From Lentzea albida (GTDB taxonomy: Bacteria > Actinomycetota > Actinomycetes > Mycobacteriales > Pseudonocardiaceae), in contig NZ_FOFV01000008.1 in NCBI RefSeq assembly GCF_900111005.1, positions 1 through 64,000 of the forward strand: 64,000 nt of DNA. The letters run 5' to 3'. The translations under genes were made by a program, and so were the position numbers. The number at the start of each line of letters is the position of its first letter. Positions within the stretch are counted from its first letter, which is position 1. A model generated the notes under the pieces. The model saw only the letters and a list, made by a program, of their open reading frames with translations. It did no database searches and was not told the DNA's origin. Positions 1 to 64,000 of this stretch are shown in pieces.

Positions 1-1
1 C

Positions 2-427
2 CTCGGCGCCGTTGTACCCCAGCTGCACGATGCGCGTGCCGGCCTCCACCAGGCGGCGCAGCACCGCCTTCTCGGCAACGATCTCGGCGTAGTAACCGGC
101 GTTCGCGGCCGTGGGGACCGTCGCGATCAACGTGTGCAGGTACGGCGCACCGCCCACGCGCATCAGCTCGCCGCGGCGTTCGAGCTCCGCGGAGATGGTG
201 ATCGGGTCGGCGGGCTCACCCCGGCCGTACAGGTCGAGGATGCAGTCGTAGATCGCCTGGTGCGCCGGGCGGTAGAAGTCGTTGGGCGCGAGGGCCTCGA
301 TGACGTCGGCGACCGCGTCCTTGGACAGCAGCATGCCGCCGAGAACGGACTGCTCCGCAGCCAGGTCCTGGGGCGGCTGACGCTCGAATGCGGGTTCTGC
401 CATGCCCCGGTCGTCCACGAGCGCCAC
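2..427 (-). CDS. dnaB: Replicative DNA helicase DnaB, N-terminal part (cut by window edge)
   Basis: The hexameric 5'-3' helicase unwinds DNA at the replication fork. Only the first ~142 codons are inside the window. The N-terminal domain is recognisable from the residues after the start (RQPPQDLAAEQSVLGGMLLS, then DVIEALAPNDFYRPAHQ), typical of DnaB and of its interface with primase. The helicase core lies outside. I chose the GTG at 427, which has AGGGGTG about 8-10 nt upstream; an in-frame ATG at 403 (MAEPAFERQ) is the alternative start. The gene follows rplI on the same strand after a 520-bp non-coding gap rich in DnaA-box-like sites, which may affect its expression. Identity is secure; the exact start is not. 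Confidence 0.93.
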   Translation of the reverse strand, partial: MALVDDRGMAEPAFERQPPQDLAAEQSVLGGMLLSKDAVADVIEALAPNDFYRPAHQAIYDCILDLYGRGEPADPITISAELERRGELMRVGGAPYLHTLIATVPTAANAGYYAEIVAEKAVLRRLVEAGTRIVQLGYNGAE

Positions 428-591
428 TGCCGAATCACCCCTGCGAAGAAGTCGAGAGCCGGTGCCTGAGTCCCCTAGTTGTACCGCGCGGCACCGACAA
501 TTCCGGGCGGCCACGCTGTGCGATGGCGTCGCCCTGGCCGCGACGCTAGAGGGACCCGTCCGGAGCAAGCAAACCAGCGTGTGGATCGACC

Positions 592-804
592 TGTGGACAA
601 CTGGGGGACAACCTGTGGATGGTTGCTCACAGGGATCGCGACGCTGGGGACAACCTGTTGACAACCGGTGGAGTGACGGAAGTAACCCCAGATCAGAGGC
701 TGTGCACAAGTTGTGGAAGAAGTTGTGCGCCACACCCTCGGCGTGTCGCGGAAAACACCCTCTTCGGCGTGTCGCGCATGCGCCGAGCGTTGGATTTATC
801 CACA
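592..804. promoter_or_regulatory. Cluster of DnaA-box-like sites upstream of dnaB
   Basis: Two exact DnaA boxes are visible: TGTGGACAA at 592-600 and TTATCCACA at 796-804. One-mismatch copies are TGGGGACAA (645-653), TGTTGACAA (656-664) and TGTGCACAA (701-709). Weaker copies are at 614-622 and 712-720. The consensus TT(A/G)TCCACA is established for bacterial DnaA. Seven candidates in ~210 bp between replication-fork genes suggest DnaA binding, either to control dnaB or to titrate DnaA. This is inference; the classical oriC lies at dnaA-dnaN in actinobacteria. Confidence 0.55.
732..776. repeat. Direct repeat pair upstream of dnaB
   Basis: ACACCCTCGGCGTGTCGCG at 732-750 is repeated at 755-776 with only an inserted TTC after ACACCCTC. 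The two copies lie between DnaA-box-like sites and are 4 nt apart. Function is unknown; a protein-binding repeat or a small duplication are both possible. Confidence 0.6.
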
Positions 805-947
805 GGACGTGGACAGCGCGGCACTAGTCCGAACGAGCGAAAGCGCCACCCGCCCGGAGCATTCCGGACGGGCAGCGCTTCAGCGAACCGAACCGTGGGA
901 GAACCCCACCAACGAGTGGTGCGGCAGGCCCCACAAGATCGAAGGAC

Positions 948-1400
948 TTACTCGCCCGCCGTCACGACGAGCGGCAGGGCGACGGTGACCTCCGGGTGGA
1001 GGCGAACCGTCACCGAGTGCTTGCCGGTGGTCTTGATGTGACCCGGCAGCTCGATGGCGCGCTTGTCCAGGACCGGACCACCGGCGGACTTGACGGCAGC
1101 CGCCACGTCCGACGCGGTGACCGAGCCGAACAGCTTGGTGCTGCCGGCGGCGGCCTTGGCCTTGAGCTCCACGGAGAGGCCCTCGAGCGCGGCCTTGATC
1201 TCCTTGGCGTGGTCCAGGTCGCGCACGCGGCGGGTGTCCTGCGCGCGGGTGATGACCTGGATCTGCTTCTGCGCGCCGCGGGTCGCGACGATGGCGAAGC
1301 CGCGCGGGAGCAGGTAGTTGCGGCCGTAGCCGTCCTTGACCTCGACGATGTCGCCGGGCGCGCCAAGGCCGGAAACGTCAGCGGTGAGGATGAGCTTCAT
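948..1400 (-). CDS. rplI: 50S ribosomal protein bL9
   Basis: Component of the large ribosomal subunit near the L1 stalk base. The 150-residue product has the usual bL9 length. It shows the N-terminal RNA-binding motif ([11 protein letters not shown] at about residues 24-34), the long connecting helix and a C-terminal domain ending in [16 protein letters not shown]. It is the last gene of the rpsF-ssb-rpsR-rplI operon on the minus strand, 18 bp after rpsR, the same order as in M. tuberculosis. The ATG start at 1400 is preceded by GGGAACTCC-type purine-rich sequence. Confidence 0.97.
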
Positions 1401-1418
1401 CGCAGGAGTTCCCTTCTC

Positions 1419-1658
1419 TTAGCGAGCGGTCGAGGTGTAGGGCAGCAGGGCCATCTCACGGGCGTTCTTCACGGCAACAGCGACGTCGCGCTGGTGCTGC
1501 GAGCAGTTGCCCGTGACGCGGCGGGCACGGATCTTGCCCCGGTCCGAGATGAACTTGCGGAGCAGCGTCGTGTCCTTGTAGTCGATCAGCGACGCGCTCT
1601 TGTCCTTGCAGAAGGCGCAGACCTTCTTCTTGGGCTTGCGCACAGGCGGCTTGGCCAT
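1419..1658 (-). CDS. rpsR: 30S ribosomal protein bS18 (zinc-binding C+ form)
   Basis: Small-subunit protein that binds 16S rRNA as a heterodimer with bS6. The 79-residue product keeps putative zinc ligands C14 and C17 (CAFC) and C52 with H55 (NCSQHQ). It is therefore the zinc-binding C+ paralogue, not the zinc-independent C- copy that many actinobacteria carry under Zur control. The core KFISDRGKI is diagnostic for S18. It sits 58 bp after ssb and 18 bp before rplI in the ribosomal operon. Confidence 0.97.
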
Positions 1659-1716
1659 GTGTCTCTAACTCCTGGTTACGCGGTGAATGAAGTACTGGGT
1701 GACCGGTGCACTCGGT

Positions 1717-2226
1717 CTAGAAGGGGGGCTCGTCGGCAAAGCCACCGGAGCCGGCCGGCGGGGCGGAACCCCACGGGTCGTCTGCCGGCGCGCCGCCGCC
1801 ACCGCCACGAGACTGCTGACCGCCGCCGCCGCCGAAGCCGCCGCCACCGCCGCCGTCTCCACGGCTGACCTTGTTGACCTTCGCGGTCGCGTAGCGCAGC
1901 GAGGGGCCGATCTCGTCGACCTCCAGCTCCACGACAGTGCGCTTCTCGCCTTCCTTCGTCTCGAAGGAACGCTGGCGCAACCGTCCGGAGACGAGCACTC
2001 GCGAACCGCGGGTGAGCGACTCGGCCACGTTCTCGGCGACCTGCCGCCACACGTTGCACCGCAGGAACAGCGCTTCACCGTCCTTCCACTCGCCGGACTG
2101 GCGGTCGAAGGTGCGGGGCGTGGAGGCGACCGTGAAGGACGCCACCGCGGCACCGCTCTGGGTGAAGCGGAGTTCGGGGTCGGCAGTCAGGTTCCCGACC
2201 ACCGTGATCGTCGTCTCACCAGCCAT
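1717..2226 (-). CDS. ssb: Single-stranded DNA-binding protein SSB
   Basis: Homotetrameric protein that coats single-stranded DNA during replication, repair and recombination. The 169-residue product has an N-terminal OB fold (about residues 1-115, with [11 protein letters not shown] and [14 protein letters not shown]). A glycine-rich low-complexity linker covers about 124-155. The acidic C-terminal tip is DEPPF, the partner-docking motif seen in actinobacteria. It lies between rpsF and rpsR in the operon, spaced 29 and 58 bp. This is the housekeeping copy judging by context. Confidence 0.97.
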
Positions 2227-2255
2227 GTCTTGGGAGCTCCCCTAATCGAGGTTCG

Positions 2256-2564
2256 TCAGGCCTTGGCGGCCGACTTGGCGGGCTCGCGGCGCAGGACCTT
2301 CGTCCGGAGCACCGTCTCCTGCAGACCGAGCTGGCGGTCCAGTTCCTTCACCGCGTCCGGCGTCGAGGTCAGGTCGAGCACGGCGTAGATGCCTTCGCTG
2401 CTCTTGTTGATCTCGAAGCTCAACCGGCGCTTGCCCCACACCTCGACCTTCTCAACGTTTCCGCCCGTGGTGCGGATGACGTTGAGGAACGTGTCGAGAG
2501 ACGGCGCGATCGTGCGCTCGTCGAGACTGGGGTCGAGGATGACCATCACTTCGTAATGACGCAT
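2256..2564 (-). CDS. rpsF: 30S ribosomal protein bS6
   Basis: Binds 16S rRNA together with bS18. The protein begins [18 protein letters not shown] and contains [10 protein letters not shown] and [18 protein letters not shown], all characteristic of actinobacterial S6, with a short Ala/Lys tail. I place the start at ATG 2564, the family start, with GGAGG 12 nt upstream. An in-frame GTG at 2573 would leave only 3 nt after GGAGG. It is the first gene of the operon and carries a short 5' leader with a stable hairpin. Confidence 0.96.
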
Positions 2565-2593
2565 GAGGACCACTCACCTCCTGTGGACTCGCG

Positions 2594-2612
2594 GCCACGG
2601 GCTCTCCGTGGC
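2594..2612 (-). promoter_or_regulatory. Candidate S6:S18 leader hairpin before rpsF
   Basis: In the rpsF 5' leader (minus strand) a 7-bp perfect stem, GCCACGG pairing with CCGTGGC, closes a 5-nt loop. Leaders of rpsF operons in many bacteria carry a structure bound by the S6:S18 complex for autoregulation. The presence of a stable hairpin with CCG in the right place fits, but the bulged CCG of the described motif was not established. Confidence 0.3.
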
Positions 2613-2665
2613 AGGAGGGTCGTCGCGTCAGCAACTGACAAAGGTTAACAGAGCGCGTCCGGTGA

Positions 2666-3601
2666 CTACGCAGGGGTGCGGCGGAGCACCCAGGTCCGGA
2701 CCAGCGCGCCCGTGACCAGCGCCAGCATCAGCACCGCGACCAGCACCGGAGCGCCGACGCCGCCGGGTCCGGAGAGCCTGGGCAGCGCCGTCGCGCGACC
2801 GGCGGCCTGCACCGAGTCGCCCTCGACGCCGGTGCCGCTGGACGCGCGGGGCACCTGCGAGCCGTACCGCACGCCGGGCGACGGCGAGTACAGGCCGGGC
2901 ATCGCGAACGGCAGCGAGCCGTAGCTGAACAGCGGCACGCGGCCGAAGTTCGCGCCGATCGGGTAGAGCGAGAAGTCGCGGTTGCTCGGCGCGCCCGCGC
3001 CGACACCGGGAACGCCGGGCTGGGTACCGGGCTGCTGCGTGCCGGGGTTGGTGCCGGGCTGCGGCTGGGGCTGCTGGGCGGGGGGCTTCGGCGCGCCCGG
3101 GACCGCTCCGACCGCCTGCTGGGAGGCGTCGGCGAGTCCCCTGGACGTGTCCTGGACCGGGGCCGCGACCTGGTTGACGGCGACGACGGTCACGGAGCAC
3201 CCGCCCGTCAGCGTCGCGCGGACGGTCTTGTCGAGCGTGCCGAGGATCGGCCCGAGCAGCGGGATCTTGTTGACCTCGACCATGACGGCGTTCGCGATCG
3301 TGCCACCGCTGATGGTCGTGGTGCCGACCTGCACCGCACCGATCGGAATGGGCTTGACCTGCGAGAACGCCTGCTTGAACGGCTCGGCGAGCGGTGGTCC
3401 CAGCACGGGGACGGCGCGCACGAGGTCCGTGATCGGCTGCGTCACGGCGGCGGGACTGAGGGAGACAGGAGTGCCGGGCGCGCCCTGCACGGTGGTGGCA
3501 CAGCTGCCGACCACGATGGGATCAGCCGCGTGCGCGACCCCGCCCACCGAAGCGGACGCCAGGGCCAGCAGCGCCGTGGCGGCGACGCTCATCAGCCTCA
3601 T
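2666..3601 (-). CDS. Secreted, C-terminally membrane-anchored protein of unknown function
   Basis: I do not recognise a family. The 311-residue product begins with a clear signal peptide (MRLMSVAATALLALASASVG, cleavage likely after AHA). A ~130-residue region follows with a Cys pair (SCATTV ... GGCSVTV). Residues about 180-215 are rich in Pro, Gln, Gly and Thr. A C-terminal hydrophobic segment (VLVAVLMLALVTGALV) is followed by RTWVLRR. This layout predicts an extracytoplasmic protein anchored by its C-terminus. AGGAAAGGGG lies just upstream of the ATG. It is upstream of and co-directional with rpsF, but an independent unit seems likely. Confidence 0.85.
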   Translation of the reverse strand: MRLMSVAATALLALASASVGGVAHAADPIVVGSCATTVQGAPGTPVSLSPAAVTQPITDLVRAVPVLGPPLAEPFKQAFSQVKPIPIGAVQVGTTTISGGTIANAVMVEVNKIPLLGPILGTLDKTVRATLTGGCSVTVVAVNQVAAPVQDTSRGLADASQQAVGAVPGAPKPPAQQPQPQPGTNPGTQQPGTQPGVPGVGAGAPSNRDFSLYPIGANFGRVPLFSYGSLPFAMPGLYSPSPGVRYGSQVPRASSGTGVEGDSVQAAGRATALPRLSGPGGVGAPVLVAVLMLALVTGALVRTWVLRRTPA

Positions 3602-3732
3602 GCGAACCCCTTTCCTACTCTCAAGTAACGACCGTAGGTCCTGGTGGTGACGCGAACCAGTCCCAGTTTTCGCAATTACTCCTATCGGCGGCGGCTGCGA
3701 TCGCGTTGCGGACGCCGACTACCCTCCTGCGT

Positions 3733-4503
3733 ATGCGCATCGGGGCCCATGTACGCGACGACGACCCGGTCGGCGCCGCGGCCGAACGCGGGGCCGAGGT
3801 CGTCCAGTTCTTCCTGTCGGATCCCCAGGGCTGGAAGAAGCCGAAACCTCATCCGCAGACGGAGGCCCTGCTCGCTTCCGATCTCGAGGTGTTCGTCCAC
3901 GCCCCGTACATGATCAACATCGCGTCGCTGAACAACAAGATCCGGATCCCGTCCCGCAAGAACGTGGTCCAGCACGCGGAGGCCGCCGCGACCGTCGGCG
4001 CCAAGGGCCTGATCGTGCACGGCGGCCACGTCACCAAGGGCGAGGACCCGGCGGAGGGCTTCGCGAACTGGCGCAAGTTCTTCGAGCGCCAGGTCGCCGA
4101 GGGCGGCTTCGCGGTCCCGGTCCTGATCGAGAACACCGCGGGCGGCGACGGCGCCATGGCCCGCACCTTCGACTCCCTGAAGCTGCTCTGGGACGCGGTC
4201 GGCGAGTTCGGCGCGGGCTTCTGCCTCGACACCTGCCACGCGTTCGCCGCCGGCGAGGACCTGGTCGGCATCGTCGATCGGGTGAAAGCGATCACCGGGC
4301 GGATCGACCTCGTGCACCTCAACAGCTCGCGCGACGAGTTCGGTTCCTCGCGCGACCGGCACGACAACATCAGGACTGGCACGATCGACGCGGACCAGCT
4401 GGCGGCCGTGGTCGCCACCGCCGGATGCCCGGTCGTGGTGGAGACACCGGACGAGGGCCAGGCGGACGACATCGCCTTCCTGCGCGACCACGCCGGCCGG
4501 TGA
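3733..4503 (+). CDS. nfo: Deoxyribonuclease IV / endonuclease IV-type AP endonuclease
   Basis: Cleaves the phosphodiester bond 5' to abasic sites in base-excision repair. The 256-residue product is a TIM-barrel of the xylose-isomerase-like family with the metal ligands in order: H56 (HAPYMIN), H96 (HGGH), E133 (IENTAG), D166 and H169 (LDTCH), H195 (HLNSS), D208 and H210 (DRHDN), E237 (VETP). I chose ATG 3733 (MRIGAHV), the family start; the 27 nt upstream that are also open are not conserved-looking. Its stop overlaps the start of the downstream membrane glycosyltransferase gene (GTGA), indicating translational coupling. Confidence 0.95.
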   Translation: MRIGAHVRDDDPVGAAAERGAEVVQFFLSDPQGWKKPKPHPQTEALLASDLEVFVHAPYMINIASLNNKIRIPSRKNVVQHAEAAATVGAKGLIVHGGHVTKGEDPAEGFANWRKFFERQVAEGGFAVPVLIENTAGGDGAMARTFDSLKLLWDAVGEFGAGFCLDTCHAFAAGEDLVGIVDRVKAITGRIDLVHLNSSRDEFGSSRDRHDNIRTGTIDADQLAAVVATAGCPVVVETPDEGQADDIAFLRDHAGR

Positions 4504-5903
4504 ACACCGTGCACGAGGTGGTGAGCGTGACGCCCGAGCGAGGCGACGGCGGGCGTTCCACGAACCGCTTCGGCAGCGCCGCTCTCGTCGTGCTCGTGCT
4601 CCTGTGCGGGCTCACCCTGCTGCTCGGCTTCATCAACAAGGACCGCTGCACCGGTCCCGCTTTCGACCAGTGGGGCCGCACGCAGCCCGACTACGACGAG
4701 CGCAACAAGCAGGACGTCTGCTACTCCGACATCCAGCACCTCTGGATCGGGCGCGACATCGACCGCCACGTCTTCCCGTACGTGGACGGCAACATCAACG
4801 AGCAGGGCATCCTGATCGGGGGCTCGGTCGAGTACCCGGTGCTCTCCGGCCTGCTCATCTGGGCGGGCGCGATCTTCGCGCACAACGACGCGGAGTACCT
4901 GCTCTACTCGTCGCTGCTGATGGCGCCGTTCGGCCTGCTCACGGGCTGGATGCTGGGCAAGCTCGCCCGCTGGCGCGCCCTGCTGTGGGCGATCGGGCCA
5001 CCGCTGGTCCTGTACGCGTTCCACAACTGGGACCTGCCCGTGGTCCTCTGCTCGGTCGCCGCGGTCTTCGTCGTCCACCGGTGGAACAGACCGCTGGTCG
5101 AACGGGCCACGGTGGCGTCCGTGCTGCTCGGTCTCGGGTTCGCGTTCAAGGTCTACCCGGCGGCTTTCGTGCTGCCGCTGATGCTCTTCGTCGCCACCGG
5201 CGGCTGGCGCGGCCAGGAGATGCCGGACGGCAAGAAGGTCGACGTCGCCGGCGCGGTGAAGGTCGGGCTCGCCTCGATCATCACGGTCGTGCTGGTGAAC
5301 GTGCCGTTCGCGATCGCGGGGTACGACGGCTGGGCGGCGTCGTTCGAGTTCCAGGGGCTGCGCCGGGTCGACATCACCACGAACTCGATCTGGTACTGGG
5401 GCCTGCGGCCGTTCATCGGCGACGACGCGATGCAGTCGCTGGTCGGCGTGATCTCGCCGATCACGATCCTCATCTCGTTCGCGATCGCCGCCGGTTACGG
5501 CTGGATGCGGTTCCGGCGCGAGGGCAGCTACCCGTGGATCGCGGTGTCCGGCGCGATGCTGTGCGGGTTCATGCTGCTGCACAAGGTCCACTCGCCGCAG
5601 TACACGCTGTGGCTGGTGCCGTTTCTCGTGCTGCTGCGCGTGCGGCTGATGTGGGCGTTCGCCTACTTCGTGGTCGACCTGGCCATGGGCATCGGCATCT
5701 TCCGGTGGTTCTGGGCGATCGAGTTCGGCCAGCCGGCGGGGATCTACGACAGCTTCTCCGCGCAGGCCGTGATGATCGGCGTGTGGGGCCGTGCCGCGTT
5801 GCTCGTGGCGCTGTTCGTCGTGTTCCTGAAGTCGGCGGACGTCACCGAGGACGACCGCGAAGACCTGAAATTCCTCCGCGGAGACGTAGCAGCGCGGCGC
5901 TGA
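4500..5903 (+). CDS. GT87-type polytopic membrane glycosyltransferase
   Basis: Predicted polyprenyl-phosphate-sugar-dependent glycosyltransferase of the GT87/DUF2029 group, acting on the outer face of the membrane in envelope glycan synthesis. About 467 residues with roughly ten hydrophobic segments. The first extracytoplasmic loop contains conserved acidic/aromatic motifs (CYSDIQHLWIGRDID, EYPVLSGLL), and the late motif HKVHSPQYTLWLVPF is typical of the family. GTG 4500 overlaps the nfo stop by 4 nt; GTG 4527, with GAGGTGGTGAG upstream, is an alternative. A paralogue lies at 6842-8455. The position next to ponA matches M. tuberculosis Rv0051. Sugar specificity cannot be read from the sequence. 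Confidence 0.85.
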   Translation: MNTVHEVVSVTPERGDGGRSTNRFGSAALVVLVLLCGLTLLLGFINKDRCTGPAFDQWGRTQPDYDERNKQDVCYSDIQHLWIGRDIDRHVFPYVDGNINEQGILIGGSVEYPVLSGLLIWAGAIFAHNDAEYLLYSSLLMAPFGLLTGWMLGKLARWRALLWAIGPPLVLYAFHNWDLPVVLCSVAAVFVVHRWNRPLVERATVASVLLGLGFAFKVYPAAFVLPLMLFVATGGWRGQEMPDGKKVDVAGAVKVGLASIITVVLVNVPFAIAGYDGWAASFEFQGLRRVDITTNSIWYWGLRPFIGDDAMQSLVGVISPITILISFAIAAGYGWMRFRREGSYPWIAVSGAMLCGFMLLHKVHSPQYTLWLVPFLVLLRVRLMWAFAYFVVDLAMGIGIFRWFWAIEFGQPAGIYDSFSAQAVMIGVWGRAALLVALFVVFLKSADVTEDDREDLKFLRGDVAARR

Positions 5904-5922
5904 TCGGCAGCACACTCCACCC

Positions 5923-6930
5923 GTGAGGGTGATCATCGTGCTGGCGTTGCTGCTGGCCTGCGGTGCCTCCGGCGTGCCCGTGCGATCGGAGGTGGTCCGC
6001 TGGCTGCCCGTGTGGCAGGCCGTGCCGACCCTCTCGGCCTCCGTGCCCGACCAGAGCGTGCGCACGACGGTCGACCTCGCGGCGGGCGGCACCTCGGTCC
6101 GGGTGCGCCTGTCGAACCTGATGGGCACCAGGCCCGTCCGCGTCGAGCAGGTCACCGTCACGGCCGGCGGCCAGACGCGGCAGCTCACGTTCGGCCGGTC
6201 CCGCGCCGTCACGATCAGGGCCCGCGCCGAGGTCTACAGCGACGCCGTGTTGCTCGCGGTCACCAAGACGCTCGAGATCAGCACGTACACCCCGGCGGGC
6301 ACGCCGTGCCAGGCCCGTGCGCATCGCACGATCACCTCGACGCGTGAGCAGATCTGCCTCGTCTCGGCGGTCGAGGTCGCGGGCTTCACCGCGCCGGGGG
6401 CCGTGGTGATGTTCGGCGACTCGATCACCGAGGGCTGGTACGAGAACACCTGGCCGTCGTTGGTCCAGAGCGACTACGCGGTCCTGAACGCCGGCATCAA
6501 CGGCAACGGCGTGGTGCTGGGCAACGCGCCGATGGTCCTCCGTGTGGGCCGTGACGTCCTCTTCAGCAAAGAAGTGCGCAAGGTCGTGCTGCTCGGCGGC
6601 ATCAACGACATCCAGAACGGCGTCAACGCCGCGAACGTCATCGCCGGCATCCGCACGGTCCAGCTGCGGTGCCGCCAGGAGGGTGTGGAGTTCCACGTCG
6701 GCACCATCACGCCGTGGCGCGGCTGGTCGGCCTGGACCGAGGAACGGGAACGGCAGCGGCAGGAGGTGAACGCGTGGATCCGCGCCACCTTCCCCGGCGC
6801 CATCGACTTCGACAGGGCCGTGCGCGACCCCGCCGACCCGCTCAGACTGCGTCCGGAGTTCGACTCCGGTGATCACCTGCACCCGAACGGGACCGCATTC
6901 GGTGCGATGGCTCGCCTCGTGAGGGTGTGA
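5923..6930 (+). CDS. Secreted SGNH/GDSL-family hydrolase
   Basis: Esterase or deacetylase of the SGNH fold. The 335-residue product has an N-terminal signal sequence (VIIVLALLLACGAS; C13 could be a lipid-modified cysteine, though the match to a lipobox is weak). A ~130-residue beta-rich domain follows, then the catalytic SGNH domain. Visible catalytic residues are the nucleophile S167 (GDSITEG), the GxN block around N196-N228 (GGINDIQ) and the D317-x-x-H320 dyad (DHLHPNG). It follows the GT87 gene by 19 bp, so it may deacylate or modify the same envelope glycan. Its last 89 bp overlap the end of the opposing GT87 gene, and the catalytic D/H dyad lies inside the overlap. Confidence 0.85.
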   Translation: MRVIIVLALLLACGASGVPVRSEVVRWLPVWQAVPTLSASVPDQSVRTTVDLAAGGTSVRVRLSNLMGTRPVRVEQVTVTAGGQTRQLTFGRSRAVTIRARAEVYSDAVLLAVTKTLEISTYTPAGTPCQARAHRTITSTREQICLVSAVEVAGFTAPGAVVMFGDSITEGWYENTWPSLVQSDYAVLNAGINGNGVVLGNAPMVLRVGRDVLFSKEVRKVVLLGGINDIQNGVNAANVIAGIRTVQLRCRQEGVEFHVGTITPWRGWSAWTEERERQRQEVNAWIRATFPGAIDFDRAVRDPADPLRLRPEFDSGDHLHPNGTAFGAMARLVRV

Positions 6931-8455
6931 CGAGCGGACGGTCCGGCGCGCCGGCCAGCACGCCCTCCAACGGGTCGTCGCCCGCCAGCCGCACCTTGTC
7001 GCGCTCCGGGTGGTAGATCTCCTTCAGGATGATCACGCACAACGTGATGACGGCCGCGTCCCGCAGCAGGACGGCGCCGAGGAACCAGTCGATCGGCAGG
7101 CCCTTGTTGTCCGTGCCGAGGTAGAAGTACATGCGCGGCACCCACACCAGCGCGTCGACCGTCATCCACGCCAGCAGCAGCTTCCAGCGCGGCAGCGCGA
7201 GCACGGCCAGCGGCACCAGCCACAGCGAGTACTGCGGGCTCCACACCTTGTTCGTCAGCAGGAACGCCGCCACGACCAGGAACGCGAGCTGAGCGAGCCG
7301 CGGCCTGGTGGGAGCGCTCAGGGCCACGTACGCGATGCCGGCGCAGCAGACCAGGAACAGCACCATGCTCACCGTGTTGAGGACCGTCGGCGGCTGTCCC
7401 TGCGTGAGCCCGGGGTCGAAGCCCTGCCACCCCGTCCACTGCACCAGCACGTTGTAGAGCGTGTCGGGGTCCGCGTTGCGCTCGGTGTTGAGGCGGAAGA
7501 ACTCCCGCCACCCCGTGTGCGAGGCCGGGTTCAAGGCGATCGGGGCGTTGACGAGCGCCCACGCGCCGATGGCCGCGGCGGTGGTGGTGAGGCCCACCTT
7601 GATCCTGTTCGACCGCCAGCACAACAACAGCAACGGCCCCAGCAGGAACAACGGGTACAGCTTCGCCGCGCCACCGAGCCCCAGCAGCACGCCGGCGAGC
7701 ACGGGCTTCTTCCGCGCCCACGCCAGCAGACCGGCCGTCGCGAACGCCGTCGCGATCGTGTCGAAGTTCGTGAACGCGTGCACGACGACCAGCGGCGACA
7801 CGGCGACGATGGCCGCGTCCCACGTCCTGCGCCGCGCGATGCGCGCGACCGAGAACACCGTCACCAGCCACGCCACGGCCAGCCAGAACGCGGTGACGTT
7901 GAAGAACACGATCACCGTCATCGGCAGCCCCGGCACGAGCGCCACGAGCCCCTGCGCCACCCGCGCGTTGAGCCACATGAACAGGCCGGTGACCACGGGG
8001 TACTCCATGTACCGGACGTGCTCGGTCGGCTTGCCCTCGTCGTCCTTCCAGGACGTGATGTACGGGAAGGACCCGCGCTGGTCGAGCCGTTCCGCGGTGT
8101 AGAGCGGCACGGTGTCGGAGTAGCAGAGCGCGGTGAACTGCTTGCTCCCCCGCCAGTCGAGCTGCACGACGCCCTTGTCGTCCACGTACTGCTGGATGCA
8201 CGGCGACTTCTGCACCCACCCCAGCAGCAACGTGACGATGGCGAGCATCAGGATCACCCGCACGGCCGTCCAGAAGTAGTTCCGGCCGACCAGCGCGTGC
8301 TCGCCGAGCGGACCGCCGAACGGTCTGCTCAGACCACGGGCGAGCGACTCGGTCCACGTGGGCGCGACGCGCTCTTCGCGGGTGAGCGAAGCGGTGTCCT
8401 CGGCGAGGTCGGGCTCCGGGGCCTCGGCGGGACGCTCGGCAGGGCTGCTGGGCAC
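6842..8455 (-). CDS. GT87-type polytopic membrane glycosyltransferase, second copy
   Basis: A 537-residue membrane glycosyltransferase paralogous to the gene at 4500. It has the same family blocks: CIQQYVDDK region followed by CYSDTVPLY, YMEYPVVTGLFMWLNARV, and late NKVWSPQYSLWLVPL. A ~60-residue cytosolic N-terminal extension precedes the first membrane segment (VRVILMLAIVTLLLGW). Its start is GTG 8455 without a strong ribosome binding site. It follows ponA on the minus strand after a strong terminator, as in the ponA1-Rv0051 neighbourhood. The C-terminal ~30 residues, rich in Arg/Ser, overlap the SGNH gene on the other strand and look like recent read-through coding. Confidence 0.85.
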   Translation of the reverse strand: MPSSPAERPAEAPEPDLAEDTASLTREERVAPTWTESLARGLSRPFGGPLGEHALVGRNYFWTAVRVILMLAIVTLLLGWVQKSPCIQQYVDDKGVVQLDWRGSKQFTALCYSDTVPLYTAERLDQRGSFPYITSWKDDEGKPTEHVRYMEYPVVTGLFMWLNARVAQGLVALVPGLPMTVIVFFNVTAFWLAVAWLVTVFSVARIARRRTWDAAIVAVSPLVVVHAFTNFDTIATAFATAGLLAWARKKPVLAGVLLGLGGAAKLYPLFLLGPLLLLCWRSNRIKVGLTTTAAAIGAWALVNAPIALNPASHTGWREFFRLNTERNADPDTLYNVLVQWTGWQGFDPGLTQGQPPTVLNTVSMVLFLVCCAGIAYVALSAPTRPRLAQLAFLVVAAFLLTNKVWSPQYSLWLVPLAVLALPRWKLLLAWMTVDALVWVPRMYFYLGTDNKGLPIDWFLGAVLLRDAAVITLCVIILKEIYHPERDKVRLAGDDPLEGVLAGAPDRPLVTPSRGEPSHRMRSRSGAGDHRSRTPDAV

Positions 8456-8516
8456 GTCGCGGATGTTACGGCCAAGACCGTTTCGCCGTGGTCAACATCC
8501 TGGGCAACCGCACAAA

Positions 8517-8554
8517 GGGAAGGGGCCCGGTGCGTGTGCACCGGGCCCCTTCCC
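8517..8554. terminator. Very strong hairpin terminator after ponA
   Basis: A perfect 17-bp inverted repeat (arms 8517-8533 and 8538-8554) with a 4-nt GTGT loop lies 5 bp beyond the ponA stop and 60 bp before the start of the GT87 gene. It has no long T-run on the minus strand, which is usual in high-GC actinobacteria. Confidence 0.85.
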
Positions 8555-8558
8555 CCTG

Positions 8559-11363
8559 TCAGCCGTCTCCTGGACTCGCCCCGCCCCTGGGGCGGCCGCT
8601 GGTCGACGGATCGGGATCGTCGGACGGGTCCGGGCAGTTGATGCCCGGGATGCAGCCGGGGTTCGGCTTCGTCTGCGACGGCTTGCCGGGCTCCGAGGTC
8701 TGCGACGGGGGCTGGTTGCTCGGCTGGTTGCTCGGCTGCTGCTGGCTCGACGGCGCCACCGGCGGCTCGGACGGCTTCGGCGGGTTGAAGTTGCCGATCG
8801 GGTTCGGCTTCGGGAACGCCTCCTTCGGCGCGCCCGCGAGTGCCGCGTCCATGAACTTCTTCCACATCAGGCCGGGCAGACCGGAGCCGAAGACGGCCTT
8901 GCCGGACTTGTCCCTGATGGCCAGGTTGCCCTGGTCCTTGCCGACCCACACGGAAGCGGACAGCTGCGGCGTGTAGCCGACCATCCAGGCCTTCGAGTTC
9001 TGGTCGAGGCTGCCGGGGAGCTCGTGCGTACCGGTCTTGCCGGCGCACGGGCGGCCACCGGCACACGCGATGGGCCCGGACGGGATCGGCTTCAACGTCT
9101 CGGTGACGTTGTCGGCGATGTCGCGGCTCTTCGTCTCCACCGGGTCGAACGCCGGCACCGGCTGGTCGACGTGCTGGTAGAGGACGTCACCCGTCGGTCC
9201 CACGATCTTCGTGACGAAGAACGGCTGGCGGTAGATGCCGCGGGCGGCGAAGGTGGCGTACGCGGAGGCCATGTCGAACGGCCGCACCTGGGCGCTGTCG
9301 GCACCGATGGCGATACCGGCGGTGGGGGCGTTGCCGCCCTCGCCCACCAGCGTCTGCTTCTCCTGGCCGCCGACCCGCACGGTCTTCGGGATGCCCGCCG
9401 CGTGCGCCGCGTCGGCCACGGCCTTGGTGCCCGTGCCCTCGGGACCCGCCACCATGTCGTAGAAGACGGTGTTGAGGGACTCCTTCATCGCCTGGCGGAT
9501 GGTGCACTGCTTGCCGCACGTGGTGGTGCCCGCGTTGCGGACCTCGACACCGGCGATCTTGCGCGGGGTGGCGTCGTAGGTGTCGCCGATGCCCTTGCCC
9601 GCCTTGAGTGCGGCCACCAGGTCGAACGGCTTGAACGACGAGCCGGCCTCCTGGATCGTGCCCTTGGCGTAGTCGATGCCCTTCAGGCCGTCCTTGCCCG
9701 GGTAGTAGGCCTTGACCGCGCCGGACTGCGGTTCGATCGCGCTGAGCGACGTCCGCAGTTCGGGATCCTGGCCCTCCATGACCGAGTTCACGGCGTCGAC
9801 CGCTGCCTGCTGCATCTTCGGGTCGATCGTCGTGGTGACGGTGACGCCTTCCTTCTGCGCCCTCTCCATGGTCAGACCGATGAGCTCGCTGTCGATCTCG
9901 TTCTGGACCTGCTGGCTCACGCGGGCGAGCGGGCCGTCGAGGCTCGCGGGCTGCGTCTGCTCGAACGGCAGCGGCGTCGGGTACTTGCGGGCGTCGTAGT
10001 CGGCCTGGCTGATCCAGCCCTTCTGGAGCATCTGCCCCATGACGAATTCCCAGCGCTTCTTCGCGTGCTCCTCGTCCTCGGACCAGGAGGGGATCTGGAT
10101 CATGCCGGCGATGAAGGCGGCCTCGGAGGGGGTGAGGTCCTTCATCTCCTTGTCGTAGTAGACCTGCGCCGCGGCCTTCATGCCGTTCGCGCCCCGGCCG
10201 AAGTACACCGTGTTCATGTACGCGGTGAGGATCGTCGGGTGGTCCGACTCGTTGCTCATCTTGTAGGCCTTGACGAGCTCCGTGAACTTCCGCGTCAGCG
10301 TCGGGGCCTCGTTGTTGGTGGCCTTCTTGATGTACTGCTGCGTCAGACCGGAACCACCGGAGCTGCCGCCGGTCGCCTGGATCCAGACGGCGCGGACGAT
10401 GGCCTTCGCGTCGAAGCCGGGGTTCTCGAAGAAGTTCGCGTCCTCCGCGGCCATGACCGCGTTCTTGACGGTGTCCGGGAGCTCCTCGTAGGTGAGCATC
10501 GTGCGGTTCTCACCGGGCGAGGTGATCTTGCCCATCTCGGAGCCGTCCGAGTAGAGCAGCGTGATCGTCTTGTCCTGCTTGGCCGCGATCTCGTCCGGCC
10601 GGGGCCAGTCGACGAGCGGGTAGGCGACCGCGACGGCGATCACCGGACCCAGGATCATCAGGCCGATCGCGACGAACGCGCCGATCCGGACGCGCTTCCA
10701 GATCTTCTTCTTGCGCAGACGACGCTCCTCGTCCTCGGTGAGCTCCGGCTCGTCGTCGTACTCGTAGTCGTCGTCATCGTCGCCGGCACCGGCCATGAGG
10801 AACTCGTCCTCGGGCTCGCGGTGGGTGATGAGCTCGGGCTCGCGCTGCGTCGGCCGGTTGACCGGCGGCATCTGCGTGGTGCGTTCCTCGCCGGGGTTGC
10901 GCGGGGGAACGGGACGGCCCGGACCACCGGGACCGCCCTGGGGGCCGCCGGGCCCACCGGGGCGACGGGCACCGGGGGGCGGGGCGATCGGCATGCCGCC
11001 GGGAGGCGTCGGAGGACGGCCGGGGCCACCCTGCGGGCCGCCGGGGCCGCCCTGGGGACCACCCGGTGCGCCCTGGGGGCCGCCGGGACCGTTCACGGGC
11101 CCCTGCGGACGGCCTGGACCGCCCTGCGGCCCACCGGGGCCACCCTGCGGACCGCCTGGTCCGTTCGGGCGGCGCGGGGGCTGCTGCTGTGGGAAACCAC
11201 CGGGCGGCGTGCCACCCTGGGGAGGGCGCGCGAAACCGCCGGGCGGGGTGCCCGGTCGCGGCTGATTCGGGACATCGCGCCTCGTACCGCCGCCGTCCGG
11301 GTCGTCCCCGGTCGGCCACTGCGGTTCGCCTCCGCGCTGCCGGTCATCATGCTGGTCGTTCAC
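8559..11363 (-). CDS. ponA: Bifunctional class A penicillin-binding protein (PBP1A type)
   Basis: Polymerises and cross-links peptidoglycan. The 934-residue product has an unusually long Pro/Gly-rich cytosolic N-terminus of about 220 residues, dominated by GGPGGPQ-type repeats, then an acidic stretch and one transmembrane segment at about 224-250. A GT51 glycosyltransferase domain follows (catalytic Glu near 306 in AAEDANFFENPGFD). The transpeptidase has SxxK at about 574 (SSFK), SLN about 50 residues later and KTG near 774. The C-terminal ~100 residues are Pro/Ser/Asn rich and extracellular. GTG 11363 has GGGAGG 10 nt upstream. The N-terminal repeats may be a regulatory docking tail, as in mycobacterial PonA1. 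Confidence 0.95.
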   Translation of the reverse strand: MNDQHDDRQRGGEPQWPTGDDPDGGGTRRDVPNQPRPGTPPGGFARPPQGGTPPGGFPQQQPPRRPNGPGGPQGGPGGPQGGPGRPQGPVNGPGGPQGAPGGPQGGPGGPQGGPGRPPTPPGGMPIAPPPGARRPGGPGGPQGGPGGPGRPVPPRNPGEERTTQMPPVNRPTQREPELITHREPEDEFLMAGAGDDDDDYEYDDEPELTEDEERRLRKKKIWKRVRIGAFVAIGLMILGPVIAVAVAYPLVDWPRPDEIAAKQDKTITLLYSDGSEMGKITSPGENRTMLTYEELPDTVKNAVMAAEDANFFENPGFDAKAIVRAVWIQATGGSSGGSGLTQQYIKKATNNEAPTLTRKFTELVKAYKMSNESDHPTILTAYMNTVYFGRGANGMKAAAQVYYDKEMKDLTPSEAAFIAGMIQIPSWSEDEEHAKKRWEFVMGQMLQKGWISQADYDARKYPTPLPFEQTQPASLDGPLARVSQQVQNEIDSELIGLTMERAQKEGVTVTTTIDPKMQQAAVDAVNSVMEGQDPELRTSLSAIEPQSGAVKAYYPGKDGLKGIDYAKGTIQEAGSSFKPFDLVAALKAGKGIGDTYDATPRKIAGVEVRNAGTTTCGKQCTIRQAMKESLNTVFYDMVAGPEGTGTKAVADAAHAAGIPKTVRVGGQEKQTLVGEGGNAPTAGIAIGADSAQVRPFDMASAYATFAARGIYRQPFFVTKIVGPTGDVLYQHVDQPVPAFDPVETKSRDIADNVTETLKPIPSGPIACAGGRPCAGKTGTHELPGSLDQNSKAWMVGYTPQLSASVWVGKDQGNLAIRDKSGKAVFGSGLPGLMWKKFMDAALAGAPKEAFPKPNPIGNFNPPKPSEPPVAPSSQQQPSNQPSNQPPSQTSEPGKPSQTKPNPGCIPGINCPDPSDDPDPSTSGRPRGGASPGDG

Positions 11364-11443
11364 GTGAAAAGGCCTCCCAGACCGGCGTGCATCAGCACAC
11401 GGTTCGGTGGTCGTACTTCATTCGGAGCAGTGTCACCTGTGGG

Positions 11444-11842
11444 TCATTCCGCCGCAGTCCTCCTGCGTGGCTTTTCCAGCCCACGCTTCCCCAGGACGTA
11501 TGACTGCACCAGGTGGTTCCAACTGCACGTGCGGCAAACCTCGACCACGTACACGGAGAACTCGTCGAAGAGGTTCGCCATCTTCACCAGTTCTTCAGGT
11601 GCGCGCGCCGAACCGGCCGCGTGCTTGAGCTCGTCACCGTAGACCCACGAGACGTGGGTCAGGGGTTCCTTCCGGCACACGGGGCAGGGCACTTCCGTCG
11701 CCGTTCCGTGGAACTTCGCAGCTCGCAGCAGGTACGGGGACGCGTCGCAGACCTCCATGGTGCCCGTGCGACCGGCATGGACCTCCGCCAGCAGCGCCCT
11801 GCGCTGCAGCGAGTAGTCCACCACCTGTCGTTGGGTCAACAC
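11444..11842 (-). CDS. DUF5318-family zinc-ribbon-like protein
   Basis: A 132-residue protein conserved next to ponA in actinobacteria (M. tuberculosis Rv0049). Function is unknown. Four cysteines in two CxxC pairs (CPVC near residue 53-56 and CRTC near 104-107) suggest a zinc ribbon. Between them lies the conserved block THVSWVYGDELKHAAGSAR. It begins MLTQRQVVDYSLQRRALLAEV. It lies 80 bp upstream of ponA in the same direction and may share its promoter. Confidence 0.88.
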   Translation of the reverse strand: MLTQRQVVDYSLQRRALLAEVHAGRTGTMEVCDASPYLLRAAKFHGTATEVPCPVCRKEPLTHVSWVYGDELKHAAGSARAPEELVKMANLFDEFSVYVVEVCRTCSWNHLVQSYVLGKRGLEKPRRRTAAE

Positions 11843-11952
11843 GTGACAAGAGTACGTGCCGGGCGCTTTTCGATGATGGGCCGTTCAGGGCAGCAGTCCT
11901 GGACGCGGTATCACGGTGTGCCACATCCCACAGTTCTGAGGAGCACACGATG

Positions 11953-11992
11953 TATCGCGCCGATATAATCACCTCACCTATCGGTGCAGGTG
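11953..11992 (+). promoter_or_regulatory. padR promoter with two inverted repeats
   Basis: A perfect -10 hexamer TATAAT lies at 11964-11969. It is overlapped by TATCG-CGC-CGATA (11953-11965) and followed at the expected transcription start by CACCT-N8-AGGTG (11975-11992). The 5-N8-5 arrangement resembles the spacing of PadR operators (ATGT-N8-ACAT), so autorepression by the adjacent PadR is a reasonable inference. No good -35 hexamer is seen. Confidence 0.5.
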
Positions 11993-12006
11993 CGAGGAGG
12001 TGACTC

Positions 12007-12546
12007 GTGTTCGAGTTCGCGCTGCTCGGCCTGCTGCACGAGGCGCCCATGCACGGCTACGAGCTGCGCAAGCGCTTGCATGACCTGCTCGGAGCGTTTC
12101 GCGCGTTCTCCTACGGATCGCTGTACCCAACACTGCGGCGACTCCAACGGGCGGGCCTGATCGTGGAGGAGGGGCCGGAGGAGTCGGCTCTTTCTTGGGG
12201 ACGTCGGGCTCGCAAGGTCTACAAGCTCACACCCGAGGGCAAGGAGCGGTTCGCCGACCTCCTGTCCGAGGCGGGGCCGCAGACCTGGGACGACGACTCG
12301 TTCGGAGTCCACCTGGCGTTCTTCTCGCGCACGCCGGCCGACGTCAGGATGCGCATCCTGGAGGGCCGCCGGCGGTGGGTCGAGGAACGCAGGGAGGGGC
12401 TCCGCGAGCGGCTCGCCCGCACGGGCGAGCAGATCGACCGCTACACCCGTGAGCTGCACAGCCAAGGCCTGGAAAGCACGGAGCGCGAGGTGCGGTGGCT
12501 CAACGAGCTCATCGCGCACGAACAGTCCGAGCAGGACGAGCAGTAA
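12007..12546 (+). CDS. PadR-family transcriptional regulator
   Basis: A 179-residue dimeric winged-helix regulator. The N-terminal PadR domain shows LLGLLHEAPMHGYELRKRL and YGSLYPTLRRLQRAGLI. A C-terminal coiled-coil helical region (about 110-175) is used for dimerisation. GTG 12007 has GAGGAGG about 7 nt upstream. It lies 30 bp before ino1 on the same strand, and the padR-ino1 pairing is conserved in mycobacteria (Rv0047c-Rv0046c). It therefore probably controls its own operon and inositol phosphate synthesis, though the effector is unknown. Confidence 0.92.
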   Translation: MFEFALLGLLHEAPMHGYELRKRLHDLLGAFRAFSYGSLYPTLRRLQRAGLIVEEGPEESALSWGRRARKVYKLTPEGKERFADLLSEAGPQTWDDDSFGVHLAFFSRTPADVRMRILEGRRRWVEERREGLRERLARTGEQIDRYTRELHSQGLESTEREVRWLNELIAHEQSEQDEQ

Positions 12547-12576
12547 CTTCACATGTTGATCAAGGAGGACTCGGCA

Positions 12577-13662
12577 ATGGGCGAAAACCGCCGCACCGTT
12601 CGAGTGGCCATCGTCGGGGTTGGCAACTGCGCGGCGTCGCTGGTGCAGGGCGTCCACTACTACCGGGACGCCGACCCGAGCACCCGCGTGCCCGGTCTGA
12701 TGCACGTGCAGTTCGGCGACTACCACGTGCGCGATGTCGAGTTCGTCGCAGCGTTCGACGTGGACGCGAAGAAGGTCGGTGTCGACCTCTCGGAGGCCAT
12801 CGGGGCCAGCGAGAACAACACGATCAAGATCGCGGACGTGCCGCCGCTCGGCGTCGTCGTGCAGCGCGGTCACACCCTCGACGGCCTCGGGAAGTTCTAC
12901 CGGGAGACGATCGAGGAGTCGGACGCGGCGCCGGTCGACGTGGTCCAGGCACTGCGCGACGCCGAGGTCGACGTGCTGGTCTCGTACCTGCCCGTGGGTT
13001 CCGAGGACGCGGACCGCTTCTACGCCCAGGCCGCGATCGACGCCGGTGTGGCGTTCGTCAACGCCCTGCCCGTCTTCATCGCGTCGGACCCGGAGTGGGC
13101 GGAGAAGTTCCGCGCGGCCGGTGTCCCGATCGTCGGTGACGACATCAAGTCCCAGGTCGGCGCCACCATCACGCACCGCGTGCTGGCGAAGCTGTTCGAG
13201 GACCGGGGCGTCCAGCTCGACCGCACCATGCAGCTCAACGTGGGCGGCAACATGGACTTCCTGAACATGAAGGAACTGGAGCGACTGGAGTCCAAGAAGG
13301 TCTCCAAGACCCAGGCCGTCACGTCCCAGGTGGACCGCGAGATGGGCAAGCGCAACGTCCACATCGGCCCGTCGGACTACGTGGCGTGGCTCGACGACCG
13401 CAAGTGGGCCTACGTCCGCCTCGAGGGTCGCGCGTTCGGCGACGTGCCGCTGAACCTCGAGTACAAGCTGGAGGTCTGGGACTCCCCGAACTCCGCGGGC
13501 ATCATCATCGACGCGGTCCGCGCGGCGAAGATCGCCCTCGACCGGGGCATCGGCGGCCCGATCCTCTCGGCGTCGTCGTACTTCATGAAGTCCCCGCCCG
13601 TGCAGTACTCGGACTCCGAGGCGCACGAGGCCGTCGAGAAGTTCATCCGCGGCGAAGCCTGA
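12577..13662 (+). CDS. ino1: Inositol-3-phosphate synthase
   Basis: Converts glucose 6-phosphate to 1L-myo-inositol 1-phosphate with NAD, the first step toward phosphatidylinositol, mannosylated phosphoinositides and mycothiol. The 361-residue product has the Rossmann motif [16 protein letters not shown] and the core blocks [24 protein letters not shown] and [12 protein letters not shown] place the start at ATG 12577 because AAGGAGG sits 9 nt upstream; the in-frame ATG at 12553 lies before this site. It is the second gene of the padR operon and ends just before a bidirectional terminator. Confidence 0.96.
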
Positions 13663-13673
13663 TCCGCTGAGTG

Positions 13674-13697
13674 GGGCCGCCCTCGTCAGGGCGGCCC
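13674..13697. terminator. Bidirectional terminator between ino1 and SDR gene
   Basis: A perfect 10-bp stem, GGGCCGCCCT (13674-13683) with AGGGCGGCCC (13688-13697), 4-nt CGTC loop, followed by TTCTCT. It lies between converging genes and can serve both. Confidence 0.85.
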
Positions 13698-13702
13698 TTC
13701 TC

Positions 13703-14437
13703 TCACCGCTTCGACAGCCGCAGCTTCTGCCAGCTGCCGTCCGCGGTCCACCCGCCGTCGACGGGCAGCGCGACACCGTTGACGTACTTGGAGTTGTCGC
13801 TCGCCAGGAACCGCACGGCCTGCGCGATGTCGTCCGGCGCCGCGAACCGCCCGGCCGGCACGTGGTCGGTGATGTCGTCGTCCACGTAGTACCCGCCGGC
13901 CTGCGACTCGACGTCCATCTCGGTCTTGACCCAGCCGGGGCACACGGCGTTGACCCGGATCCCCCGCCCGCCCCACTCGACGGCGAGCGTGCGCGTCAAC
14001 CCGATCAGCCCGTGCTTGGTCGTGTTGTAGGCGGCCCGGTCCGCCACGCCCTGCAGCCCGGCGACGGACGCGATGTTGACGACGCTGCCGGACCCCTGCT
14101 CGAGCATCAGCCTGCCCAGCGCCTGCGTGAGCAGGAACGGCCCGGTCAGGTTGACCGCCATGATCCGTTCCCACTGCTCGAGCGTGGTGTCCTCGAACGG
14201 CACGATGCCGGCGATCCCCGCGTTGTTGACCAGCACGTCGACCCTCTGGTGGGTGGTCCGGACGTGGTCGGTCAGGCGCTGGACGTCCGCGGCGCTGGCC
14301 ACGTTGCCGACGATCCCGCCCTCGCTCTCCTGCAGGTCGAAGCCGACGACGGTGTAGCCGTCCTCGCGCAGCACCTCGGCGATGCGCCGCCCCATGCCCT
14401 GCGCCGTGCCGGTGACCACGGCAACTCGTTGCGTCAT
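13703..14437 (-). CDS. Short-chain dehydrogenase/reductase (SDR)
   Basis: A 244-residue classical SDR using NAD(P)H. Visible motifs are the cofactor site TGTAQGMG, NNAGIAG, the catalytic Ser in NIASVAG and YNTTK (YxxxK), then CPGWVKTEM. The fold length is standard. Start at ATG 14437 (MTQRVAVVTG); upstream in-frame codons fall in a non-coding palindromic region. Substrate is not evident. It is co-directional with the ComF-like/DprA-like pair but separated by the 161-bp palindrome, so it is probably independent. Confidence 0.9.
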   Translation of the reverse strand: MTQRVAVVTGTAQGMGRRIAEVLREDGYTVVGFDLQESEGGIVGNVASAADVQRLTDHVRTTHQRVDVLVNNAGIAGIVPFEDTTLEQWERIMAVNLTGPFLLTQALGRLMLEQGSGSVVNIASVAGLQGVADRAAYNTTKHGLIGLTRTLAVEWGGRGIRVNAVCPGWVKTEMDVESQAGGYYVDDDITDHVPAGRFAAPDDIAQAVRFLASDNSKYVNGVALPVDGGWTADGSWQKLRLSKR

Positions 14438-14449
14438 ACCGGCCACGCT

Positions 14450-14610
14450 AGTGGCGTGGCACAGAACGTTGGCGGCGTATCCGCGCTCAGCAGGATCCGT
14501 CGCGGCACCGCCCCCACGCCCCCGTACAACCAGTACGAGGACGTGGGGGCGGCACCCCGACACACCCGTCTGGGCACGACTACACCGGCAACGTTCTGAG
14601 CCACACCACT
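14450..14610. repeat. 161-bp imperfect palindrome (candidate repeated/MITE-like element)
   Basis: The left arm (14450-14528) and right arm (14532-14610) are reverse complements with roughly three-quarters of positions matching, centred on CGTAC-AACCA-GTACG. The best-matched tips are 19 of 21 bases (arms ending in CAGAACGTT / AACGTTCTG), and the inner block GCCGCCCCCACG is exact. It fills the gap between two co-directional genes. Because the arms are similar, both strands encode related short peptides (GVAQNV...). It contains no transposase. It could be a non-autonomous palindromic element or a cruciform-forming regulatory structure. Confidence 0.7.
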
Positions 14611-14612
14611 CG

Positions 14613-15299
14613 TCAGCGCTGACGGCAGACAACGCACTCGTCCCAGTCGAACGTGCCGGTCGGTCGGCCGTCGAGTCGCCGTCCGATGACCAGGCCTGTG
14701 ACCCGCGCCGCGCCGGCCCGCTTGAGGGCGATGGCCGACGACTGCAGGCTCGCGCCCGACGTCCACTGGTCATCGATGAGCAGCACGCGCTTGCCGCTGA
14801 CGTCGGCCTGGACGGTGTACTCGTCCGGTCGAGGCAGCCTGGTGTTGCCGCTCGACGTGCTCAGCGCCTCGACGAACCGGTACCTGGTGATGTTGAGGCG
14901 GCGGGCGAGGATGTCGATCAACGGGTGGGTGGTCCTGCGCTGCCGCGTGCTGGGCACGACCGTGACGACGTCGAACTCACCGAGGCAGCCCCGGTGTCTC
15001 GCCAGGAACGTCGCGAGCACGTACGCCAGCTCGTCGGTGAACTGCCTGCGCATCTCCTGGCGTTCGCCGTTCTTGTACTTCGCCAGGACGTGGGCCAGCT
15101 GGCCACCCCTGCCGGCCATCGAGATGACCACGACGACGTCGGCCAGCTCCGTGCCGAACTCGCGGAAGTGGTTGTTGCACTGCGAACAGCGCAGATACCC
15201 GTCGGTCGGACGGAAGCACGTGGTGCACGTGTCCGGTCCGCGGTCCGGTGCGACCAGGATGTTCAGGTACCGCTCGAGAACGCGGCTGAGCGGGCTCAC
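14613..15299 (-). CDS. ComF-like phosphoribosyltransferase with N-terminal zinc finger
   Basis: A 228-residue protein of the ComF/amidophosphoribosyltransferase-like group. An N-terminal four-cysteine cluster (C25, C28, C38, C41; CTTC and CSQC) precedes the type I phosphoribosyltransferase domain, whose PRPP loop is LLIDDQWTSGAS at about 172-184. VVPSTRQRRTTHP is a second conserved block, and another CVVC pair ends the protein. ComF proteins support DNA uptake in naturally competent bacteria. The start (GTG 15299) lies 1 nt after the stop of the DprA-like gene, so the two are a translationally linked pair. The enzymatic substrate is unknown. Confidence 0.82.
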   Translation of the reverse strand: MSPLSRVLERYLNILVAPDRGPDTCTTCFRPTDGYLRCSQCNNHFREFGTELADVVVVISMAGRGGQLAHVLAKYKNGERQEMRRQFTDELAYVLATFLARHRGCLGEFDVVTVVPSTRQRRTTHPLIDILARRLNITRYRFVEALSTSSGNTRLPRPDEYTVQADVSGKRVLLIDDQWTSGASLQSSAIALKRAGAARVTGLVIGRRLDGRPTGTFDWDECVVCRQR

Positions 15300-15300
15300 G

Positions 15301-16200
15301 TCAGAGGTCGATCAGGTCCGGGACTCCGGCGCGCAACTCGTCCAGCACGCGCAGCAGGTGGTCGGGACCTTCCAGGACGGTCGTGTTCGGCCGGTCCGCC
15401 ATGTCCCGGCCCCACGACGTGCCGGACACGACCTCGGGCAGCAGGAAGACGTGCCGCCCGTGTTCCAACGCGACCCGCGCCTGGATCCGGGTGCCGCTGT
15501 GCTCCCCTGCCTCCACGACGACGGTCGCGACACTGCACCCGCTCATGACGGCGTTGCGCATCGGGAAGTGGTGTTTCGCAGGACCGGTGTCCGGCCAGAA
15601 CTGGGACAGCACCGCACCCGTCCTGGCGATCTCCCGCTGGAGGTCCGCGTTCTCCGCCGGGTAGCAGCGACGCAAACCCGTTCCCACCACGGAGACCGTC
15701 CGGCCTCCGGCATCCACAACAGCTCGATGCGCTGCCGTGTCGATGCCGGTGGCCAGCCCGCTGAAGACGGTGATGTCGTGCTTGGCCAGCGTCGTCGCGA
15801 TCTCACGCGTGATGTGGAGTCCGCGTGCGCTCGCGTTCCTGCTGCCGACGACGGCGATGCCGAACTGGTCGGCAGGGTCGAGAAAACCCCTGCAGGTCAG
15901 GAAAGGCGGCCGCTGGTGCACCATCAGCAGCTGGACCGGGTACTGCTCGTCGAGCACCGTGACGAGGTGGATTCCCTCGGTCTCCCAGGACTCGATCTCC
16001 TTCTCGGCGAGGTCCAGCTGACCCGACACTTCGGGAACGACGTGGTCCAGCGTCGGCTGGTCGGGGGTGAGCAGGGACTCCAGCACCGACAGGGCGGATC
16101 CGGCTTCTTCGACGGCGCTCGTGACGTCGCCCCAGCCGCGCTCGCTGTCGCGGAGTGCGAGCAGGAGCGCCGCCTGTTCACGCCGGTTCGCCACCGCCAC
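15301..16200 (-). CDS. DprA/Smf-like DNA-processing (SLOG fold) protein
   Basis: The 299-residue product contains the DprA Rossmann-like domain. Key blocks are VGSRNASARG, SGLATGIDTAAHRAVVDAGGRT, SVVGTGL, YPAEN and HHFPMRNAVMSGCS, then an N-terminal helical region (residues 1-100) with an unfamiliar sequence. DprA loads RecA on incoming single-stranded DNA in transformation; SLOG-fold relatives also sense nucleotides. Here it is not next to topA or the comM-like gene as the usual actinobacterial dprA is, but is coupled to a ComF-like gene. It may therefore be a paralogue with a specialised role. GTG 16200 is the start used; no clear C-terminal winged helix is visible. Confidence 0.8.
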   Translation of the reverse strand: MAVANRREQAALLLALRDSERGWGDVTSAVEEAGSALSVLESLLTPDQPTLDHVVPEVSGQLDLAEKEIESWETEGIHLVTVLDEQYPVQLLMVHQRPPFLTCRGFLDPADQFGIAVVGSRNASARGLHITREIATTLAKHDITVFSGLATGIDTAAHRAVVDAGGRTVSVVGTGLRRCYPAENADLQREIARTGAVLSQFWPDTGPAKHHFPMRNAVMSGCSVATVVVEAGEHSGTRIQARVALEHGRHVFLLPEVVSGTSWGRDMADRPNTTVLEGPDHLLRVLDELRAGVPDLIDL

Positions 16201-16271
16201 ATCCTATCGAACACAGGTTCGACGCGCTGGGTCGAATCGCCTGGAAGTGGGCGAGTCTAGCTGGCATTCGG

Positions 16272-16901
16272 CTACGCCAGCGCGTCCGGCAACTCCGACA
16301 CCGAACCCAGCACCCGCACCTGAGCCAGCACCTCCGCGGCAGGCGGGAAGTGCGGGTTCGGCACCGCCAGCACGGTCATCCCCGCGGCCAGCGCCGCCTT
16401 CAACCCGTTCGTCGAGTCCTCGACGGCGTAACAGGACGCCGGGGAGACCCCGAGCCGAGAAGCCGCCAGCAGATAAACGTCAGGCGAAGGCTTCCCGGCG
16501 GCACACTCCTCCGAGGACACCGCCACGGGCACCGGTAGCCCGGTCACGTCGAGGAACACCCGGATCAGCACAGCCGGCGCGGAAGAGGCGATCGCCACCG
16601 GAAACCGCGATGCCACGGCACGAACCGCGTCCACGGCGCCGGGGATCACCGGCAGGTGCGCCGCGTAGGCCTTCTCCATCGCGGCGATCACCCCGGCGGA
16701 GACCTCGGCGGCAGGCAGTCGCACCCCCACGGCCGACACCAGGTACTCCGCCCACTCGGGCGTCGACATCCCCTGCATGTCGCGGGTGGCGGTCGGGGTC
16801 CACGTCCCTCCGTGCGCGGCCGCGAACGACTGGCGCACCTCGTCCCACACCTGCTCGGAGTCGATCAGCACGCCGTCGAGGTCGAAGATCACCGCATCCA
16901 C
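16272..16901 (-). CDS. HAD-superfamily hydrolase, beta-phosphoglucomutase-like
   Basis: A 209-residue HAD phosphatase with motif I DLDGVLIDSE (nucleophile D8), a helical cap, motif II IASSAP, motif III lysine in GKPSPDVYL and motif IV VEDSTNGLKAA. These are the features of subfamily IA phosphatases acting on sugar phosphates or phosphoglycolate. The substrate cannot be assigned. It ends 72 bp from the DprA-like gene and starts 66 bp from the divergent MFS gene. Confidence 0.9.
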   Translation of the reverse strand: MDAVIFDLDGVLIDSEQVWDEVRQSFAAAHGGTWTPTATRDMQGMSTPEWAEYLVSAVGVRLPAAEVSAGVIAAMEKAYAAHLPVIPGAVDAVRAVASRFPVAIASSAPAVLIRVFLDVTGLPVPVAVSSEECAAGKPSPDVYLLAASRLGVSPASCYAVEDSTNGLKAALAAGMTVLAVPNPHFPPAAEVLAQVRVLGSVSELPDALA

Positions 16902-16967
16902 CGGAGAACCGTACCCTGTGGCCCACGATACTTCGCTATGCTAAGCAAAATCGGTTAGGATGGCGAA

Positions 16968-18134
16968 GTGAATTTCAAAGCTCAGCCCAAGCAGGTGTGG
17001 ATCACGGCCTTCGCCGCGGTCATCGCCTTCATGGGGATCGGGCTCGTGGACCCGATCCTGTTGTCCATCGCGGAGGGTCTGCACGCAACACCGTCGCAGG
17101 TCACCCTCCTCTTCTCCTCCTACCTCGGCGTCCAGGTCGTGGCGATGCTCTTCACGGGTGCCGCGACGGCCCGGTTCGGCGCCAAGCGCACGCTCGTCGG
17201 CGGGCTCGCGCTGATCGTCGTCGCGACGCTGCTGTGCTCGGCGGCAGGGAGCATCGGGCAGCTCGTCGGACTTCGGGCCGTGTGGGGGCTCGGCAACGCG
17301 TTCTTCATCGCCACGGCGCTCAGCGTCATCGTCGGTGCGGCCAGTGGCGGGCAGAAGGCCGCGATCCTGCTCTACGAGGCCGCTCTCGGTCTCGGTCTGA
17401 GCGTCGGGCCGCTGCTCGGTGCGCTGCTCGGCAGCATCTCGTGGCGCGGGCCGTTCCTCGGCACCGCGATCCTCATGGCGGCCGCGCTGATCCTTTGTGC
17501 AACGTTCCTGGCCAAGGACTCGCACCACGAACGTCCGAAGATCGGTCTGCTCGACCCGCTCAAGGCGCTGAAGAACCCCGTGCTGCTCAGGACCTCCATC
17601 GGAGCGGCGCTCTACACGGCCGCGTTCTTCACCGTGCTGGCCTGGTCGCCGTTCGTGCTGCGGTGGGGTGCCGTCGAGATCGGACTGATCTTCTTCGGCT
17701 GGGGCGTGTGCGTCGCCGTCTCCAGCGTCTTCCTGGCGCCGCGGCTCGCGGACCGGATCGGCGAGAAGCGCGCGATCATCGGGTCGGTGCTCGCGTTCGC
17801 CGTGCTGATGCTGCTGATGGCGGTGCCCAGCAAGCCGTTGCTGGTGGTCGCCGTGATCGTGAGTGGACTGGTCAGCGGTCTGCTGAACACGCTGTTCACC
17901 GGTACCGCGATGAGCGTCAGCGACGCGCCGCGGCCCGTGGCGAGCGCCGGCTACAACTTCCTGCGCTGGCTCGGCGGTGCGCTGGCGGCGACGTTCGTGA
18001 GCCACCTCGCCCAGCCGTTCGTCGTGGCGGCCGTCCTCTGCGCGGTCGCGGCCGTGCTGCTGGCGTTCAACAAGACGGACACGCGCGAAGTACCTACGGA
18101 AGTCGTGATCGCGAGCGAGCAGCTAGTCGGTTAA
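16968..18134 (+). CDS. MFS transporter (drug exporter type)
   Basis: A 388-residue, 12-segment major facilitator. Typical elements are the N-terminal LVDPILLSIAEGL, the loop 2-3 motif ARFGAKRTLVGG, and a loop 8-9 motif ADRIGEKRAI. These resemble DHA1-type multidrug or siderophore exporters; the substrate is unknown. Start GTG 16968. The 66 bp upstream, shared with the divergent HAD gene, contain CTAA-N10-TTAG and CTTCGC...GCGAAG inverted repeats, possible operator sequence. The last codons lie inside a PHO-box-like repeat of the next gene. Confidence 0.88.
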   Translation: MNFKAQPKQVWITAFAAVIAFMGIGLVDPILLSIAEGLHATPSQVTLLFSSYLGVQVVAMLFTGAATARFGAKRTLVGGLALIVVATLLCSAAGSIGQLVGLRAVWGLGNAFFIATALSVIVGAASGGQKAAILLYEAALGLGLSVGPLLGALLGSISWRGPFLGTAILMAAALILCATFLAKDSHHERPKIGLLDPLKALKNPVLLRTSIGAALYTAAFFTVLAWSPFVLRWGAVEIGLIFFGWGVCVAVSSVFLAPRLADRIGEKRAIIGSVLAFAVLMLLMAVPSKPLLVVAVIVSGLVSGLLNTLFTGTAMSVSDAPRPVASAGYNFLRWLGGALAATFVSHLAQPFVVAAVLCAVAAVLLAFNKTDTREVPTEVVIASEQLVG

Positions 18135-18146
18135 CAAAGGGTGAAC
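18129..18146 (-). promoter_or_regulatory. PHO-box-like direct repeat before phoX1
   Basis: Read on the minus strand this is GTTCACC-CTTT-GTTAACC, two 7-mers at 11-bp period, matching the actinobacterial PhoP direct-repeat unit (consensus core GTTCACC). It lies 46 bp before the phoX1 start and overlaps the end of the MFS gene. PhoP control of phoX is known in actinobacteria; its application here is inference from the sequence. Confidence 0.6.
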
Positions 18147-18179
18147 TACGGTCGGTGCGTGTTCCCGCACCGATCGTAG
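18146..18179 (+). promoter_or_regulatory. 5'-leader stem-loop of phoX1
   Basis: A 14-bp stem (arms 18146-18159 and 18166-18179, one G-T pair) with a 6-nt loop ends directly at the GGAGG ribosome binding site. It could be the terminator of the upstream MFS gene or a structure limiting ribosome access to phoX1. There is no T-run. Confidence 0.5.
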
Positions 18180-18191
18180 GAGGCCACCACC

Positions 18192-20213
18192 ATGATCCCC
18201 CTGCCGCTCGTCAACCACCGCGTAGGCAGAGCTGCGGTGACCTGCGAATACCGTTGTGGCGACGCCTGCTTCCACGACGTCCCGAACACCTCGGACAACC
18301 CGTACTTCGGTGATCTGGTCAGCCGCCGCACCGCGCTCAAGGCCGGTGCGGTCGTCGCGGCCGCGGCCACCATCGCCACCCCCGCGACGGCCGCCGCCGC
18401 GGCACCCGAGCAGTCCCAGGGCCGCCCACCCCGGGGACTCGACTTCACGCCCGTCGAGGTCAACACCAAGGACGAGGTCGTCGTCCCCGAGGGGTACGAG
18501 CAGGGGATCGTGATCCGCTGGGGCGACCCGCTCTTCCCCGGTGTCCCCGAGTTCGACTTCGACGACCAGACGGCCGCGAAGCAGGAGAAGCAGTTCGGCT
18601 TCAACTGCGACTTCGCCGCCATCCTGCCGCTGGACCCGTTGGAACTGACCGGGATCATGGTCACGAACCACGAGTACACCAGCGAGCCGTTCATGTTCCG
18701 CGGCTACGACGCGAACAACCCCACCGAGGAACAGGTGAAGATCGCCTGGGCCGCGCACGGGCTCTCGGTGTTCATGATCAAGCGCTCGCTGTTCTCCGGC
18801 CACTACAAGCCGCGCTTCAGCAAGTACAACCGCCGCATCACGCTCAACACGGCGTTCGAGGTGCGCGGTCCGGCCGCGGGCAGCGACCTGCTCAAGACCG
18901 CCGCCGACCCGACGGGCAAGAAGGTCTTCGGCACGATCAACAACTGCTCCGGTGGCGTCACGCCGTGGGGCACGATCCTGTCCGGCGAGGAGAACTTCAA
19001 CCAATACTTCGCCAACGCCGCCGGCCGCAACGACCCGAGGCTCACCCGCTACGGCGTCACGGGCACGGCGACCACGCGCAAGTGGGAGCGCTTCGACAAG
19101 CGCTGGGACCTCGCGCAGGAACCCAACGAGGTCAACAGGTTCGGCTGGGTCATCGAGCTCGACCCGCACGACCCGGACTCCACGCCGGTCAAGCACACGC
19201 ACCTCGGCCGCTTCAAGCACGAGACCGCGAACATCCGCGTCGCCGAGGACGGCCGGATCGTCGCGTACTCCGGTGACGACGAGCGGTTCGAGTACATCTA
19301 CAAGTTCATCTCCAACGGGAAGATGAAGCGCGGCAACAGCAAGGCCGCGCGCCGCCACAACATGACGCTGCTCGACGACGGCACGCTCTACGTCGGCCGG
19401 TTCACCGGCGACAGCCCGCCGGCCGAGATCGACGGCACCGGGAAGCTGCCGAGCGACGGCAAGTTCGACGGAAGCGGCGAGTGGATCCCGCTGGCGTCGG
19501 GCAGCAGGTCGTTCGTGCCGGGCATGACCGCGGAGGAGGTCTACGTCTTCACGCGCATCGCGGCCGACAAGGTCGGCGCGACGAAGATGGACCGCCCCGA
19601 GGACATCGAGTGCCACCCGCGCACCGGCACGGTCTACTGCGCGCTCAGCAACAACGTCGAACGCGGTGTCACGGCGGGCAAGGAGGGCCCGACCGAGCCC
19701 AACCCGCGGATCAACAACCGGCACGGACAGGTCCTGGAGATCGTCGAACGTCGTGGTGACGCGCTCGCGCTCACGTTCAACTGGGGCCTGTTCCTCGTCT
19801 GCGGCTTCCCCGACGACCCGAACACGTACTTCGGCGGCTACGACAAGTCGCAGGTCAGCCCTATCTCCAGTCCGGACAACGTCGCGTTCGACCGGCACGG
19901 CAACCTGTGGATCTCCACGGACGCCGACGGCAAGCTCGACGGGCTCAACGACGGCCTCTACGGAGTTCCCCTGGAGGGCCCGGAACGCGGCCACCTCAAG
20001 CTGTTCCTCACGGTGCCGCGCGGCGGTGAGACGTGCGGCCCGGTGATCGGCGAACGGGTCATCACGGTCTGCGTCCAGCACCCCGGCGAGGTGGACGGCG
20101 CGAACGCCGACAAGCCCGTCTCGAACTGGCCGGACCGCGGCACGAGCAGGCCGCGTCCGTCGGTCGTGGCCGTGTGGCGCACGGGCCGTCGTCAACTGGG
20201 TGAGATCGGCTGA
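18192..20213 (+). CDS. PhoX-type alkaline phosphatase (DUF839), first tandem copy
   Basis: Calcium/iron-dependent secreted phosphatase that releases phosphate from organic esters. The 673-residue product has the long PhoX leader with a twin-arginine motif (VSRRTALKAG near residues 43-52) and Ala-rich core, so Tat export is expected. An N-terminal block CEYRCGDACFH precedes it. Catalytic-region blocks include NHEYTSEPFMF, GGVTPWGTILSGEENFNQYF, FGWVIELDP, KHTHLGRFKHE and DNVAFDRHGNLWISTD. ATG 18192 follows GGAGG by 8 nt. It is about 60% similar to the next gene, in the same direction. The PHO-box-like repeat upstream suggests phosphate-starvation induction. Confidence 0.92.
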   Translation: MIPLPLVNHRVGRAAVTCEYRCGDACFHDVPNTSDNPYFGDLVSRRTALKAGAVVAAAATIATPATAAAAAPEQSQGRPPRGLDFTPVEVNTKDEVVVPEGYEQGIVIRWGDPLFPGVPEFDFDDQTAAKQEKQFGFNCDFAAILPLDPLELTGIMVTNHEYTSEPFMFRGYDANNPTEEQVKIAWAAHGLSVFMIKRSLFSGHYKPRFSKYNRRITLNTAFEVRGPAAGSDLLKTAADPTGKKVFGTINNCSGGVTPWGTILSGEENFNQYFANAAGRNDPRLTRYGVTGTATTRKWERFDKRWDLAQEPNEVNRFGWVIELDPHDPDSTPVKHTHLGRFKHETANIRVAEDGRIVAYSGDDERFEYIYKFISNGKMKRGNSKAARRHNMTLLDDGTLYVGRFTGDSPPAEIDGTGKLPSDGKFDGSGEWIPLASGSRSFVPGMTAEEVYVFTRIAADKVGATKMDRPEDIECHPRTGTVYCALSNNVERGVTAGKEGPTEPNPRINNRHGQVLEIVERRGDALALTFNWGLFLVCGFPDDPNTYFGGYDKSQVSPISSPDNVAFDRHGNLWISTDADGKLDGLNDGLYGVPLEGPERGHLKLFLTVPRGGETCGPVIGERVITVCVQHPGEVDGANADKPVSNWPDRGTSRPRPSVVAVWRTGRRQLGEIG

Positions 20214-20250
20214 TCACGGCGCGTGCTGTGATCGTTCGGGAGTAGTACGA

Positions 20251-20268
20251 GTTCGCCTGCCGTTCACC
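20251..20268 (+). promoter_or_regulatory. PHO-box-like direct repeat before phoX2
   Basis: GTTCGCC-TGCC-GTTCACC, two 7-mers at exactly 11-bp period, matches the PhoP direct-repeat unit. It begins 92 bp before the phoX2 start. It partly overlaps an 8-bp hairpin (CCTGCCGT 20256-20263 with ACGGCAGG 20275-20282) that may be the end of the phoX1 transcript. Confidence 0.6.
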
Positions 20269-20342
20269 TCTTGGACGGCAGGTGATCTCGTTGGGCTCTT
20301 AGGTTCGGCCAGTTCCCACACTGACCGATCTCGGAGGCCTGC

Positions 20343-22430
20343 GTGTCCTCATCCACCGATCGGGGCCGCCGCCTGCTGCCCCTGCTCCCGACGAACCACC
20401 CGCTCGGGCGTCAGGCCGTGACCTGTGAGTTCCGCTGCGGCAACGCGTGCTCGCACGAGGCGCCCAACTCGTCGGCCAACGCGTACTTCGGCGACGTCGT
20501 CAAGGAGGTCGTGAGCCGCCGCGGCATGCTCAAGGCCGGTGCGGTCGTCGCGGCCGCCGGTGCCGGTGCGCTCGCGTTCTCCGGTTCGGCCGCCGCCGCT
20601 CCTCCCGTGAGCGTCGACCTCGACCTGCGCGGTCGCGGCAACGACGGCCTGAACTTCGAGCCGGTGGCGCCCAACACCCTCGACCAGGTCAGCGTGCCGA
20701 AGGGGTTCGAGCAGGACGTCGTCATCCGCTGGGGTGACGCGGTGCTGCCGGACGCGCCGAAGTTCGACTTCGACAACCAGACGCCCGAGGCGCAGGCCAA
20801 GCAGTTCGGCTTCAACAACGACTTCTGCGGCCTCGTCCCGCTGCCCGGCTCCTGGGACAGCTGGCTCATGGTGAGCAACCACGAGTACACGTCGGAAACG
20901 TTCATGTTCAAGGACTGGGCGGCGGACAAGGTCACCGAGAAGCACGCGAAGATCGCGTGGGCCGCACACGGCCTGTCGGTCGTCAAGGTCGAGCGCGAGC
21001 GCCGCTCCGGCAAGCTCGTCGTCTCCAAGAACGACATGAAGAAGTACAACCGCCGGATCACGCTCACCACGCCGTTCGAGGTCAAGGGCCCGGCCGCCGG
21101 GTCGAAGTTCCTCAGGACCTCCGCCGACCCGACGGGCCGCAAGGTCCTGGGCACGCAGAACAACTGCGCCGGTGGCGTCACGCCGTGGGGCACGATCCTG
21201 TCCGGCGAGGAGAACTTCAACCAGTACTTCGCCAACGGCGGCAACGTCGCCGACCCGGACACCAAGGCGAAGCTCGCCCGCTACGGCATCAGCGGCGGCG
21301 CGACGACGCGCCAGTGGGAGCGCTTCGACAAGCGCTTCGACCTGGCCCAGGAGCCCAACGAGGCCAACAGGTTCGGCTGGATCGTCGAGATCGACCCGCT
21401 CGACCCCAAGTCGACGCCGGTCAAGCACACCGCGCTCGGCCGCTTCAAGCACGAGGGCGCGAACGTCATCGTCGCCAAGGACGGCCGCGTGGTCGCGTAC
21501 ATGGGCGACGACGAGCGCTTCGACTACATGTACAAGTTCGTCTCCGACGAGCGCATGCAGAAGGGCGACTCCAAGCGCGCCCGCGAGCACAACAAGCAGT
21601 TGCTGGACAAGGGAACGCTGTACGTCGCCAAGTTCACCGGTGACAGCCCGGCCGCCGAGATCGACGGCACCGGCACACTCCCGACCGACGGCGAGTTCGA
21701 CGGCTCCGGCGAGTGGATCGCGCTGGCGCACAACGACAAGTCGTTCGTGCCCGGCTTCACCGCCGAGGAGGTCTACGTCTTCACGCGTCTGGCCGCCGAC
21801 AAGGTGGGCGCCACGAAGATGGACCGCCCCGAGGACGTCGAGCCCTCGCTGCACAACCGCCGGATCTACGCCGCGCTGACCAACAACACCGACCGCGGCA
21901 AGGCGGGCAAGGAAGGCCCGACCGAGATCAACCCGCGCAACGGCAACAAGCACGGCCACGTCCTGGAGATCGAGGAGCGCCGTAGCGACAACACGGCGTT
22001 GACGTTCTCGTGGAAGCTGCTGCTGGTCTGCGGTGACCCGAAGGACCCCGGCACGTACTTCGGCGGCTTCGACAAGTCGCAGGTCAGCGCGATCTCGTGC
22101 CCGGACAACGTCGCGTTCGACTCGCGCGGCAACCTGTGGATCTCCACGGACGGCAACGCGCTGGGCTCCAACGACGGCCTGTTCGCGGTGCCGGTCTCCG
22201 GCAGGCGCCGCGGCCAGGTGAAGCAGTTCCTCACCGTGCCCAAGGGCGCGGAGACCTGCGGTCCCGTCATCACCGACGACTTCGTCCTGGTGTCCGTGCA
22301 GCACCCCGGCGAGATCGACGGCGCGTCGGCGAACAACCCGCTGTCGCACTGGCCGGACGGCGGCACCTCGCAGCCGCGTCCGTCCGTCGCGGTGGTGTGG
22401 CGCAAGGACCGCCGCAGGATCTGCGACTGA
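20343..22430 (+). CDS. PhoX-type alkaline phosphatase (DUF839), second tandem copy
   Basis: A 695-residue homologue of the preceding gene with all the same blocks: N-terminal CEFRCGNACSH, Tat motif VSRRGMLKAG, NHEYTSETFMF, GGVTPWGTILSGEENFNQYF, FGWIVEIDP, and DNVAFDSRGNLWISTD. It is slightly longer because of insertions near the middle. GTG 20343 has GGAGG 8 nt upstream. An ~80-bp stretch (about 21158-21238) is almost identical to 18938-19018, so the tandem pair arose by duplication with later divergence. Having its own PHO-box-like repeat suggests both copies respond to phosphate, possibly with different specificity. Confidence 0.92.
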   Translation: MSSSTDRGRRLLPLLPTNHPLGRQAVTCEFRCGNACSHEAPNSSANAYFGDVVKEVVSRRGMLKAGAVVAAAGAGALAFSGSAAAAPPVSVDLDLRGRGNDGLNFEPVAPNTLDQVSVPKGFEQDVVIRWGDAVLPDAPKFDFDNQTPEAQAKQFGFNNDFCGLVPLPGSWDSWLMVSNHEYTSETFMFKDWAADKVTEKHAKIAWAAHGLSVVKVERERRSGKLVVSKNDMKKYNRRITLTTPFEVKGPAAGSKFLRTSADPTGRKVLGTQNNCAGGVTPWGTILSGEENFNQYFANGGNVADPDTKAKLARYGISGGATTRQWERFDKRFDLAQEPNEANRFGWIVEIDPLDPKSTPVKHTALGRFKHEGANVIVAKDGRVVAYMGDDERFDYMYKFVSDERMQKGDSKRAREHNKQLLDKGTLYVAKFTGDSPAAEIDGTGTLPTDGEFDGSGEWIALAHNDKSFVPGFTAEEVYVFTRLAADKVGATKMDRPEDVEPSLHNRRIYAALTNNTDRGKAGKEGPTEINPRNGNKHGHVLEIEERRSDNTALTFSWKLLLVCGDPKDPGTYFGGFDKSQVSAISCPDNVAFDSRGNLWISTDGNALGSNDGLFAVPVSGRRRGQVKQFLTVPKGAETCGPVITDDFVLVSVQHPGEIDGASANNPLSHWPDGGTSQPRPSVAVVWRKDRRRICD

Positions 22431-22464
22431 TCCTGTGGTCCGGCTCACTCCGACGCCGTGAACC

Positions 22465-22501
22465 GGTGCAGCCACCCGTCCGTGTGATGGGTGGCTGCAC
22501 C
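22465..22501. terminator. Terminator after phoX2
   Basis: A perfect 13-bp stem, GGTGCAGCCACCC (22465-22477) with GGGTGGCTGCACC (22489-22501), loop of 11 nt, 34 bp after the phoX2 stop. Confidence 0.85.
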
Positions 22502-22515
22502 GCGGACAGCCAAAA

Positions 22516-22539
22516 GTCCACTTTGGTCGTCCACTTTGG
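22516..22539 (+). repeat. Direct repeat GTCCACTTTGG before DUF3455 gene
   Basis: GTCCACTTTGG occurs at 22516-22526 and again at 22529-22539, a 13-bp period, immediately upstream of the GGAGTG ribosome binding site of the next gene. It could be a regulator-binding repeat; nothing more can be said. Confidence 0.6.
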
Positions 22540-22547
22540 AGTGAGTC

Positions 22548-23084
22548 GTGAACGTTCGTCTTCTCGTTGGTGCTGCTGCTCTTCTGGGTCTTGCCGCGTG
22601 CGGCACCCCCACCACCGGTACCGCCACCCCCACGCCCGTCGCCCGGGCCGCGGACACGCCCGTCGCGGCGGCCGTCCAGGTCCCGGCGGGCCAGGAGCTG
22701 GTCGGGAAGTACCAGGCCGAGGGCGTCCAGACCTACTCCTGCCAGGGCAACGCGTGGAAGGGCCTGGAGCCCACCGCGACGCTCGTGGACGAGGACGACA
22801 AGCCGATCATCATCCACTCCCGCGGTCCCGTCTGGATCTCCGCGGTCGACGGCAGCGCGGTCGAGGCGACGCCGGTCGACGGCGCCAAGAACGACGTCAA
22901 GGGCGCCGTTCCCGAACTCCTGCTGAAGGCCAAGACCGTGCGCGGCGACGGCCTGTTCGGCAAGGTCACCTTCGTCCAGCGCCTCGCGACCGAGGGCGGC
23001 GTCGCCCCGGCGGGCGGGTGCAAGGCCGGCGCGCAGACGTCCGTCCCGTACAAGGCGCTCTACACCTTCTACGCCGCCAAGTGA
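22548..23084 (+). CDS. DUF3455-family lipoprotein
   Basis: A 178-residue predicted lipoprotein with lipobox LAAC (C18) and a short Thr/Pro/Ala linker. The ~140-residue DUF3455 domain follows, containing GVQTYSCQGNAWKGLEP, HSRGPVWISAVDGSAVEA and VQRLATEGGVAPAGGC. Function is unknown; the family is usually secreted. Start GTG 22548 with GGAG upstream. It is followed 46 bp later by a second member at 23131, a tandem duplication. Confidence 0.85.
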   Translation: MNVRLLVGAAALLGLAACGTPTTGTATPTPVARAADTPVAAAVQVPAGQELVGKYQAEGVQTYSCQGNAWKGLEPTATLVDEDDKPIIIHSRGPVWISAVDGSAVEATPVDGAKNDVKGAVPELLLKAKTVRGDGLFGKVTFVQRLATEGGVAPAGGCKAGAQTSVPYKALYTFYAAK

Positions 23085-23130
23085 GACGAGACTGAACCGG
23101 TCCGTTGACCGGGCCGTACGACCGGGGGTG

Positions 23131-23670
23131 ATGAAACGAACTGGCATCGTCCTGGTCGCATCAACTCTCCTGGGCATCGCGTTGGGAGGCGCGGGTTCCA
23201 CCGCCGCGCCGACGACGGGTGCCATGAGCGAGGCCTCCGCGAGGGTCGCACCCGCGGTCCAGGTCCCGCCCGGCAACAAGGTCGTCGAAAGGCTCCAGGC
23301 CAAGGGCGTGCAGACCTACACCTGCACGGCCGGGGCGTGGAAGGGCCTCGAACCCGCCGCCACCCTGGCGGACCGGCTCGGCAGGGCCGTCGGACTGCAC
23401 TCCCGCGGCCCGATCTGGGTGTCCACCGTCGACGGCAGCGCGGTCGAGGCCGCCCCGGTCGACGGCGCCCGCAACGAGGTGCCCGGCGCCGTTCCGGAAC
23501 TCCTGCTGAAGGCCAAGTCCACCAGGGGCGACGGCGTGTTCGCGGGCGTCAGCTACGTGCAGCGCCTCAACACCAAGGGCGGTCTCGCCCCGACCGGCGC
23601 GTGCACCGAAGGCGCGCAGACCTCCGTCCGCTACGAGGCGCTCTACACCTTCTCCGTGCCCGCCCTCTGA
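23131..23670 (+). CDS. DUF3455-family secreted protein, second tandem copy
   Basis: A 179-residue paralogue of the preceding gene, sharing GVQTYTCTAGAWKGLEP, HSRGPIWVSTVDGSAVEA and YVQRLNTKGGLAPTGAC. Unlike its neighbour it has a signal peptide without a lipobox cysteine, so it should be released rather than lipid-anchored. ATG 23131 is preceded directly by GTG 23128, either of which could be used; GGGGG lies just upstream. Its last 28 bp overlap the end of the converging MFS gene. Confidence 0.82.
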   Translation: MKRTGIVLVASTLLGIALGGAGSTAAPTTGAMSEASARVAPAVQVPPGNKVVERLQAKGVQTYTCTAGAWKGLEPAATLADRLGRAVGLHSRGPIWVSTVDGSAVEAAPVDGARNEVPGAVPELLLKAKSTRGDGVFAGVSYVQRLNTKGGLAPTGACTEGAQTSVRYEALYTFSVPAL

Positions 23671-24818
23671 ACGAGCGCGACGACCGCCGCCGCGACCATC
23701 GTGATGCCGACGACCCAGAGACCGGTCTTCTGGGTCCCGGTGAGGTCGCGCAGCCACCCGGTGACGTACGGCGCCGCGAAGCCGCTCACGTTGCCGAGCG
23801 AATTGATCAACGCGATCCCGCCCGCCGCGGCCGTGCCGCCGAGAAAACTCGTGGGAAGCGCCCAGAACGTCGGCAGGGCAGCGCAGACGCCGATGGCGCA
23901 GACGGAGACCGCGACCATCGCGGCGACGGGGTTGTCGAGGTGCAGCGCGAACGGGATCGCGGCTCCACCGAGCAGCATGGGCGCGGCGACGTGCCACTTC
24001 CGTTCTCCGGTGCGGTCACCGTGCCTGGCCCACAGGACCATGGCGACCGCACCGAGGACGTACGGGATCGCGTTGACCAGCCCGCGCTCGACGACGCCCG
24101 CGTCCGGCGCGAGCCCCTTGATGATCGTCGGCAGGAAGAACCCGAGCGTGTACAGCCCGTACACGATCCCGAAGTACACGAAGCTCAACGCCAGGACCCG
24201 CGGGTGCGTGAGGGCCTTCTTCAACGGCCAGTGCTCTTCCGCGGGCTGTTCCACCGCGTCCGCTGGCTTGTCCGGCAACCAGAACCACACCACGAAGGCC
24301 AGCGCGATCGCCGGCAACCCCTCGACGAGGAACATCGTGCGCCAGTCGGTCCACTGGATCAGCAGCCCGCTGAACGTGGCCCCGAGTGCCGTCGAGATCG
24401 GCACCGCCACCATGAACAACGCGACGATCCGCGCCCGGTCCTCCTGCGGGTACCAGTAGGTCAGGTAGAGGATGATCCCCGGGAAGAAGCCGGCCTCCGC
24501 CACCCCGAGCAGGAACCGCAGCACGATCAGCACGGTCCCGTTGGGCACGAACGCCATGGCCGTGGCGAGGATCCCCCAACTGATCATGATCCGCGCGATC
24601 CACCGCCGCGCCCCGAACCGGTGCAGCGCCAGGTTGCTCGGCACCTCGAGCAGCAGGTACCCGATGAAGAACACCCCGGACGCGAACCCGAACACGGTCG
24701 AGGTGAGCCCGAGCTCGTCCGACATCCCGTTGGGCCCGGCGAACCCGATGTTGACGCGGTCCAGGTAGTTGACGAAGTAGAGCAGGCACAGGAACGGCAG
24801 GATCAACTTCCTGGGCAT
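23643..24818 (-). CDS. MFS transporter, anion:cation symporter (ACS)-like
   Basis: A 391-residue 12-segment carrier. The start MPRKLILPFLCLLYFVNYLDRVNIGFA and the motifs EVPSNLALHRFGARRWIARIM, EAGFFPGIILYLTYWYPQEDRAR and SVCAIGVCAALPTFWALP are characteristic of the ACS family that takes up carboxylic acids such as phthalate, tartrate or hexuronates. The precise substrate is unknown. ATG 24818 (GGGGGAACC upstream) is only 12 bp from the divergent SDR start. The 3' end overlaps the DUF3455 gene by 28 bp. Confidence 0.88.
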   Translation of the reverse strand: MPRKLILPFLCLLYFVNYLDRVNIGFAGPNGMSDELGLTSTVFGFASGVFFIGYLLLEVPSNLALHRFGARRWIARIMISWGILATAMAFVPNGTVLIVLRFLLGVAEAGFFPGIILYLTYWYPQEDRARIVALFMVAVPISTALGATFSGLLIQWTDWRTMFLVEGLPAIALAFVVWFWLPDKPADAVEQPAEEHWPLKKALTHPRVLALSFVYFGIVYGLYTLGFFLPTIIKGLAPDAGVVERGLVNAIPYVLGAVAMVLWARHGDRTGERKWHVAAPMLLGGAAIPFALHLDNPVAAMVAVSVCAIGVCAALPTFWALPTSFLGGTAAAGGIALINSLGNVSGFAAPYVTGWLRDLTGTQKTGLWVVGITMVAAAVVALVQRAGTEKV

Positions 24819-24830
24819 TAAGGTTCCCCC

Positions 24831-25508
24831 ATGAGTGATCGTCCGGTCGCCCTCGTCACCGGGGCATCCAGCGGAATCGGCTCGGCCATCGCCCGCAGTC
24901 TGGCCCCCACGCACGACCTCCTGCTGGGCGGCCGCGACGAGGACTCCCTGTCCGTGCTGGCAGCGGAACTCCCGGGAGCCCGGGCGTGGCCGTTCGACCT
25001 GACGAACGCCGCCTCAGCCGACCTCAGCGCTCTCTCCCGCCTCGACGTGGTCGTCCACAGCGCGGGCATCGCCCTGCTCGGCCCGCTGGGCGAGGCCACC
25101 CAGGACGACTGGCGGAAGACCTTCGACGTGAACGTCTTCGCGGTGGCCGAACTGACCAACCTGGTCCTCCCGCAGCTCCGCGCCGCCGGCGGTCACGTGG
25201 TGCTGATCAACTCGGGCGCCGGCCTCAACGCCAACCCGGGCTGGGGCGTGTACGCGGCCTCGAAGTTCGCCCTGCGCGCCTACGCCGACGCCCTGCGCGG
25301 CGACGAGCCGTCGATCCGCGTGACCACCGTGTACCCCGGCCGGACCGCCACGCCCATGCAGGAGGACGTGCGGCGGCAGGAGGGCGGCGAGTACGACCCG
25401 TCGAAGTACCTGGACCCGGCCTCGGTGGGGCGGGCGGTGGCGGCGGCCGTGCTGGCGACGCCCGACGCCCACATCACCGAGATCAACGTGCGGTCGCGCC
25501 CGCACTGA
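24831..25508 (+). CDS. Short-chain dehydrogenase/reductase
   Basis: A 225-residue SDR with TGASSGIGSAIA, the divergent NAG block HSAGIALLG, NSGAG (catalytic Ser) and YAASKFALRAYADALR (YxxxK). The C-terminus is short for the family. It is divergent from the ACS-type MFS gene with 12 bp between start codons, so the two may share control. Substrate unknown; a role with the transported acid is speculation. Confidence 0.88.
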   Translation: MSDRPVALVTGASSGIGSAIARSLAPTHDLLLGGRDEDSLSVLAAELPGARAWPFDLTNAASADLSALSRLDVVVHSAGIALLGPLGEATQDDWRKTFDVNVFAVAELTNLVLPQLRAAGGHVVLINSGAGLNANPGWGVYAASKFALRAYADALRGDEPSIRVTTVYPGRTATPMQEDVRRQEGGEYDPSKYLDPASVGRAVAAAVLATPDAHITEINVRSRPH

Positions 25509-25512
25509 GCGG

Positions 25513-26820
25513 TCAGCTCGCCCGCAGCCGCCGCGCCACCGCGGCGACCCCGGCCTGGGCCTCGGCCCGGTCCACCCGAGTCGACTCCCCACCGGCCACG
25601 ACCTGCTCCCCGGCCACCCACACGTCGGTGACCCGCCGGGACCCCGACCCCCACACCAGGTTCGCCAGCAGCTGCTCGTCGGGCGAGTCCAGCCCGGTCG
25701 CGAAGGCGGGGTCATCGGCGGCGATGTGCACGACATCGCCCCACCGACCGGCCTCCAGCGCCCCGATGTCGTCACGCCCGAGCGCGGCAGCCCCACCCCG
25801 GGTCGCCATCAACAACGCCTGCGCCGCACCGAGCACGGTCGCGTCCATCTTCGACACCCGAGCCAGCAACCCGGCCAGCCGAGCTTCCTCGAACAGGTCC
25901 AGGTCGTCGTTGGACGCGGGCCCGTCCGTCCCGAGTCCGACGGACACGCCGGCGGCCAGCATCTCGGGAACCCGGGCGATCCCGGACGCGAGCTTCGTGT
26001 TCGAGCCGGGACAGTGCGCCACGCCGACGCCGAAAGACGCGTACAGGGCGATGTCGTCATCGGACAGGTGCACGGAGTGCGCGGACAGCACCCGGCCACC
26101 GAAGACGTCCGACGCCTTCATGAGCGCCGGCACCGACCCGAACTCGGCGCGAGCGGCCTCGTCCTCGAACGGCGACTCGGCGACGTGCACCATGAACAGC
26201 GCACCGCGCGCACGGGCCTCCACGGCGATGGAGGACAGCTGCGGAGCGGACAGCGTGTAGGCGGAGTGCGGCCCGTAGGCCAGCTCGACGCGCTCGCCGG
26301 GTCCGAACCGCAGGCCGTCGGCGTCGATCCACGACGAGATCTCGTCGGTCTGCGCCCTCCAGTCCATGCCCGGCACGTCGAGGATCGCCCCGCCGAACAC
26401 GACCCGCGAGCCGGCGGCCAGCACGGAGGACACCAGCTCAGGGCCGTGGAAGTACATCTCGGCGGAGGTGGTGACGCCGTGCCGCAGCATCTCGACGGCA
26501 CCGAGCAGCATGCCCGTGCCCACGTCGGCGGCGGTCATCTGCGCCTCGTTCGGCCACATCTGCTCCTGCAGCCACCGCAGCAGCGGCAGGTCGGAGCCCA
26601 GGCCTCGCAGCACCGTCATCGGGCTGTGGGCGTGCGTGTTGACCAGGCCGGGGAGCAGGATGCCCGAGAGCGAACGGGCCTCGCCGTCGAAAGCAGGCGC
26701 GGACGAGAGCTCACCCACGTAGGTGATCCGGCCGTCGACGACGTCCACGACCGCGTCGCGCAACACGGCGCAGGACGGGTCGCAGGGCAGGACCACCGGG
26801 GCGTGCAGACGCAGTGACAT
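25513..26820 (-). CDS. Amidohydrolase of the TRZ/ATZ/MtaD deaminase family
   Basis: A 435-residue metal-dependent deaminase or amidohydrolase. Visible ligands are H63 and H65 (NTHAHSPM), a His in MVHVAESPFE, a His in SAHSVHLSDDD and the Asp in GTDGPASNDDLD. This pattern fits 5'-methylthioadenosine/S-adenosylhomocysteine, guanine or 8-oxoguanine deaminases. The beta-sandwich ends are present (MSLRLHAPVVLPCD at the start, VWVAGEQVVAGGE at the end). I chose ATG 26820; upstream in-frame codons are not protein-like. A perfect CRP-type site lies 18 bp before the start. It converges with the SDR gene, 4 bp apart. Confidence 0.88.
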   Translation of the reverse strand: MSLRLHAPVVLPCDPSCAVLRDAVVDVVDGRITYVGELSSAPAFDGEARSLSGILLPGLVNTHAHSPMTVLRGLGSDLPLLRWLQEQMWPNEAQMTAADVGTGMLLGAVEMLRHGVTTSAEMYFHGPELVSSVLAAGSRVVFGGAILDVPGMDWRAQTDEISSWIDADGLRFGPGERVELAYGPHSAYTLSAPQLSSIAVEARARGALFMVHVAESPFEDEAARAEFGSVPALMKASDVFGGRVLSAHSVHLSDDDIALYASFGVGVAHCPGSNTKLASGIARVPEMLAAGVSVGLGTDGPASNDDLDLFEEARLAGLLARVSKMDATVLGAAQALLMATRGGAAALGRDDIGALEAGRWGDVVHIAADDPAFATGLDSPDEQLLANLVWGSGSRRVTDVWVAGEQVVAGGESTRVDRAEAQAGVAAVARRLRAS

Positions 26821-26837
26821 GCGGAGAATCCTGCCAT

Positions 26838-26853
26838 TGTGATGCCGGTCACA
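26838..26853. promoter_or_regulatory. CRP-like operator TGTGATGCCGGTCACA
   Basis: Perfect TGTGA-N6-TCACA palindrome, the CRP/FNR consensus (also GTG-N6-GNCAC of Streptomyces Crp), 18 bp upstream of the amidohydrolase start. A sister site with almost the same spacer occurs at 49227. Confidence 0.65.
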
Positions 26854-26947
26854 TGCACGCATACTTCCGGACGGCCTGGGCATCCTCGCTGTGTCGGGCG
26901 CGGGCCGACCCCCAGGGTCCGCCCCGGCCTAAAACTTCTCCCCATCC

Positions 26948-26983
26948 AAGGGGCCCGTCAGAGCATGAGCCGACGGGCCCTTT
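26948..26983. terminator. Intrinsic-terminator-like hairpin
   Basis: GGGCCCGTC (26951-26959) pairs with GACGGGCCC (26972-26980), extended by AAG/TTT ends, 12-nt loop. It lies between the amidohydrolase promoter and two small candidate ORFs. It may end leftward transcripts from the histidine kinase gene, or act as a leader hairpin for the rightward small ORFs. Confidence 0.6.
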
Positions 26984-27029
26984 GTGCATTCACGAGCAAC
27001 CACGGGCAGGACAGGGGCGTCTCAAGATC

Positions 27030-27113
27030 ATGTCGAAGAAGTCGTGCACGTCTGCCGGTCAGTTCCGCCGCGCGCAGAAGCCCGCCACCCCCAAGCCGCC
27101 GACCCGGCGCTGA
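27030..27113 (+). CDS. Possible 27-residue basic peptide
   Basis: ATG 27030 opens a 27-codon frame encoding a strongly basic, Pro-rich peptide (starts MSKKSCTSAG, ends PKPPTRR). AGGGGCG is about 9 nt upstream. It lies just after the hairpin at 26948. No family is recognised. Short length makes chance possible. Confidence 0.3.
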   Translation: MSKKSCTSAGQFRRAQKPATPKPPTRR

Positions 27114-27163
27114 GTTGGCATGATCACGGTCCACGGTACGGGCGTGATCATGCGGAGGCATCA

Positions 27164-27250
27164 GTGGCCGACATCGACCCTCAGAACGACGACCAGCAGA
27201 GCGACCTCGAGATGACCCAGGAGTTCGAAGTCATCCGCGACCTCGACTGA
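27164..27250 (+). CDS. Possible 28-residue acidic peptide
   Basis: GTG 27164 has an excellent GGAGG with a 6-nt gap. The encoded peptide is strongly acidic (starts MADIDPQNDDQQ, ends EFEVIRDLD). It follows the basic 27-residue frame by 50 bp and ends 1 bp before the converging histidine kinase gene. Opposite charges of the two neighbouring peptides are notable. No family is recognised. Confidence 0.4.
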   Translation: MADIDPQNDDQQSDLEMTQEFEVIRDLD

Positions 27251-27251
27251 G

Positions 27252-28409
27252 CTAGCTGATCGGCAGATCGGCGCGGACCGTCCACCCGGTCGGTTCGCGT
27301 CGGCCCGCGGAGAACGTCCCACCCAGCAGTTCCACGCGCTCGCGCATGCCGACGAGCCCGTACCCTCCCGAGCCGCCGACGGGAACGCCCGAGGCGACAC
27401 CGTCGTCCAGCACGGCCAGGTGCAGCACACCGTCGCTCGAGGACAGTGAAACGTCCACTGAGGACACCGAGAACGCGTGTTTCTGGGTGTTCGTCAGCGA
27501 TTCCTGCACCAGCCGCAACACCGAGCGGGCCAGTTCCTGCGGCACCGCGTCCCGCAGGTCGAACGAGAGCCGCACCGGCAGCTCGGATTCCGCCGCCAGC
27601 GCACGCACGTCGTCGACGAGCGACGAAGACGCGGCCGGACCGGTGGACTCACCGTCCCGCAACGTTCCCACCAGCCGGCGCATCGCGGTGAGCGCCTCGT
27701 TCCCGGACGCCTCGATGCCCGGCAGCACGTCGAACTCGCGGTTGAGCTGACCCGCTCGCGCGTGCACGACGATCGCCGTCACGTAGTGCGCCACGACGTC
27801 GTGGAGCTCCCGCGCCAACGCCATCCGCTCGGAGTTCTGAGCCGCCGCAACGGAAGCGGCGAGCTGGGACGCGCGTTCGTTGTCACGGGCGCGGAAGTAC
27901 AGACCGGTGCCTATGGCGAGCACGAGCATGATGCACGCGCCGAACAGGTACGACGACGGATCCGGCTCCCACCTGCGGTACTCGAGCTCCGACACGATCG
28001 GCCACCCGATGACCTCCATCGCGATCATCGCCGCGATCACGAGCAGGGTTCCGGCCACCGCGCGCCAGTGCGACGACTCGCGCACCAGGATCGCCACGGT
28101 CGCCATGGCGGCGCCGGTGATCGAGATGCTGGCACCGCTCAGGAAGAAGTGCGGCTCGATCGGAACTCCGAGCAGCCGCATGTAGATCGCCACGCAGACG
28201 ATCGCGAACGCCGCCGCCAGTGCCGCGTCGAACGGTCTGCGCGGTGCGAGCACCGAGATGGCGCAGACGACCAGCACACCGGGGACCTGCCACCAGCCGG
28301 ACGGGGTGTCGATCGAACCGGTCTCGGCGATGACGATCCCGGCCAGCGAGAGCGCCAGCGGCCACTGACGCTTGGCGAGCAGCCGCCAGTTCAAGTCCGT
28401 GCTCTCCAC
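27252..28409 (-). CDS. Orphan sensor histidine kinase (HisKA_3 / DesK-NarL type)
   Basis: A 385-residue membrane sensor kinase. Six or so N-terminal hydrophobic segments (to about residue 170) lead to a DHp helix with the phospho-acceptor His near 202 (ARELHDVVAHYV). The HATPase_c domain follows with N-box QESLTNTQKHA and GYGLVGMRERVELLGG. Such kinases pair with NarL-type regulators, but none is adjacent, so it is an orphan in this window. It converges with the small acidic ORF and is divergent from a small membrane ORF. Confidence 0.9.
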   Translation of the reverse strand: MESTDLNWRLLAKRQWPLALSLAGIVIAETGSIDTPSGWWQVPGVLVVCAISVLAPRRPFDAALAAAFAIVCVAIYMRLLGVPIEPHFFLSGASISITGAAMATVAILVRESSHWRAVAGTLLVIAAMIAMEVIGWPIVSELEYRRWEPDPSSYLFGACIMLVLAIGTGLYFRARDNERASQLAASVAAAQNSERMALARELHDVVAHYVTAIVVHARAGQLNREFDVLPGIEASGNEALTAMRRLVGTLRDGESTGPAASSSLVDDVRALAAESELPVRLSFDLRDAVPQELARSVLRLVQESLTNTQKHAFSVSSVDVSLSSSDGVLHLAVLDDGVASGVPVGGSGGYGLVGMRERVELLGGTFSAGRREPTGWTVRADLPIS

Positions 28410-28580
28410 CCGAGCAACCCTAGGGCCGCAAGTGCGACCCCGCGTCCGACCAGGGGCTACCCGGGCATCAGCCAGAAGGCTGATGAGGCGACCTGCGGAA
28501 ACACCCTCACGGCGGATGCCGGATTACGCGACGGTCACGGACTCTGGAGGAGCAGGAAGTCGGGGAAGACGGAGGACGCC

Positions 28581-28679
28581 ATGTTGTCAGTTGTGTTCAC
28601 TTGGGCCGCCGCTGTGGTCGGCCTGCTGGTCCTTGCGCTGATGGCCCTCTCGGGCGTGATGATCGACTCGAAGCACTAG
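28581..28679 (+). CDS. Small single-pass membrane protein (32 residues)
   Basis: ATG 28581 is preceded by GGAGG with a 5-nt gap, a strong translation signal. The product is one hydrophobic helix (VFTWAAAVVGLLVLALMALSG) with a short tail MIDSKH. It is divergent from the histidine kinase, 171 bp apart. The composition is that of a genuine small membrane protein; function unknown. Confidence 0.6.
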   Translation: MLSVVFTWAAAVVGLLVLALMALSGVMIDSKH

Positions 28680-28711
28680 GGAAGACCGCACACCAGCGTG
28701 TGATGGGGAAG

Positions 28712-29872
28712 TCAGGCGCTGGTCAGGGAGTGTTGCTGGCGGAGCAGTTCCGCCAGCCTGCTCGTCGGTTGGGGACGCGTCTCGTCCAACGCGGCCGTGA
28801 AGCGCGCCGGAAAACCGGTCCGTGCGCGCGCCGCGGCTGCGGTGTCCAACCGGAACGCGGGACGTGCGGCGGACGGCCGCTGGCGCGAACGCAGCCAGGC
28901 GAGGCGGTGCAACGCCTCCGCGTGGTGGTCCGTGATGGTGACGGCCGCCTTGTCGAACGAGTGCAGCACTGCAGCGTTCAGGTGAACGGTCGCGAAGTCC
29001 CGCCACAGCGTGCGTTCGGACGAGGTGTCCAGACCCAACGCCTCGGCGACCTCGCGCGCCACACCGTAAGCGCCCTCCTCGGCCAGTGAGCGCGTGCCGA
29101 TCTCGGCGCCGACGAACCACGAGTTGAACGGCGCGGCGGGGTAGTGCACACCCCCGATCGACAGCCGCATGTTCGAGATGACCGGAACCGCGTGCCAGCG
29201 CAGGCCCATCTCGCCGAACCACGGCAGGGTCGGGTGCTCCAACGGCACCTCGTGCACGATCTCGGACGGCAGCGTGAACAGCCGCGGGCCCTCGTGCTGC
29301 GTCTCCACCACCAACGGCAGCAGGTCGAAGCGCGACCGCCGCGCGGGCGGACGCCACCCCATGCCCTGCATGGACTCGGTGAACCCGGTGTACCGCCGGT
29401 CCCCCATCCCGTCGGCGTACCCGGCGTACCGGATCAGCTGCTCGTTCCAGATCACCGGTCCCGGCGAGCCGGGGGCGTCCGGCGCGAAGACCGTGACCAG
29501 CGGCCGGATCTCACCGCCGTTGGTCGCGAGGCGCAGGTGCTCGACGCACTCGCCGGCGACGGCGGCGGCGTTGCGGTAGCCGCGCAGATCGCGGACCTTG
29601 AGCCGGCGCCACGGCACACCCGAGGTGCACCACCCGGAATCGCGCAACGCGATCCGCGCGCCGTACGCGAGTTCGTTGGTGGTGTGGCGGTAGGTTCCGG
29701 TCTCGGCGATCTCGGCGCGCACCTGGGCGATGCGGGCGGACAGCGAGCCTGCGTCGGAGTGCGCCGCGTGGAACATGCGGACGAACTCCTCCGCGACGGG
29801 GAGGACGTCGGGGGTCACGGAGCGGAACGCTAAGCCCGGAACAGCCTCACGCGTCACTGCCACTCGGGGCAT
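28712..29872 (-). CDS. Divergent nitric oxide synthase oxygenase-like protein
   Basis: Bacterial NOS enzymes oxidise L-arginine to citrulline and NO with heme and a reduced pterin. The 386-residue product matches the NOS oxygenase fold along its middle: ATNGGEIRPLVTVFAP, IWNEQLIRYAGY, RFDLLPLVVE, and VPVISNMRLSIGGVHYPAAPFNSWFVGAEIG with the arginine-binding Glu at about 257. However the heme-cysteine region is altered: canonical RNxxRCIGR is replaced by RDSGWCTSG around C82. The C-terminal DWTW-type pterin segment is not evident. It may be an active variant or a NOS-fold enzyme with another role. No reductase gene is adjacent. It lies 78 bp from trmB on the same strand. Confidence 0.82.
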   Translation of the reverse strand: MPRVAVTREAVPGLAFRSVTPDVLPVAEEFVRMFHAAHSDAGSLSARIAQVRAEIAETGTYRHTTNELAYGARIALRDSGWCTSGVPWRRLKVRDLRGYRNAAAVAGECVEHLRLATNGGEIRPLVTVFAPDAPGSPGPVIWNEQLIRYAGYADGMGDRRYTGFTESMQGMGWRPPARRSRFDLLPLVVETQHEGPRLFTLPSEIVHEVPLEHPTLPWFGEMGLRWHAVPVISNMRLSIGGVHYPAAPFNSWFVGAEIGTRSLAEEGAYGVAREVAEALGLDTSSERTLWRDFATVHLNAAVLHSFDKAAVTITDHHAEALHRLAWLRSRQRPSAARPAFRLDTAAAARARTGFPARFTAALDETRPQPTSRLAELLRQQHSLTSA

Positions 29873-29950
29873 TTCGGGTGATCAACACCGGCCACTCCAA
29901 CGAGTGAACGGTAGACCCGGGGTGTTCACTCGTTCGGCTTGAGACCTCGA

Positions 29951-30652
29951 TCAGGTGAGGTCGTTCCGGCGGAACATCAGGTCGTGCGAGATCCGGCCCT
30001 CGTTCACCGCGCGCTGCTCGAACTTGGTGACGGGCCGCCAGTCCGGCCGCGGTGCCCAGCCGTCGTACACGTTGGTCAGCAGCCGCTCGCCCGAGCACAC
30101 CTCGAGCATCTGCTCGGCGTAGTTCTCCCAGTCCGTCGCGAGGTGCAGCACGCCACCGGGCTCCAGCCGCGACGCGATCAGCGACACGAACTCCGGTTGC
30201 ACGAGCCGGCGCTTGTGGTGCTTCTTCTTCGGCCACGGGTCCGGGAAGAAGATCCGCACGCCGTGCAACGACGCGGGAGCGATGTGGTCGGTCAGCAGGA
30301 CCACGGCGTCACCGCGCAGCACGCGCAGGTTGTCGAGACCGCCGAGGTGTTCGGCGCGCAGCAGCAGCTGGGCGAGGCCGGGCTTGTAGACCTCGGCGGC
30401 GACGTAGTTGAGCTCGGGCGCGGCGGCGACCAGCTGCGAGGTGGTCTCCCCCATGCCGGACCCGATCTCCAGCAGCACGGGCGCGGAGCGGCCGAACCAC
30501 GAGTCGAAGTCCAGGGGCCCGTCGGGCAACGACTTCACGTCGTTGCCCATCTTCTCCCAGTACGTGTCCCAGGCGCGTTCCTGTCCCACGGTCATGCGCT
30601 CGCCGCGCTGGACGAAGCTGACGATGGAACGGGGGAACTCAGGGCTGGTCAC
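29951..30652 (-). CDS. trmB: tRNA (guanine-N7)-methyltransferase
   Basis: Methylates G46 in the tRNA variable loop with S-adenosylmethionine. The 233-residue product shows the SAM-binding EIGSGMGE, the signature FPDPWPKKKHHKRR and the late motifs ATDWENYAEQM and RPVTKFEQR. Length is standard. Start ATG/GTG at 30652. It is 25 bp after an uncharacterised gene on the same strand, perhaps cotranscribed. Confidence 0.96.
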   Translation of the reverse strand: MTSPEFPRSIVSFVQRGERMTVGQERAWDTYWEKMGNDVKSLPDGPLDFDSWFGRSAPVLLEIGSGMGETTSQLVAAAPELNYVAAEVYKPGLAQLLLRAEHLGGLDNLRVLRGDAVVLLTDHIAPASLHGVRIFFPDPWPKKKHHKRRLVQPEFVSLIASRLEPGGVLHLATDWENYAEQMLEVCSGERLLTNVYDGWAPRPDWRPVTKFEQRAVNEGRISHDLMFRRNDLT

Positions 30653-30677
30653 GACCGGTCATTCTAATGACCGGGAA

Positions 30678-31187
30678 CTAGGCGATCAGTTCGATGTCCT
30701 CGATCTGGGCGCGCAGGTCGTCGACCGTGAAGTCGATGGCCTCCGGGCGACCGGCGCCGCGGTGCGCCGGCACGAGGTGCACGAAACCGCGGTGCGAGTC
30801 CGTGAACTGCACCGTCGTGGGGGTGGCGGGCCCGTAGACACCGCTCTCGGACGGCACGTACTCCCAGTACCCGACCTCGCCGAGGTCGACCCAGGGCACG
30901 AACACCCAGCCGGGACGGGAGGAGAGCAGCTCGCTCACCGCGTCCTCGACGGCGTGACCTTCGGCGCGGGAGCGCAGGCGACCCCGGTCCAGCGCGCGCA
31001 GCCACCACGGCGCGGGCGCGTCCTCGGCGTCGCGCACCGAGCGGTACATCGTGAGCACCTCGTGCTCGGGGGCGCGGTTCACCCACGAGCGGCGCGCGTC
31101 AGCTGGGGTGAGGGCGATTTCGGCAGGGTTGGGAGCTTCGAGAGCACTGGACCACTCGAGACCGAGCATTGCTTCCACACGGACCAC
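30678..31187 (-). CDS. Conserved-looking protein of unknown function
   Basis: A 169-residue soluble protein with no family I recognise. Sequence marks are LTPADARRSWVNRAPEHEVLTMYRSV, SSRPGWVFVPWVDLGEVGYWEYVP and PTTVQFTDSHRGFVHLVPAHR, and an acidic C-terminus. I place the start at GTG 31187, where GCGGAGG lies 6 nt upstream; the frame stays open further upstream but without a comparable site. It precedes trmB by 25 bp. Confidence 0.75.
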   Translation of the reverse strand: MVRVEAMLGLEWSSALEAPNPAEIALTPADARRSWVNRAPEHEVLTMYRSVRDAEDAPAPWWLRALDRGRLRSRAEGHAVEDAVSELLSSRPGWVFVPWVDLGEVGYWEYVPSESGVYGPATPTTVQFTDSHRGFVHLVPAHRGAGRPEAIDFTVDDLRAQIEDIELIA

Positions 31188-31327
31188 TGGCCACCTCCGC
31201 AGCGGGGATAACCCCATTGAACGGGAAACCAAACGTCGATGATGTCCAAAATGCCGGTTTTTATCGGTTGTTAACAGCCCTCTTACGCAATTCGCTGCAC
31301 AACCTGTGACCGCAGGCACGTTGCGTT

Positions 31328-32503
31328 GTGAGGTGGAAACACGATGTAGCTGTCGTGCCCCTGCTCCCCGCGCTCGCCGCCGCGCTGCCGTTGCTGCTCG
31401 CCGCGCAGACGATCGAGGAGCAGGAGTGGCACCTCGACGCGCTCGACGTGTACTCGGCGCAGGCCAGGGCGCGCGGGGACGGCGTGGTCGTCGCGGTGAT
31501 CGACTCCGGCGTCGACGCGAAGCACCCCGACCTCGCCGGACGGGTCCTGCCCGGAACGGGCTTCGGCCGCTCGAAGGGCACGGACGGCACCACCGACGTC
31601 GACGGCCACGGCACCGGGATGGCCGGCATCATCGCCGCGACCGGCAAGGGCGGCGGCGCGCTCGGCATCGCGCCCGGCGCCAAGATCCTGCCGATCGCGA
31701 GCGCCGACGAGAAGGAGCAGTTCGGCCTCGACGTCGTCGCCGACAGCATCCGGTGGGCGGCCGACCACGGCGCCAAGGTCGTCAACATGTCGCTGGGCTT
31801 CTCCAGTTCGATGACGCCGTCGCTGGTCAAGGCCGTGAACTACGCGATCGAGAGGGACGTCGTCCTCGTGGCCGCCACCGGCAACGAGGGCAAGGAGGTC
31901 TCCGCGCCCGCCAACATCAACGGCGTGATCGCGGTCGCGGGCACGAACAGGGCGGGCAAGCCGTGGGCGTCGTCCAACGTGGGCGCGGACACGGTGCTCG
32001 CGGCTCCGGCGGAAGGCATCGTGACGACCGCGCCGGAAGGTGTCTACGCCAGCGGGTACGCCGAGATGGACGGCACGAGCGCGGCGTCGGCGATCGTGTC
32101 CGGCGTGGCGGCGCTCGTGCGCGCCGAGCACCCCGAGATGCCCGCGAAGGACGTCGTCAACGCGTTGATCAGCACGGCGACGGACCTGGCGGAACCCGGC
32201 CGCGACGCGACGACCGGGTTCGGGATGGTCAACCCGATGGGCGCGCTCACCGCGAAACTCCCGCCGGTGGAACGGAACCCGTTGCTGCCCGCGCCGGCAC
32301 CGCCGCCGGCACAACCGACTCCGACCCTCGCCGCGCAACGCCCCCAGCGGCAACCGGCCGACCTGAGCGACCGGCTGCCGTTCGTCGCCGCGGTGGCGGG
32401 CGGCACCGCCGTGATGACGGCACTGCTGATCGCGTTGCCCGCCATCAGGTCGCGGCGCCCCAAGCCCGTCAGTGGGCCTGGTACTCCACCGACTCCTTGG
32501 TGA
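31328..32503 (+). CDS. Subtilisin-like serine protease, mycosin-like, membrane-anchored
   Basis: A 391-residue S8 peptidase of the type VII secretion-associated mycosin kind. An N-terminal signal (LLPALAAALPLLLAAQ) precedes the start block EEQEWHLDALD. The catalytic triad is D59 (VIDSGVD), H94 (DGHGTGMAG) and S251 (DGTSAAS), with the oxyanion Asn in GNEG. A Pro-rich linker and a C-terminal transmembrane helix (about 354-377) anchor it facing outward. No other ESX genes are in the window, so it is an orphan. Its end overlaps the converging ABC ATPase gene by 35 bp. Confidence 0.88.
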   Translation: MRWKHDVAVVPLLPALAAALPLLLAAQTIEEQEWHLDALDVYSAQARARGDGVVVAVIDSGVDAKHPDLAGRVLPGTGFGRSKGTDGTTDVDGHGTGMAGIIAATGKGGGALGIAPGAKILPIASADEKEQFGLDVVADSIRWAADHGAKVVNMSLGFSSSMTPSLVKAVNYAIERDVVLVAATGNEGKEVSAPANINGVIAVAGTNRAGKPWASSNVGADTVLAAPAEGIVTTAPEGVYASGYAEMDGTSAASAIVSGVAALVRAEHPEMPAKDVVNALISTATDLAEPGRDATTGFGMVNPMGALTAKLPPVERNPLLPAPAPPPAQPTPTLAAQRPQRQPADLSDRLPFVAAVAGGTAVMTALLIALPAIRSRRPKPVSGPGTPPTPW

Positions 32504-33371
32504 GCTGCATGAAGGCCTCCTCCAGCGACCCGCGCTGAGGGCTGAGCTCGTGCAGCACGATCTGGTTCTCCGCCGCGAGCTCACCGATCTGCTGCGCCGG
32601 GATCCCGTGCACCACCAGGCTTCCGCTCACCGAGTCGTCCGTCACCGTCGCGTGCGCGGCGAGGATCTCGCGCAGCTTCGCGGCGTGCGGCGACCGCACC
32701 CTCACGGTGTCCTGGGTGGCGTCGGCGATGAACTGCTCGGTGGAGGTCTGCGCGATCAGCTGCCCCTTGCCGATCACGATCAGGTCCTGCGCGGTCTGCG
32801 CCATCTCCGAGAGCAGGTGGCTCGACACGAACACCGTGCGGCCCTCGTTCGCGAGGCGGTGCATGAACTGCCGGATCCACAGGATGCCCTCGGGGTCGAG
32901 GCCGTTCACCGGCTCGTCGAACAGCAGCACCTCGGGGTCCCCGAGCAACGCGCCCGCGATGCCGAGCCGCTGCGACATGCCGAGCGAGAACCCGCCGGCG
33001 TTCTTGTGCGCGACCTCGGTGAGGCCGACGACCTCCAGCACCTCCTTGACCCGGCTGACCGGGATCTTGTTGGAGACGGCGAGCCACTTGAGGTGCGAGC
33101 GCGCGGAACGGTTGGGGTGCACCCACTTCGCGTCGAGCAGTGCGCCGACCTTGGTCAACGGCTGCTTGAGCTCGGCGTAGTGCTTGCCGTCGATCCTGAC
33201 GTCACCACCGGTGGGGGTGTCGAGGCCGAGGATCATCCGCATCGTCGTGGACTTGCCGGCGCCGTTCGGTCCGAGGAACCCGGTCACGCGGCCCGGCCGG
33301 ACGCTGAACGACAGGTCGTCGACGGCCTTGGTCTTGCCGTAGTGCTTCTGCAGGCGGACTGCTTCGATCAT
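32469..33371 (-). CDS. ABC transporter ATP-binding protein, first paralogue
   Basis: A 300-residue ATPase of an ABC-2 type exporter (drug/bacitracin-resistance class). Walker A is GPNGAGKST (about 35-43), the signature SLGMSQRLGIAGAL and Walker B VLLFDEP. It has the C-terminal extension usual in this class. It is about two-thirds identical to the ATPase at 34225. It is the third gene of the minus-strand unit, 92 bp after the permease, with a terminator-like hairpin in between, so its expression may be lower or independently driven. Substrate unknown. Confidence 0.92.
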   Translation of the reverse strand: MIEAVRLQKHYGKTKAVDDLSFSVRPGRVTGFLGPNGAGKSTTMRMILGLDTPTGGDVRIDGKHYAELKQPLTKVGALLDAKWVHPNRSARSHLKWLAVSNKIPVSRVKEVLEVVGLTEVAHKNAGGFSLGMSQRLGIAGALLGDPEVLLFDEPVNGLDPEGILWIRQFMHRLANEGRTVFVSSHLLSEMAQTAQDLIVIGKGQLIAQTSTEQFIADATQDTVRVRSPHAAKLREILAAHATVTDDSVSGSLVVHGIPAQQIGELAAENQIVLHELSPQRGSLEEAFMQLTKESVEYQAH

Positions 33372-33402
33372 GACCTCTCCCGGTGCGCTCGAAGAAACCG
33401 AC

Positions 33403-33442
33403 AGGGACCTGGGTCACCCCCCGACGGATGACCCAGGTCCCT
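33403..33442 (-). terminator. Hairpin between ABC permease and ATPase 1
   Basis: A perfect 14-bp stem (33403-33416 with 33429-33442), 12-nt loop. On the minus strand it is followed by GTCGGTTTCTTC, a moderately T-rich tail. It can terminate or attenuate transcription between the two genes. Confidence 0.75.
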
Positions 33443-33463
33443 CTCCCCCTTACCTGGAACAGG

Positions 33464-34228
33464 TCACGCGTCCCGCCGCTTCGCGACGATCAGTGCGACC
33501 ACCAGCAGCGCCACCGCGATGGCGGCGAAGTAGCCGAGCGAGCCCCACTGGCTCAGCTTGAAGTCGACGCCCGCCCCCGCCTGTTCGGCCGGGTTGTCCC
33601 CGCCGAGCTGCAGGAAGTGGTTGGCGTTCATGAAGGGCAGCCACGCCTGGATCTTCACGCCGACCTTCGGGATGATCCCGATCAGGCCTTCGAGCAGCAT
33701 GTTCCAGACGAGCAGGATGGCGACGGCGCCGGCGGTCTGGCGGACCAGGATGCCGACCGCGATCGCGATGACCGCGCCGATGCCGTAGAGCAGGCCGACG
33801 CCCGCCACGTGCCGCCACTCGTCGCCCGTGGTGATCGCGAGGTCGGAGGCGGGCGAGAGCACCTTGGCGATGCCCACCGAGCCGAATGCGATGATCTCGC
33901 CGAGGACCGCGGCGATGAACGCCACCACGACGGTCTTGGCGACCAGCGCGGACGTGCGGTTCGGCACCGCGAGGAACGTGGCGCGGATCGTGCTGAAGCG
34001 GTACTCGGTCGTGACCGCGAGGGCCGCCATCACCAGCACGACGGACAGCGCGAGCTGGCTGCTGCCGAACTGCGTGGCACCGAGGGACAGCTGGCCGTTG
34101 TCGGTCGAGGCCGCGATGATCGCGGTGAGCCCGACGCCGAGGACCAGGGCGAGCGCGCTGCACCAGTACGGCGAGCGGGTCGAGAAGAGCTTGATTCTCT
34201 CAACTGCCAACAGGGTCATCAGACTCAC
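33464..34228 (-). CDS. ABC-2 type transporter permease
   Basis: A 254-residue membrane subunit with about six hydrophobic segments. It begins with a cytosolic MSLMTLLAVERIKLFSTRSPYW, typical of ABC-2 permeases, and ends in AKRRDA. Segments include LALVLGVGLTAIIAAS, ALVAKTVVVAFIAAVLGEIIAFG and AIAVALLVVALIVA. The start overlaps the stop of the upstream ATPase (34225-34228, ATGA), so it is translationally coupled to that ATPase, its probable partner. Confidence 0.9.
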   Translation of the reverse strand: MSLMTLLAVERIKLFSTRSPYWCSALALVLGVGLTAIIAASTDNGQLSLGATQFGSSQLALSVVLVMAALAVTTEYRFSTIRATFLAVPNRTSALVAKTVVVAFIAAVLGEIIAFGSVGIAKVLSPASDLAITTGDEWRHVAGVGLLYGIGAVIAIAVGILVRQTAGAVAILLVWNMLLEGLIGIIPKVGVKIQAWLPFMNANHFLQLGGDNPAEQAGAGVDFKLSQWGSLGYFAAIAVALLVVALIVAKRRDA

Positions 34229-35136
34229 TTCCCGATCTCTGCGTGGTACTCGACAGCATCGCCGGTCAGCTGCATGAACGCCTCTTCGAGCGAACCGCGC
34301 TGGGGGCTCAGCTCGTGCAGGACGACACCGTTCGCAGCGGCGATGTCCCCGATCTGGTCACTGGTGGCACCCGATACGGACAACGCGCCGTCCGCGCCGT
34401 CACGAACCGTGAAGCCCTTGTCGACGAGCAGCGGGCCGAGCTTGAAGAGCTGAGGGCTGCGCACGAGCACGGTGTTACCCGTCGAGCGGTCGATGAACTC
34501 CTGCGTGCTGCTCTGCGTGATCAGCTTCCCCCTGCCGATCACCACGAGCTCGCTGGCCGTGAGCGCCATCTCCGACAGCAGGTGGCTCGACACCAGGACC
34601 GTGCGGCCCTCGGCGGCGAGGTTCTGCATGAACGTGCGGATCCAGAGGATGCCCTCCGGGTCGAGACCGTTGACCGGCTCGTCGAACAGCAGCACCTTCG
34701 GGTCGCCGAGCAGTGCCGCGGCGATCCCCAGCCGCTGCGACATGCCGAGCGAGAACCCGCCGGCGTTCTTGCTCGCGACCTGCGTGAGGCCGACGGCCTC
34801 CAGCACCGCGTCGACGCGGCTCTTCGGCAGGCCGTTGGACACGGCGAGCCACTTGAGGTGGGCGCGGGCCGAGCGGTTCGGGTGCACCCACTTGGCGTCG
34901 AGCAGCGCGCCGACCGTCTGAAGTGGACGGTTGAGCTCGGTGTAGGGCTTGCCGTCGATCAGCACGCGGCCTGCCGTCGGACGGTCGAGCCCCAGGATCA
35001 TGCGCATCGTGGTGGACTTGCCGGCGCCGTTCGGACCGAGGAATCCGGTCACCCGTCCAGGTTGGACGGTGAACGACAGGTCGTCGACCGCGACCGTCCT
35101 GCCGTATCTCTTGGTGAGGCCGATTGCCTCGATCAT
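34225..35136 (-). CDS. ABC transporter ATP-binding protein, second paralogue
   Basis: A 303-residue ATPase with Walker A GPNGAGKST, signature SLGMSQRLGIAAAL, Walker B VLLFDEP and the same C-terminal domain as the copy at 32469. It starts MIEAIGLTKRYGRTVAVDDLSF at ATG 35136, with AAAGCC/GGGGAAAG purine-rich sequence upstream. First gene of the exporter unit, overlapping the permease by 4 bp. The two ATPases are direct repeats flanking the permease, evidence of a local duplication. Confidence 0.92.
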   Translation of the reverse strand: MIEAIGLTKRYGRTVAVDDLSFTVQPGRVTGFLGPNGAGKSTTMRMILGLDRPTAGRVLIDGKPYTELNRPLQTVGALLDAKWVHPNRSARAHLKWLAVSNGLPKSRVDAVLEAVGLTQVASKNAGGFSLGMSQRLGIAAALLGDPKVLLFDEPVNGLDPEGILWIRTFMQNLAAEGRTVLVSSHLLSEMALTASELVVIGRGKLITQSSTQEFIDRSTGNTVLVRSPQLFKLGPLLVDKGFTVRDGADGALSVSGATSDQIGDIAAANGVVLHELSPQRGSLEEAFMQLTGDAVEYHAEIGK

Positions 35137-35257
35137 TGGCTTTCCCCTCTCGGTGATGGGAACACCTTCCCGCTCCGAGGGGTGCCGCCACATCGGCCTG
35201 CGGTCTGCGCGTGCGTCAACTTCCGTCGTCGTGTGGCGCTACCTCGGTCGTAGTTGA

Positions 35258-35701
35258 ATGAGCCACATGGGATACACGGAAGCTCCCGAAGGCTGGTGGC
35301 GTGAGTTCGTGCTGGCCAAGCCCGCGCGCACGGCGAAGCTCGCGGTCACCCGCAAGGACGGGTCGCCGCACGTCGCACCGGTCTGGGTGGACCTCGACGG
35401 CCCCGACGTGGTCTTCCTGACCGCGCGCGACACGGTCAAGGGCAAGTCGATCCTGCGCGACGGCCGCGTGGCCCTGTGCTTCGACAACGAGCTGCCGCCG
35501 TTCGACTTCGTGACGATCACCGGCCAGGCCGTGGTCGACGAGGACCCCGAGCAGCTCAAGTACTGGGCGGGCCGCACGGCCGCGCGCTACATGGGCGACG
35601 ACCGCGCCGACGAGTACGCCGAGCGCAACGGCGTGCCCGGCGAGATGGTCGTGCGGGTCAAGGTCGGCAAGGTCGTCGCCGTGCAGAACGTCTCCGACTA
35701 G
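35258..35701 (+). CDS. PPOX-class split-barrel enzyme, probably F420-dependent
   Basis: A 147-residue flavin/deazaflavin-binding split barrel. The blocks KPARTAKLAVTRKDGSPHVAPVWVDLDG, LTARDTVKGKSILRDGRVALCFD and FVTITGQAVV are those of actinobacterial PPOX-class F420-dependent oxidoreductases (TIGR-type Rv-like). Substrate unknown. ATG 35258 or the nearby in-frame ATG 35267. Its end overlaps the converging HAD gene by 4 bp. Confidence 0.88.
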   Translation: MSHMGYTEAPEGWWREFVLAKPARTAKLAVTRKDGSPHVAPVWVDLDGPDVVFLTARDTVKGKSILRDGRVALCFDNELPPFDFVTITGQAVVDEDPEQLKYWAGRTAARYMGDDRADEYAERNGVPGEMVVRVKVGKVVAVQNVSD

Positions 35702-36483
35702 CCCGGGAAGTACCGGTTCAGCACCAGGGCGGCGCCGTCCTCCAGCACGGTCGGCGCCACCTCGTCCGCGACCGCCTGGACGTGGGCCGGCGCCTGCCCC
35801 ATGGCCACGCCGAGCCCCGCCCACCTCAGCATCTCGACGTCGTTGGACCCGTCGCCGATCGCGAGCGCGTCCGCCGGGGTCACCCCGAGCTGCGTGCTGA
35901 GCTCGTCCAGCGCCGAGCCCTTGCTGACGTCGAGCGGCACGGCGGTGAGCCAGGCTTCGGTGTGGTCGACGGACCACTCGACTCCCGGGAGTTCCAGCTC
36001 CCGCAGGGCGAACGACAGCTCGGCCGGCGTGTGGTCGAGCCAGCGCATGACCAGCCGTGAGGTTGGCACGGCGATCTCCTCGAACGTCACCTGTGTCGTC
36101 GTGCCCCACAGGTCACCCGGCAGGAACTCGCCCAGCGACAGGTTGCCGACGCCGGTCTGCTCCACCGCGAACACCGCGTTCGGCAGCAACGCCTGCAACG
36201 TCTTGATGGTCGGGCCGGGGTCGAACGTGACGCGCTTGGTGACCTCGCGCAGGGCGGGGTCCCACCACACCGCGCCGTTCGAGCACACGGCGTACGAGAC
36301 GGGCAGCTTCGCGGCGACCTCGCTGATGCCGATGAGGCTGCGACCGGTGCAGAGCACGACGTGGGCGCCGTGGTCGGTGGCGCGGGTGATGGCCGCCTCC
36401 ACGGCGGGCGAGATGTCGTTCGAGCCGACCGGGGTCAGGGTTCCGTCGATGTCCAGCGCTACCAGGCGCGGTCTCCAGCTCAC
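35698..36483 (-). CDS. HAD-superfamily hydrolase, Cof type
   Basis: A 261-residue phosphatase of HAD subfamily IIB. Motif I is ALDIDGTLTPVG (Asp nucleophile near 10), motif II CTGRS, motif III lysine in DVSKGSALDEL and motif IV AIGDGSNDVEMLRWAGLGVAMGQA. The C2B cap lies between II and III. Likely substrates are sugar phosphates or pyridoxal phosphate. It is divergent from the TetR gene; the 48-bp gap contains the TetR operator. Confidence 0.92.
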   Translation of the reverse strand: MSWRPRLVALDIDGTLTPVGSNDISPAVEAAITRATDHGAHVVLCTGRSLIGISEVAAKLPVSYAVCSNGAVWWDPALREVTKRVTFDPGPTIKTLQALLPNAVFAVEQTGVGNLSLGEFLPGDLWGTTTQVTFEEIAVPTSRLVMRWLDHTPAELSFALRELELPGVEWSVDHTEAWLTAVPLDVSKGSALDELSTQLGVTPADALAIGDGSNDVEMLRWAGLGVAMGQAPAHVQAVADEVAPTVLEDGAALVLNRYFPG

Positions 36484-36504
36484 GTGTCACGACCCTATGC
36501 CAAG

Positions 36505-36528
36505 GTTAGTGAATTGTGGTTCACTAAC
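36505..36528. promoter_or_regulatory. Perfect TetR-type operator
   Basis: GTTAGTGAA (36505-36513) and TTCACTAAC (36520-36528) form a perfect 9-bp inverted repeat with a 6-nt spacer. It ends 3 bp before the TetR start codon and begins 21 bp before the divergent HAD start. Its place and symmetry make it the likely autoregulatory operator. Confidence 0.8.
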
Positions 36529-36531
36529 TGC

Positions 36532-37059
36532 GTGGCACGACCTCGCACGATCACCGACGAACGGATCCTGAACGCCGTGGCGGCCGTCATCGACCGGCGC
36601 GGACCGGAGTTCACCGTCGCGGACGTGGCGGCGGAGGCGGGGGTGTCGGTCGGCGCGGTGGCGAAGCGGTTCGGGTCGAAGAGCGGCCTGCTGCAGGCGC
36701 TCACGAAGGCGGGCACCGAGGAGGTCAGGCGTCGCATGCGCGAGGCGGGCACCGTCCGCGAGGCGCTGCTGACGTGGTTCGACCGGCTGGCCGACCCGGT
36801 GGTCGCGACGAACAACCTGGCGCAGCTCGGCGTCGACCTGATCGACCCGGAGCTGCGCGCGTTGCTGGCGCGGCACTACGCGGTGCTGGAGGAGGAACTC
36901 GAGGTCCTGTGCGCGGCCGAGGAGCTGCCACCGACCGCGGCCCGCGTCCTCGCGGCGCTGGTGTACGGGATCTCGATGGACTGGTCGGTGCGTCCGCGCG
37001 GTGACCTGCTGCAACGCACGGCCGAGGACGTCGATCTGGTGTTGGAGGGGATGCGCTGA
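36532..37059 (+). CDS. TetR-family transcriptional regulator
   Basis: A 175-residue repressor. The N-terminal HTH is ITDERILNAVAAVIDRRGPEFTVADVAAEAGVSVGAVAKRFGSKSGLLQAL, given here only as its start ITDERILNAV and recognition part VGAVAKRFGSK. The C-terminal ligand domain is variable. GTG 36532 lies almost directly after the operator, so the transcript may be leaderless or start within it. It overlaps the PPOX gene by one base and probably represses the downstream PPOX-SDR genes and itself. Confidence 0.9.
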   Translation: MARPRTITDERILNAVAAVIDRRGPEFTVADVAAEAGVSVGAVAKRFGSKSGLLQALTKAGTEEVRRRMREAGTVREALLTWFDRLADPVVATNNLAQLGVDLIDPELRALLARHYAVLEEELEVLCAAEELPPTAARVLAALVYGISMDWSVRPRGDLLQRTAEDVDLVLEGMR

Positions 37060-37538
37060 TGGCCACCTGGGCGGAGTTCACGGCGGAACAACCGGAGATG
37101 GCCGCGTTCGTGGAGGGCAGGTTCGCGGCGGACCGGCACGCGCTGGTCGCGACCCTGCGCAAGGACGGCTCGCCGCGGATCAGCGGCGTGGAACCGGACT
37201 TCGCGCACGGCGAGCTGTGGGCGGGCATGATGCCCGGCTCGCTGAAGTCGAAGGACCTGCAGCGCGACCCGAGGTTCGCGCTGCACTGCACGACCACGAC
37301 CGCGTCGATGACGGAGGCGGGTGACGCGAAGGTCAGCGGCACCGCGGAACTCCACGCCGACAAGGAGATCTACCTGAAGGACCTGTTCGACCGCACGGGC
37401 TGGCAGCCGGCGCCGGAGGAGATCGACCTGTTCCGGTTCGACGTCACCGAGGTCGTGCAGATGACCGTCGAAGGCGACGGGATGATCATTCTGGCGTGGC
37501 ACGAGGGAAGGGGAACTCACCGTGTCGTCAAGAAGTGA
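37059..37538 (+). CDS. Pyridoxamine 5'-phosphate oxidase-like split-barrel protein
   Basis: A 159-residue PNPOx-like flavin-binding protein. HALVATLRKDGSPRISGVEPDF and LWAGMMPGSLKSKDLQRDPRFALH are the recognisable blocks, and the domain ends FRFDVTEVVQMTV. It follows TetR with a one-base overlap and precedes the SDR with a 17-bp overlap, so the three genes form one operon. The substrate is likely the inducer pathway of the TetR regulator, but is unknown. Confidence 0.85.
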   Translation: MATWAEFTAEQPEMAAFVEGRFAADRHALVATLRKDGSPRISGVEPDFAHGELWAGMMPGSLKSKDLQRDPRFALHCTTTTASMTEAGDAKVSGTAELHADKEIYLKDLFDRTGWQPAPEEIDLFRFDVTEVVQMTVEGDGMIILAWHEGRGTHRVVKK

Positions 37539-38442
37539 GCCCGATCTGAGGGGGAAGGTCGCGGTCGTCACCGGCGCCACGCGCGGTGCGGGGCGGGCGA
37601 TCGCGATCGAGCTGGGGGCTGCGGGCGCGACGGTGTTCGTCGCCGGCCGGACCACGCGGGAGCAGCAGTCCGAGATCGGGCGGTCGGAGACGATCGAGGA
37701 CACCGCCGACCTGGTGGACGCCGCCGGGGGCAAGGGGATCGCGGTCCGCTGCGACCTCACCGATCCGTCCGATGTGGACGCTCTCGCCGCGCGCATCGGC
37801 AAGCTCGACATCTTCGTCGACAACGCCTGGGGTGGCGAGAACCTCGTCGAGTGGGGCAAGTTCTGGGAGCACGACCTCGACCGGCAGTTGCGCATGTGGC
37901 GCAACGGCGTCGAGACGCACCTCGTCGCCATCCACAAGCTGGTGCCGCTGGTCCTGCAGTCCGACGCCGGGCTGGTGGTCGAGGTGACCGACGGCGAGGA
38001 CGGCGAGGCGTACTTCGTGAACCTCCCGTACGACGCCGTGAAGAACACCGTGCGCCGCTTCGGTGAGGTGCTGGCCAAGGACCTGAAGGACCACCCGAAC
38101 GTGACGGCTCTCGCTGTCACGCCGGGGTTCCTGCGTTCCGAGCAGATGCTCGAGGGCTTCGGCGTCACCGAGGCGAACTGGCGCGACGCGATCAAGGACG
38201 TGCCGGACTACGCGTTGTCCGAGACGCCGCACTACCTCGGCCGCGGCATCGCGCACCTGGCGGCGGACGAGAACCGCGCACGGTTCTCCGGCCAGTGCCT
38301 GTCGTCGTGGAAGCTCAAGCGCGAGTACGGGTTCACCGACCTCGACGGCTCGCAGCCCGACTGGGGCCACTGGTGGGACGACGTGGTGAAGCCGCGGATG
38401 GCCGGGCAGGCGGTGGACGCCGACCCGGAGAAGTACCGCTAG
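37522..38442 (+). CDS. Short-chain dehydrogenase/reductase, third gene of TetR operon
   Basis: A 306-residue SDR longer than classical members. It has TGATRGAGRAIA for the cofactor, VDNAWGGEN in place of NNAG, EVTDGED at the catalytic Ser region (the usual Ser is not obvious) and YDAVK for YxxxK. A ~60-residue C-terminal extension contains GSQPDWGHWWDDVVKPRM. This variant group is common in actinobacteria without known substrate. It overlaps the PPOX gene by 17 bp and the converging response regulator by 4 bp. Confidence 0.86.
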   Translation: MSSRSEPDLRGKVAVVTGATRGAGRAIAIELGAAGATVFVAGRTTREQQSEIGRSETIEDTADLVDAAGGKGIAVRCDLTDPSDVDALAARIGKLDIFVDNAWGGENLVEWGKFWEHDLDRQLRMWRNGVETHLVAIHKLVPLVLQSDAGLVVEVTDGEDGEAYFVNLPYDAVKNTVRRFGEVLAKDLKDHPNVTALAVTPGFLRSEQMLEGFGVTEANWRDAIKDVPDYALSETPHYLGRGIAHLAADENRARFSGQCLSSWKLKREYGFTDLDGSQPDWGHWWDDVVKPRMAGQAVDADPEKYR

Positions 38443-39095
38443 GCGTCGCCGGGGCGGACGAGACCGGTCTCGTAGGCCAGCACCACGGCCTGCACCCGGT
38501 CTCGCAGCTCCAGCTTCGCGAGGATCCTGCCGACGTGCGTCTTCACCGTCGCCTCGGACAGGAAGAGCTTGCGGGCGATCTCGGTGTTCGACAGGCCCTT
38601 CGCGATCAGCACGAGCACCTCGCGCTCGCGTTCGGTCAGCACGTCGAGCATCGAGGCGTCCCGCAGCTCACCGCCGCCGTCGCCGAGGAACCGGCCGAGC
38701 AGCCGCTTCGTCACCGACGGCGAGACCACGGCGTCGCCCGAGGCCACCGCGCGCAGGGCCGACACGAGGTCGGACGGCGGGGTGTCCTTCAGCAGGAAGC
38801 CGCTGGCACCGTTGCGCAACGCCGACAGCGCGTACTCGTCCATGTCGAACGTCGTCATGACCAGCACCTTCGCGGTGTCGGCCTCGGCGATGCGCTTGGT
38901 GGCCTCCACGCCGTCCATGACGGGCATGCGGACGTCCATCAACACCACGTCAGGGCGCAGCTTGTCGGCCATCTGCACGGCGTCGAGGCCGTCGGCGGCC
39001 TCGCCGATCACGTCGATGTCCTCCTGCGCACCCAGCACCATGCGGAAGCCCATGCGCATGAGTTCCTGGTCGTCGACCAGCAGCACCCGAATCAC
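38439..39095 (-). CDS. NarL/LuxR-type two-component response regulator
   Basis: A 218-residue regulator with a receiver domain (acidic pocket D8/D9, phospho-acceptor D54 in VVLMDVRMPVMDG, conserved Thr in MTTFD and Lys in LLKDTPP). A C-terminal LuxR HTH follows (LTEREREVLVLIAKGLSNTEIA, shown here only as its ends LTEREREV and SNTEIARKL). It follows its partner kinase by 9 bp on the minus strand. Confidence 0.95.
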   Translation of the reverse strand: MIRVLLVDDQELMRMGFRMVLGAQEDIDVIGEAADGLDAVQMADKLRPDVVLMDVRMPVMDGVEATKRIAEADTAKVLVMTTFDMDEYALSALRNGASGFLLKDTPPSDLVSALRAVASGDAVVSPSVTKRLLGRFLGDGGGELRDASMLDVLTEREREVLVLIAKGLSNTEIARKLFLSEATVKTHVGRILAKLELRDRVQAVVLAYETGLVRPGDA

Positions 39096-39104
39096 TCGAT
39101 CACC

Positions 39105-40283
39105 CTATGCGGCCAGCGGGAAGATCGCGCGGACGCGCCAGCCCCCACCGGGGTTGGGACCCGCCTCGAACTCGCCGCCCAGCACCGCAGCCCTTTCCCT
39201 CATGCCGATCAGTCCGTTGCCGCCGGAGACCTTGACGACGTCGTGCGGTGTGCCGAAACCGTCGTCGGTCACCTCCAGGCGCAGTTCCTCCGGCGTGCGG
39301 GCCAGCCGCACCATGGCGGTCGTGTCCGCGCCGGCGTGCTTGATGACGTTGGTGAGCGCTTCCTGCACGATCCGGTAGACGCTCAACCCGACGCCCACGG
39401 GCAGGTCGTCCACGTCACCGGTGATCTCGAGGCGCACCGGCACCCCGGCCGTGCGGGCGTTCTCGGCCAGCTCGACCACACCCCGTGCGTCCGGCTGGGG
39501 AGCCCACTGCGTCTCGGCGTCCTCGCTGCGCAGCACGCCGAGCAACCGGCGCATCTCGGTCAGGGCCAGCCGGCCGGTGTCGGCGATCGTGCGGACCGCG
39601 TTCTCGGCCACCTCCGGCTGAGTTCTAATCGTGTACGCGGCACCGTCGGCGTGGACGATCATCACGCTCACCGCGTGGGCGACGACGTCGTGCAGTTCGC
39701 GGGCGATGCGCGACCGCTCCTCGCCCACCGCGATCCTCGCCTGCTGGTCGCGCTCGGTCTCCAGCAGCAGCAGGCGTTGTTCCAACTCGCCCTGGTACGC
39801 GCGGCGGGCGCCGACGAACTCCCCCATGGCCCAGCTGAAGCCGAAGATCACGAGGATCAGGAACACCAGGAACACTGCCTCGACGTCGCCGACCTGGAAG
39901 ACCGCCCACAGGAACGTGCCCGCGAGCAGCCAGCCCGTGTAGATCAACGCCGTCTTGCGGTTCGTGTAGGCGACGAGCGTGTACAGCGCCACGGCCAGCG
40001 CGAAGTCGGACATCCGCACCGGTATGCCGCCGTCGGTGCCGCCGTGCGTGAACAGCTGGAGGAACGCGCCCCCGAGGATCAGGTAGCTCGCGCCCAGCGG
40101 GTGGTGGCGGCGGAACGGCAGCGGGCCGAGCATCAGCAGCGTCACGGCGAGGAAGGCCGAGAAGGACACGCCCCTGTCGATCCCGGTGACCGCGAAGCCC
40201 AGGTCGAAGATCAGCAGAAATCCGGCGATCAGGGAGTCCCCGAACGCCGGATGAGACTTCATCCACAGGCTGAACCGCCGCAC
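39105..40283 (-). CDS. Sensor histidine kinase (HisKA_3 type), partner of the regulator
   Basis: A 392-residue membrane kinase. N-terminal hydrophobic segments run to about residue 155. The DHp has the acceptor His near 198 (RIARELHDVVAHAVSVM) and the ATPase domain has N-box QEALTNVIKHA and GNGLIGMRERAAVLGG. It forms a pair with the regulator 9 bp downstream, resembling DesK/DesR-like actinobacterial systems. The signal is unknown. It is divergent from the membrane protein gene at 40400. Confidence 0.93.
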   Translation of the reverse strand: MRRFSLWMKSHPAFGDSLIAGFLLIFDLGFAVTGIDRGVSFSAFLAVTLLMLGPLPFRRHHPLGASYLILGGAFLQLFTHGGTDGGIPVRMSDFALAVALYTLVAYTNRKTALIYTGWLLAGTFLWAVFQVGDVEAVFLVFLILVIFGFSWAMGEFVGARRAYQGELEQRLLLLETERDQQARIAVGEERSRIARELHDVVAHAVSVMIVHADGAAYTIRTQPEVAENAVRTIADTGRLALTEMRRLLGVLRSEDAETQWAPQPDARGVVELAENARTAGVPVRLEITGDVDDLPVGVGLSVYRIVQEALTNVIKHAGADTTAMVRLARTPEELRLEVTDDGFGTPHDVVKVSGGNGLIGMRERAAVLGGEFEAGPNPGGGWRVRAIFPLAA

Positions 40284-40361
40284 CGGACAAGATTAGGTTC
40301 GGATCGAACTTCCGCGCGTCGCGCCACGGGTTGACGCTCCGTACGACTTCAGTGTGAGTTA

Positions 40362-40383
40362 TTGTGTCGAGGGGTTGATACAA
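40362..40383. promoter_or_regulatory. Inverted repeat, candidate YtrA-type GntR operator
   Basis: TTGTGTC (40362-40368) and GATACAA (40377-40383) are 6/7 complementary with an 8-nt spacer, 17 bp before the membrane protein start. A GntR gene of the YtrA type is the second gene of this unit, so autoregulation is the natural inference. Confidence 0.5.
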
Positions 40384-40399
40384 AGTTCGGGGGTTCGCC

Positions 40400-41068
40400 A
40401 TGTACGACGTCCTGGTGTCGGCCGGCATCGGCCTGGTCCTGCTGGTCGTCCTGTGGCCGACGCAGTCCACCGGCAGGCGCCTGCTCAAGAGCTGGAAGGT
40501 GTCCGACCCGACGCCCGCGCAGGTCGACGACGCGATCCGGTACCTGAAGCGGCGGCGGTTGCTCTACCCGCTGCTGTTCGTGGGCCTGTCGTTCGTGCCG
40601 TTCGCCAGCGGTCGCGGTCTGGGGTCGCTCGCGGCGATCGTGCTCGGGGGCACGTTGCTCGCCGAGCTCATCGCGCTGGCGTTGCCGCGCGAAGGCCGTC
40701 AGCGGTCGGCCTCGCTCGCCCCGCGCGGCCTGTTCGACATCGCCTCGCAGTACGTGCTGGGCGCCTACGCGGTGGTCGTGCTGTTCGGGCTGGTGTGGTT
40801 CGTCGTGAACCTGCAGATCACCCAGCTGCCCGTCTTCGTGGTGTCCGTGGCCGCCGTCGCGACGGTCATCTGGGCGGCCGTCGCCCGTCCGGTGGACGGC
40901 GACGAGGAGGTGGACCGGGTGCTCCGCACCCGCAGCGTGCACGTGTCCGCGTGCATCGGCGCGGCCATGATCTGCGCGCTGATCGGCGGTGGCTACCTGT
41001 TCCTGGGCGTCTTCGCGTGGGTCATGATGGCCAACACGAACGTCGTGTCCAAGAAGATCGCCTGGTGA
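40400..41068 (+). CDS. Polytopic membrane protein of unknown function
   Basis: A 222-residue protein with about six hydrophobic segments (first LVSAGIGLVLLVVLW, last ALIGGGYLFLGVFAWVMMA). A basic cytosolic stretch YLKRRRLLYPL occurs near residue 55. I do not recognise a family. Its stop overlaps the GntR start (GTGA, 41065-41068). GntR-YtrA genes usually sit with ABC transporter genes, but none is here, so this membrane protein is the only apparent partner. Confidence 0.82.
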   Translation: MYDVLVSAGIGLVLLVVLWPTQSTGRRLLKSWKVSDPTPAQVDDAIRYLKRRRLLYPLLFVGLSFVPFASGRGLGSLAAIVLGGTLLAELIALALPREGRQRSASLAPRGLFDIASQYVLGAYAVVVLFGLVWFVVNLQITQLPVFVVSVAAVATVIWAAVARPVDGDEEVDRVLRTRSVHVSACIGAAMICALIGGGYLFLGVFAWVMMANTNVVSKKIAW

Positions 41069-41433
41069 CGGCTCCCCGCATCGTCGTCGACGTCGAGAAC
41101 GGTGTCGCGCCCTGGCGCCAGGTCCGCGACCAGCTCGTCCGGTTGATCAGTGCGGGGGTGCTGCCGGTCGGGTCGCGGTTGCCGACCATCCGGCAGCTCG
41201 CCGCCGACCTCGGGCTCGCCGCCGGCACGGTCGCGCGGGCGTACCGGGAGCTGGAGGTGGCGGGCGTGATCACGACAGGGCGAAGGCAGGGCACCGTGGT
41301 GGCCGCCCTGCCTTCACATGCACCGGACCCGCTCTCCGCCGCCGCGGCGGAGTTCGTCGCCATCGCTCGGTCACTCGGCGCCAGTGAGGGGGAGGCACTG
41401 AACGCCGTGCGAGCCCGTTACTTGGGTGAGTAA
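41065..41433 (+). CDS. GntR-family regulator, YtrA subfamily
   Basis: A 122-residue repressor with a winged-helix domain (PWRQVRDQLVRLISAGVLPVG, recognition part TIRQLAADLGLAAGTVARAY) and a very short C-terminal dimerisation region, the mark of the YtrA group. Translationally coupled to the preceding membrane protein by a 4-bp overlap. Its end overlaps the converging membrane protein gene by 16 bp. Confidence 0.9.
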   Translation: MTAPRIVVDVENGVAPWRQVRDQLVRLISAGVLPVGSRLPTIRQLAADLGLAAGTVARAYRELEVAGVITTGRRQGTVVAALPSHAPDPLSAAAAEFVAIARSLGASEGEALNAVRARYLGE

Positions 41434-41867
41434 GGCGACTCGATCTTGGGTGCGGGTCGCGGTTCGCCGATGTGCGCCTGACGTTCTTCCTGGCGCTCCT
41501 CGTAGATCCGGTGCTCCTCGGCCATCTGGTCCGCGAGCTGCTGCTGCATCTGGCGATCCCTGATCCTGGCCAGGATCGCCATGGTTGCGCCGTGAGCCAG
41601 TGCCAGCAGCAAGAGCACGATGCCCAGCTTCACGACCACGTTCTTCGCCGGGTCACCGGTGTCGACGTTCACGATCGACACCAGTGCCAACAGGCCGAGC
41701 ACGACGAGGTGGAACAGCACGGCCGTCAGCTTCATCATGCCGCCGACCTGCTCTTCGTCGTACGCAGCGCGCTTCAGATATCCCTTGCCGCTGTGGTAGA
41801 TCAGCTGGCCGTCGATCGCGACCAGGACGATCCCCAGCACTAGGAACGTCACGTAGCTGTCACCCAT
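41418..41867 (-). CDS. Small membrane protein of unknown function with coiled-coil tail
   Basis: A 149-residue protein with three hydrophobic segments (VTFLVLGIVLVAIDGQLIY, LTAVLFHLVVLGLLALVSIV, VVVKLGIVLLLLALAHGATM). A charged helical tail follows (RIRDRQMQQQLADQMAEEHRI), likely coiled coil, facing the cytosol, ending in a Pro-rich stretch. No family recognised. It is divergent from the dynamin operon, 36 bp apart. Confidence 0.8.
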   Translation of the reverse strand: MGDSYVTFLVLGIVLVAIDGQLIYHSGKGYLKRAAYDEEQVGGMMKLTAVLFHLVVLGLLALVSIVNVDTGDPAKNVVVKLGIVLLLLALAHGATMAILARIRDRQMQQQLADQMAEEHRIYEERQEERQAHIGEPRPAPKIESPYSPK

Positions 41868-41903
41868 GCGCTGTGGCTACCCGCGCACGCACGCCTACAA
41901 ACC

Positions 41904-43424
41904 GTGGCACGATCAGTGCTCGTGACGGCGTTGCAGGGACAACAACTGGCCGGTCCGCTGTGCGCGGCGGTGGCCAACCTCTGCGGTGCCCTGCAACCAC
42001 AGGTCTCCCTCCGGACGGCCGCCGGGTTCCAGGAAGTGCTGCGCCGTCTGCACGCGCCGTTGCAGGTCGCCGTCGCCGGCCGGATCAAGTCCGGCAAGTC
42101 GACTCTCGTGAACGCGTTGATCGGCCGCCGGGTCGCGCCGACCGACGTCGGTGAGTGCACACGGCTCGTCACGCGCTACCAGTACGGCACGGTCGATCGC
42201 ATCGAAGTCGTGCTGCGGGACGGCAGGCGCCAGGTGCTGCCGTTCGACGCGAACGGCATGATCCCCGCTTCTCTCGGCTTGGACGGCGTCTCGCACATCG
42301 AGGCGTACCTGACGAACGCGGTGCTGCGCGACTTCACCGTCATCGACACGCCGGGGCTCGGTTCGCTGGACGCGACGTCGGTCGCCCGCACCGAGGAACT
42401 GCTGGACCCGGTGTCGAGCAACGCCGTCGCAGGCGCCGAGGCCGTCCTCTACGTCGTGACGCAGGGCGTGCGCGCGGACGACCAGTCGACGCTGGCCGCC
42501 TTCACCGCCGCGACCGCGTCCCGCGAGGCGGGCCCGGTCAACGCCATCGCCGCGTTGAACAAGGTCGACGCCGTGGCGCCGGAGACCGTCGAGGGCGCGG
42601 ACGGGGACGTCTGGAGGGCCGCGCAGATCCTCGCGGCGAAGCAGGCCGACCTGCTCAAGCCGCGGGTCGCGGACGTCCTGCCGGTGATCAGCCTGCTCGC
42701 CGAGTCCGCGGAGACCGGCGAGTTCACCTCGGCCGACGCGGAGGCGCTGCGGGCGCTGGCCGCCCTGGACCCCGACACCCGCACGATGATGCTGATGTCC
42801 GGTGACCTCTTCACGTCGTGGGAGTGCGACGTCGCGGCAGGGGTGCGGTCCCGGTTGCTGGAGAAGCTCGACCTGTACGGCATCGGCCGTGCGCTCCTCG
42901 CGCTGGACGCCGAACCCGCGTTGCCCGCCGGGGCGTTGCGGCGGGTGCTGTTCGACGCGTCCGGGTTCGCCGCCGTCCGAGGTCGTCTGGACGCGGTCTT
43001 CCGCGCCCGCGCCGACGGCATCAAGGCGGCCGCCGCGCTGGCCTCGATCACGTCGCTGGCGGCGGGCGACCCCGGTGAACGGCAGCGCGTGCACGACGCG
43101 ATCGAGGTGCTGCTGGCCCGTCCCGAGGCGCACCAGCTGCGGCTGCTGGAGGCGTTGACGCTCGTCTCGTCCGGCGCCGTCGCGTTCGCGCCCGACCTGA
43201 CCGACGAGGTGCTGCGCGTCGGCAGCACCCCCGACGTCGCCGCCCGGCTCGGCCTGGCCGGCAGACCGGTCGCGGAGCTGACGGCGTTCGCGCTGGAGAG
43301 AGCCGGGTGGTGGCGTTCGTTCGCCTCCTTCGGCGCGACTCCGGCGCAGGCTCGGGTGGCGCACGTCGTCCACCGGGCGTATTTCCTCATCTGGCAGCAA
43401 CTACGTGCTGGGGGGCACCGATGA
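41904..43424 (+). CDS. Dynamin-like GTPase, first of operon
   Basis: A 506-residue large GTPase. G1 is GRIKSGKST (59-67), the G2 threonine lies in GECTRLVTRY, G3 is DTPGLGS (148-154) and G4 NKVD (219-222). A long helical region follows (about 280-500), consistent with a dynamin-like stalk, but no strong transmembrane segment is seen. This suits the DynB/IniC-like partner of a two-dynamin pair acting in membrane remodelling. Start GTG 41904; nearby in-frame GTG codons are alternatives. The stop overlaps the next start (ATGA). Confidence 0.85.
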   Translation: MARSVLVTALQGQQLAGPLCAAVANLCGALQPQVSLRTAAGFQEVLRRLHAPLQVAVAGRIKSGKSTLVNALIGRRVAPTDVGECTRLVTRYQYGTVDRIEVVLRDGRRQVLPFDANGMIPASLGLDGVSHIEAYLTNAVLRDFTVIDTPGLGSLDATSVARTEELLDPVSSNAVAGAEAVLYVVTQGVRADDQSTLAAFTAATASREAGPVNAIAALNKVDAVAPETVEGADGDVWRAAQILAAKQADLLKPRVADVLPVISLLAESAETGEFTSADAEALRALAALDPDTRTMMLMSGDLFTSWECDVAAGVRSRLLEKLDLYGIGRALLALDAEPALPAGALRRVLFDASGFAAVRGRLDAVFRARADGIKAAAALASITSLAAGDPGERQRVHDAIEVLLARPEAHQLRLLEALTLVSSGAVAFAPDLTDEVLRVGSTPDVAARLGLAGRPVAELTAFALERAGWWRSFASFGATPAQARVAHVVHRAYFLIWQQLRAGGHR

Positions 43425-43786
43425 GCGTGAACGGAACCGAACACCCCGATCTGACGTCGGACGACGGTGTGGAGACCATTGCCGACGAGCTGCTGGACCA
43501 GGCGCTGGCCGAACGCCGCGCCCTGGTCCAGCTGTGCCTGTACGCGCTGGACCGCGCCAGTGCGGGCGTGGTCGAACGCATCGAGGAAGGCCTGTCGTCC
43601 ATAGGCGTCGTGGCGATGCGGGCCGACGGTGAGCGCTTCGACCCGTCGCGGCACGAGGCCGGCGGCGCCGTCCCGACGGACGACCTGTCGTTGCAGGGCC
43701 TGGTCGCCGAGACCGAGGTCCCAGGCTTCTGCGACCGCGGCCGCGTTCTGCGCGCTCCGATCGTGACGGTCTACACGGCCCGATGA
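43421..43786 (+). CDS. GrpE-like nucleotide-exchange-factor domain protein
   Basis: A 121-residue protein. The C-terminal part follows the GrpE beta domain pattern: IGVVAMRADGERFDPSRHEAGGAV, then VAETEVPGFCDRGRVLRAPIVTVY. The preceding helix (IADELLDQALAERRALVQLCLYALDRASAGV) corresponds to the end of the GrpE coiled coil; the long N-terminal coiled coil is missing. GrpE releases ADP from DnaK/Hsp70 proteins, but no Hsp70 gene is nearby. It is bracketed by two dynamin genes with 4-bp overlaps on both sides, so it is made together with them. Confidence 0.8.
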   Translation: MSVNGTEHPDLTSDDGVETIADELLDQALAERRALVQLCLYALDRASAGVVERIEEGLSSIGVVAMRADGERFDPSRHEAGGAVPTDDLSLQGLVAETEVPGFCDRGRVLRAPIVTVYTAR

Positions 43787-45603
43787 GCAACCTCTCGCAG
43801 ACAGTCCGGCAGACGCGCGAGCGCCTCACCTCTCTCGTGCGCGAGCTGGACCCGTCGATGGCCGACTGGGTGACGAGGAGCGCGACGCCCGAGGTGTCGT
43901 CGGTCGTGATCGTCGGCGAGACGAACCGCGGCAAGTCGTCGCTGGTCAACGCCCTGCTGGCCACCCCGGGCCTGTCCCCGGTGGACGCGGACGTCGCCAC
44001 CTCGACGTACCTCGTCTTCCAGCACGGCCCGTCGTGGGCGGCGCGCGCCTGCTACCCCGGCCTCCTGGCACCCGTCTCGTTCCCGCTGCCCGCGTTGATC
44101 AACTGGGTCTCCGCCGCCCACGACCTGCCCGAGGGCGAACTCCCCCCGCGCTACGTCGAGGTCGACGCCCCGATCCCGTTGCTGGAACGGATGTCCGTCG
44201 TGGACACCCCCGGCGTGGGCGGCCTGGAGTCGGTGCACGGCGAACTGGCCCTGGAGGCCGTCACCTCGGCGACCGCCCTGGTCTTCGTGGTCGACGCCTC
44301 GTCCCCCTTCACCCGCGGCGAGCTGGACTTCCTGAAGCGCGTCGGCGACCGCGTCGAAACCGTCGCCTTCGCCCTCACCAAGACCGACCAGTACCGCGGC
44401 TGGCGCCAGGTCCTCGACGCGAACCGGGCCCTGCTCGCCGAGCACGCCCCCCGCTTCGCCGACGCCACCTGGTACCCGGTCTCCTCGCGCATGTTCGGCA
44501 TGGCCGCCCAGGCCCCGAACCCGGACGCCGCCTCGATGCTGCGCGAACGCTCCGGCATCTCCGCGCTGCAGACCTCGTTGCAGGAACTGGTCACCGGCCG
44601 GGCCGGCATGCTCGCCGAGGCCAACGCCCTCCGCGCACTCACCACAGTCCTGGCAGAACTCGTAGTACGCCTGGAGCACGAGAAGCGCGCTCTCTCCGTG
44701 GGCGAAGACGAAGCCGCAGTGCTCCGCGCCCGCCGCGAAGAACTCCAGACCGAACGCCGTTCCTCGACCCGGGGCTGGCAGGTCCGCCTGCGCGGCGAGG
44801 TCCAACGCGCCCGCATCGAGAACTCGCACGAGATCTCCCGCCAGATGCGCGACCTGCAGACCTGGTACCGCCAGGCCATCGACGCGGCCGACCGCACGGC
44901 CCTGGCGGCGCTACCGGGCCAGGTCGACACGGCCCTGCAGGTCGTCTCCAGCCGGATCTCCACAGCCCTGTCCGTCCGCCTGTCCCAGGTGACCGACGCC
45001 GTGCTGGCCACGTTGTTCTCGCCCGAGGAACTCACCCTGATCCGCGGCCAGTTCGCCCGAGGCAAGCACCCGCCGGTCGTGTTGCGCCCCAAGGAGAAGC
45101 GCCCGCCGACGGCCGAGGACAAGCTGCTGGTGTTCATGGGCGTCTCGGGCGGCCTGGGCGCGGGCAAGCTCGCCGTCATGCCACTCGCCGGCCTCGGCAT
45201 AGCGGTCCTGAACCCGATCGTCCTGCCCGTCACGATCGCCCTGGGCCTGGGCGCCGGCTGGTGGATGGCCCGCACCCGCACCCACACCGCGGAGAAGCAG
45301 CACGTCAAGCAGTGGCTCTCCGACGCCATCGCCGACGCCCGCTCCACTGTGGACCAACTGGCCGCCGAGCAGCTGATCGAGGCGGAGCAGGCCCTGTCGC
45401 TGGCGTTGGACGAGGCCCTGGCCAAGCGCATCGAGGCCATCGAGGCGGAGCTGCGGGAGGTCGACCGGGCGTTGCGGATGGAGGCCGGGGAGCGGGGGCG
45501 CGAGCTGCAGGCCGCCACCCGTCAGCTGGCCGAGGTGGAGTCGGGGCTGTCGAAGGCCGAGGAGCTGCTGGGCCGGATCAGGTCCGTGCGCGACCGGGCT
45601 TAG
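43783..45603 (+). CDS. Dynamin-like GTPase with membrane hairpin, last of operon
   Basis: A 606-residue GTPase. G1 is GETNRGKSS (45-53), G3 DTPGVGG (141-147) and G4 TKTD (199-202). Helical stalk regions flank a hydrophobic double segment at about 446-495 (MGVSGGLGAGKLAVMPL and IVLPVTIALGLGAGWWM) like the paddle or transmembrane anchor of DynA/IniA-type proteins. The C-terminus is a coiled coil (residues 510-600). ATGA overlap with the GrpE-like gene. With the first dynamin it likely forms a heteromeric membrane machine for remodelling or stress protection. Confidence 0.86.
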   Translation: MSNLSQTVRQTRERLTSLVRELDPSMADWVTRSATPEVSSVVIVGETNRGKSSLVNALLATPGLSPVDADVATSTYLVFQHGPSWAARACYPGLLAPVSFPLPALINWVSAAHDLPEGELPPRYVEVDAPIPLLERMSVVDTPGVGGLESVHGELALEAVTSATALVFVVDASSPFTRGELDFLKRVGDRVETVAFALTKTDQYRGWRQVLDANRALLAEHAPRFADATWYPVSSRMFGMAAQAPNPDAASMLRERSGISALQTSLQELVTGRAGMLAEANALRALTTVLAELVVRLEHEKRALSVGEDEAAVLRARREELQTERRSSTRGWQVRLRGEVQRARIENSHEISRQMRDLQTWYRQAIDAADRTALAALPGQVDTALQVVSSRISTALSVRLSQVTDAVLATLFSPEELTLIRGQFARGKHPPVVLRPKEKRPPTAEDKLLVFMGVSGGLGAGKLAVMPLAGLGIAVLNPIVLPVTIALGLGAGWWMARTRTHTAEKQHVKQWLSDAIADARSTVDQLAAEQLIEAEQALSLALDEALAKRIEAIEAELREVDRALRMEAGERGRELQAATRQLAEVESGLSKAEELLGRIRSVRDRA

Positions 45604-45875
45604 GCGCAGTAGGCGGGATCCAGCGGCTTCAGTCTGATCTGCTGCCGGTCGTCGAACCAGACGACCTCGAACGTGGTGACCGTGCCGACCTGCGGCCACC
45701 GCTCCACCTCGCGCGGGAGGCGGAGCACGTCGACGAAACCCCCGAAGGGGAGCCCGAGGTCGACGAACACACCGATCGCACCTGGCCGGGGCACGAGCAC
45801 CACGGTGCCGGTGAACCGCTGCCCGAGCTCCAGATGCGCGCTGAACCGCTCCCACCTCTGCTGGTCCTCGTCCAC
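45600..45875 (-). CDS. Small S1-like RNA-binding-fold protein
   Basis: A 91-residue protein resembling an S1/OB domain (FTGTVVLVPRPGAIGVFVDLGLPFGGFVDV). I place the start at GTG 45875; the frame is open to 46043 and ATG 45917 or 45929 are alternatives, but those added residues are not S1-like. It overlaps the stop of the second dynamin gene by 4 bp (converging) and is divergent from the acidic protein gene. Function unknown. Confidence 0.65.
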   Translation of the reverse strand: MDEDQQRWERFSAHLELGQRFTGTVVLVPRPGAIGVFVDLGLPFGGFVDVLRLPREVERWPQVGTVTTFEVVWFDDRQQIRLKPLDPAYCA

Positions 45876-45963
45876 CCCGGGACCGTAGCGAGGTTGGCGG
45901 CGGAACCAAACCGGCATAACGTGGGTCATACCGGTACATGAGCAGGTATGGAGGTGTGTCCCG

Positions 45964-46650
45964 GTGTACATCGACGAGAACGGTGCGGCCGACGCCGAGC
46001 TGAAGGTGACCGTCGAGGACGAGGAGTACACCGCCGACGTCACCTTCGACCTCGACCAGGACGGCGTGAACGACTCCGCCGTCGTCGAGACCGATGACGG
46101 CGGTCATCTCGCGTTCACCGACACGAACGGCGACGGCGACGCCGATCTGATGAGCACGTTCGACAAGGACGGCAATCTCCTGAGCCAGGCGCGGTTCGAG
46201 GAGAATTCCGGTGAGTGGGTGGCCGTCGACCCGAACGACTCGCAGCACGAAAAGACGAATTCGACTTCCAAACAGGCGATTGTCGTGGAGACCGACGACG
46301 GGGAGCGAAACGTCGGCCCGGCCACCGAGGACACCGACGGGGACGGCAAGGCCGACACCGTTGTCGTCCGCGACGACGACGGCGACACGTGGTTGTTCAC
46401 CGACAAGAACGGCGACGGCAAGGCCGACGTGGCGACCGAGATCACGCGGTCCGGCGAGGTCACGATGTCGGAACACCGAGGTGACGACTGGGTGGAGGTC
46501 GAGCACGGCCACATCGAGTCCGACGGCCGGTACGTGACCGACTCGAAGAGCGGCATTCTGGACGACTCGGACGAGTGGCTCGAGGAAGAACGCTTCGACG
46601 GCGTCGTCCGAATCGATTCCACAACGGGGCAGTGGATCAGCCCGAACTGA
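45964..46650 (+). CDS. Acidic protein with DxDxDG-type calcium-binding-like repeats
   Basis: A 228-residue, very acidic protein without signal peptide or membrane segment. At least four DxNxDG/DxDxDG loops occur (DLDQDGVND, DTNGDGDAD, DTDGDGKAD, DKNGDGKAD), spaced in two groups, each followed by a short beta strand pattern. These resemble thrombospondin type 3/dockerin calcium loops; the arrangement is like actinobacterial DUF6802 proteins. GTG 45964 has GGAGG 8 nt upstream. Role unknown. A strong terminator follows the stop. Confidence 0.8.
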   Translation: MYIDENGAADAELKVTVEDEEYTADVTFDLDQDGVNDSAVVETDDGGHLAFTDTNGDGDADLMSTFDKDGNLLSQARFEENSGEWVAVDPNDSQHEKTNSTSKQAIVVETDDGERNVGPATEDTDGDGKADTVVVRDDDGDTWLFTDKNGDGKADVATEITRSGEVTMSEHRGDDWVEVEHGHIESDGRYVTDSKSGILDDSDEWLEEERFDGVVRIDSTTGQWISPN

Positions 46651-46961
46651 ACCGTTAACTGAAGCGCAGGTCACAGGCCTCGGTGTGGTGAGAACCGCAC
46701 CGGGGCCTCTTGTGTTTTTCCCACCGCCACGGGGGCTTAACGCCGTCCGAGTGCTGAATCGATTCCAGAATCGGTTTTGTGAGGGAAGCGACAGGCTGGG
46801 GGTGCTTTACCTGCCATTCACCGGGCTAACCTCGGTCCATCCCCTTCCACGCACGCCCGGCCCCACCGGGCGTCTGGAGCTATTCCCGAGGACGACGAAG
46901 TCCTGCACCGGACCACCACGTGCTCGGGTTGCCGAGGCGTTCAGTCAGGAGACGAGACGAG
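46651..46961. other. 311-bp interval between acidic protein gene and pckG
   Basis: The first part holds the terminator at 46675-46719. The remainder (about 46720-46961) must contain the pckG promoter and leader. I see no further gene; the sequence is less GC-rich around 46741-46800 (GATTCCAGAATCGGTTTTG, an inverted-repeat-like GATTCC/GAATC pair near 46759-46772). Confidence 0.6.
46675..46719 (+). terminator. Intrinsic terminator after acidic protein gene
   Basis: AGGCCTCGGTGTGG-type left arm (from 46675) pairs with the right arm ending GGGGCCT at 46708, with G-T pairs, and is followed by CTTGTGTTTTT, the clearest T-run among terminators here. Confidence 0.85.
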
Positions 46962-48773
46962 ATGACGGCAGTGACCATTCCCGGTCTCGAACAGGCACCT
47001 ACCAACCACGCGCGCTTGCTCGCATGGGTTCAGGAAGTCGCTGAGCTGACCTGCCCCGACGAGGTTGTTTGGGCCGACGGGTCCCAGGGCGAATGGGACC
47101 GCCTCACCAAGAAGCTCGTGGACGCCGGCACGTTCGTGCCGCTCAAGAAGAAGCAGAACTCGTTCTGGGCCGCCTCGGACCCCAGCGACGTGGCCAGGGT
47201 CGAGGAGCGCACGTACATCTGTTCGGTGCGCGAGGAGGACTCGGGCGCGACGAACAACTGGATGGACCCTTCCGAGATGAAGGCCATCATGACCGAGCTC
47301 TACCGGGGCTGCATGCGTGGCCGCACGATGTACGTCATCCCGTTCTGCATGGGCCCGCTCGACGCGGAGAAGCCCATGCTCGGTGTGGAGATCACCGACT
47401 CGGAGTACGTCGTCGTCTCCATGCACATCATGACCCGCATGGGCACCAAGGCCCTCGCGGTCTTCGGTGACGACGCGGACTTCGTGCCCGCCCTGCACTC
47501 CCTCGGCGCCCCGCTCGAGCCCGGCCAGGAGGACGTGCAGTGGCCGTGCAACGAGACCAAGTACATCTCGCACTTCCCGGAGACCCGCGAGATCTGGAGC
47601 TTCGGCTCCGGCTACGGCGGCAACGCCCTGCTCGGCAAGAAGTGCTACTCGCTGCGCATCGCGTCCGTGATGGCGCGCGACGAGGGCTGGCTCGCCGAGC
47701 ACATGCTGATCCTCAAGCTCACCTCGCCGGAGAACAAGGCGTACTACATCGCCGCCGCGTTCCCGTCGGCCTGCGGCAAGACCAACCTGGCCATGCTGGA
47801 GCCGACGATCCCCGGCTGGAAGGTCGAGACGCTCGGCGACGACATCGCCTGGATGCGCTTCGGTGAGGACGGCCGCCTCTACGCGGTGAACCCGGAGAAC
47901 GGCTTCTTCGGCGTCGCGCCCGGCACCGACTACCACACCAACCCGAACGCGATGCGCACCATCGCCAAGGGCAACTCGCTGTTCACGAACGTCGCGCTGA
48001 CCGACGACGGCGACATCTGGTGGGAGGGCATGGGCGAGCCCCCGGCCCACCTCACCTCGTGGAAGCACCAGGACTGGACGCCGGACAGCGAGGAGCTCTC
48101 CTCGCACCCGAACTCCCGTTACTGCACGCCGATCGAGCAGTGCGACATCAAGGCGCCGGAGTGGGACGACCCGAAGGGCGTGCCGATCAGCGCGATCTTC
48201 TTCGGTGGCCGCCGCGCCACGACGATCCCGCTGGTCACCGAGTCGCGCGACTGGCAGCACGGCACCTACATGGGCGCCACGCTGTCGTCGGAGACCACGG
48301 CCGCCGCGGTCGGCAAGACCGGTGTCGTGCGCCGCGACCCGATGGCGATGCTGCCGTTCATCGGCTACAACGCCGGCGACTACTTCCAGCACTGGGTCGA
48401 CCTCGGCAAGCGCGCCGACGCCGACAAGCTGCCGAAGATCTTCTACGTCAACTGGTTCCGCCGCGGCGAGGACAAGCGCTTCCTGTGGCCCGGGTTCGGC
48501 GAGAACTCGCGCGTGCTGAAGTGGGCCATCGAGCGCCTCGAGGGCAAGGCCGCCGCGCAGGAGACGCCGATCGGGTACGTGCCGACCGCCGACGACCTGG
48601 ACCTCGAGGGCCTGGACGCGTCGCGTGAGGACATCGAGGCATCGCTGGCGTTCGACGCCGACGAGTGGCGTGCCGAGATCCCGCTGGTCGAGGAGTGGTT
48701 CGCCAAGATCGGCGAGAAGGTCCCCACCACGCTCCGCGACGAGCTGGCCGCCCTGAAGCAGCGCCTGGGCTAG
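46962..48773 (+). CDS. pckG: Phosphoenolpyruvate carboxykinase (GTP)
   Basis: Interconverts oxaloacetate + GTP and phosphoenolpyruvate + GDP + CO2 in gluconeogenesis. The 603-residue product is the normal length. It shows the P-loop-like kinase-1 motif PSACGKTN (near 268-275, with the reactive Cys of GTP-type enzymes), metal-binding blocks [12 protein letters not shown] and the catalytic-lid region [12 protein letters not shown] 46962 is chosen with AGGAGA upstream; the frame continues open 42 bp upstream, which is not conserved-looking. A terminator follows. Together with the SSS organic-acid transporter nearby it fits growth on organic acids. Confidence 0.97.
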
Positions 48774-48791
48774 TTCCCGGGTGTTCGCAGG

Positions 48792-48823
48792 AGCCCCATC
48801 GGTCAACGGCGACCGGTGGGGCT
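48792..48823 (+). terminator. Terminator after pckG
   Basis: AGCCCCATCGGTC (48792-48804) pairs with GACCGGTGGGGCT (48811-48823), one G-T pair, 6-nt loop, followed by TCTTCTT. Confidence 0.85.
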
Positions 48824-48847
48824 TCTTCTTGGGGTACTACTAGTCGT

Positions 48848-49060
48848 GTGAAGCAGGACGACTTTCTCGGCGGGCTGAACTACGACGGTTCGACGCGCGA
48901 TGTGGAGGTCGGCCCGACGACGGGCATCGTGCGCTACTACCCGGTGCCGCCACCCGCCGAGCCGCCCCGCACGCCGTGGTGGCGCTACATGCTCGTGTTC
49001 GTCGTCGGTTGGGCGATCGGCGTGGTGGCCGGTGTGGTCCTGTGCAGCAATTTTCTCTGA
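48848..49060 (+). CDS. Small single-pass membrane protein (70 residues)
   Basis: Soluble N-terminus (starts MKQDDFLGGLNYD; contains VEVGPTTGIVRYYPVPPP, a Pro-rich linker) and one C-terminal membrane helix (MLVFVVGWAIGVVAGVVLC). GTG 48848; the ribosome binding site is weak. It is 25 bp after the pckG terminator, so it needs its own promoter or leaderless start. No family recognised; composition is protein-like. Confidence 0.6.
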   Translation: MKQDDFLGGLNYDGSTRDVEVGPTTGIVRYYPVPPPAEPPRTPWWRYMLVFVVGWAIGVVAGVVLCSNFL

Positions 49061-49093
49061 ATCAGCGCAGCTCATCGTCCACTTGGGACGAAG

Positions 49094-49146
49094 TTGTCCA
49101 CACCTGTGGACGGGGTTGTGCACATGTTGTGGATAGCTGTGGACAA
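49094..49146. promoter_or_regulatory. Dense, helically phased DnaA-box cluster
   Basis: Five DnaA-box-like 9-mers occupy 53 bp. They are TTGTCCACA (49094, exact), TGTGGACGG (49105, two mismatches), TTGTGCACA (49116, one mismatch), TGTGGATAG (49128, one mismatch) and TGTGGACAA (49138, exact). Starts are 10-12 bp apart, i.e. one helical turn, so all would face the same side of the DNA. It lies in non-coding sequence after the small membrane protein gene. Function (DnaA titration, regulatory or initiation-related) is unproven. Confidence 0.65.
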
Positions 49147-49226
49147 GCCTGGGGACTTCTCCATAGGTCGTGAAAACGGTCTTGCACCAGGAATGAACCT
49201 GGCCCCTTCCGGGAACGTCTTAGGTA

Positions 49227-49242
49227 TGTGATGGCGGTCACA
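49227..49242. promoter_or_regulatory. CRP-like operator TGTGATGGCGGTCACA
   Basis: Perfect TGTGA-N6-TCACA palindrome differing from the site at 26838 in one spacer base. It lies 36 bp before a small candidate membrane ORF and between it and the DnaA-box cluster. A cAMP-CRP family regulator is the likely binder, by consensus only. Confidence 0.65.
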
Positions 49243-49277
49243 AAGATCGTCAACCGAGACGGAAAGGGAGGTGTGCC

Positions 49278-49442
49278 GTGGGTGTCGCGGGAATTGCGAT
49301 GTTGGTGCTGTCCCTGGCCGCCGTGCTGATGGTCGTGATCGCCGGGTCAGTTCGGGAGCGGGTTGTCCCGGATGCCGAGGAGGGTCCCGTTGAAGGCCTT
49401 GGTGGCCTCCGCGTAGCAGACGGCGTTGGTCCAACCCTCTGA
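49278..49442 (+). CDS. Small membrane protein (54 residues), partly antisense to next gene
   Basis: GTG 49278 follows AGGGAGG by 6 nt, a very strong translation signal, and lies just after a CRP-like site. The N-terminus is a membrane helix (GIAMLVLSLAAVLMVVIAG) followed by a charged tail. The last 96 bp run antisense through the 3' end of the septum-formation gene. The strong signals argue that it is real; the overlap and lack of a family argue caution. Confidence 0.45.
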   Translation: MGVAGIAMLVLSLAAVLMVVIAGSVRERVVPDAEEGPVEGLGGLRVADGVGPTL

Positions 49443-50189
49443 CCAGGCCTGCGAGCCGGGGTTGCGCCACGCGGGGAACACGTCCGTGCGCTTGCTCGAC
49501 CCCAGGTAGTCGTGCACGGCCTTGGTGCACTTCTCGTTCGCGATGGAGTTCATCTGCTCCTTGGACGGAGCGGGGTCGGACGACTTGCCGAGCGACACGA
49601 CACCGGCGGGCACGGCCTCGGCCAGGTGCGCGGTGTTGCACGCGACGACCTTGACCTCCTGGTCCTTCGACGGCGAGCCCTGGGTGCAGGTCTGGAACGT
49701 GCTGAAGCCGTTGCCCTTCAGGATCTCCTTGACGGAACCCTTGCGCGCCAGCGGCTTCTCGTCCGGGCTGATCTCCACGACGGTGCACAGGCGCCAGCGC
49801 TGGCCGTCCTTCCAGCCCTGCTCGTTCGGCCAGAACGCCCAGACCCGCAGGCGCGTCGAGTCCGCGTCGCCGCTGCCCAGGTACTCGCTGAGCGTCTGGC
49901 GGCACGGCGGCAGCGCGGCCTTGCGGAGCACCTGCGTGTCCGGGTAGGCCGACGGCAGGCCGGTCATCTCACCGACGCTCATGACCTCGGCCTCGTGCGA
50001 GTCGGTGCACTGCAGCACCTTCAGCTCGTAGGCGTTCATGCACTGCCCCGCTTTCGGCAGCGTGGGCGCGGAGGCGGAGGCCGTGGACGGCATCGGTCCG
50101 GGGACCGCCTGCCCTCCCACCTGGATCGCGCACGCGGACAGCGTCACCGCGCTCAGGACAATTGCCACCGCCAGCCGCACACGAGTCAC
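49347..50189 (-). CDS. Septum-formation-family lipoprotein
   Basis: A 280-residue predicted lipoprotein (lipobox LSAC, C20). It has the two-repeat septum-formation-like domain: AGQCMNAYELKVLQCTDSHEAEVM and, later, FSTFQTCTQGSPSKDQEVKVVACNTAHLAEAV, each with paired cysteines and a conserved His/Glu. Related proteins are found in actinobacterial envelopes. Start GTG 50189 overlaps the C15-like gene stop by 4 bp (GTGA), so they form an operon. Confidence 0.85.
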   Translation of the reverse strand: MTRVRLAVAIVLSAVTLSACAIQVGGQAVPGPMPSTASASAPTLPKAGQCMNAYELKVLQCTDSHEAEVMSVGEMTGLPSAYPDTQVLRKAALPPCRQTLSEYLGSGDADSTRLRVWAFWPNEQGWKDGQRWRLCTVVEISPDEKPLARKGSVKEILKGNGFSTFQTCTQGSPSKDQEVKVVACNTAHLAEAVPAGVVSLGKSSDPAPSKEQMNSIANEKCTKAVHDYLGSSKRTDVFPAWRNPGSQAWSEGWTNAVCYAEATKAFNGTLLGIRDNPLPN

Positions 50190-51433
50190 ACCACAGAGAC
50201 TAGGGCCTTCACTTGATCGGCGATGTCCCGACGCTGCTTTTCGAACGCGGCGTCGGTCAGCGCGGCCGGGTCGGCGGGCTGCCCGAGCACCGGCGTGTGG
50301 AGGTGTCCGCCGAGGACGTTCGTTGCGCCGTAACCGATCCGCAGCCTGTTGGCCCGGTACATGCTCTCGTTGGAGAGGTAGTCACCGCCGCCGCCGGACG
50401 CCGCGACCCTGCCCGGAGTCGGCTGGTCCGTGCGGCACGACTGCTGCGAGCCGACGACGACCCACTCGCAGAAGGCCAGGTTGTGGTTCACGGCGAACGG
50501 GCCCGTGCCGGCGTCGATCATCTTCTGGAACGGCAGCGAGGTCTCGATGAACTCGTCCGTCGGCTGCGGCCAGCCCGGAGCGTTCGGGACGCTACCGTAG
50601 GAGCCGACGTTGTTGTTGTCCGCGAAGCCACCGCGCCAGCGCGCCGCCCACCGCTCGACGTCGAAGCGGCCGGGCCTGCCCTGGCTGATCGTCACGAACG
50701 CGTCGGGCTTCTGCTGCAGCGCCGTTCCGTAGAACTGCTCGACGACACCCTCGTCGAACGCGCCCCACAGCACCGGGAGCACCGCGGCCTGCAGCACGAC
50801 CTTGCCGGTGGGCGTGTCGATCTCACGACCGTCGAGCTGCAACGCCGCCGCACCGGCCGGGTTCGCGCGCCGCACGTTCACGCCGGTCAGCTGGAACGGG
50901 TCGAAGCCGGTGACCGCGATCTTGCGCACGCCGGGCTTCGCGGGGAACTTGGTGTCGCTCAGACCGCGGGACGCCCAGTCGAACTTCTGGATGAGCGTCG
51001 CGCGGTCGTGGGGTGACAGGGTGAAGCGCGGCTTCCACTGGCGCAGCGCGGAACTGAGCTGCAGCCGTGCCCAGTAGAGCGGGCGGTCGTCATAGGTGTC
51101 GTGCGCCTGAGGTGTTGTGCTCTGCGCACGGGCGACGGCCGCCTTCCACAGCGCGTTGCCCTCTCGTTCGACGAACTGCTGCGCCTGCCTCGGCAGGACC
51201 TGGCGGCAGAGTTTCGCGGTGAAGTCCGCGACGCGGCCGTCGAACCCGGCCAGCTTCACGAGCGACGGGCCGACGGCGGGACCGCCGACGACGAGCACGT
51301 CGTCGAGCCGCTGCTCCTCGACGGTCAGTGCGGCGGTGGTGTCGTAGCAGTCGGCGTCCTGCGCGTGCGCGACGGCAGGGCTCAGGGTGACGGCGAGAGC
51401 GGTCAGTCCGACCAGTCCGGCGATGGTTTTCAC
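50186..51433 (-). CDS. Secreted pyroglutamyl-peptidase (C15)-like protein, catalytic Cys not conserved
   Basis: A 415-residue exported protein. The signal peptide (IAGLVGLTALAVTLSPAVAHA) ends near residue 24. The second half resembles peptidase C15: ITGFDPF-type VTGFDPFQLTGVNVRRANP, the Glu block QGRPGRFDVERWA, and HLHTP near the C15 His position (GGHLHTPVL). But where C15 has the nucleophile in a VCNHxFY context, this has FAVNHNLAF, so the Cys is Val; another Cys is 5 residues on (FCEW). The first ~180 residues have no known family. It may be an inactive or altered-chemistry member. It follows the SSS gene and a terminator by 71 bp. Confidence 0.72.
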   Translation of the reverse strand: MKTIAGLVGLTALAVTLSPAVAHAQDADCYDTTAALTVEEQRLDDVLVVGGPAVGPSLVKLAGFDGRVADFTAKLCRQVLPRQAQQFVEREGNALWKAAVARAQSTTPQAHDTYDDRPLYWARLQLSSALRQWKPRFTLSPHDRATLIQKFDWASRGLSDTKFPAKPGVRKIAVTGFDPFQLTGVNVRRANPAGAAALQLDGREIDTPTGKVVLQAAVLPVLWGAFDEGVVEQFYGTALQQKPDAFVTISQGRPGRFDVERWAARWRGGFADNNNVGSYGSVPNAPGWPQPTDEFIETSLPFQKMIDAGTGPFAVNHNLAFCEWVVVGSQQSCRTDQPTPGRVAASGGGGDYLSNESMYRANRLRIGYGATNVLGGHLHTPVLGQPADPAALTDAAFEKQRRDIADQVKALVSVV

Positions 51434-51454
51434 GTAGACGATCCTCGACGCAAA

Positions 51455-51484
51455 GGGCCACCCGCCGTAACCGACGGGTGGCCC
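51455..51484 (-). terminator. Terminator after SSS symporter gene
   Basis: GGGCCACCCG (51455-51464) pairs with CGGGTGGCCC (51475-51484), 10-nt loop; on the minus strand it is followed by TTTGCG. It lies between the symporter stop and the C15-like gene. Confidence 0.8.
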
Positions 51485-51504
51485 ATAGTGTTGCCGACTG
51501 CGTC

Positions 51505-53139
51505 TCAGTGCGCTGCCACGGGCTTGACCCGCGGGTTGTCCTCGTCGACGTGGTAGTCCGACGGGTCGGTGTGGTCGACACCGTTGGGGGACTTGGCCTT
51601 CTTCGCGATCAGCGTGACGATCACCGCGACGACCAGGTTGACCAGCAACGCGACGATGCCGACGTAGATCTGCGTCGTCGAGGCGCCGAACGGGTGCCAT
51701 CCGAAGATCGAGATGTTGCCGAGCGGCAGCGCGGAACCGGCGAAGTGCGCCTTGCCCACGGCCGGGTTGCCGATGTTGTAGAGCAGCCACATGCCGTAGC
51801 CCATGCCCGCGACCCAACCGGCGATCAGGCCGTACACGTGGAACCAGCGCGTGTAGAGCGCGATCGCGACCGCCGGGAGCGTCTGCAGGATCATGACGCC
51901 ACCGATGAGCTGCAGGTCGATGGAGAACTGCGGGTCGACGAACACGATGAACGCGACGGCGCCGAACTTCACCACCAGGGAGGCGAGCTTGGCCTGCTTG
52001 GCCTCCTCCGCCGGGGTGGCGTCCTTCTTCACGTACTCCTTGTAGACGTTGCGCGTCCACAGGTTCGCCGCCGCGATGGACATGATCGCCGCCGGCACCA
52101 GCGCGCCGATGCCGATGGCCGCGAACGCGATGCCCGCGAACCACGACGGGAAGTTCGCGCCGAAGAGCTCCGGGACGATCGTGTTGGTGTCGGGACGGCC
52201 GGTCGCCTGGTTGACGATCGGCTTGGTGCCCGCGCTGATCGCCACGAAACCGAGCAGCGCCAGCAGACCCAGCAGCAGCGAGTACGCCGGGAGCGCGACC
52301 ATGTTGCGCTTGATGACGTTGCGGCCGCGGCTCGCGAGGATGCCGGTCAGCGAGTGCGGGTAGAGGAACAGCGCCAGGGCGGACCCGAGGGCCAGCGTCG
52401 CGTACTGCAGCTGGTTCGTGCCGGTCAGCAGGATGCCGTCGGCCTTGCTCGGCGTCGCGTCGAACTTGGCCTGCGCGTCGTTGAAGATCTCGCCCCAGCC
52501 GCCGAACTTCGAGGGCAGGTAGATGATCGCGACCAGGATCACCAGGTAGATCAGGATGTCCTTGACGAACGCGATCAGCGCAGGCGCCCGCAGGCCCGAC
52601 TGGTAGGTGTAGAGCGCGAGGATCAGGAAGGCGATGAACAGCGGCAGGTGGCCGAGGATGCCGGAACCGTTGAGGCCCATGGACCGCAGCACCGCTTCGA
52701 GGCCGACGAGCTGCAGCGCGATGTACGGCATGGTCGCGACGATTCCGGTGACCGCGATGATCAGCGCCAGCCAGTGCGAGCCGTAGCGGCCCTTCACGAA
52801 GTCGGCGGGCGTGACGTAGCCGTGCACGCGGCTGACCGACCACATGCGCACCAGCGGCAGGAACACCAGCGGGTATAGGATGATCGTGTACGGCAGGGCG
52901 TAGAAGCCGAGCGCGCCCGCGCCGAACATCAGCGCCGGCACCGCGACGAAGGTGTAGGCGGTGTAGAGGTCACCGCCGACCAGGAACCACGTGATCCAAC
53001 TGCCGAACTTGCGGCCGCCCAGACCCCACTCGTCGAGGTGGTCGAGCGTTTCGCCCTTCTGCCACCGCGCGGCCACGAAGCCCATGACCGTGACGAGCAG
53101 GAAGAGGGCGCTGAAAACGATCAGCTCGGTCCACTGCAT
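51505..53139 (-). CDS. Sodium:solute symporter (SSS family), organic-acid transporter like MctC
   Basis: A 544-residue membrane carrier with 13 or so helices. The start MQWTELIVFSALFLLVTVMGFVAARW and blocks EWGLGGRKFGSWITWFLVGGDLYTAYTFVAVPALMF and YATLALGSALALFLYPHSLTGIL are typical of the SSS group that includes corynebacterial MctC, a monocarboxylate (acetate, propionate, pyruvate) transporter. The exact substrate is not shown. Start ATG 53139 overlaps the stop of the DUF3311 gene by one base, the usual SSS-DUF3311 pairing. It probably works with gluconeogenic pckG nearby. Confidence 0.93.
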   Translation of the reverse strand: MQWTELIVFSALFLLVTVMGFVAARWQKGETLDHLDEWGLGGRKFGSWITWFLVGGDLYTAYTFVAVPALMFGAGALGFYALPYTIILYPLVFLPLVRMWSVSRVHGYVTPADFVKGRYGSHWLALIIAVTGIVATMPYIALQLVGLEAVLRSMGLNGSGILGHLPLFIAFLILALYTYQSGLRAPALIAFVKDILIYLVILVAIIYLPSKFGGWGEIFNDAQAKFDATPSKADGILLTGTNQLQYATLALGSALALFLYPHSLTGILASRGRNVIKRNMVALPAYSLLLGLLALLGFVAISAGTKPIVNQATGRPDTNTIVPELFGANFPSWFAGIAFAAIGIGALVPAAIMSIAAANLWTRNVYKEYVKKDATPAEEAKQAKLASLVVKFGAVAFIVFVDPQFSIDLQLIGGVMILQTLPAVAIALYTRWFHVYGLIAGWVAGMGYGMWLLYNIGNPAVGKAHFAGSALPLGNISIFGWHPFGASTTQIYVGIVALLVNLVVAVIVTLIAKKAKSPNGVDHTDPSDYHVDEDNPRVKPVAAH

Positions 53140-53405
53140 CAGTTCGCTCCCTCGTCCAGGTCGTCAACGCCGAGCTTGTCTGGCTTGCCGGTGACCACGG
53201 GCTCGTCCTTGGTCTTGACGTAGACGATCCCGACGCACGCGACGCCGAGCGGGACGAACAGGAACTGGTACCAGTAGAAGAACGGCAGCCCGAAGATCCG
53301 GGGCTCGTCGAAGTTGAACCACGGCGTGATGAGCATGAACAACGGGAGTATCAGCAGCAGGTTCCAGTTGCTCCAGCGCAAGCCGGTCTTGTGGTCCGAC
53401 GGCAT
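53139..53405 (-). CDS. DUF3311 small membrane partner of the symporter
   Basis: An 88-residue protein with two hydrophobic segments (NLLLILPLFMLITPWFNF and YQFLFVPLGVACVGIVYVK). DUF3311 proteins are commonly encoded just before SSS symporters. One-base overlap with the symporter start. Its function in transport is unproven. Confidence 0.9.
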   Translation of the reverse strand: MPSDHKTGLRWSNWNLLLILPLFMLITPWFNFDEPRIFGLPFFYWYQFLFVPLGVACVGIVYVKTKDEPVVTGKPDKLGVDDLDEGAN

Positions 53406-53510
53406 GGTGGCCCTCCGTGTACGCGATGTTGCGCGGATGTTAGGCCTGATGAAGTGTGGCGTCAGCCTAGAGATTGCAATCGTTGTCTTCGGCTTAACGT
53501 TCTCTTTGGA

Positions 53511-54197
53511 CTAATCCGCCGACAGACGGCTGGCGAGGTCTCGTTCGGCGGCGTCGAAGTACTCGTCGAGCTGCAGAACCGCCTGTTCCACTGTCCCGTT
53601 GTTCAACAATTCCACAATCCTGCGATTCCACGGCAGGTACGTCTGGTGGAAGGCGTCCATCTCGCGGGCGACGCGGAACGCGAGCATGAGCTCGGCGAAG
53701 AGCCGGTCGGACTCGTCGCTGAGCCGCGCGCTGCCCGCGAGGCCGACGATGCCGCGGTGGAACTGGATGTTGGCGGTGCCGGTCTTGCTGAAGTCGTTCT
53801 TCTCGGCCCTGGCCACGGCCTGGCGGACCGGTGCCCGCACGGCCTCCCGCCGGGCCTCGGTGACGTCGTTCCACAGGCGGAGGGCACCGCACTCGATCGC
53901 GCGGCGGGCGGCGTAGAGGTCCCGGACGTCGTCGCTGGTCGGGCGGCGGACGAAGACGCCGCGGCTGTGCTCGTGCACCAGGATCCGGTCGCGGGTGAGC
54001 AGCCGGAACGCCTCGCGCAGCGTGTTGCGGCTGACGCCGAGCGCGCCGCCGATCGCTTCCTCGCTCAGCCGCAGGCCCGGTTCCAGCTCACCGTCGAGCA
54101 CCCGCTCCCGCAGCATGTCGGCGACCTTCTGCGCGGTGCTGGCGCGCTCCAGGTCGGCCTTGCCCTGAGCCAGCGTCGACACCCACGTCTCGGTCAC
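53511..54197 (-). CDS. GntR-family regulator with FCD domain
   Basis: A 228-residue repressor. N-terminal winged helix (TAQKVADMLRERVLDGELEPGLRL-type region, here by its motif EAIGGALGVSRNTLREAF) and a C-terminal FCD ligand domain with the acidic/His metal-site pattern (HRGIVGLAGS). It is divergent from pxpA and 105 bp upstream of the DUF3311-SSS genes on its own strand, so it may control either or both. A 21-bp palindrome lies in the shared promoter region. Confidence 0.92.
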   Translation of the reverse strand: MTETWVSTLAQGKADLERASTAQKVADMLRERVLDGELEPGLRLSEEAIGGALGVSRNTLREAFRLLTRDRILVHEHSRGVFVRRPTSDDVRDLYAARRAIECGALRLWNDVTEARREAVRAPVRQAVARAEKNDFSKTGTANIQFHRGIVGLAGSARLSDESDRLFAELMLAFRVAREMDAFHQTYLPWNRRIVELLNNGTVEQAVLQLDEYFDAAERDLASRLSAD

Positions 54198-54237
54198 CTG
54201 AGAAGTCTATTTGCAGGATCGTTCGATTGCACTATCG

Positions 54238-54258
54238 TAGAATCGTTCAACAATCCTA
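54238..54258. promoter_or_regulatory. Candidate GntR/FCD operator
   Basis: A 21-bp near-palindrome, TAG-N-ATNGTT-N-AACNAT-N-CTA, with 16 of 21 positions symmetrical. It sits between the divergent gntR (start 54197) and pxpA (start 54295) genes. A related half sequence, GGATCGTTCGATTGC, precedes it at about 54216-54230. Confidence 0.55.
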
Positions 54259-54294
54259 CAAGTCAACACACGCACAGCTCGGGGGAGGACGGCC

Positions 54295-55074
54295 ATGGAC
54301 CTGAACGCGGACCTGGGCGAGGGCTTCGGCCACTGGACCCTGGGCGACGACAAGGCGCTGCTGGCGGTCGTCACCAGCGCGAACATCGCCTGCGGCCATC
54401 ACGCGGGCGACCCGGACACGATGCGCGAGACCTGCGCCTCCGCAGCGTCGGCAGGAGTGGCCATAGGCGCCCACGTCGGCTACCGGGACCTACCGGGCTT
54501 CGGCCGCCGCTTCATCGACGTGGCTCCGGACACCCTGACCAACGAGGTCCTCGCCCAACTGGGCGCCCTGTCGACCTTCGCCCGCGCCGCAGGCACCCGC
54601 GTCTCGTACGTCAAGCCACACGGCGCCCTCTACAACGCCCTGTTCCGCCACGAGGCCCAGGCAGACGCCGTGGTGGACGCGGTCCGCCTCTTCGACCCGA
54701 CACTCGCGGTGCTGGGAGCACCAGGCGCGGTGTGGCTGAAGCGAGCCGCGGTAGCGGGCCTGCGCGTGTGGCACGAGGCGTTCGCAGACCGCGCCTACAC
54801 ACCCTCGGGCGCCCTGGTACCGCGAGGCGAACCAGGCGCGGTGCTGCGCGACCCGGCCGAGATCGCGGCCCGCTGCGTGCAGCTGGCAACGGAGGGCTGG
54901 GTCCGCAGCGTCTCCGGCCGCCCGGTCCGCATCCAGGCGGACTCGATCTGCGTGCACGGCGACACCCCGGGCGCCGTGGAGATCGCCCGCGCGGTCCGCG
55001 GGGCACTGGAGTCGGCGGGCGTGGCGGTGGCCCGTGTGGAGTCGCCGCTCCGCCACACACGCCAGCCGGCCTGA
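54295..55074 (+). CDS. pxpA: 5-oxoprolinase subunit A (LamB/YcsF family)
   Basis: Part of the ATP-dependent enzyme converting 5-oxoproline to glutamate together with PxpB and PxpC. The 259-residue product begins MDLNADLGEGFGHWTLGDD, with ANIACGHHAGDP, YVKPHGALYNAL and ADSICVHGDTPGA, all diagnostic. No pxpB/pxpC is present in the window, so the subunits must be elsewhere or the protein acts alone. The divergent GntR regulator probably controls it. Confidence 0.92.
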   Translation: MDLNADLGEGFGHWTLGDDKALLAVVTSANIACGHHAGDPDTMRETCASAASAGVAIGAHVGYRDLPGFGRRFIDVAPDTLTNEVLAQLGALSTFARAAGTRVSYVKPHGALYNALFRHEAQADAVVDAVRLFDPTLAVLGAPGAVWLKRAAVAGLRVWHEAFADRAYTPSGALVPRGEPGAVLRDPAEIAARCVQLATEGWVRSVSGRPVRIQADSICVHGDTPGAVEIARAVRGALESAGVAVARVESPLRHTRQPA

Positions 55075-55190
55075 CAGCGCCACAACCGGCACCCGCGCAC
55101 CTGAAGCCGCACGCCTCGCCACCCAGCTGCGCCGCGCACGTCGCCCAACCGCGCCCCGCAGCAGATCGGCCCCTGCCGCCGACTCTTGTG

Positions 55191-55299
55191 GCAGCTTGGC
55201 GCACCTGCCGGCGTCAGCCTGCCTGCGTGCCTGCGTCAGCCCGCCCTGCTGGCGTCAGCCCGCCTGCGGCTTGGCCCACCTGCCCCGCGTCAGCCCGCC
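55191..55299. repeat. Imperfect tandem repeats between pxpA and ROK gene
   Basis: Four copies of GCGTCAGCC(T/C)GCC occur at 55211, 55233, 55252 and 55287. The longer block GCTTGGC(G/C)CACCTGCC occurs at about 55194 and 55269. The last copy supplies the final codons of the ROK kinase gene. The rest of 55075-55289 shows no gene. Confidence 0.65.
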
Positions 55300-56189
55300 T
55301 GACGCACCAGCGCCGCAGCCCCCACCAGCCCCGCCTCGCCACCCAACTCGGCGGCCCGAACCTCGAACCCGTCCAAGAACGACAACCCCGCATGAGCCTT
55401 CAAGGTCCGCCGAACCGGTTCGAACAACAACTCCCCGGCCTGCGCCACCCCACCCCCGACCACGGCCAACTCCAGGTCGCACACCGCAGCCGCCCCGGCG
55501 ATCGCCATCCCGACGGCCCGCCCGGCCCGTTCGAACGCGACCTGCGGGATCTCCTCACCGGCCAGAGCGGCAGCGGCCAGCAATGCCGCATCGGCGTGCT
55601 CCGGCGCCTGCCACCCGGCCCGGCGGGCCCACGCCACCATGCGCGGACCGCCCGCCACGGTCTCCGCGCACCCGCGGCCGCCGCACGTGCAGGGTTCGCC
55701 GTCGGGCTCCACCACGACGTGGCCGATGTGGCCCGCGTTGCCGGTGCGGCCGCCGAACGGGCGTCCGTCCAGCACGAGGCCGCCGCCGACGCCGGTCGAC
55801 ACGACCAGGCCGACCATGAAGCCGCTGCCCTGGCCTGCGCCGCGCCAGTGTTCGCCCAGCGCCATGCACACGCCGTCGCCCGCCAGTTCCACCGGGACGC
55901 CGGGGAACAGCGAGGCGATCGAGGCGCGCAGCGGGAAGTTCTGCCACGTCGGCACGTTGATCGGGGAGACGGTGCCGGTCGTGGTGTCGACGGGACCCGC
56001 GGAGGCGATGCCCACGCCCGCCACGGCGGTGTCCTCGACCACGGACGCGATCACCGACACGACGGCGTCCCACGTGTCGGTGGGTGGCGTCGGCACGCGG
56101 GAGGACCGCACCACGACACCGGACGGGTCCACCAGGGCGGCGGCGATCTTGGTGCCGCCGAAGTCCAGTGCCAGCACCAGATCAGTCAC
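55290..56189 (-). CDS. ROK-family sugar kinase (glucokinase-like)
   Basis: A 299-residue kinase. The ATP site is ALDFGGTKIAAALVD (phosphate loop 9-15), the catalytic Asp is D105 (AGDGVCMALGEH) and the ROK zinc ligands are H154 (NAGHIGHVV) with C167, C169 and C174 (CTCGGRGCAE). Likely substrates are glucose, N-acetylmannosamine or similar sugars. It ends inside a tandem repeat tract. Sugar kinase next to a GH38-like protein suggests glycan degradation, an inference. Confidence 0.92.
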   Translation of the reverse strand: MTDLVLALDFGGTKIAAALVDPSGVVVRSSRVPTPPTDTWDAVVSVIASVVEDTAVAGVGIASAGPVDTTTGTVSPINVPTWQNFPLRASIASLFPGVPVELAGDGVCMALGEHWRGAGQGSGFMVGLVVSTGVGGGLVLDGRPFGGRTGNAGHIGHVVVEPDGEPCTCGGRGCAETVAGGPRMVAWARRAGWQAPEHADAALLAAAALAGEEIPQVAFERAGRAVGMAIAGAAAVCDLELAVVGGGVAQAGELLFEPVRRTLKAHAGLSFLDGFEVRAAELGGEAGLVGAAALVRQAG

Positions 56190-56200
56190 GATGAACCAGC

Positions 56201-58369
56201 TTAATCAGCCACTTCGAGGGTGATGGGCGCAGTGGTCCTGACGAGCGGGCCCGCCGTGACGCGGACCACGGCCGACCAACGGCCCGGCGTGGCCCACGGT
56301 GGTGCCTCGAAGGTGAAGTCCAGGGGCAGCCGGCCCTGCGCCGGGAGCAGGCCGCCCACGCAGAACGGGCCGACGAGTTCCCAAGTCGGGCGCGGCGACA
56401 GCAGACGTGCCTGCACGGGCAGGTCGCCGTGTGCGCCGGACGCCACGACGATGCGCACCAACGCCGACGAGCCCGGCCGCACCGAGACAGAAGAAGGCGT
56501 CGACGCCACCCACAGCACCTCGACGGGATCGTCGCCGTCCCACTCGGGCACCCCCAGCAACGCCACGTCGTACACCTCGAACGGCAGGCCCTCCAGCACC
56601 GCGCGCACCGGGTGGCAGCCGGGCGTGCGCGGAGCCACCAGCCGCACCTCCGCGGACACGTGGCCGCCCGCCGGCACCGACACCGGCATCGAGTCCCACG
56701 ACGCCGACCACCCCGGCGGCAACGAGAGCCGGACGACGCCCGAGAACGCCTCGCCGTCCGACACGACCACCACCCGCAGCAGCGCGGGACCGAGCACCTC
56801 GAGGCGGACGTTCGCGGGCAGCCCGCCCAACGGTGCCGGCTCGTGCAGCCAGTAGCGCGCGAACACCGGTGTCACCTCGGGCGACGCGGGTCCCAGGGCG
56901 GGGCCGGCCAACGTCAGCCGGGACGCGACGGACGGCAGCGTGCCGCACGAAGGCGACCGCGAGCCGAGCACGCCCACCAACGCGGACGGACCCAGGTGCC
57001 CGACCCCGTTCCACAGCACGACGGTCGTGGAGCCGACCATCTTCTCGCCGACCTCGCTGTGCCACACGCTGATCGGGCCGACGAGACGAGGCGCCTCCAG
57101 CATAGGACCGTCCACGGCGACGAGGGAAGCGATCGGGTCGTACGACAGCACGTAGTGAGTGGACGCGATCTCGGTGCCGTAGCCGCGCTTCCAGCCGTGG
57201 TCGACGTCGTCCTCGACCAACGAGTAGGTGCGCCATCCGCGCGCTGGCACGTCACGCGCCAAGAACGTCACGGTGACACCGTCGACCAACGTGGGCAGCA
57301 CGACCCCGTCGGACTCGACGTGCACGTTGCGCGCGTACGGCAGGTGCACGGACACGATGTCGGTGCAAGCAGAAGCTGCCGGGTTCCACACGACCACCGA
57401 AGACTCCACAGTGGACGTCAGCGCCCGCAAAGACCGCGACACCACCTCGGACTGCAGGTCGAAGGCCTCCCGAGGGTGCGCGACGGCAGCGCGGGAGAGG
57501 GCGGCGACGGGAAACGCGGCTCCGGTCAGCCGAGACGCGTGCGAAGCGAACACAGCAGCAGGCGAGTCGTCCGCCGCCGCACGAGGCACGGGCACAGAGC
57601 CGCGCACGTAGTAGTCACGCGGCAACGAACAGACGACCCGAGGCCACGTGTAGCGCGCGCTCCAGTCGTGATGGATCGCCATCACCAACGGGTCAGGAGC
57701 CTCCCGGGCGTCCCCGACCGGCAACATCACGTGCGGCGCGGCGGCCCCGGCCCGCAGCCGCAGGAACGACGAGTAGACCGCCCGCGAGGCCTCGGCCAGC
57801 GAACCCCGCAACGGCAACCCCGCCGGCAACGAGGACAGCACCGGCTGCACACCGACCACAGTGGACTCGGCCCCGACGACCTCGACCCGCCCTTCGGCGA
57901 CCAGCCGCAACAGCAGTGAGCGGTGCTCCGGGAACGTGTCCCAGTAGGGCTGCAACAACTCCACCGACGTCACGGCGAACCGGTACGCGCGATCCGTCAG
58001 CGCCAAGTCCAGGTGGGCCCGCAGAGCGGCGAACGGCGCATCGGCCGCAACGTGCCCGACGAGGTGCACGGTCCACCCCGGCGAGCCCACGACCAGCGAG
58101 AACGCGCAGGTCTCCTCACCGGCCGAAGATCGCACCACAACCTGGGCGGGCACCACGGCGCCAGGAGGGTGCTCGGAGACGTCAACGCCGAGCTCGTAGC
58201 CGAACGGCCCGTGCGCCAGCGAACCGCCGTGCCGCGGCGAACGCAGCCCAGGCCCGGACACGTGGGCGTGCACCGGACCCGTAAGAAGGGGCGAACTCAG
58301 CCGCACCACCTGCAGCAGCGCGGTCCGAGGCCCGACGAACAGCTCGGTCGACTCGGCGGCGATCACCAC
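56201..58369 (-). CDS. Large divergent GH38-like/NEW3-type protein
   Basis: A 722-residue protein, apparently cytosolic. The middle resembles the alpha-mannosidase (GH38) layout: LLQPYWDTFPEHRSLLLRLVAEGRVEVVGAES (compare the GH38 region where a mannosidase reads RVELVGGG), then the beta-rich part VVWNPAASACTDIVSVHL and GWRTYSLVEDD. The catalytic Asp context of true GH38 enzymes (GWxxDPFGHS) is not seen. The C-terminal domain is a beta-sandwich of the NEW3/alpha-galactosidase-associated kind (RLSLPPGWSAS...). Possibly an inactive or altered carbohydrate-binding enzyme. Start GTG 58369. Confidence in the fold is moderate. Confidence 0.7.
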   Translation of the reverse strand: MVIAAESTELFVGPRTALLQVVRLSSPLLTGPVHAHVSGPGLRSPRHGGSLAHGPFGYELGVDVSEHPPGAVVPAQVVVRSSAGEETCAFSLVVGSPGWTVHLVGHVAADAPFAALRAHLDLALTDRAYRFAVTSVELLQPYWDTFPEHRSLLLRLVAEGRVEVVGAESTVVGVQPVLSSLPAGLPLRGSLAEASRAVYSSFLRLRAGAAAPHVMLPVGDAREAPDPLVMAIHHDWSARYTWPRVVCSLPRDYYVRGSVPVPRAAADDSPAAVFASHASRLTGAAFPVAALSRAAVAHPREAFDLQSEVVSRSLRALTSTVESSVVVWNPAASACTDIVSVHLPYARNVHVESDGVVLPTLVDGVTVTFLARDVPARGWRTYSLVEDDVDHGWKRGYGTEIASTHYVLSYDPIASLVAVDGPMLEAPRLVGPISVWHSEVGEKMVGSTTVVLWNGVGHLGPSALVGVLGSRSPSCGTLPSVASRLTLAGPALGPASPEVTPVFARYWLHEPAPLGGLPANVRLEVLGPALLRVVVVSDGEAFSGVVRLSLPPGWSASWDSMPVSVPAGGHVSAEVRLVAPRTPGCHPVRAVLEGLPFEVYDVALLGVPEWDGDDPVEVLWVASTPSSVSVRPGSSALVRIVVASGAHGDLPVQARLLSPRPTWELVGPFCVGGLLPAQGRLPLDFTFEAPPWATPGRWSAVVRVTAGPLVRTTAPITLEVAD

Positions 58370-58422
58370 ACGATCGCACCACTGTTCCCCGCCCGGAGGA
58401 ATTCCCCGATGGGGGCGAAAAG

Positions 58423-60531
58423 CTAGCGCTTGAGCATGCGGGTGAGACCGGCGGCGACCGTCGTGGCGAGGATCCAGCCCGTCACGATCAGCCCCGACGC
58501 GATCCACTGCGACGCGCCGGGCGTCTGCCAGCGGTTCTTGTTGCCGAAGTCGACGATCGGCACCACCAGGTCGATCGTGTAGAGCCACGCGTTCCACGGC
58601 AGGTGGTCGTCGTCGTTGATCTCGACCAGCGGGCCCTTGAACTGGAACCACAGGCTGCCCACCACCCACGCCGCGATCAGCCACCCCAGCGCACGCGCCG
58701 GGCGGTAGCCGTAGCCGACCATCGACCGTTGCAGGAAGCTCCACAGCAGCACCAACGGGCCGAAGAACCGCATGCCCTCGGCGACCGCCTTGTACCGCAG
58801 GCGCTGCTTCTCGATCAGCACGGTCGAGGCGTGCTCCTCGTTGCCGGCCGCGGTCAGCATCTCGGCGAACTGGTCGTACGGGCGCGGGTGGTAGCTGCGC
58901 CGCATGGCCTGCCGCAACCAGCGCAGCCGTTGCTGCACCTGATCGTCGTCGCGCAGGTCGATGGGGTACGCGAGGGAGTCGTAGCGGAAGTCGTCGAGGT
59001 CGATGTACCCCGTGGCGCTCCAGAAGTTCTCGTTGTCGTCCAACGACGTGCACCGCGCCTGCCGCAACGTCACCAGGCCCTTGGGCGGCGACACGACGTT
59101 GAGCATCAGCTCCTGCACCTGCATGCCCATCGCGTTCAACGCGTGGCTGTCGAGCTTGTACCCGAGCACCGCGCCGTTGAAGTTCGCCATACGACCGATG
59201 ACGGCCCGACGGCACCGCACGCCGCCATGCGCGACGAACTCCTTCTCGCCGCGCGCGCAGATCAGGTCGCGGCCGATCGTGGCACCACCGATGTCGAGCG
59301 ACGGCTTCTCGCGCGGCTGGTGCCGGTACGTGCCCGGCCTGGTCAGCCGGCTGCCGCGCAGGTCGAGGTTCGCGCCGACGGTGATGCCCCGCAGTTCCAG
59401 GCCGCCGGAGACGTCCGACTCGCGCACCACGAAGTTGCTGCCGATCTGGGACCGGTTGGCCAGCACGGCGTCGGCGGCCGGGTTGTCCACGGTGGCCCGT
59501 TCGAGCGTGATGCTGCCGCGCACGTGCGTGTCGACCATCCGCAGCTGGCCCTTGACCTTCACCCCGCGCCCGACGACGTCCCCGCCGATCTCCGCGCCGT
59601 CGACGTGCAACGCGCGTCCGGAGCCGGTCGGGTCGGTGCCGACGGCGGGAGGCGACACGGCATCTAAAACGGCCCCGGCCAGCGAGAACGTTCCACCGAT
59701 CTTGGCGCTCACCGCGCGCACGGTGCCCTTGCTCGTGAAGCCGCGGTCCAGTTCGAGGTCGCCGGACACGTGCACGCGGTCCAGGAACAGCGTCGCGGAG
59801 GGGTCGGCGTGCGGGTCGTCGGTGTCCTTGAAGTCCGAGCCGCGGGAAAGCGCGGCGCCGCTCAGCGACAGCGTCGACTCGATCCGCGCGTTGGCCAGGA
59901 ACACCACGCCGTGTGACGTGAACGCGCCGAGCAGGTTGCCGCCGACCTGCATGCCGTTGCCGTTCAACGTGAACCCGTCGGCGTTCTCCAGCACCGCGCT
60001 GCCGAGGTTGACGTTGCCGCCGATGCGCGCGCCCGCGAACCGCACCTCGCCCTCGGTGATGATCCCGAACCCGAGCAGCGCGCCCGCGACGGTCAGCCGG
60101 TCACCGTGCAGGCACAGCCCGCCCGGCACGCTGAACCTGGTGTCCCGCAACAGGACCGAGCCCGCGATCTCGGCGTCGGTGAGGTCGGTCAGCCCGGAGA
60201 CCCGGCAGTCGAGCAACGAGACGTCGTTGCTGCTGCTCAGGTTCCGCGCTTCCAGGCCGGGCAGGTCGCAGTCGCTGAACGAGATGCCCGCCAGGTTGGC
60301 CTGCCGCAGGTCCGGGGCCGCCTCGAACTGGCAGCGCTCGAACTCCAGCACGTACGGCACCTCGACCGCGCGCAGGTCGAGCACGTCGGTGACCACCCGG
60401 TCCACCACGCGGATGACGGGCGGGGTGCTCGGCTTGCGCCGAGGCAACCTCCACCCGCCACCACCAGCGTTCTCGTTCTCCCCCAACAGCCCCCGCAGCA
60501 CGTCCGCCGCGGCGACCTTCCCCCTCGCCAC
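58423..60531 (-). CDS. Large right-handed beta-helix-like protein with C-terminal membrane segments
   Basis: A 702-residue protein. Residues about 60-470 are an array of ~20-residue imperfect repeats ending in small residues, with patterns such as ADLSGAxF-like LRQANLAGISFSDC, IGGNVNLGSAVLEN, MQVGGNLLGAF, VHVSGDLELDRGF and VGANLDLRGSRL, as in pentapeptide or bactofilin-like beta-helices. Two C-terminal membrane helices follow (LGWLIAAWVVGSLWFQF and WIASGLIVTGWILATTVAAG). Streptomyces relatives are often called membrane-associated oxidoreductase without evidence. It is 11 bp after the amino-acid ABC ATPase gene and may be cotranscribed. Function unknown. Confidence 0.8.
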   Translation of the reverse strand: MARGKVAAADVLRGLLGENENAGGGGWRLPRRKPSTPPVIRVVDRVVTDVLDLRAVEVPYVLEFERCQFEAAPDLRQANLAGISFSDCDLPGLEARNLSSSNDVSLLDCRVSGLTDLTDAEIAGSVLLRDTRFSVPGGLCLHGDRLTVAGALLGFGIITEGEVRFAGARIGGNVNLGSAVLENADGFTLNGNGMQVGGNLLGAFTSHGVVFLANARIESTLSLSGAALSRGSDFKDTDDPHADPSATLFLDRVHVSGDLELDRGFTSKGTVRAVSAKIGGTFSLAGAVLDAVSPPAVGTDPTGSGRALHVDGAEIGGDVVGRGVKVKGQLRMVDTHVRGSITLERATVDNPAADAVLANRSQIGSNFVVRESDVSGGLELRGITVGANLDLRGSRLTRPGTYRHQPREKPSLDIGGATIGRDLICARGEKEFVAHGGVRCRRAVIGRMANFNGAVLGYKLDSHALNAMGMQVQELMLNVVSPPKGLVTLRQARCTSLDDNENFWSATGYIDLDDFRYDSLAYPIDLRDDDQVQQRLRWLRQAMRRSYHPRPYDQFAEMLTAAGNEEHASTVLIEKQRLRYKAVAEGMRFFGPLVLLWSFLQRSMVGYGYRPARALGWLIAAWVVGSLWFQFKGPLVEINDDDHLPWNAWLYTIDLVVPIVDFGNKNRWQTPGASQWIASGLIVTGWILATTVAAGLTRMLKR

Positions 60532-60542
60532 GAGGTTCGAGC

Positions 60543-61304
60543 CTAGTCCTTCGGACCTTGGTGCGTCGGGTCCAGAACGCGCGCCAGGAACTCCTGCGTG
60601 CGCGGCTCCTGCGGGTTGCCGATCACCTCGGCCGCCGGGCCCTCCTCGACGATGTAGCCGCCGTCCATGAAGATCACCTTGTCGGCGACCTCGCGGGCGA
60701 ACTGCATCTCGTGCGTCACGACCAGCATCGTCATGCCCTCGTCGGCGAGCTGGCGCATGACGCCCAGGACGTCACCGACGAGCTCGGGGTCGAGCGCCGA
60801 GGTGGGCTCGTCGAACAGCATCACGTCCGGGTCCATCGACAGCGCGCGGGCGATCGCCACGCGCTGCTGCTGGCCGCCGGAGAGCTGCGCGGGCATCGAG
60901 TTGGCCTTCTCCTTCAGGCCGACCCGGTCGAGGTTGCGCAGGGCGATCTCCTGCGCCTCCTTCTCGCCGCGCTTGAGCACCTTGCGCTGCGCGACGGTGA
61001 GGTTCGCGAGGACGTTGAGGTGCGCGAACAGGTTGAACGACTGGAAGACCATGCCGATCTTCGTGCGCGCCTTGTCGATGTCGACGTCCGGGTCGGTGAG
61101 CTCGACGCCGTTGACGACGATCTTGCCGTCGTTCGGCTCCTCGAGCAGGTTCACGCAGCGCAGCAACGTCGACTTGCCCGAACCCGACGGTCCGATGATG
61201 CAGACCACGTCGCCGCGGTTGACCGTGACGTCGATGCCCTTGAGCACGTCCAGCGAACCGAACGACTTCTTGAGCCCGGTGATCTCGACACTGATCTCGC
61301 TCAC
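60543..61304 (-). CDS. Polar amino-acid ABC transporter ATP-binding protein
   Basis: A 253-residue GlnQ-type ATPase. Walker [10 protein letters not shown] (38-46), signature [15 protein letters not shown], Walker [15 protein letters not shown] and the H-loop [11 protein letters not shown] 61304 overlaps the permease stop by 4 bp, so they are translationally coupled. Third gene of a binding-protein/permease/ATPase operon for glutamate, glutamine or another polar amino acid. Confidence 0.94.
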
Positions 61305-62098
61305 AGGACGGACACCTTCTTCCCGCCGGAGCGGCGCTCCAGGTACCGGGAAAGGTACCCGAGGGGCAACGTGATGATCAGGTAGCAGAGGCCGACCACG
61401 AGGATCGGGGTGAGGGACGGGCTGCGGCTCAGCGTCTCCCGCCCGAACTTCGTCAGCTCGTACTGGTCGCGGGCCAGTCCGATGATGTAGATCAGCGAGG
61501 AGTCCTTGGTCAGCAGGATCAGCTCGTTGGTGAGCGGCGGCAGGATGATCCGGAACGCCTGCGGGATCACGATGGTGATCATGGCGCGGCCCTGCGACAT
61601 GCCGAGCGAGCGCGCGGCCTCGACCTGGCCCTTCGGCACGGCCTGGATGCCGGCGCGGATGGTCTCGGCCATGTAGGCGGCACCGACGATGCCGAGCGCC
61701 AGCATGACCGTGGAGTAGATGTCGAACTGGATCTGGAACGCGAGCGGCACGCCGAACGCCAGGCCGATGAACACCAGCAGAGCCGGGATGCCGCGGAAGA
61801 ACTCGATGTAGACGGTCGCGATCCACCGGTACGGCGCGATCGACGACAGCTTCATCAGCGCGAGGACGAGGCCCAGCCCGAGGCCGAACGCGAAGCCGAG
61901 CGCGGTGTAGATGAGCGTGTTCTTCAACGCGATGGTGATGACGTTGGGGAACATCTCCCCCATCGTCTTGAAGTTGAAGAACGCCGTGCGGATCTGCTCC
62001 CAGTCGGCGAGGAACGCGATCACGACGGCGATGACGGCGAGCAGCGTGTACTGCGAGTACCGGAAGTACTCAGCCCGCTTGCGCTTCGACAGCGCCAT
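61301..62098 (-). CDS. Polar amino-acid ABC transporter permease
   Basis: A 265-residue HisM/GlnP-type permease. Hydrophobic segments start with [16 protein letters not shown]. The EAA loop is [29 protein letters not shown], given here by its start EAARSLGMS. It couples to the ATPase by a 4-bp overlap. It lies 73 bp after the binding protein with a hairpin between. Confidence 0.94.
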
Positions 62099-62131
62099 TC
62101 TGACTCCTAGCGGATGTGGTTCGGAACGCGA

Positions 62132-62158
62132 ACGGGGCGGCGTCGTCCGCCGCCCCGT
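62132..62158 (-). terminator. Intra-operon hairpin between binding protein and permease
   Basis: ACGGGGCGGCG (62132-62142) pairs with CGCCGCCCCGT (62148-62158), 5-nt loop. Such hairpins in these operons often reduce read-through so that more binding protein than permease is made. Confidence 0.75.
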
Positions 62159-62171
62159 CAGCTCGAGATCG

Positions 62172-62990
62172 CTACTTCTTCTCCGGCTTCTTGCCGAACC
62201 ACTTCTCGTAGATCGTGTCGTACGTGCCGTCTTCCTTGGCCTTCTTCAGAACGGCGTTGACCTTCTCCGCCAGGGCGGTGTTGCCCTTCTTGATGCCGAT
62301 GCCGTACTGCTCGTTCGTGTTGAACTCGGCCGACACGACGGTGTCCGGGAACTCCTTGGCGTAGTCCAGGAGCACACCGTTGTCGTTGATCGCGGCGTCG
62401 ACGGCGCCGGTGCGCACGGCGGTCTCCATCAGCGGGAGGTCCTCGAACTGGATGACCTCGTAGCCGTTGGCGGCCTTGTTGTCGTTGGCGTAGATCTCAC
62501 CGGTGGTGTCCTGCTGGACGCCGATCTTCTTGCCCTTGAGGTCCGCCAGCGCCTTGATCGGCGAGTCCTTCTTGACCAGCAGCGCCTGCGTGGCCTCGAA
62601 GTACGGGTCGGAGAAGTCGATCGCCTGCTTGCGCTCTTCCTTGATCGTCATACCGGCGGCCGCGAGGTCGCACTGGTTGGCGTTGAAGCTCGCACCGGAG
62701 GTGATCGTCTCGAACTGGGTGTCGAAGATCTCCTGCGTGACACCGAGGTCCTTGGCGATCAGGTCCACCAGGTCGACGTCGAAGCCGACGGTCTTGTCGC
62801 CTTCGGTGAACTGGAACGGCTTGTAGGAAAGGTGCGTGCAGGTGACGAGCTTGCCTTCCTTGACAAGCTTGATGCCACCGTCGGTGGTGCCTCCACCGCT
62901 GTTGGTGCTCGTCGCGCAACCGGCGAGCGCGGTCAGCGCTAGGGCCGCTGCGGGCAGCAGGGCGAGCACGTGCCTGGGTCGACGAGCCAC
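62172..62990 (-). CDS. Amino-acid ABC transporter substrate-binding lipoprotein
   Basis: A 272-residue lipoprotein (lipobox LAGC, C25) of the SBP_bac_3 family. Blocks are YKPFQFTEGDKTVGFDVDLVDLIAKDLG, FDTQFETITSGASFNANQCDLAAAGMTI, and KAKEDGTYDTIYEKWFG near the end. I chose GTG 62990, which has GAGGA 8 nt upstream; the frame is open to 63104 but those codons contain no better start. First gene of the operon. A region rich in GATCA motifs and small palindromes lies upstream. Confidence 0.93.
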   Translation of the reverse strand: MARRPRHVLALLPAAALALTALAGCATSTNSGGGTTDGGIKLVKEGKLVTCTHLSYKPFQFTEGDKTVGFDVDLVDLIAKDLGVTQEIFDTQFETITSGASFNANQCDLAAAGMTIKEERKQAIDFSDPYFEATQALLVKKDSPIKALADLKGKKIGVQQDTTGEIYANDNKAANGYEVIQFEDLPLMETAVRTGAVDAAINDNGVLLDYAKEFPDTVVSAEFNTNEQYGIGIKKGNTALAEKVNAVLKKAKEDGTYDTIYEKWFGKKPEKK

Positions 62991-63231
62991 TGCGTCACTC
63001 CTCGTAACTGTCGCGGACGAGTGAACGGGATCCTGCCACTCGGGTGACGTGGTGGACAGCACGTGCGTGTTACAGGCCACTCCCTTGCAATGATTTTGCG
63101 TCAAATCAGCTTTTCGATCACAAGATCTTGCGCCAGTTGGCTCAGATCACACAACTTCTTCACGTATTGCACACGAATGATTACGATACGCGAGTGTCTC
63201 CTTGATCAGGATTTGATCACGACAGTGCTGG
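62991..63231. other. AT-richer intergenic region with small palindromes
   Basis: Between the binding-protein start and the end of the glycosidase gene, 241 bp. It holds TGATTT-N6-AAATCA (63091-63108), CAAGATCTTG (63121-63130) and GATCA at about 63116, 63144, 63203 and 63214, the last two as TTGATCA direct repeats. This is likely the promoter/operator area of the amino-acid transporter. The window's lowest GC content is here. No gene is seen. Confidence 0.6.
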
Positions 63232-64000
63232 TCAGCGTGTTCTTTCGGTCAACAGACCCGCCACCAGAGCCGTCCACCCGGTCTGGTGAGTGGCTCCGAG
63301 ACCCTCACCGGTGTCGCCGTCGAAGTACTCGCTGAAGGTGACATGACTGCGCCAAAGAGGTGATTCGGAGGCTTCGACGCGTTTGCCGTCCGACGGCCTG
63401 CGCCCGTCCTGGTCGGGGAGGAACAGCCCGACGAGGCGGTCCGAGAGCTCGTCCGCGACGGCGCCCGCGGTGACCCAGCGCCCGGAGTGCGTCGGCATCT
63501 CGACCTGGAACGTGCCGTCGTGGAACGCGCAGACCGTCCGCAACGCCTCGACCAGCAGCGCGTTGGTCGGCAGCCAGATCGGGCCGCGCCAGTTGGAGTT
63601 GCCGCCGAACATCGGCGTGTGCGACTCGCCCGGCTCGTAGCCCATGCGGTGGTCCTGGCCCGCGACCTTGACCTCCAGGCCCTCGCGGTGGGCGGCGCTG
63701 AGCGAGCGGATCCCGTGCGGCGACAGGAACTCCTGCTCGTCGAGCATCCGGTGCAGCACGCGCTTGAGCTTGCCCTCGTCGAGCAACGACACGAACGCGC
63801 CGCGCTCGTAGTGGAAGGTGATGAACTGCCGCAGTTTGGGCCGGCGCTTGAGCAGGTGGTCCAACCGGCTCGTGAACCCGTGCAGGTCGCTGAGCACCCA
63901 CGGCTCCAAGACCGCCGACGCGAGCAACGGGATGAGGCCCACCATCGACCGCACGCGCACCGGTTCGGACTCGATCTCGCCATCGGGACGCCGTCGCGAG
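63232..64000 (-). CDS. GH63/MGH1-type glycoside hydrolase, C-terminal part (cut by window edge)
   Basis: The last ~256 codons of a large glycosidase with an (alpha/alpha)6 barrel. MVGLIPLLASAVLEPW, then YEPGESHTPMFGGNSNWRGPIWLPTNALLVEALR (motif GGNSNWRGPIW) and ATHQTGWTALVAGLL are features of the GH63 glucosidase/mannosylglycerate hydrolase (MGH1) group. The frame is open to the window edge. The substrate probably is a glucosyl- or mannosyl-containing solute or glycan. It converges on nothing to the left except the transporter region. Confidence 0.85.
   Translation of the reverse strand, partial: SRRRPDGEIESEPVRVRSMVGLIPLLASAVLEPWVLSDLHGFTSRLDHLLKRRPKLRQFITFHYERGAFVSLLDEGKLKRVLHRMLDEQEFLSPHGIRSLSAAHREGLEVKVAGQDHRMGYEPGESHTPMFGGNSNWRGPIWLPTNALLVEALRTVCAFHDGTFQVEMPTHSGRWVTAGAVADELSDRLVGLFLPDQDGRRPSDGKRVEASESPLWRSHVTFSEYFDGDTGEGLGATHQTGWTALVAGLLTERTR

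What the first reader, a model, noticed from the sequence alone, without database searches (positions are those of the whole stretch)
49094..49146. Five DnaA-box-like sites in phase with the helix
Box starts at 49094, 49105, 49116, 49128 and 49138 are one helical turn apart, with two exact consensus copies at the ends. Such dense, phased arrays are features of origins or DnaA-reservoir sites (datA/DARS-like). Together with the dnaB cluster, two DnaA loci lie about 48 kb apart near the presumed origin.
Basis: partly seen in the sequence, partly recalled or inferred. Interest (0 to 1): 0.7.

Follow-up and report, generated by a model that had tools for sequence, protein, structure and literature searches.

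The report
Conserved DnaA-box array near replication origin
A short stretch packed with likely binding sites for DnaA, the protein that starts chromosome copying, is kept almost letter for letter in many related soil bacteria at a similar distance from the copying start, so it is probably a control site that helps set how often copying starts.

Summary
The five boxes are real: 49094(+), 49105(-), 49116(+), 49128(-), 49138(-), both end copies exact TTGTCCACA. None of 600 Markov-simulated windows had more than three boxes in 53 bp. All five are kept in 22 of 24 genomes of the genus (Lentzea) beside the same gene. A related core lies at the orthologous locus in 15 of 32 more distant family genomes; 2 have a rearranged cluster and 15 none nearby. 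Over 14 such loci identity is 0.60-0.98 inside boxes and about 0.3 in flanks. Wherever array and dnaA shared a long contig (8 genomes) it lies 79-148 kb from dnaA, on the dnaA-upstream side. Neighbouring genes differ between lineages, so it is not one gene's operator, and it is not an origin. Orientation resembles the E. coli DARS core (II-III step of 12 identical, I-II 11-12 instead of 14); place resembles datA and DnaA-box clusters. Best reading: a conserved origin-proximal DnaA-binding control locus, most likely a sink limiting re-initiation. DnaA binding and direction of effect are untested.

The parts
49094..49102 (+). DnaA box 1, exact TTGTCCACA
   Evidence: exact in 24 of 24 genus genomes
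49105..49113 (-). DnaA box 2, CCGTCCACA, facing box 1
   Evidence: at most 2 mismatches in 23 of 24
49116..49124 (+). DnaA box 3, TTGTGCACA, near-palindromic (also readable on - at 49117-49125); most conserved part in the family
   Evidence: 0.98 mean pairwise identity over 14 family loci; at most 2 mismatches in 23 of 24 genus genomes, 3 mismatches in G010
49128..49136 (-). DnaA box 4, CTATCCACA
   Evidence: at most 2 mismatches in 24 of 24
49138..49146 (-). DnaA box 5, exact TTGTCCACA here and in 6 other genus genomes, usually CTGTCCACA in the rest; outside the genus seen in a few of the 14 loci (L082, L084, L086, L106)
49075..49083 (+). weak outer box TCGTCCACT, 19 bp before box 1
   Evidence: at most 2 mismatches in 12 of 24
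49157..49165 (+). weak outer box TTCTCCATA, 19 bp after the start of box 5
   Evidence: at most 2 mismatches in 9 of 24
46920..48773 (+). PEPCK (GTP) gene, left neighbour
   Evidence: Pfam PF00821, PF17297
48848..49060 (+). small ORF 1, 70 aa, conserved in the genus; ends 33 bp before box 1
   Evidence: (read in 23 of 24 loci; the script missed L065)
49190..49277 (+). promoter-like block, visible in the alignment in 23 of 24 genus loci (degenerate in G019, absent in G018), here with a perfect CRP-like palindrome TGTGATGGCGGTCACA at 49227-49242; calling it ECF/CRP-like is recalled, not tested
49278..49442 (+). small ORF 2, 54 aa, overlaps the Septum_form gene antisense; found in 23 of 24 genus loci, absent in G018 although the array stays
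49347..50189 (-). Septum_form gene, convergent right neighbour, used as synteny anchor
   Evidence: Pfam PF13845

Best explanation
The array is a cis-acting DnaA-binding control locus outside the origin. Shown: the boxes match the high-affinity actinobacterial DnaA box, their order and spacing are conserved as an island, and the place relative to dnaA is conserved while the flanking genes vary. Inferred: DnaA binds cooperatively, with box 1 facing box 2 and boxes 2-5 readable in one direction; being near oriC, the array doubles soon after initiation and then holds or inactivates DnaA, which lowers the chance of an early second initiation. This is the job proposed for datA and for DnaA-box clusters in Streptomyces and Bacillus. 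Probability that it is a real DnaA-binding control element: about 0.9; that its net effect is negative (sink or inactivation): about 0.5.
For: Boxes match TTGTCCACA, listed as the high-affinity box of M. tuberculosis and S. coelicolor in PMC4285127 Table 1 (passage). Five boxes in 53 bp is beyond 600 simulations. Five boxes in 22 of 24 genus genomes. Identity 0.78, 0.84, 0.98 and 0.60 in boxes 1-4 against 0.27-0.32 in flanks over 14 family loci. The core pattern occurs in 95 stretches of named genomes; of the 80 with titles shown, 68 are from genera I place in Pseudonocardiaceae (placement recalled), and 62 of those 68 have PEPCK or Septum_form in the same stretch. Distance to dnaA 79-148 kb on the same side in the 8 genomes measurable. 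Right neighbours differ: small ORF 2/Septum_form, Septum_form directly, an alpha/beta hydrolase, a DUF3311-like/symporter pair, a HAD-like gene. The array carries exact boxes while the stretch between dnaA and the next gene has none. Two reviews state that DnaA-box clusters of B. subtilis and S. coelicolor repress untimely initiation (passages).
Against: No DnaA binding data. 15 of 32 family genomes with the Septum_form relative have no recognisable array near it; the model finds only weak hits (21-29 bits) elsewhere in 13 of those 15 and none in 2, so the family can do without it. Distance to dnaA follows from conserved gene order and is not independent evidence. In L106 and L111 the array lies 25-28 bp from the start of a small HTH gene, so promoter control is possible there. 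Head-to-head boxes are called characteristic of DARS, which activates DnaA. One review reports early initiation that was strong only when six B. subtilis clusters were removed together, and says clusters with significant roles have not been identified there (PMC5295017 passages).
Confidence: 0.5

Rival explanations
1. DARS-like activating site: DnaA bound head-to-head on boxes 1 and 2 and stabilised by box 3 releases ADP, so ADP-DnaA is recycled to ATP-DnaA.
For: E. coli DARS1 and DARS2 cores read +,-,- at starts 0,14,26; the array read as +,-,-,- has starts 0,11-12,23-24, so the orientation order and the 12-bp II-III step are the same. Reviews call the head-to-head I-II pair functionally essential and characteristic of DARS (passages). 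The densest box group between the genome's dnaA and the next gene is mostly in one direction.
Against: The I-II step is 11-12, not 14, about a quarter turn off, and DARS spacing is stated to be the same in DARS1 and DARS2. DARS1 and DARS2 map at 17.5 and 64 min, far from oriC (about 84 min, recalled); this array is near dnaA. Box 3 is near-palindromic, so its direction is ambiguous.
Confidence: 0.2
2. Operator: DnaA bound here regulates a neighbouring gene (small ORF 2 in Lentzea, a small HTH gene in some relatives).
For: Small ORF 2 follows the array in 23 of 24 genus loci and in several other family loci (for example L092, L093, L097, L108, L111). In L106 and L111 the array lies 25-28 bp from the start of a small HTH gene (Pfam run on L106 only).
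Against: G018 keeps all five boxes but has a HAD-like gene (by motif, recalled) instead of the promoter block and small ORF 2. In L082, L084, L086, L103, L104 and L106 the end of a convergent gene follows and no small ORF 2 match was found (tblastn to E 1). No single neighbour is shared by all loci examined.
Confidence: 0.2
3. Bidirectional terminator hairpin between convergent genes; the resemblance to DnaA boxes is incidental.
For: Strong hairpins in three relatives folded (RNA z -4.3, -4.4, -5.0 in L103, L082, L108) and a weaker one in the window (z -2.5 on +, -1.6 on -). Convergent neighbours in 38 of 95 stretches by crude ORF calls. Some spacer pairs show compensatory combinations.
Against: Inverted boxes fold by themselves. 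Complementarity of the spacers, the part not fixed by the boxes, is not above shuffles: 15 of 35 genus-level combinations fully paired against 12.3 expected, 18% of shuffles as high (59 of 84 rows used, the 25 with 2-nt spacers left out). Lentzea has mostly unequal spacers (2 against 3 nt) while the boxes stay. No terminator-like site was found in 48700-49500 by the U-tract scan, which would miss terminators without a U tract.
Confidence: 0.06
4. A chance cluster or passive relic.
For: About half of the family genomes with the anchor gene lack it.
Against: Simulation and island-like conservation over many genera.
Confidence: 0.02

Closest known systems
DnaA-box clusters outside oriC in Bacillus subtilis and Streptomyces coelicolor
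   Same: Groups of DnaA boxes outside but near the origin; reviews state that they repress untimely initiation (passages; the B. subtilis paper's title, seen in the reference list, says oriC-proximal).
   Different: The Streptomyces original is not held and the Bacillus original was not opened, so no sequence comparison was made. No function is shown here.
datA of E. coli
   Same: Non-coding locus with several DnaA boxes and conserved distance from oriC (PMC4585315).
   Different: datA depends on boxes 2 and 3 and an IHF site with set spacing; in the MG1655 stretch I took as datA (by position, recalled) the boxes found are spread over about 250 bp, while this array is packed in 53 bp and I identified no IHF-type site.
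DARS1/DARS2 core of E. coli
   Same: One box facing two boxes of the opposite direction; II-III step of 12 bp.
   Different: I-II step 14 bp in both DARS, 11-12 bp here; extra boxes 4 and 5 here; close to dnaA here. The MG1655 stretches were taken as DARS1/2 by position (recalled) plus the three-box core.

Membership tests
DnaA-box cluster outside oriC | several close matches to the local high-affinity DnaA box, more than chance | tested here: met
   consensus from PMC4285127
DnaA-box cluster outside oriC | lies outside oriC but near it | tested here: met
   79-148 kb from dnaA in the 8 genomes measurable; in the window genome dnaA is on another contig, so its own distance is unknown
DnaA-box cluster outside oriC | binds DnaA and affects initiation | not testable with these tools
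   needs wet-lab work
datA | boxes 2 and 3 and an IHF site with set spacing | tested here: inconclusive
   box layout differs from the MG1655 stretch; no search for IHF-type sites was made
datA | promotes ATP hydrolysis by DnaA | not testable with these tools
   biochemistry
DARS | box I opposite to boxes II and III | tested here: met
   +,-,- reading at 49094, 49105, 49117; box 3 readable both ways
DARS | spacing as in DARS1 and DARS2 (starts 0,14,26) | tested here: not met
   0,11,23 in Lentzea and 0,12,24 in the other loci
DARS | releases ADP from DnaA | not testable with these tools
   biochemistry
replication origin | AT-rich unwinding element beside the boxes, next to dnaA | tested here: not met
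   GC 0.52-0.58, below the window mean but no AT-rich stretch; dnaA elsewhere

The most novel reading that the evidence does not exclude
An actinobacterial DnaA-reactivation (DARS-like) or combined sink-and-reactivation site with its own geometry, one of several phased arrays strung along the dnaA-upstream side of the chromosome (at about 124 and 411 kb from dnaA in G010), which together set initiation timing in bacteria for which I recall no Hda or SeqA.
Probability: 0.17. Interest if true: 0.75.

Novelty: new member of a known kind. Interest (0 to 1): 0.55.

Why it matters
How actinobacteria limit initiation to once per round is poorly understood (my general knowledge). A 53-bp element with fixed architecture, conserved over many genera and independent of its neighbours, is a clean target for deletion and DnaA-ATP/ADP assays, and would show whether origin-proximal DnaA control loci of this group work as in E. 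coli.

Tried and rejected
Family pattern search: my pattern had one N too few and missed even the window, so its zero hits in 249 genomes mean nothing. Rfam: no family at gathering threshold in 45000-54000. Promoter/terminator scan of 48700-49500: nothing. Hairpin covariation: not above shuffles. Operator of small ORF 2: rejected as the general function because the array persists without it. Origin: rejected. DARS2 was first sought on the wrong side of mutH and not found, then between rppH and mutH. First DNA alignment had a coordinate slip for L082 and was redone. Model R1 was built from 23 sequences, 9 of them from the genus, so high scores for its 23 source genomes are by construction. That I know of no paper on this locus rests only on listings for 'DnaA box'+'Pseudonocardiaceae' (3 papers) and 'Lentzea'+'DnaA' (6 papers, 5 listed), none relevant by title; papers outside the held library were not searched.

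Full report
Observation. The window contains at 49094-49146 the sequence TTGTCCACA-cc-TGTGGACGG-gg-TTGTGCACA-tgt-TGTGGATAG-c-TGTGGACAA, i.e. five DnaA-box-like sites at the stated starts with orientations +,-,+,-,-. Both ends are exact TTGTCCACA, the high-affinity box listed for M. tuberculosis and S. coelicolor (PMC4285127 Table 1, passage seen). Steps are 11, 11, 12 and 10 bp. None of 600 Markov simulations of the window (300 of order 1, 300 of order 3) had more than three non-overlapping boxes within 53 bp; they use the window's mean composition, which is richer in GC than the spot. The helical phasing is approximate and partly forced by packing.

Where it is. The window is bases 1-64000 of contig C23 of a 9.44-Mb, 40-contig genome. 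Left neighbours are the PEPCK gene (46920-48773) and a 70-aa small ORF (48848-49060). To the right are a conserved promoter-like block, a 54-aa small ORF (49278-49442) and the convergent Septum_form gene (49347-50189). dnaA lies on contig C12, so the distance in this genome is unknown.

Conservation in the genus. The Septum_form gene was found in 24 of 24 genus genomes, the window's included, with a box cluster beside it in each. Five boxes with at most two mismatches stand at the window's offsets in 22, four in G010, and three in the diverged G019, for which I shifted the offsets by one. Box 1 is exact in 24 of 24; the last box is exact in 7 of 24 and mostly CTGTCCACA in the rest.

Conservation in the family. 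In a sample of 70 family genomes 65 had some match; 32 outside the genus had a near-full-length Septum_form relative (E 1.1e-42 or better), and I fetched about 4 kb beside all 32. The core (+ box, - box, TGTGCACA, - box) was found in 14, with poorer boxes in some (TGTGTACA in L106; weak box 4 in L085 and L092); in G031 about 6 kb from the gene, outside the stretch; and as a rearranged cluster in G055 and G088. The other 15 had none nearby; in 13 of them the model found only weak hits (21-29 bits) elsewhere, in 2 none. Over the 14, mean pairwise identity is 0.78, 0.84, 0.98 and 0.60 in boxes 1-4, 0.51-0.63 in the spacers and 0.27-0.32 in flanks. These 14 were recognised by loose box matching, which inflates box identity somewhat. 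A sequence model (R1) gave at least 37 bits in 12 of the 18 other same-family genomes listed in an order sample of 150, one of which (G043) was in the model; outside the family only G276 and G280 reached that in the listed part, neither near PEPCK or Septum_form. In the window genome the array scores 52.4 bits and the next hit 23.7. A scan of named genomes found the core pattern in 95 stretches, 80 shown with titles. 68 of the 80 are from genera I place in Pseudonocardiaceae (recalled); 62 of these 68 carry PEPCK or Septum_form in the same stretch, as do 10 of the 15 others. The remaining 12 titled ones are six Kocuria, Zafaria, two Pseudomonas, Tabrizicola, an unclassified MAG and one 'Rhodococcus rhodnii' record. 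This scan required most of the core by design, so it shows spread, not degree of conservation.

Position. dnaA was located in 11 genomes (G010, ten). Eight of these have an array on the same long contig; in G076 and G078 none was found near the gene, and G034 was not examined for it. In the eight the distance is 123.7 (G010), 122.5 (G085), 147.7 (G105), 113.7 (G043), 111.9 (G080), 101.5 (G049), 91.3 (G036) and 78.8 kb (G066), always on the side upstream of dnaA (positions; arithmetic; circularity assumed for G043, G080, G036 and G066). Gene order here is conserved, so this is not independent of synteny.

Not one gene's operator. G018 keeps the five boxes but has a HAD-like gene (by motif, recalled) where the promoter block and small ORF 2 should be. 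In L082, L084 and L086 the end of Septum_form follows the array, in L103, L104 and L106 the end of an alpha/beta hydrolase gene (Pfam on L106), in L117 a DUF3311-like/symporter pair (by likeness to window genes). In other loci small ORF 2 does follow (for example L092, L093, L097, L108, L111), and in L106 and L111 the other side abuts a small HTH gene, so local promoter effects remain possible.

Not an origin, not clearly a hairpin. GC is 0.52-0.58 over the array and its immediate flanks, below the window mean of 0.69 but without an AT-rich stretch. Three relatives fold into strong hairpins (z -4.3 to -5.0) and the window less so (z -2.5 and -1.6), but inverted boxes fold by themselves; spacer complementarity is not above shuffles (15 of 35 combinations fully paired, 12.3 expected), and most Lentzea lost the symmetry while keeping the boxes.

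Mechanism. E. coli DARS1 and DARS2 cores, read from MG1655 with the same kind of scan, have starts 0(+),14(-),26(-) (reviews confirm the opposite box I and the equal spacing). The array read as 0(+),11-12(-),23-24(-),34-35(-) shares the order and the 12-bp II-III step but not the I-II step. Its place near dnaA fits the datA and DnaA-box-cluster role instead. The stretch between the genome's own dnaA and the next gene has no exact box, so the array may bind DnaA more tightly than the origin (inference). I favour an origin-proximal DnaA sink or inactivation site (0.5) over a DARS-like site (0.2) and an operator (0.2).

A second array. At C23:330213-330254 of the same genome four boxes stand at exact 11-bp steps (+,-,+,-) with exact ends. 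Both ends are exact in 23 of 24 genus genomes and all four boxes have at most two mismatches in 21 of 24. It lies in a 60-bp gap between an aminotransferase gene and a sigma-factor gene, as called by longest ORFs. In G010 it lies about 411 kb from dnaA. So the window array belongs to a small set of conserved arrays.

Literature seen: passages only of PMC4585315, PMC3411110 (reference list only), PMC5742627, PMC10380432, PMC4285127 and PMC5295017; search listings otherwise. The Streptomyces original (PMC1595370) is not held.

Noticed in passing
G000:C23:330213-330254 (outside the window; L041, L262-L285): Second phased DnaA-box array (+,-,+,- at exact 11-bp steps), both ends exact in 23 of 24 genus genomes, in a 60-bp gap before a sigma-factor gene.
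   Followed up: partly
window 592-804: Loose cluster of DnaA boxes beside rplI at the contig's left end; a cluster near rplI also occurs in a genome of another family (L131).
   Followed up: partly
G000:C22:200759-200857 and C16:167979-168033: DnaA-box clusters directly beside sequences that look like actinobacterial SOS boxes (TCGAAC..GTTCGA, recalled), hinting at joint DnaA/LexA control.
   Followed up: no
window 49190-49442: Conserved promoter-like block with a perfect CRP-type palindrome before a 54-aa hydrophobic small ORF that overlaps the Septum_form gene antisense.
   Followed up: partly
window 48848-49060: Conserved 70-aa small ORF with a hydrophobic C-terminal half between PEPCK and the array, its start close behind a TACTACT element.
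   Followed up: no
L132, L136 (family f15): Related DnaA-box array upstream of a clpC-like gene (name recalled) in another family of the order.
   Followed up: no
L205 against L145: A record titled Rhodococcus rhodnii carries an array and PEPCK/Septum_form context matching Kibdelosporangium aridum; probably a mislabelled assembly.
   Followed up: no
Kocuria loci L159, L163, L164, L193, L198, L200: Same core pattern in six Kocuria records without PEPCK or Septum_form in the stretch.
   Followed up: no
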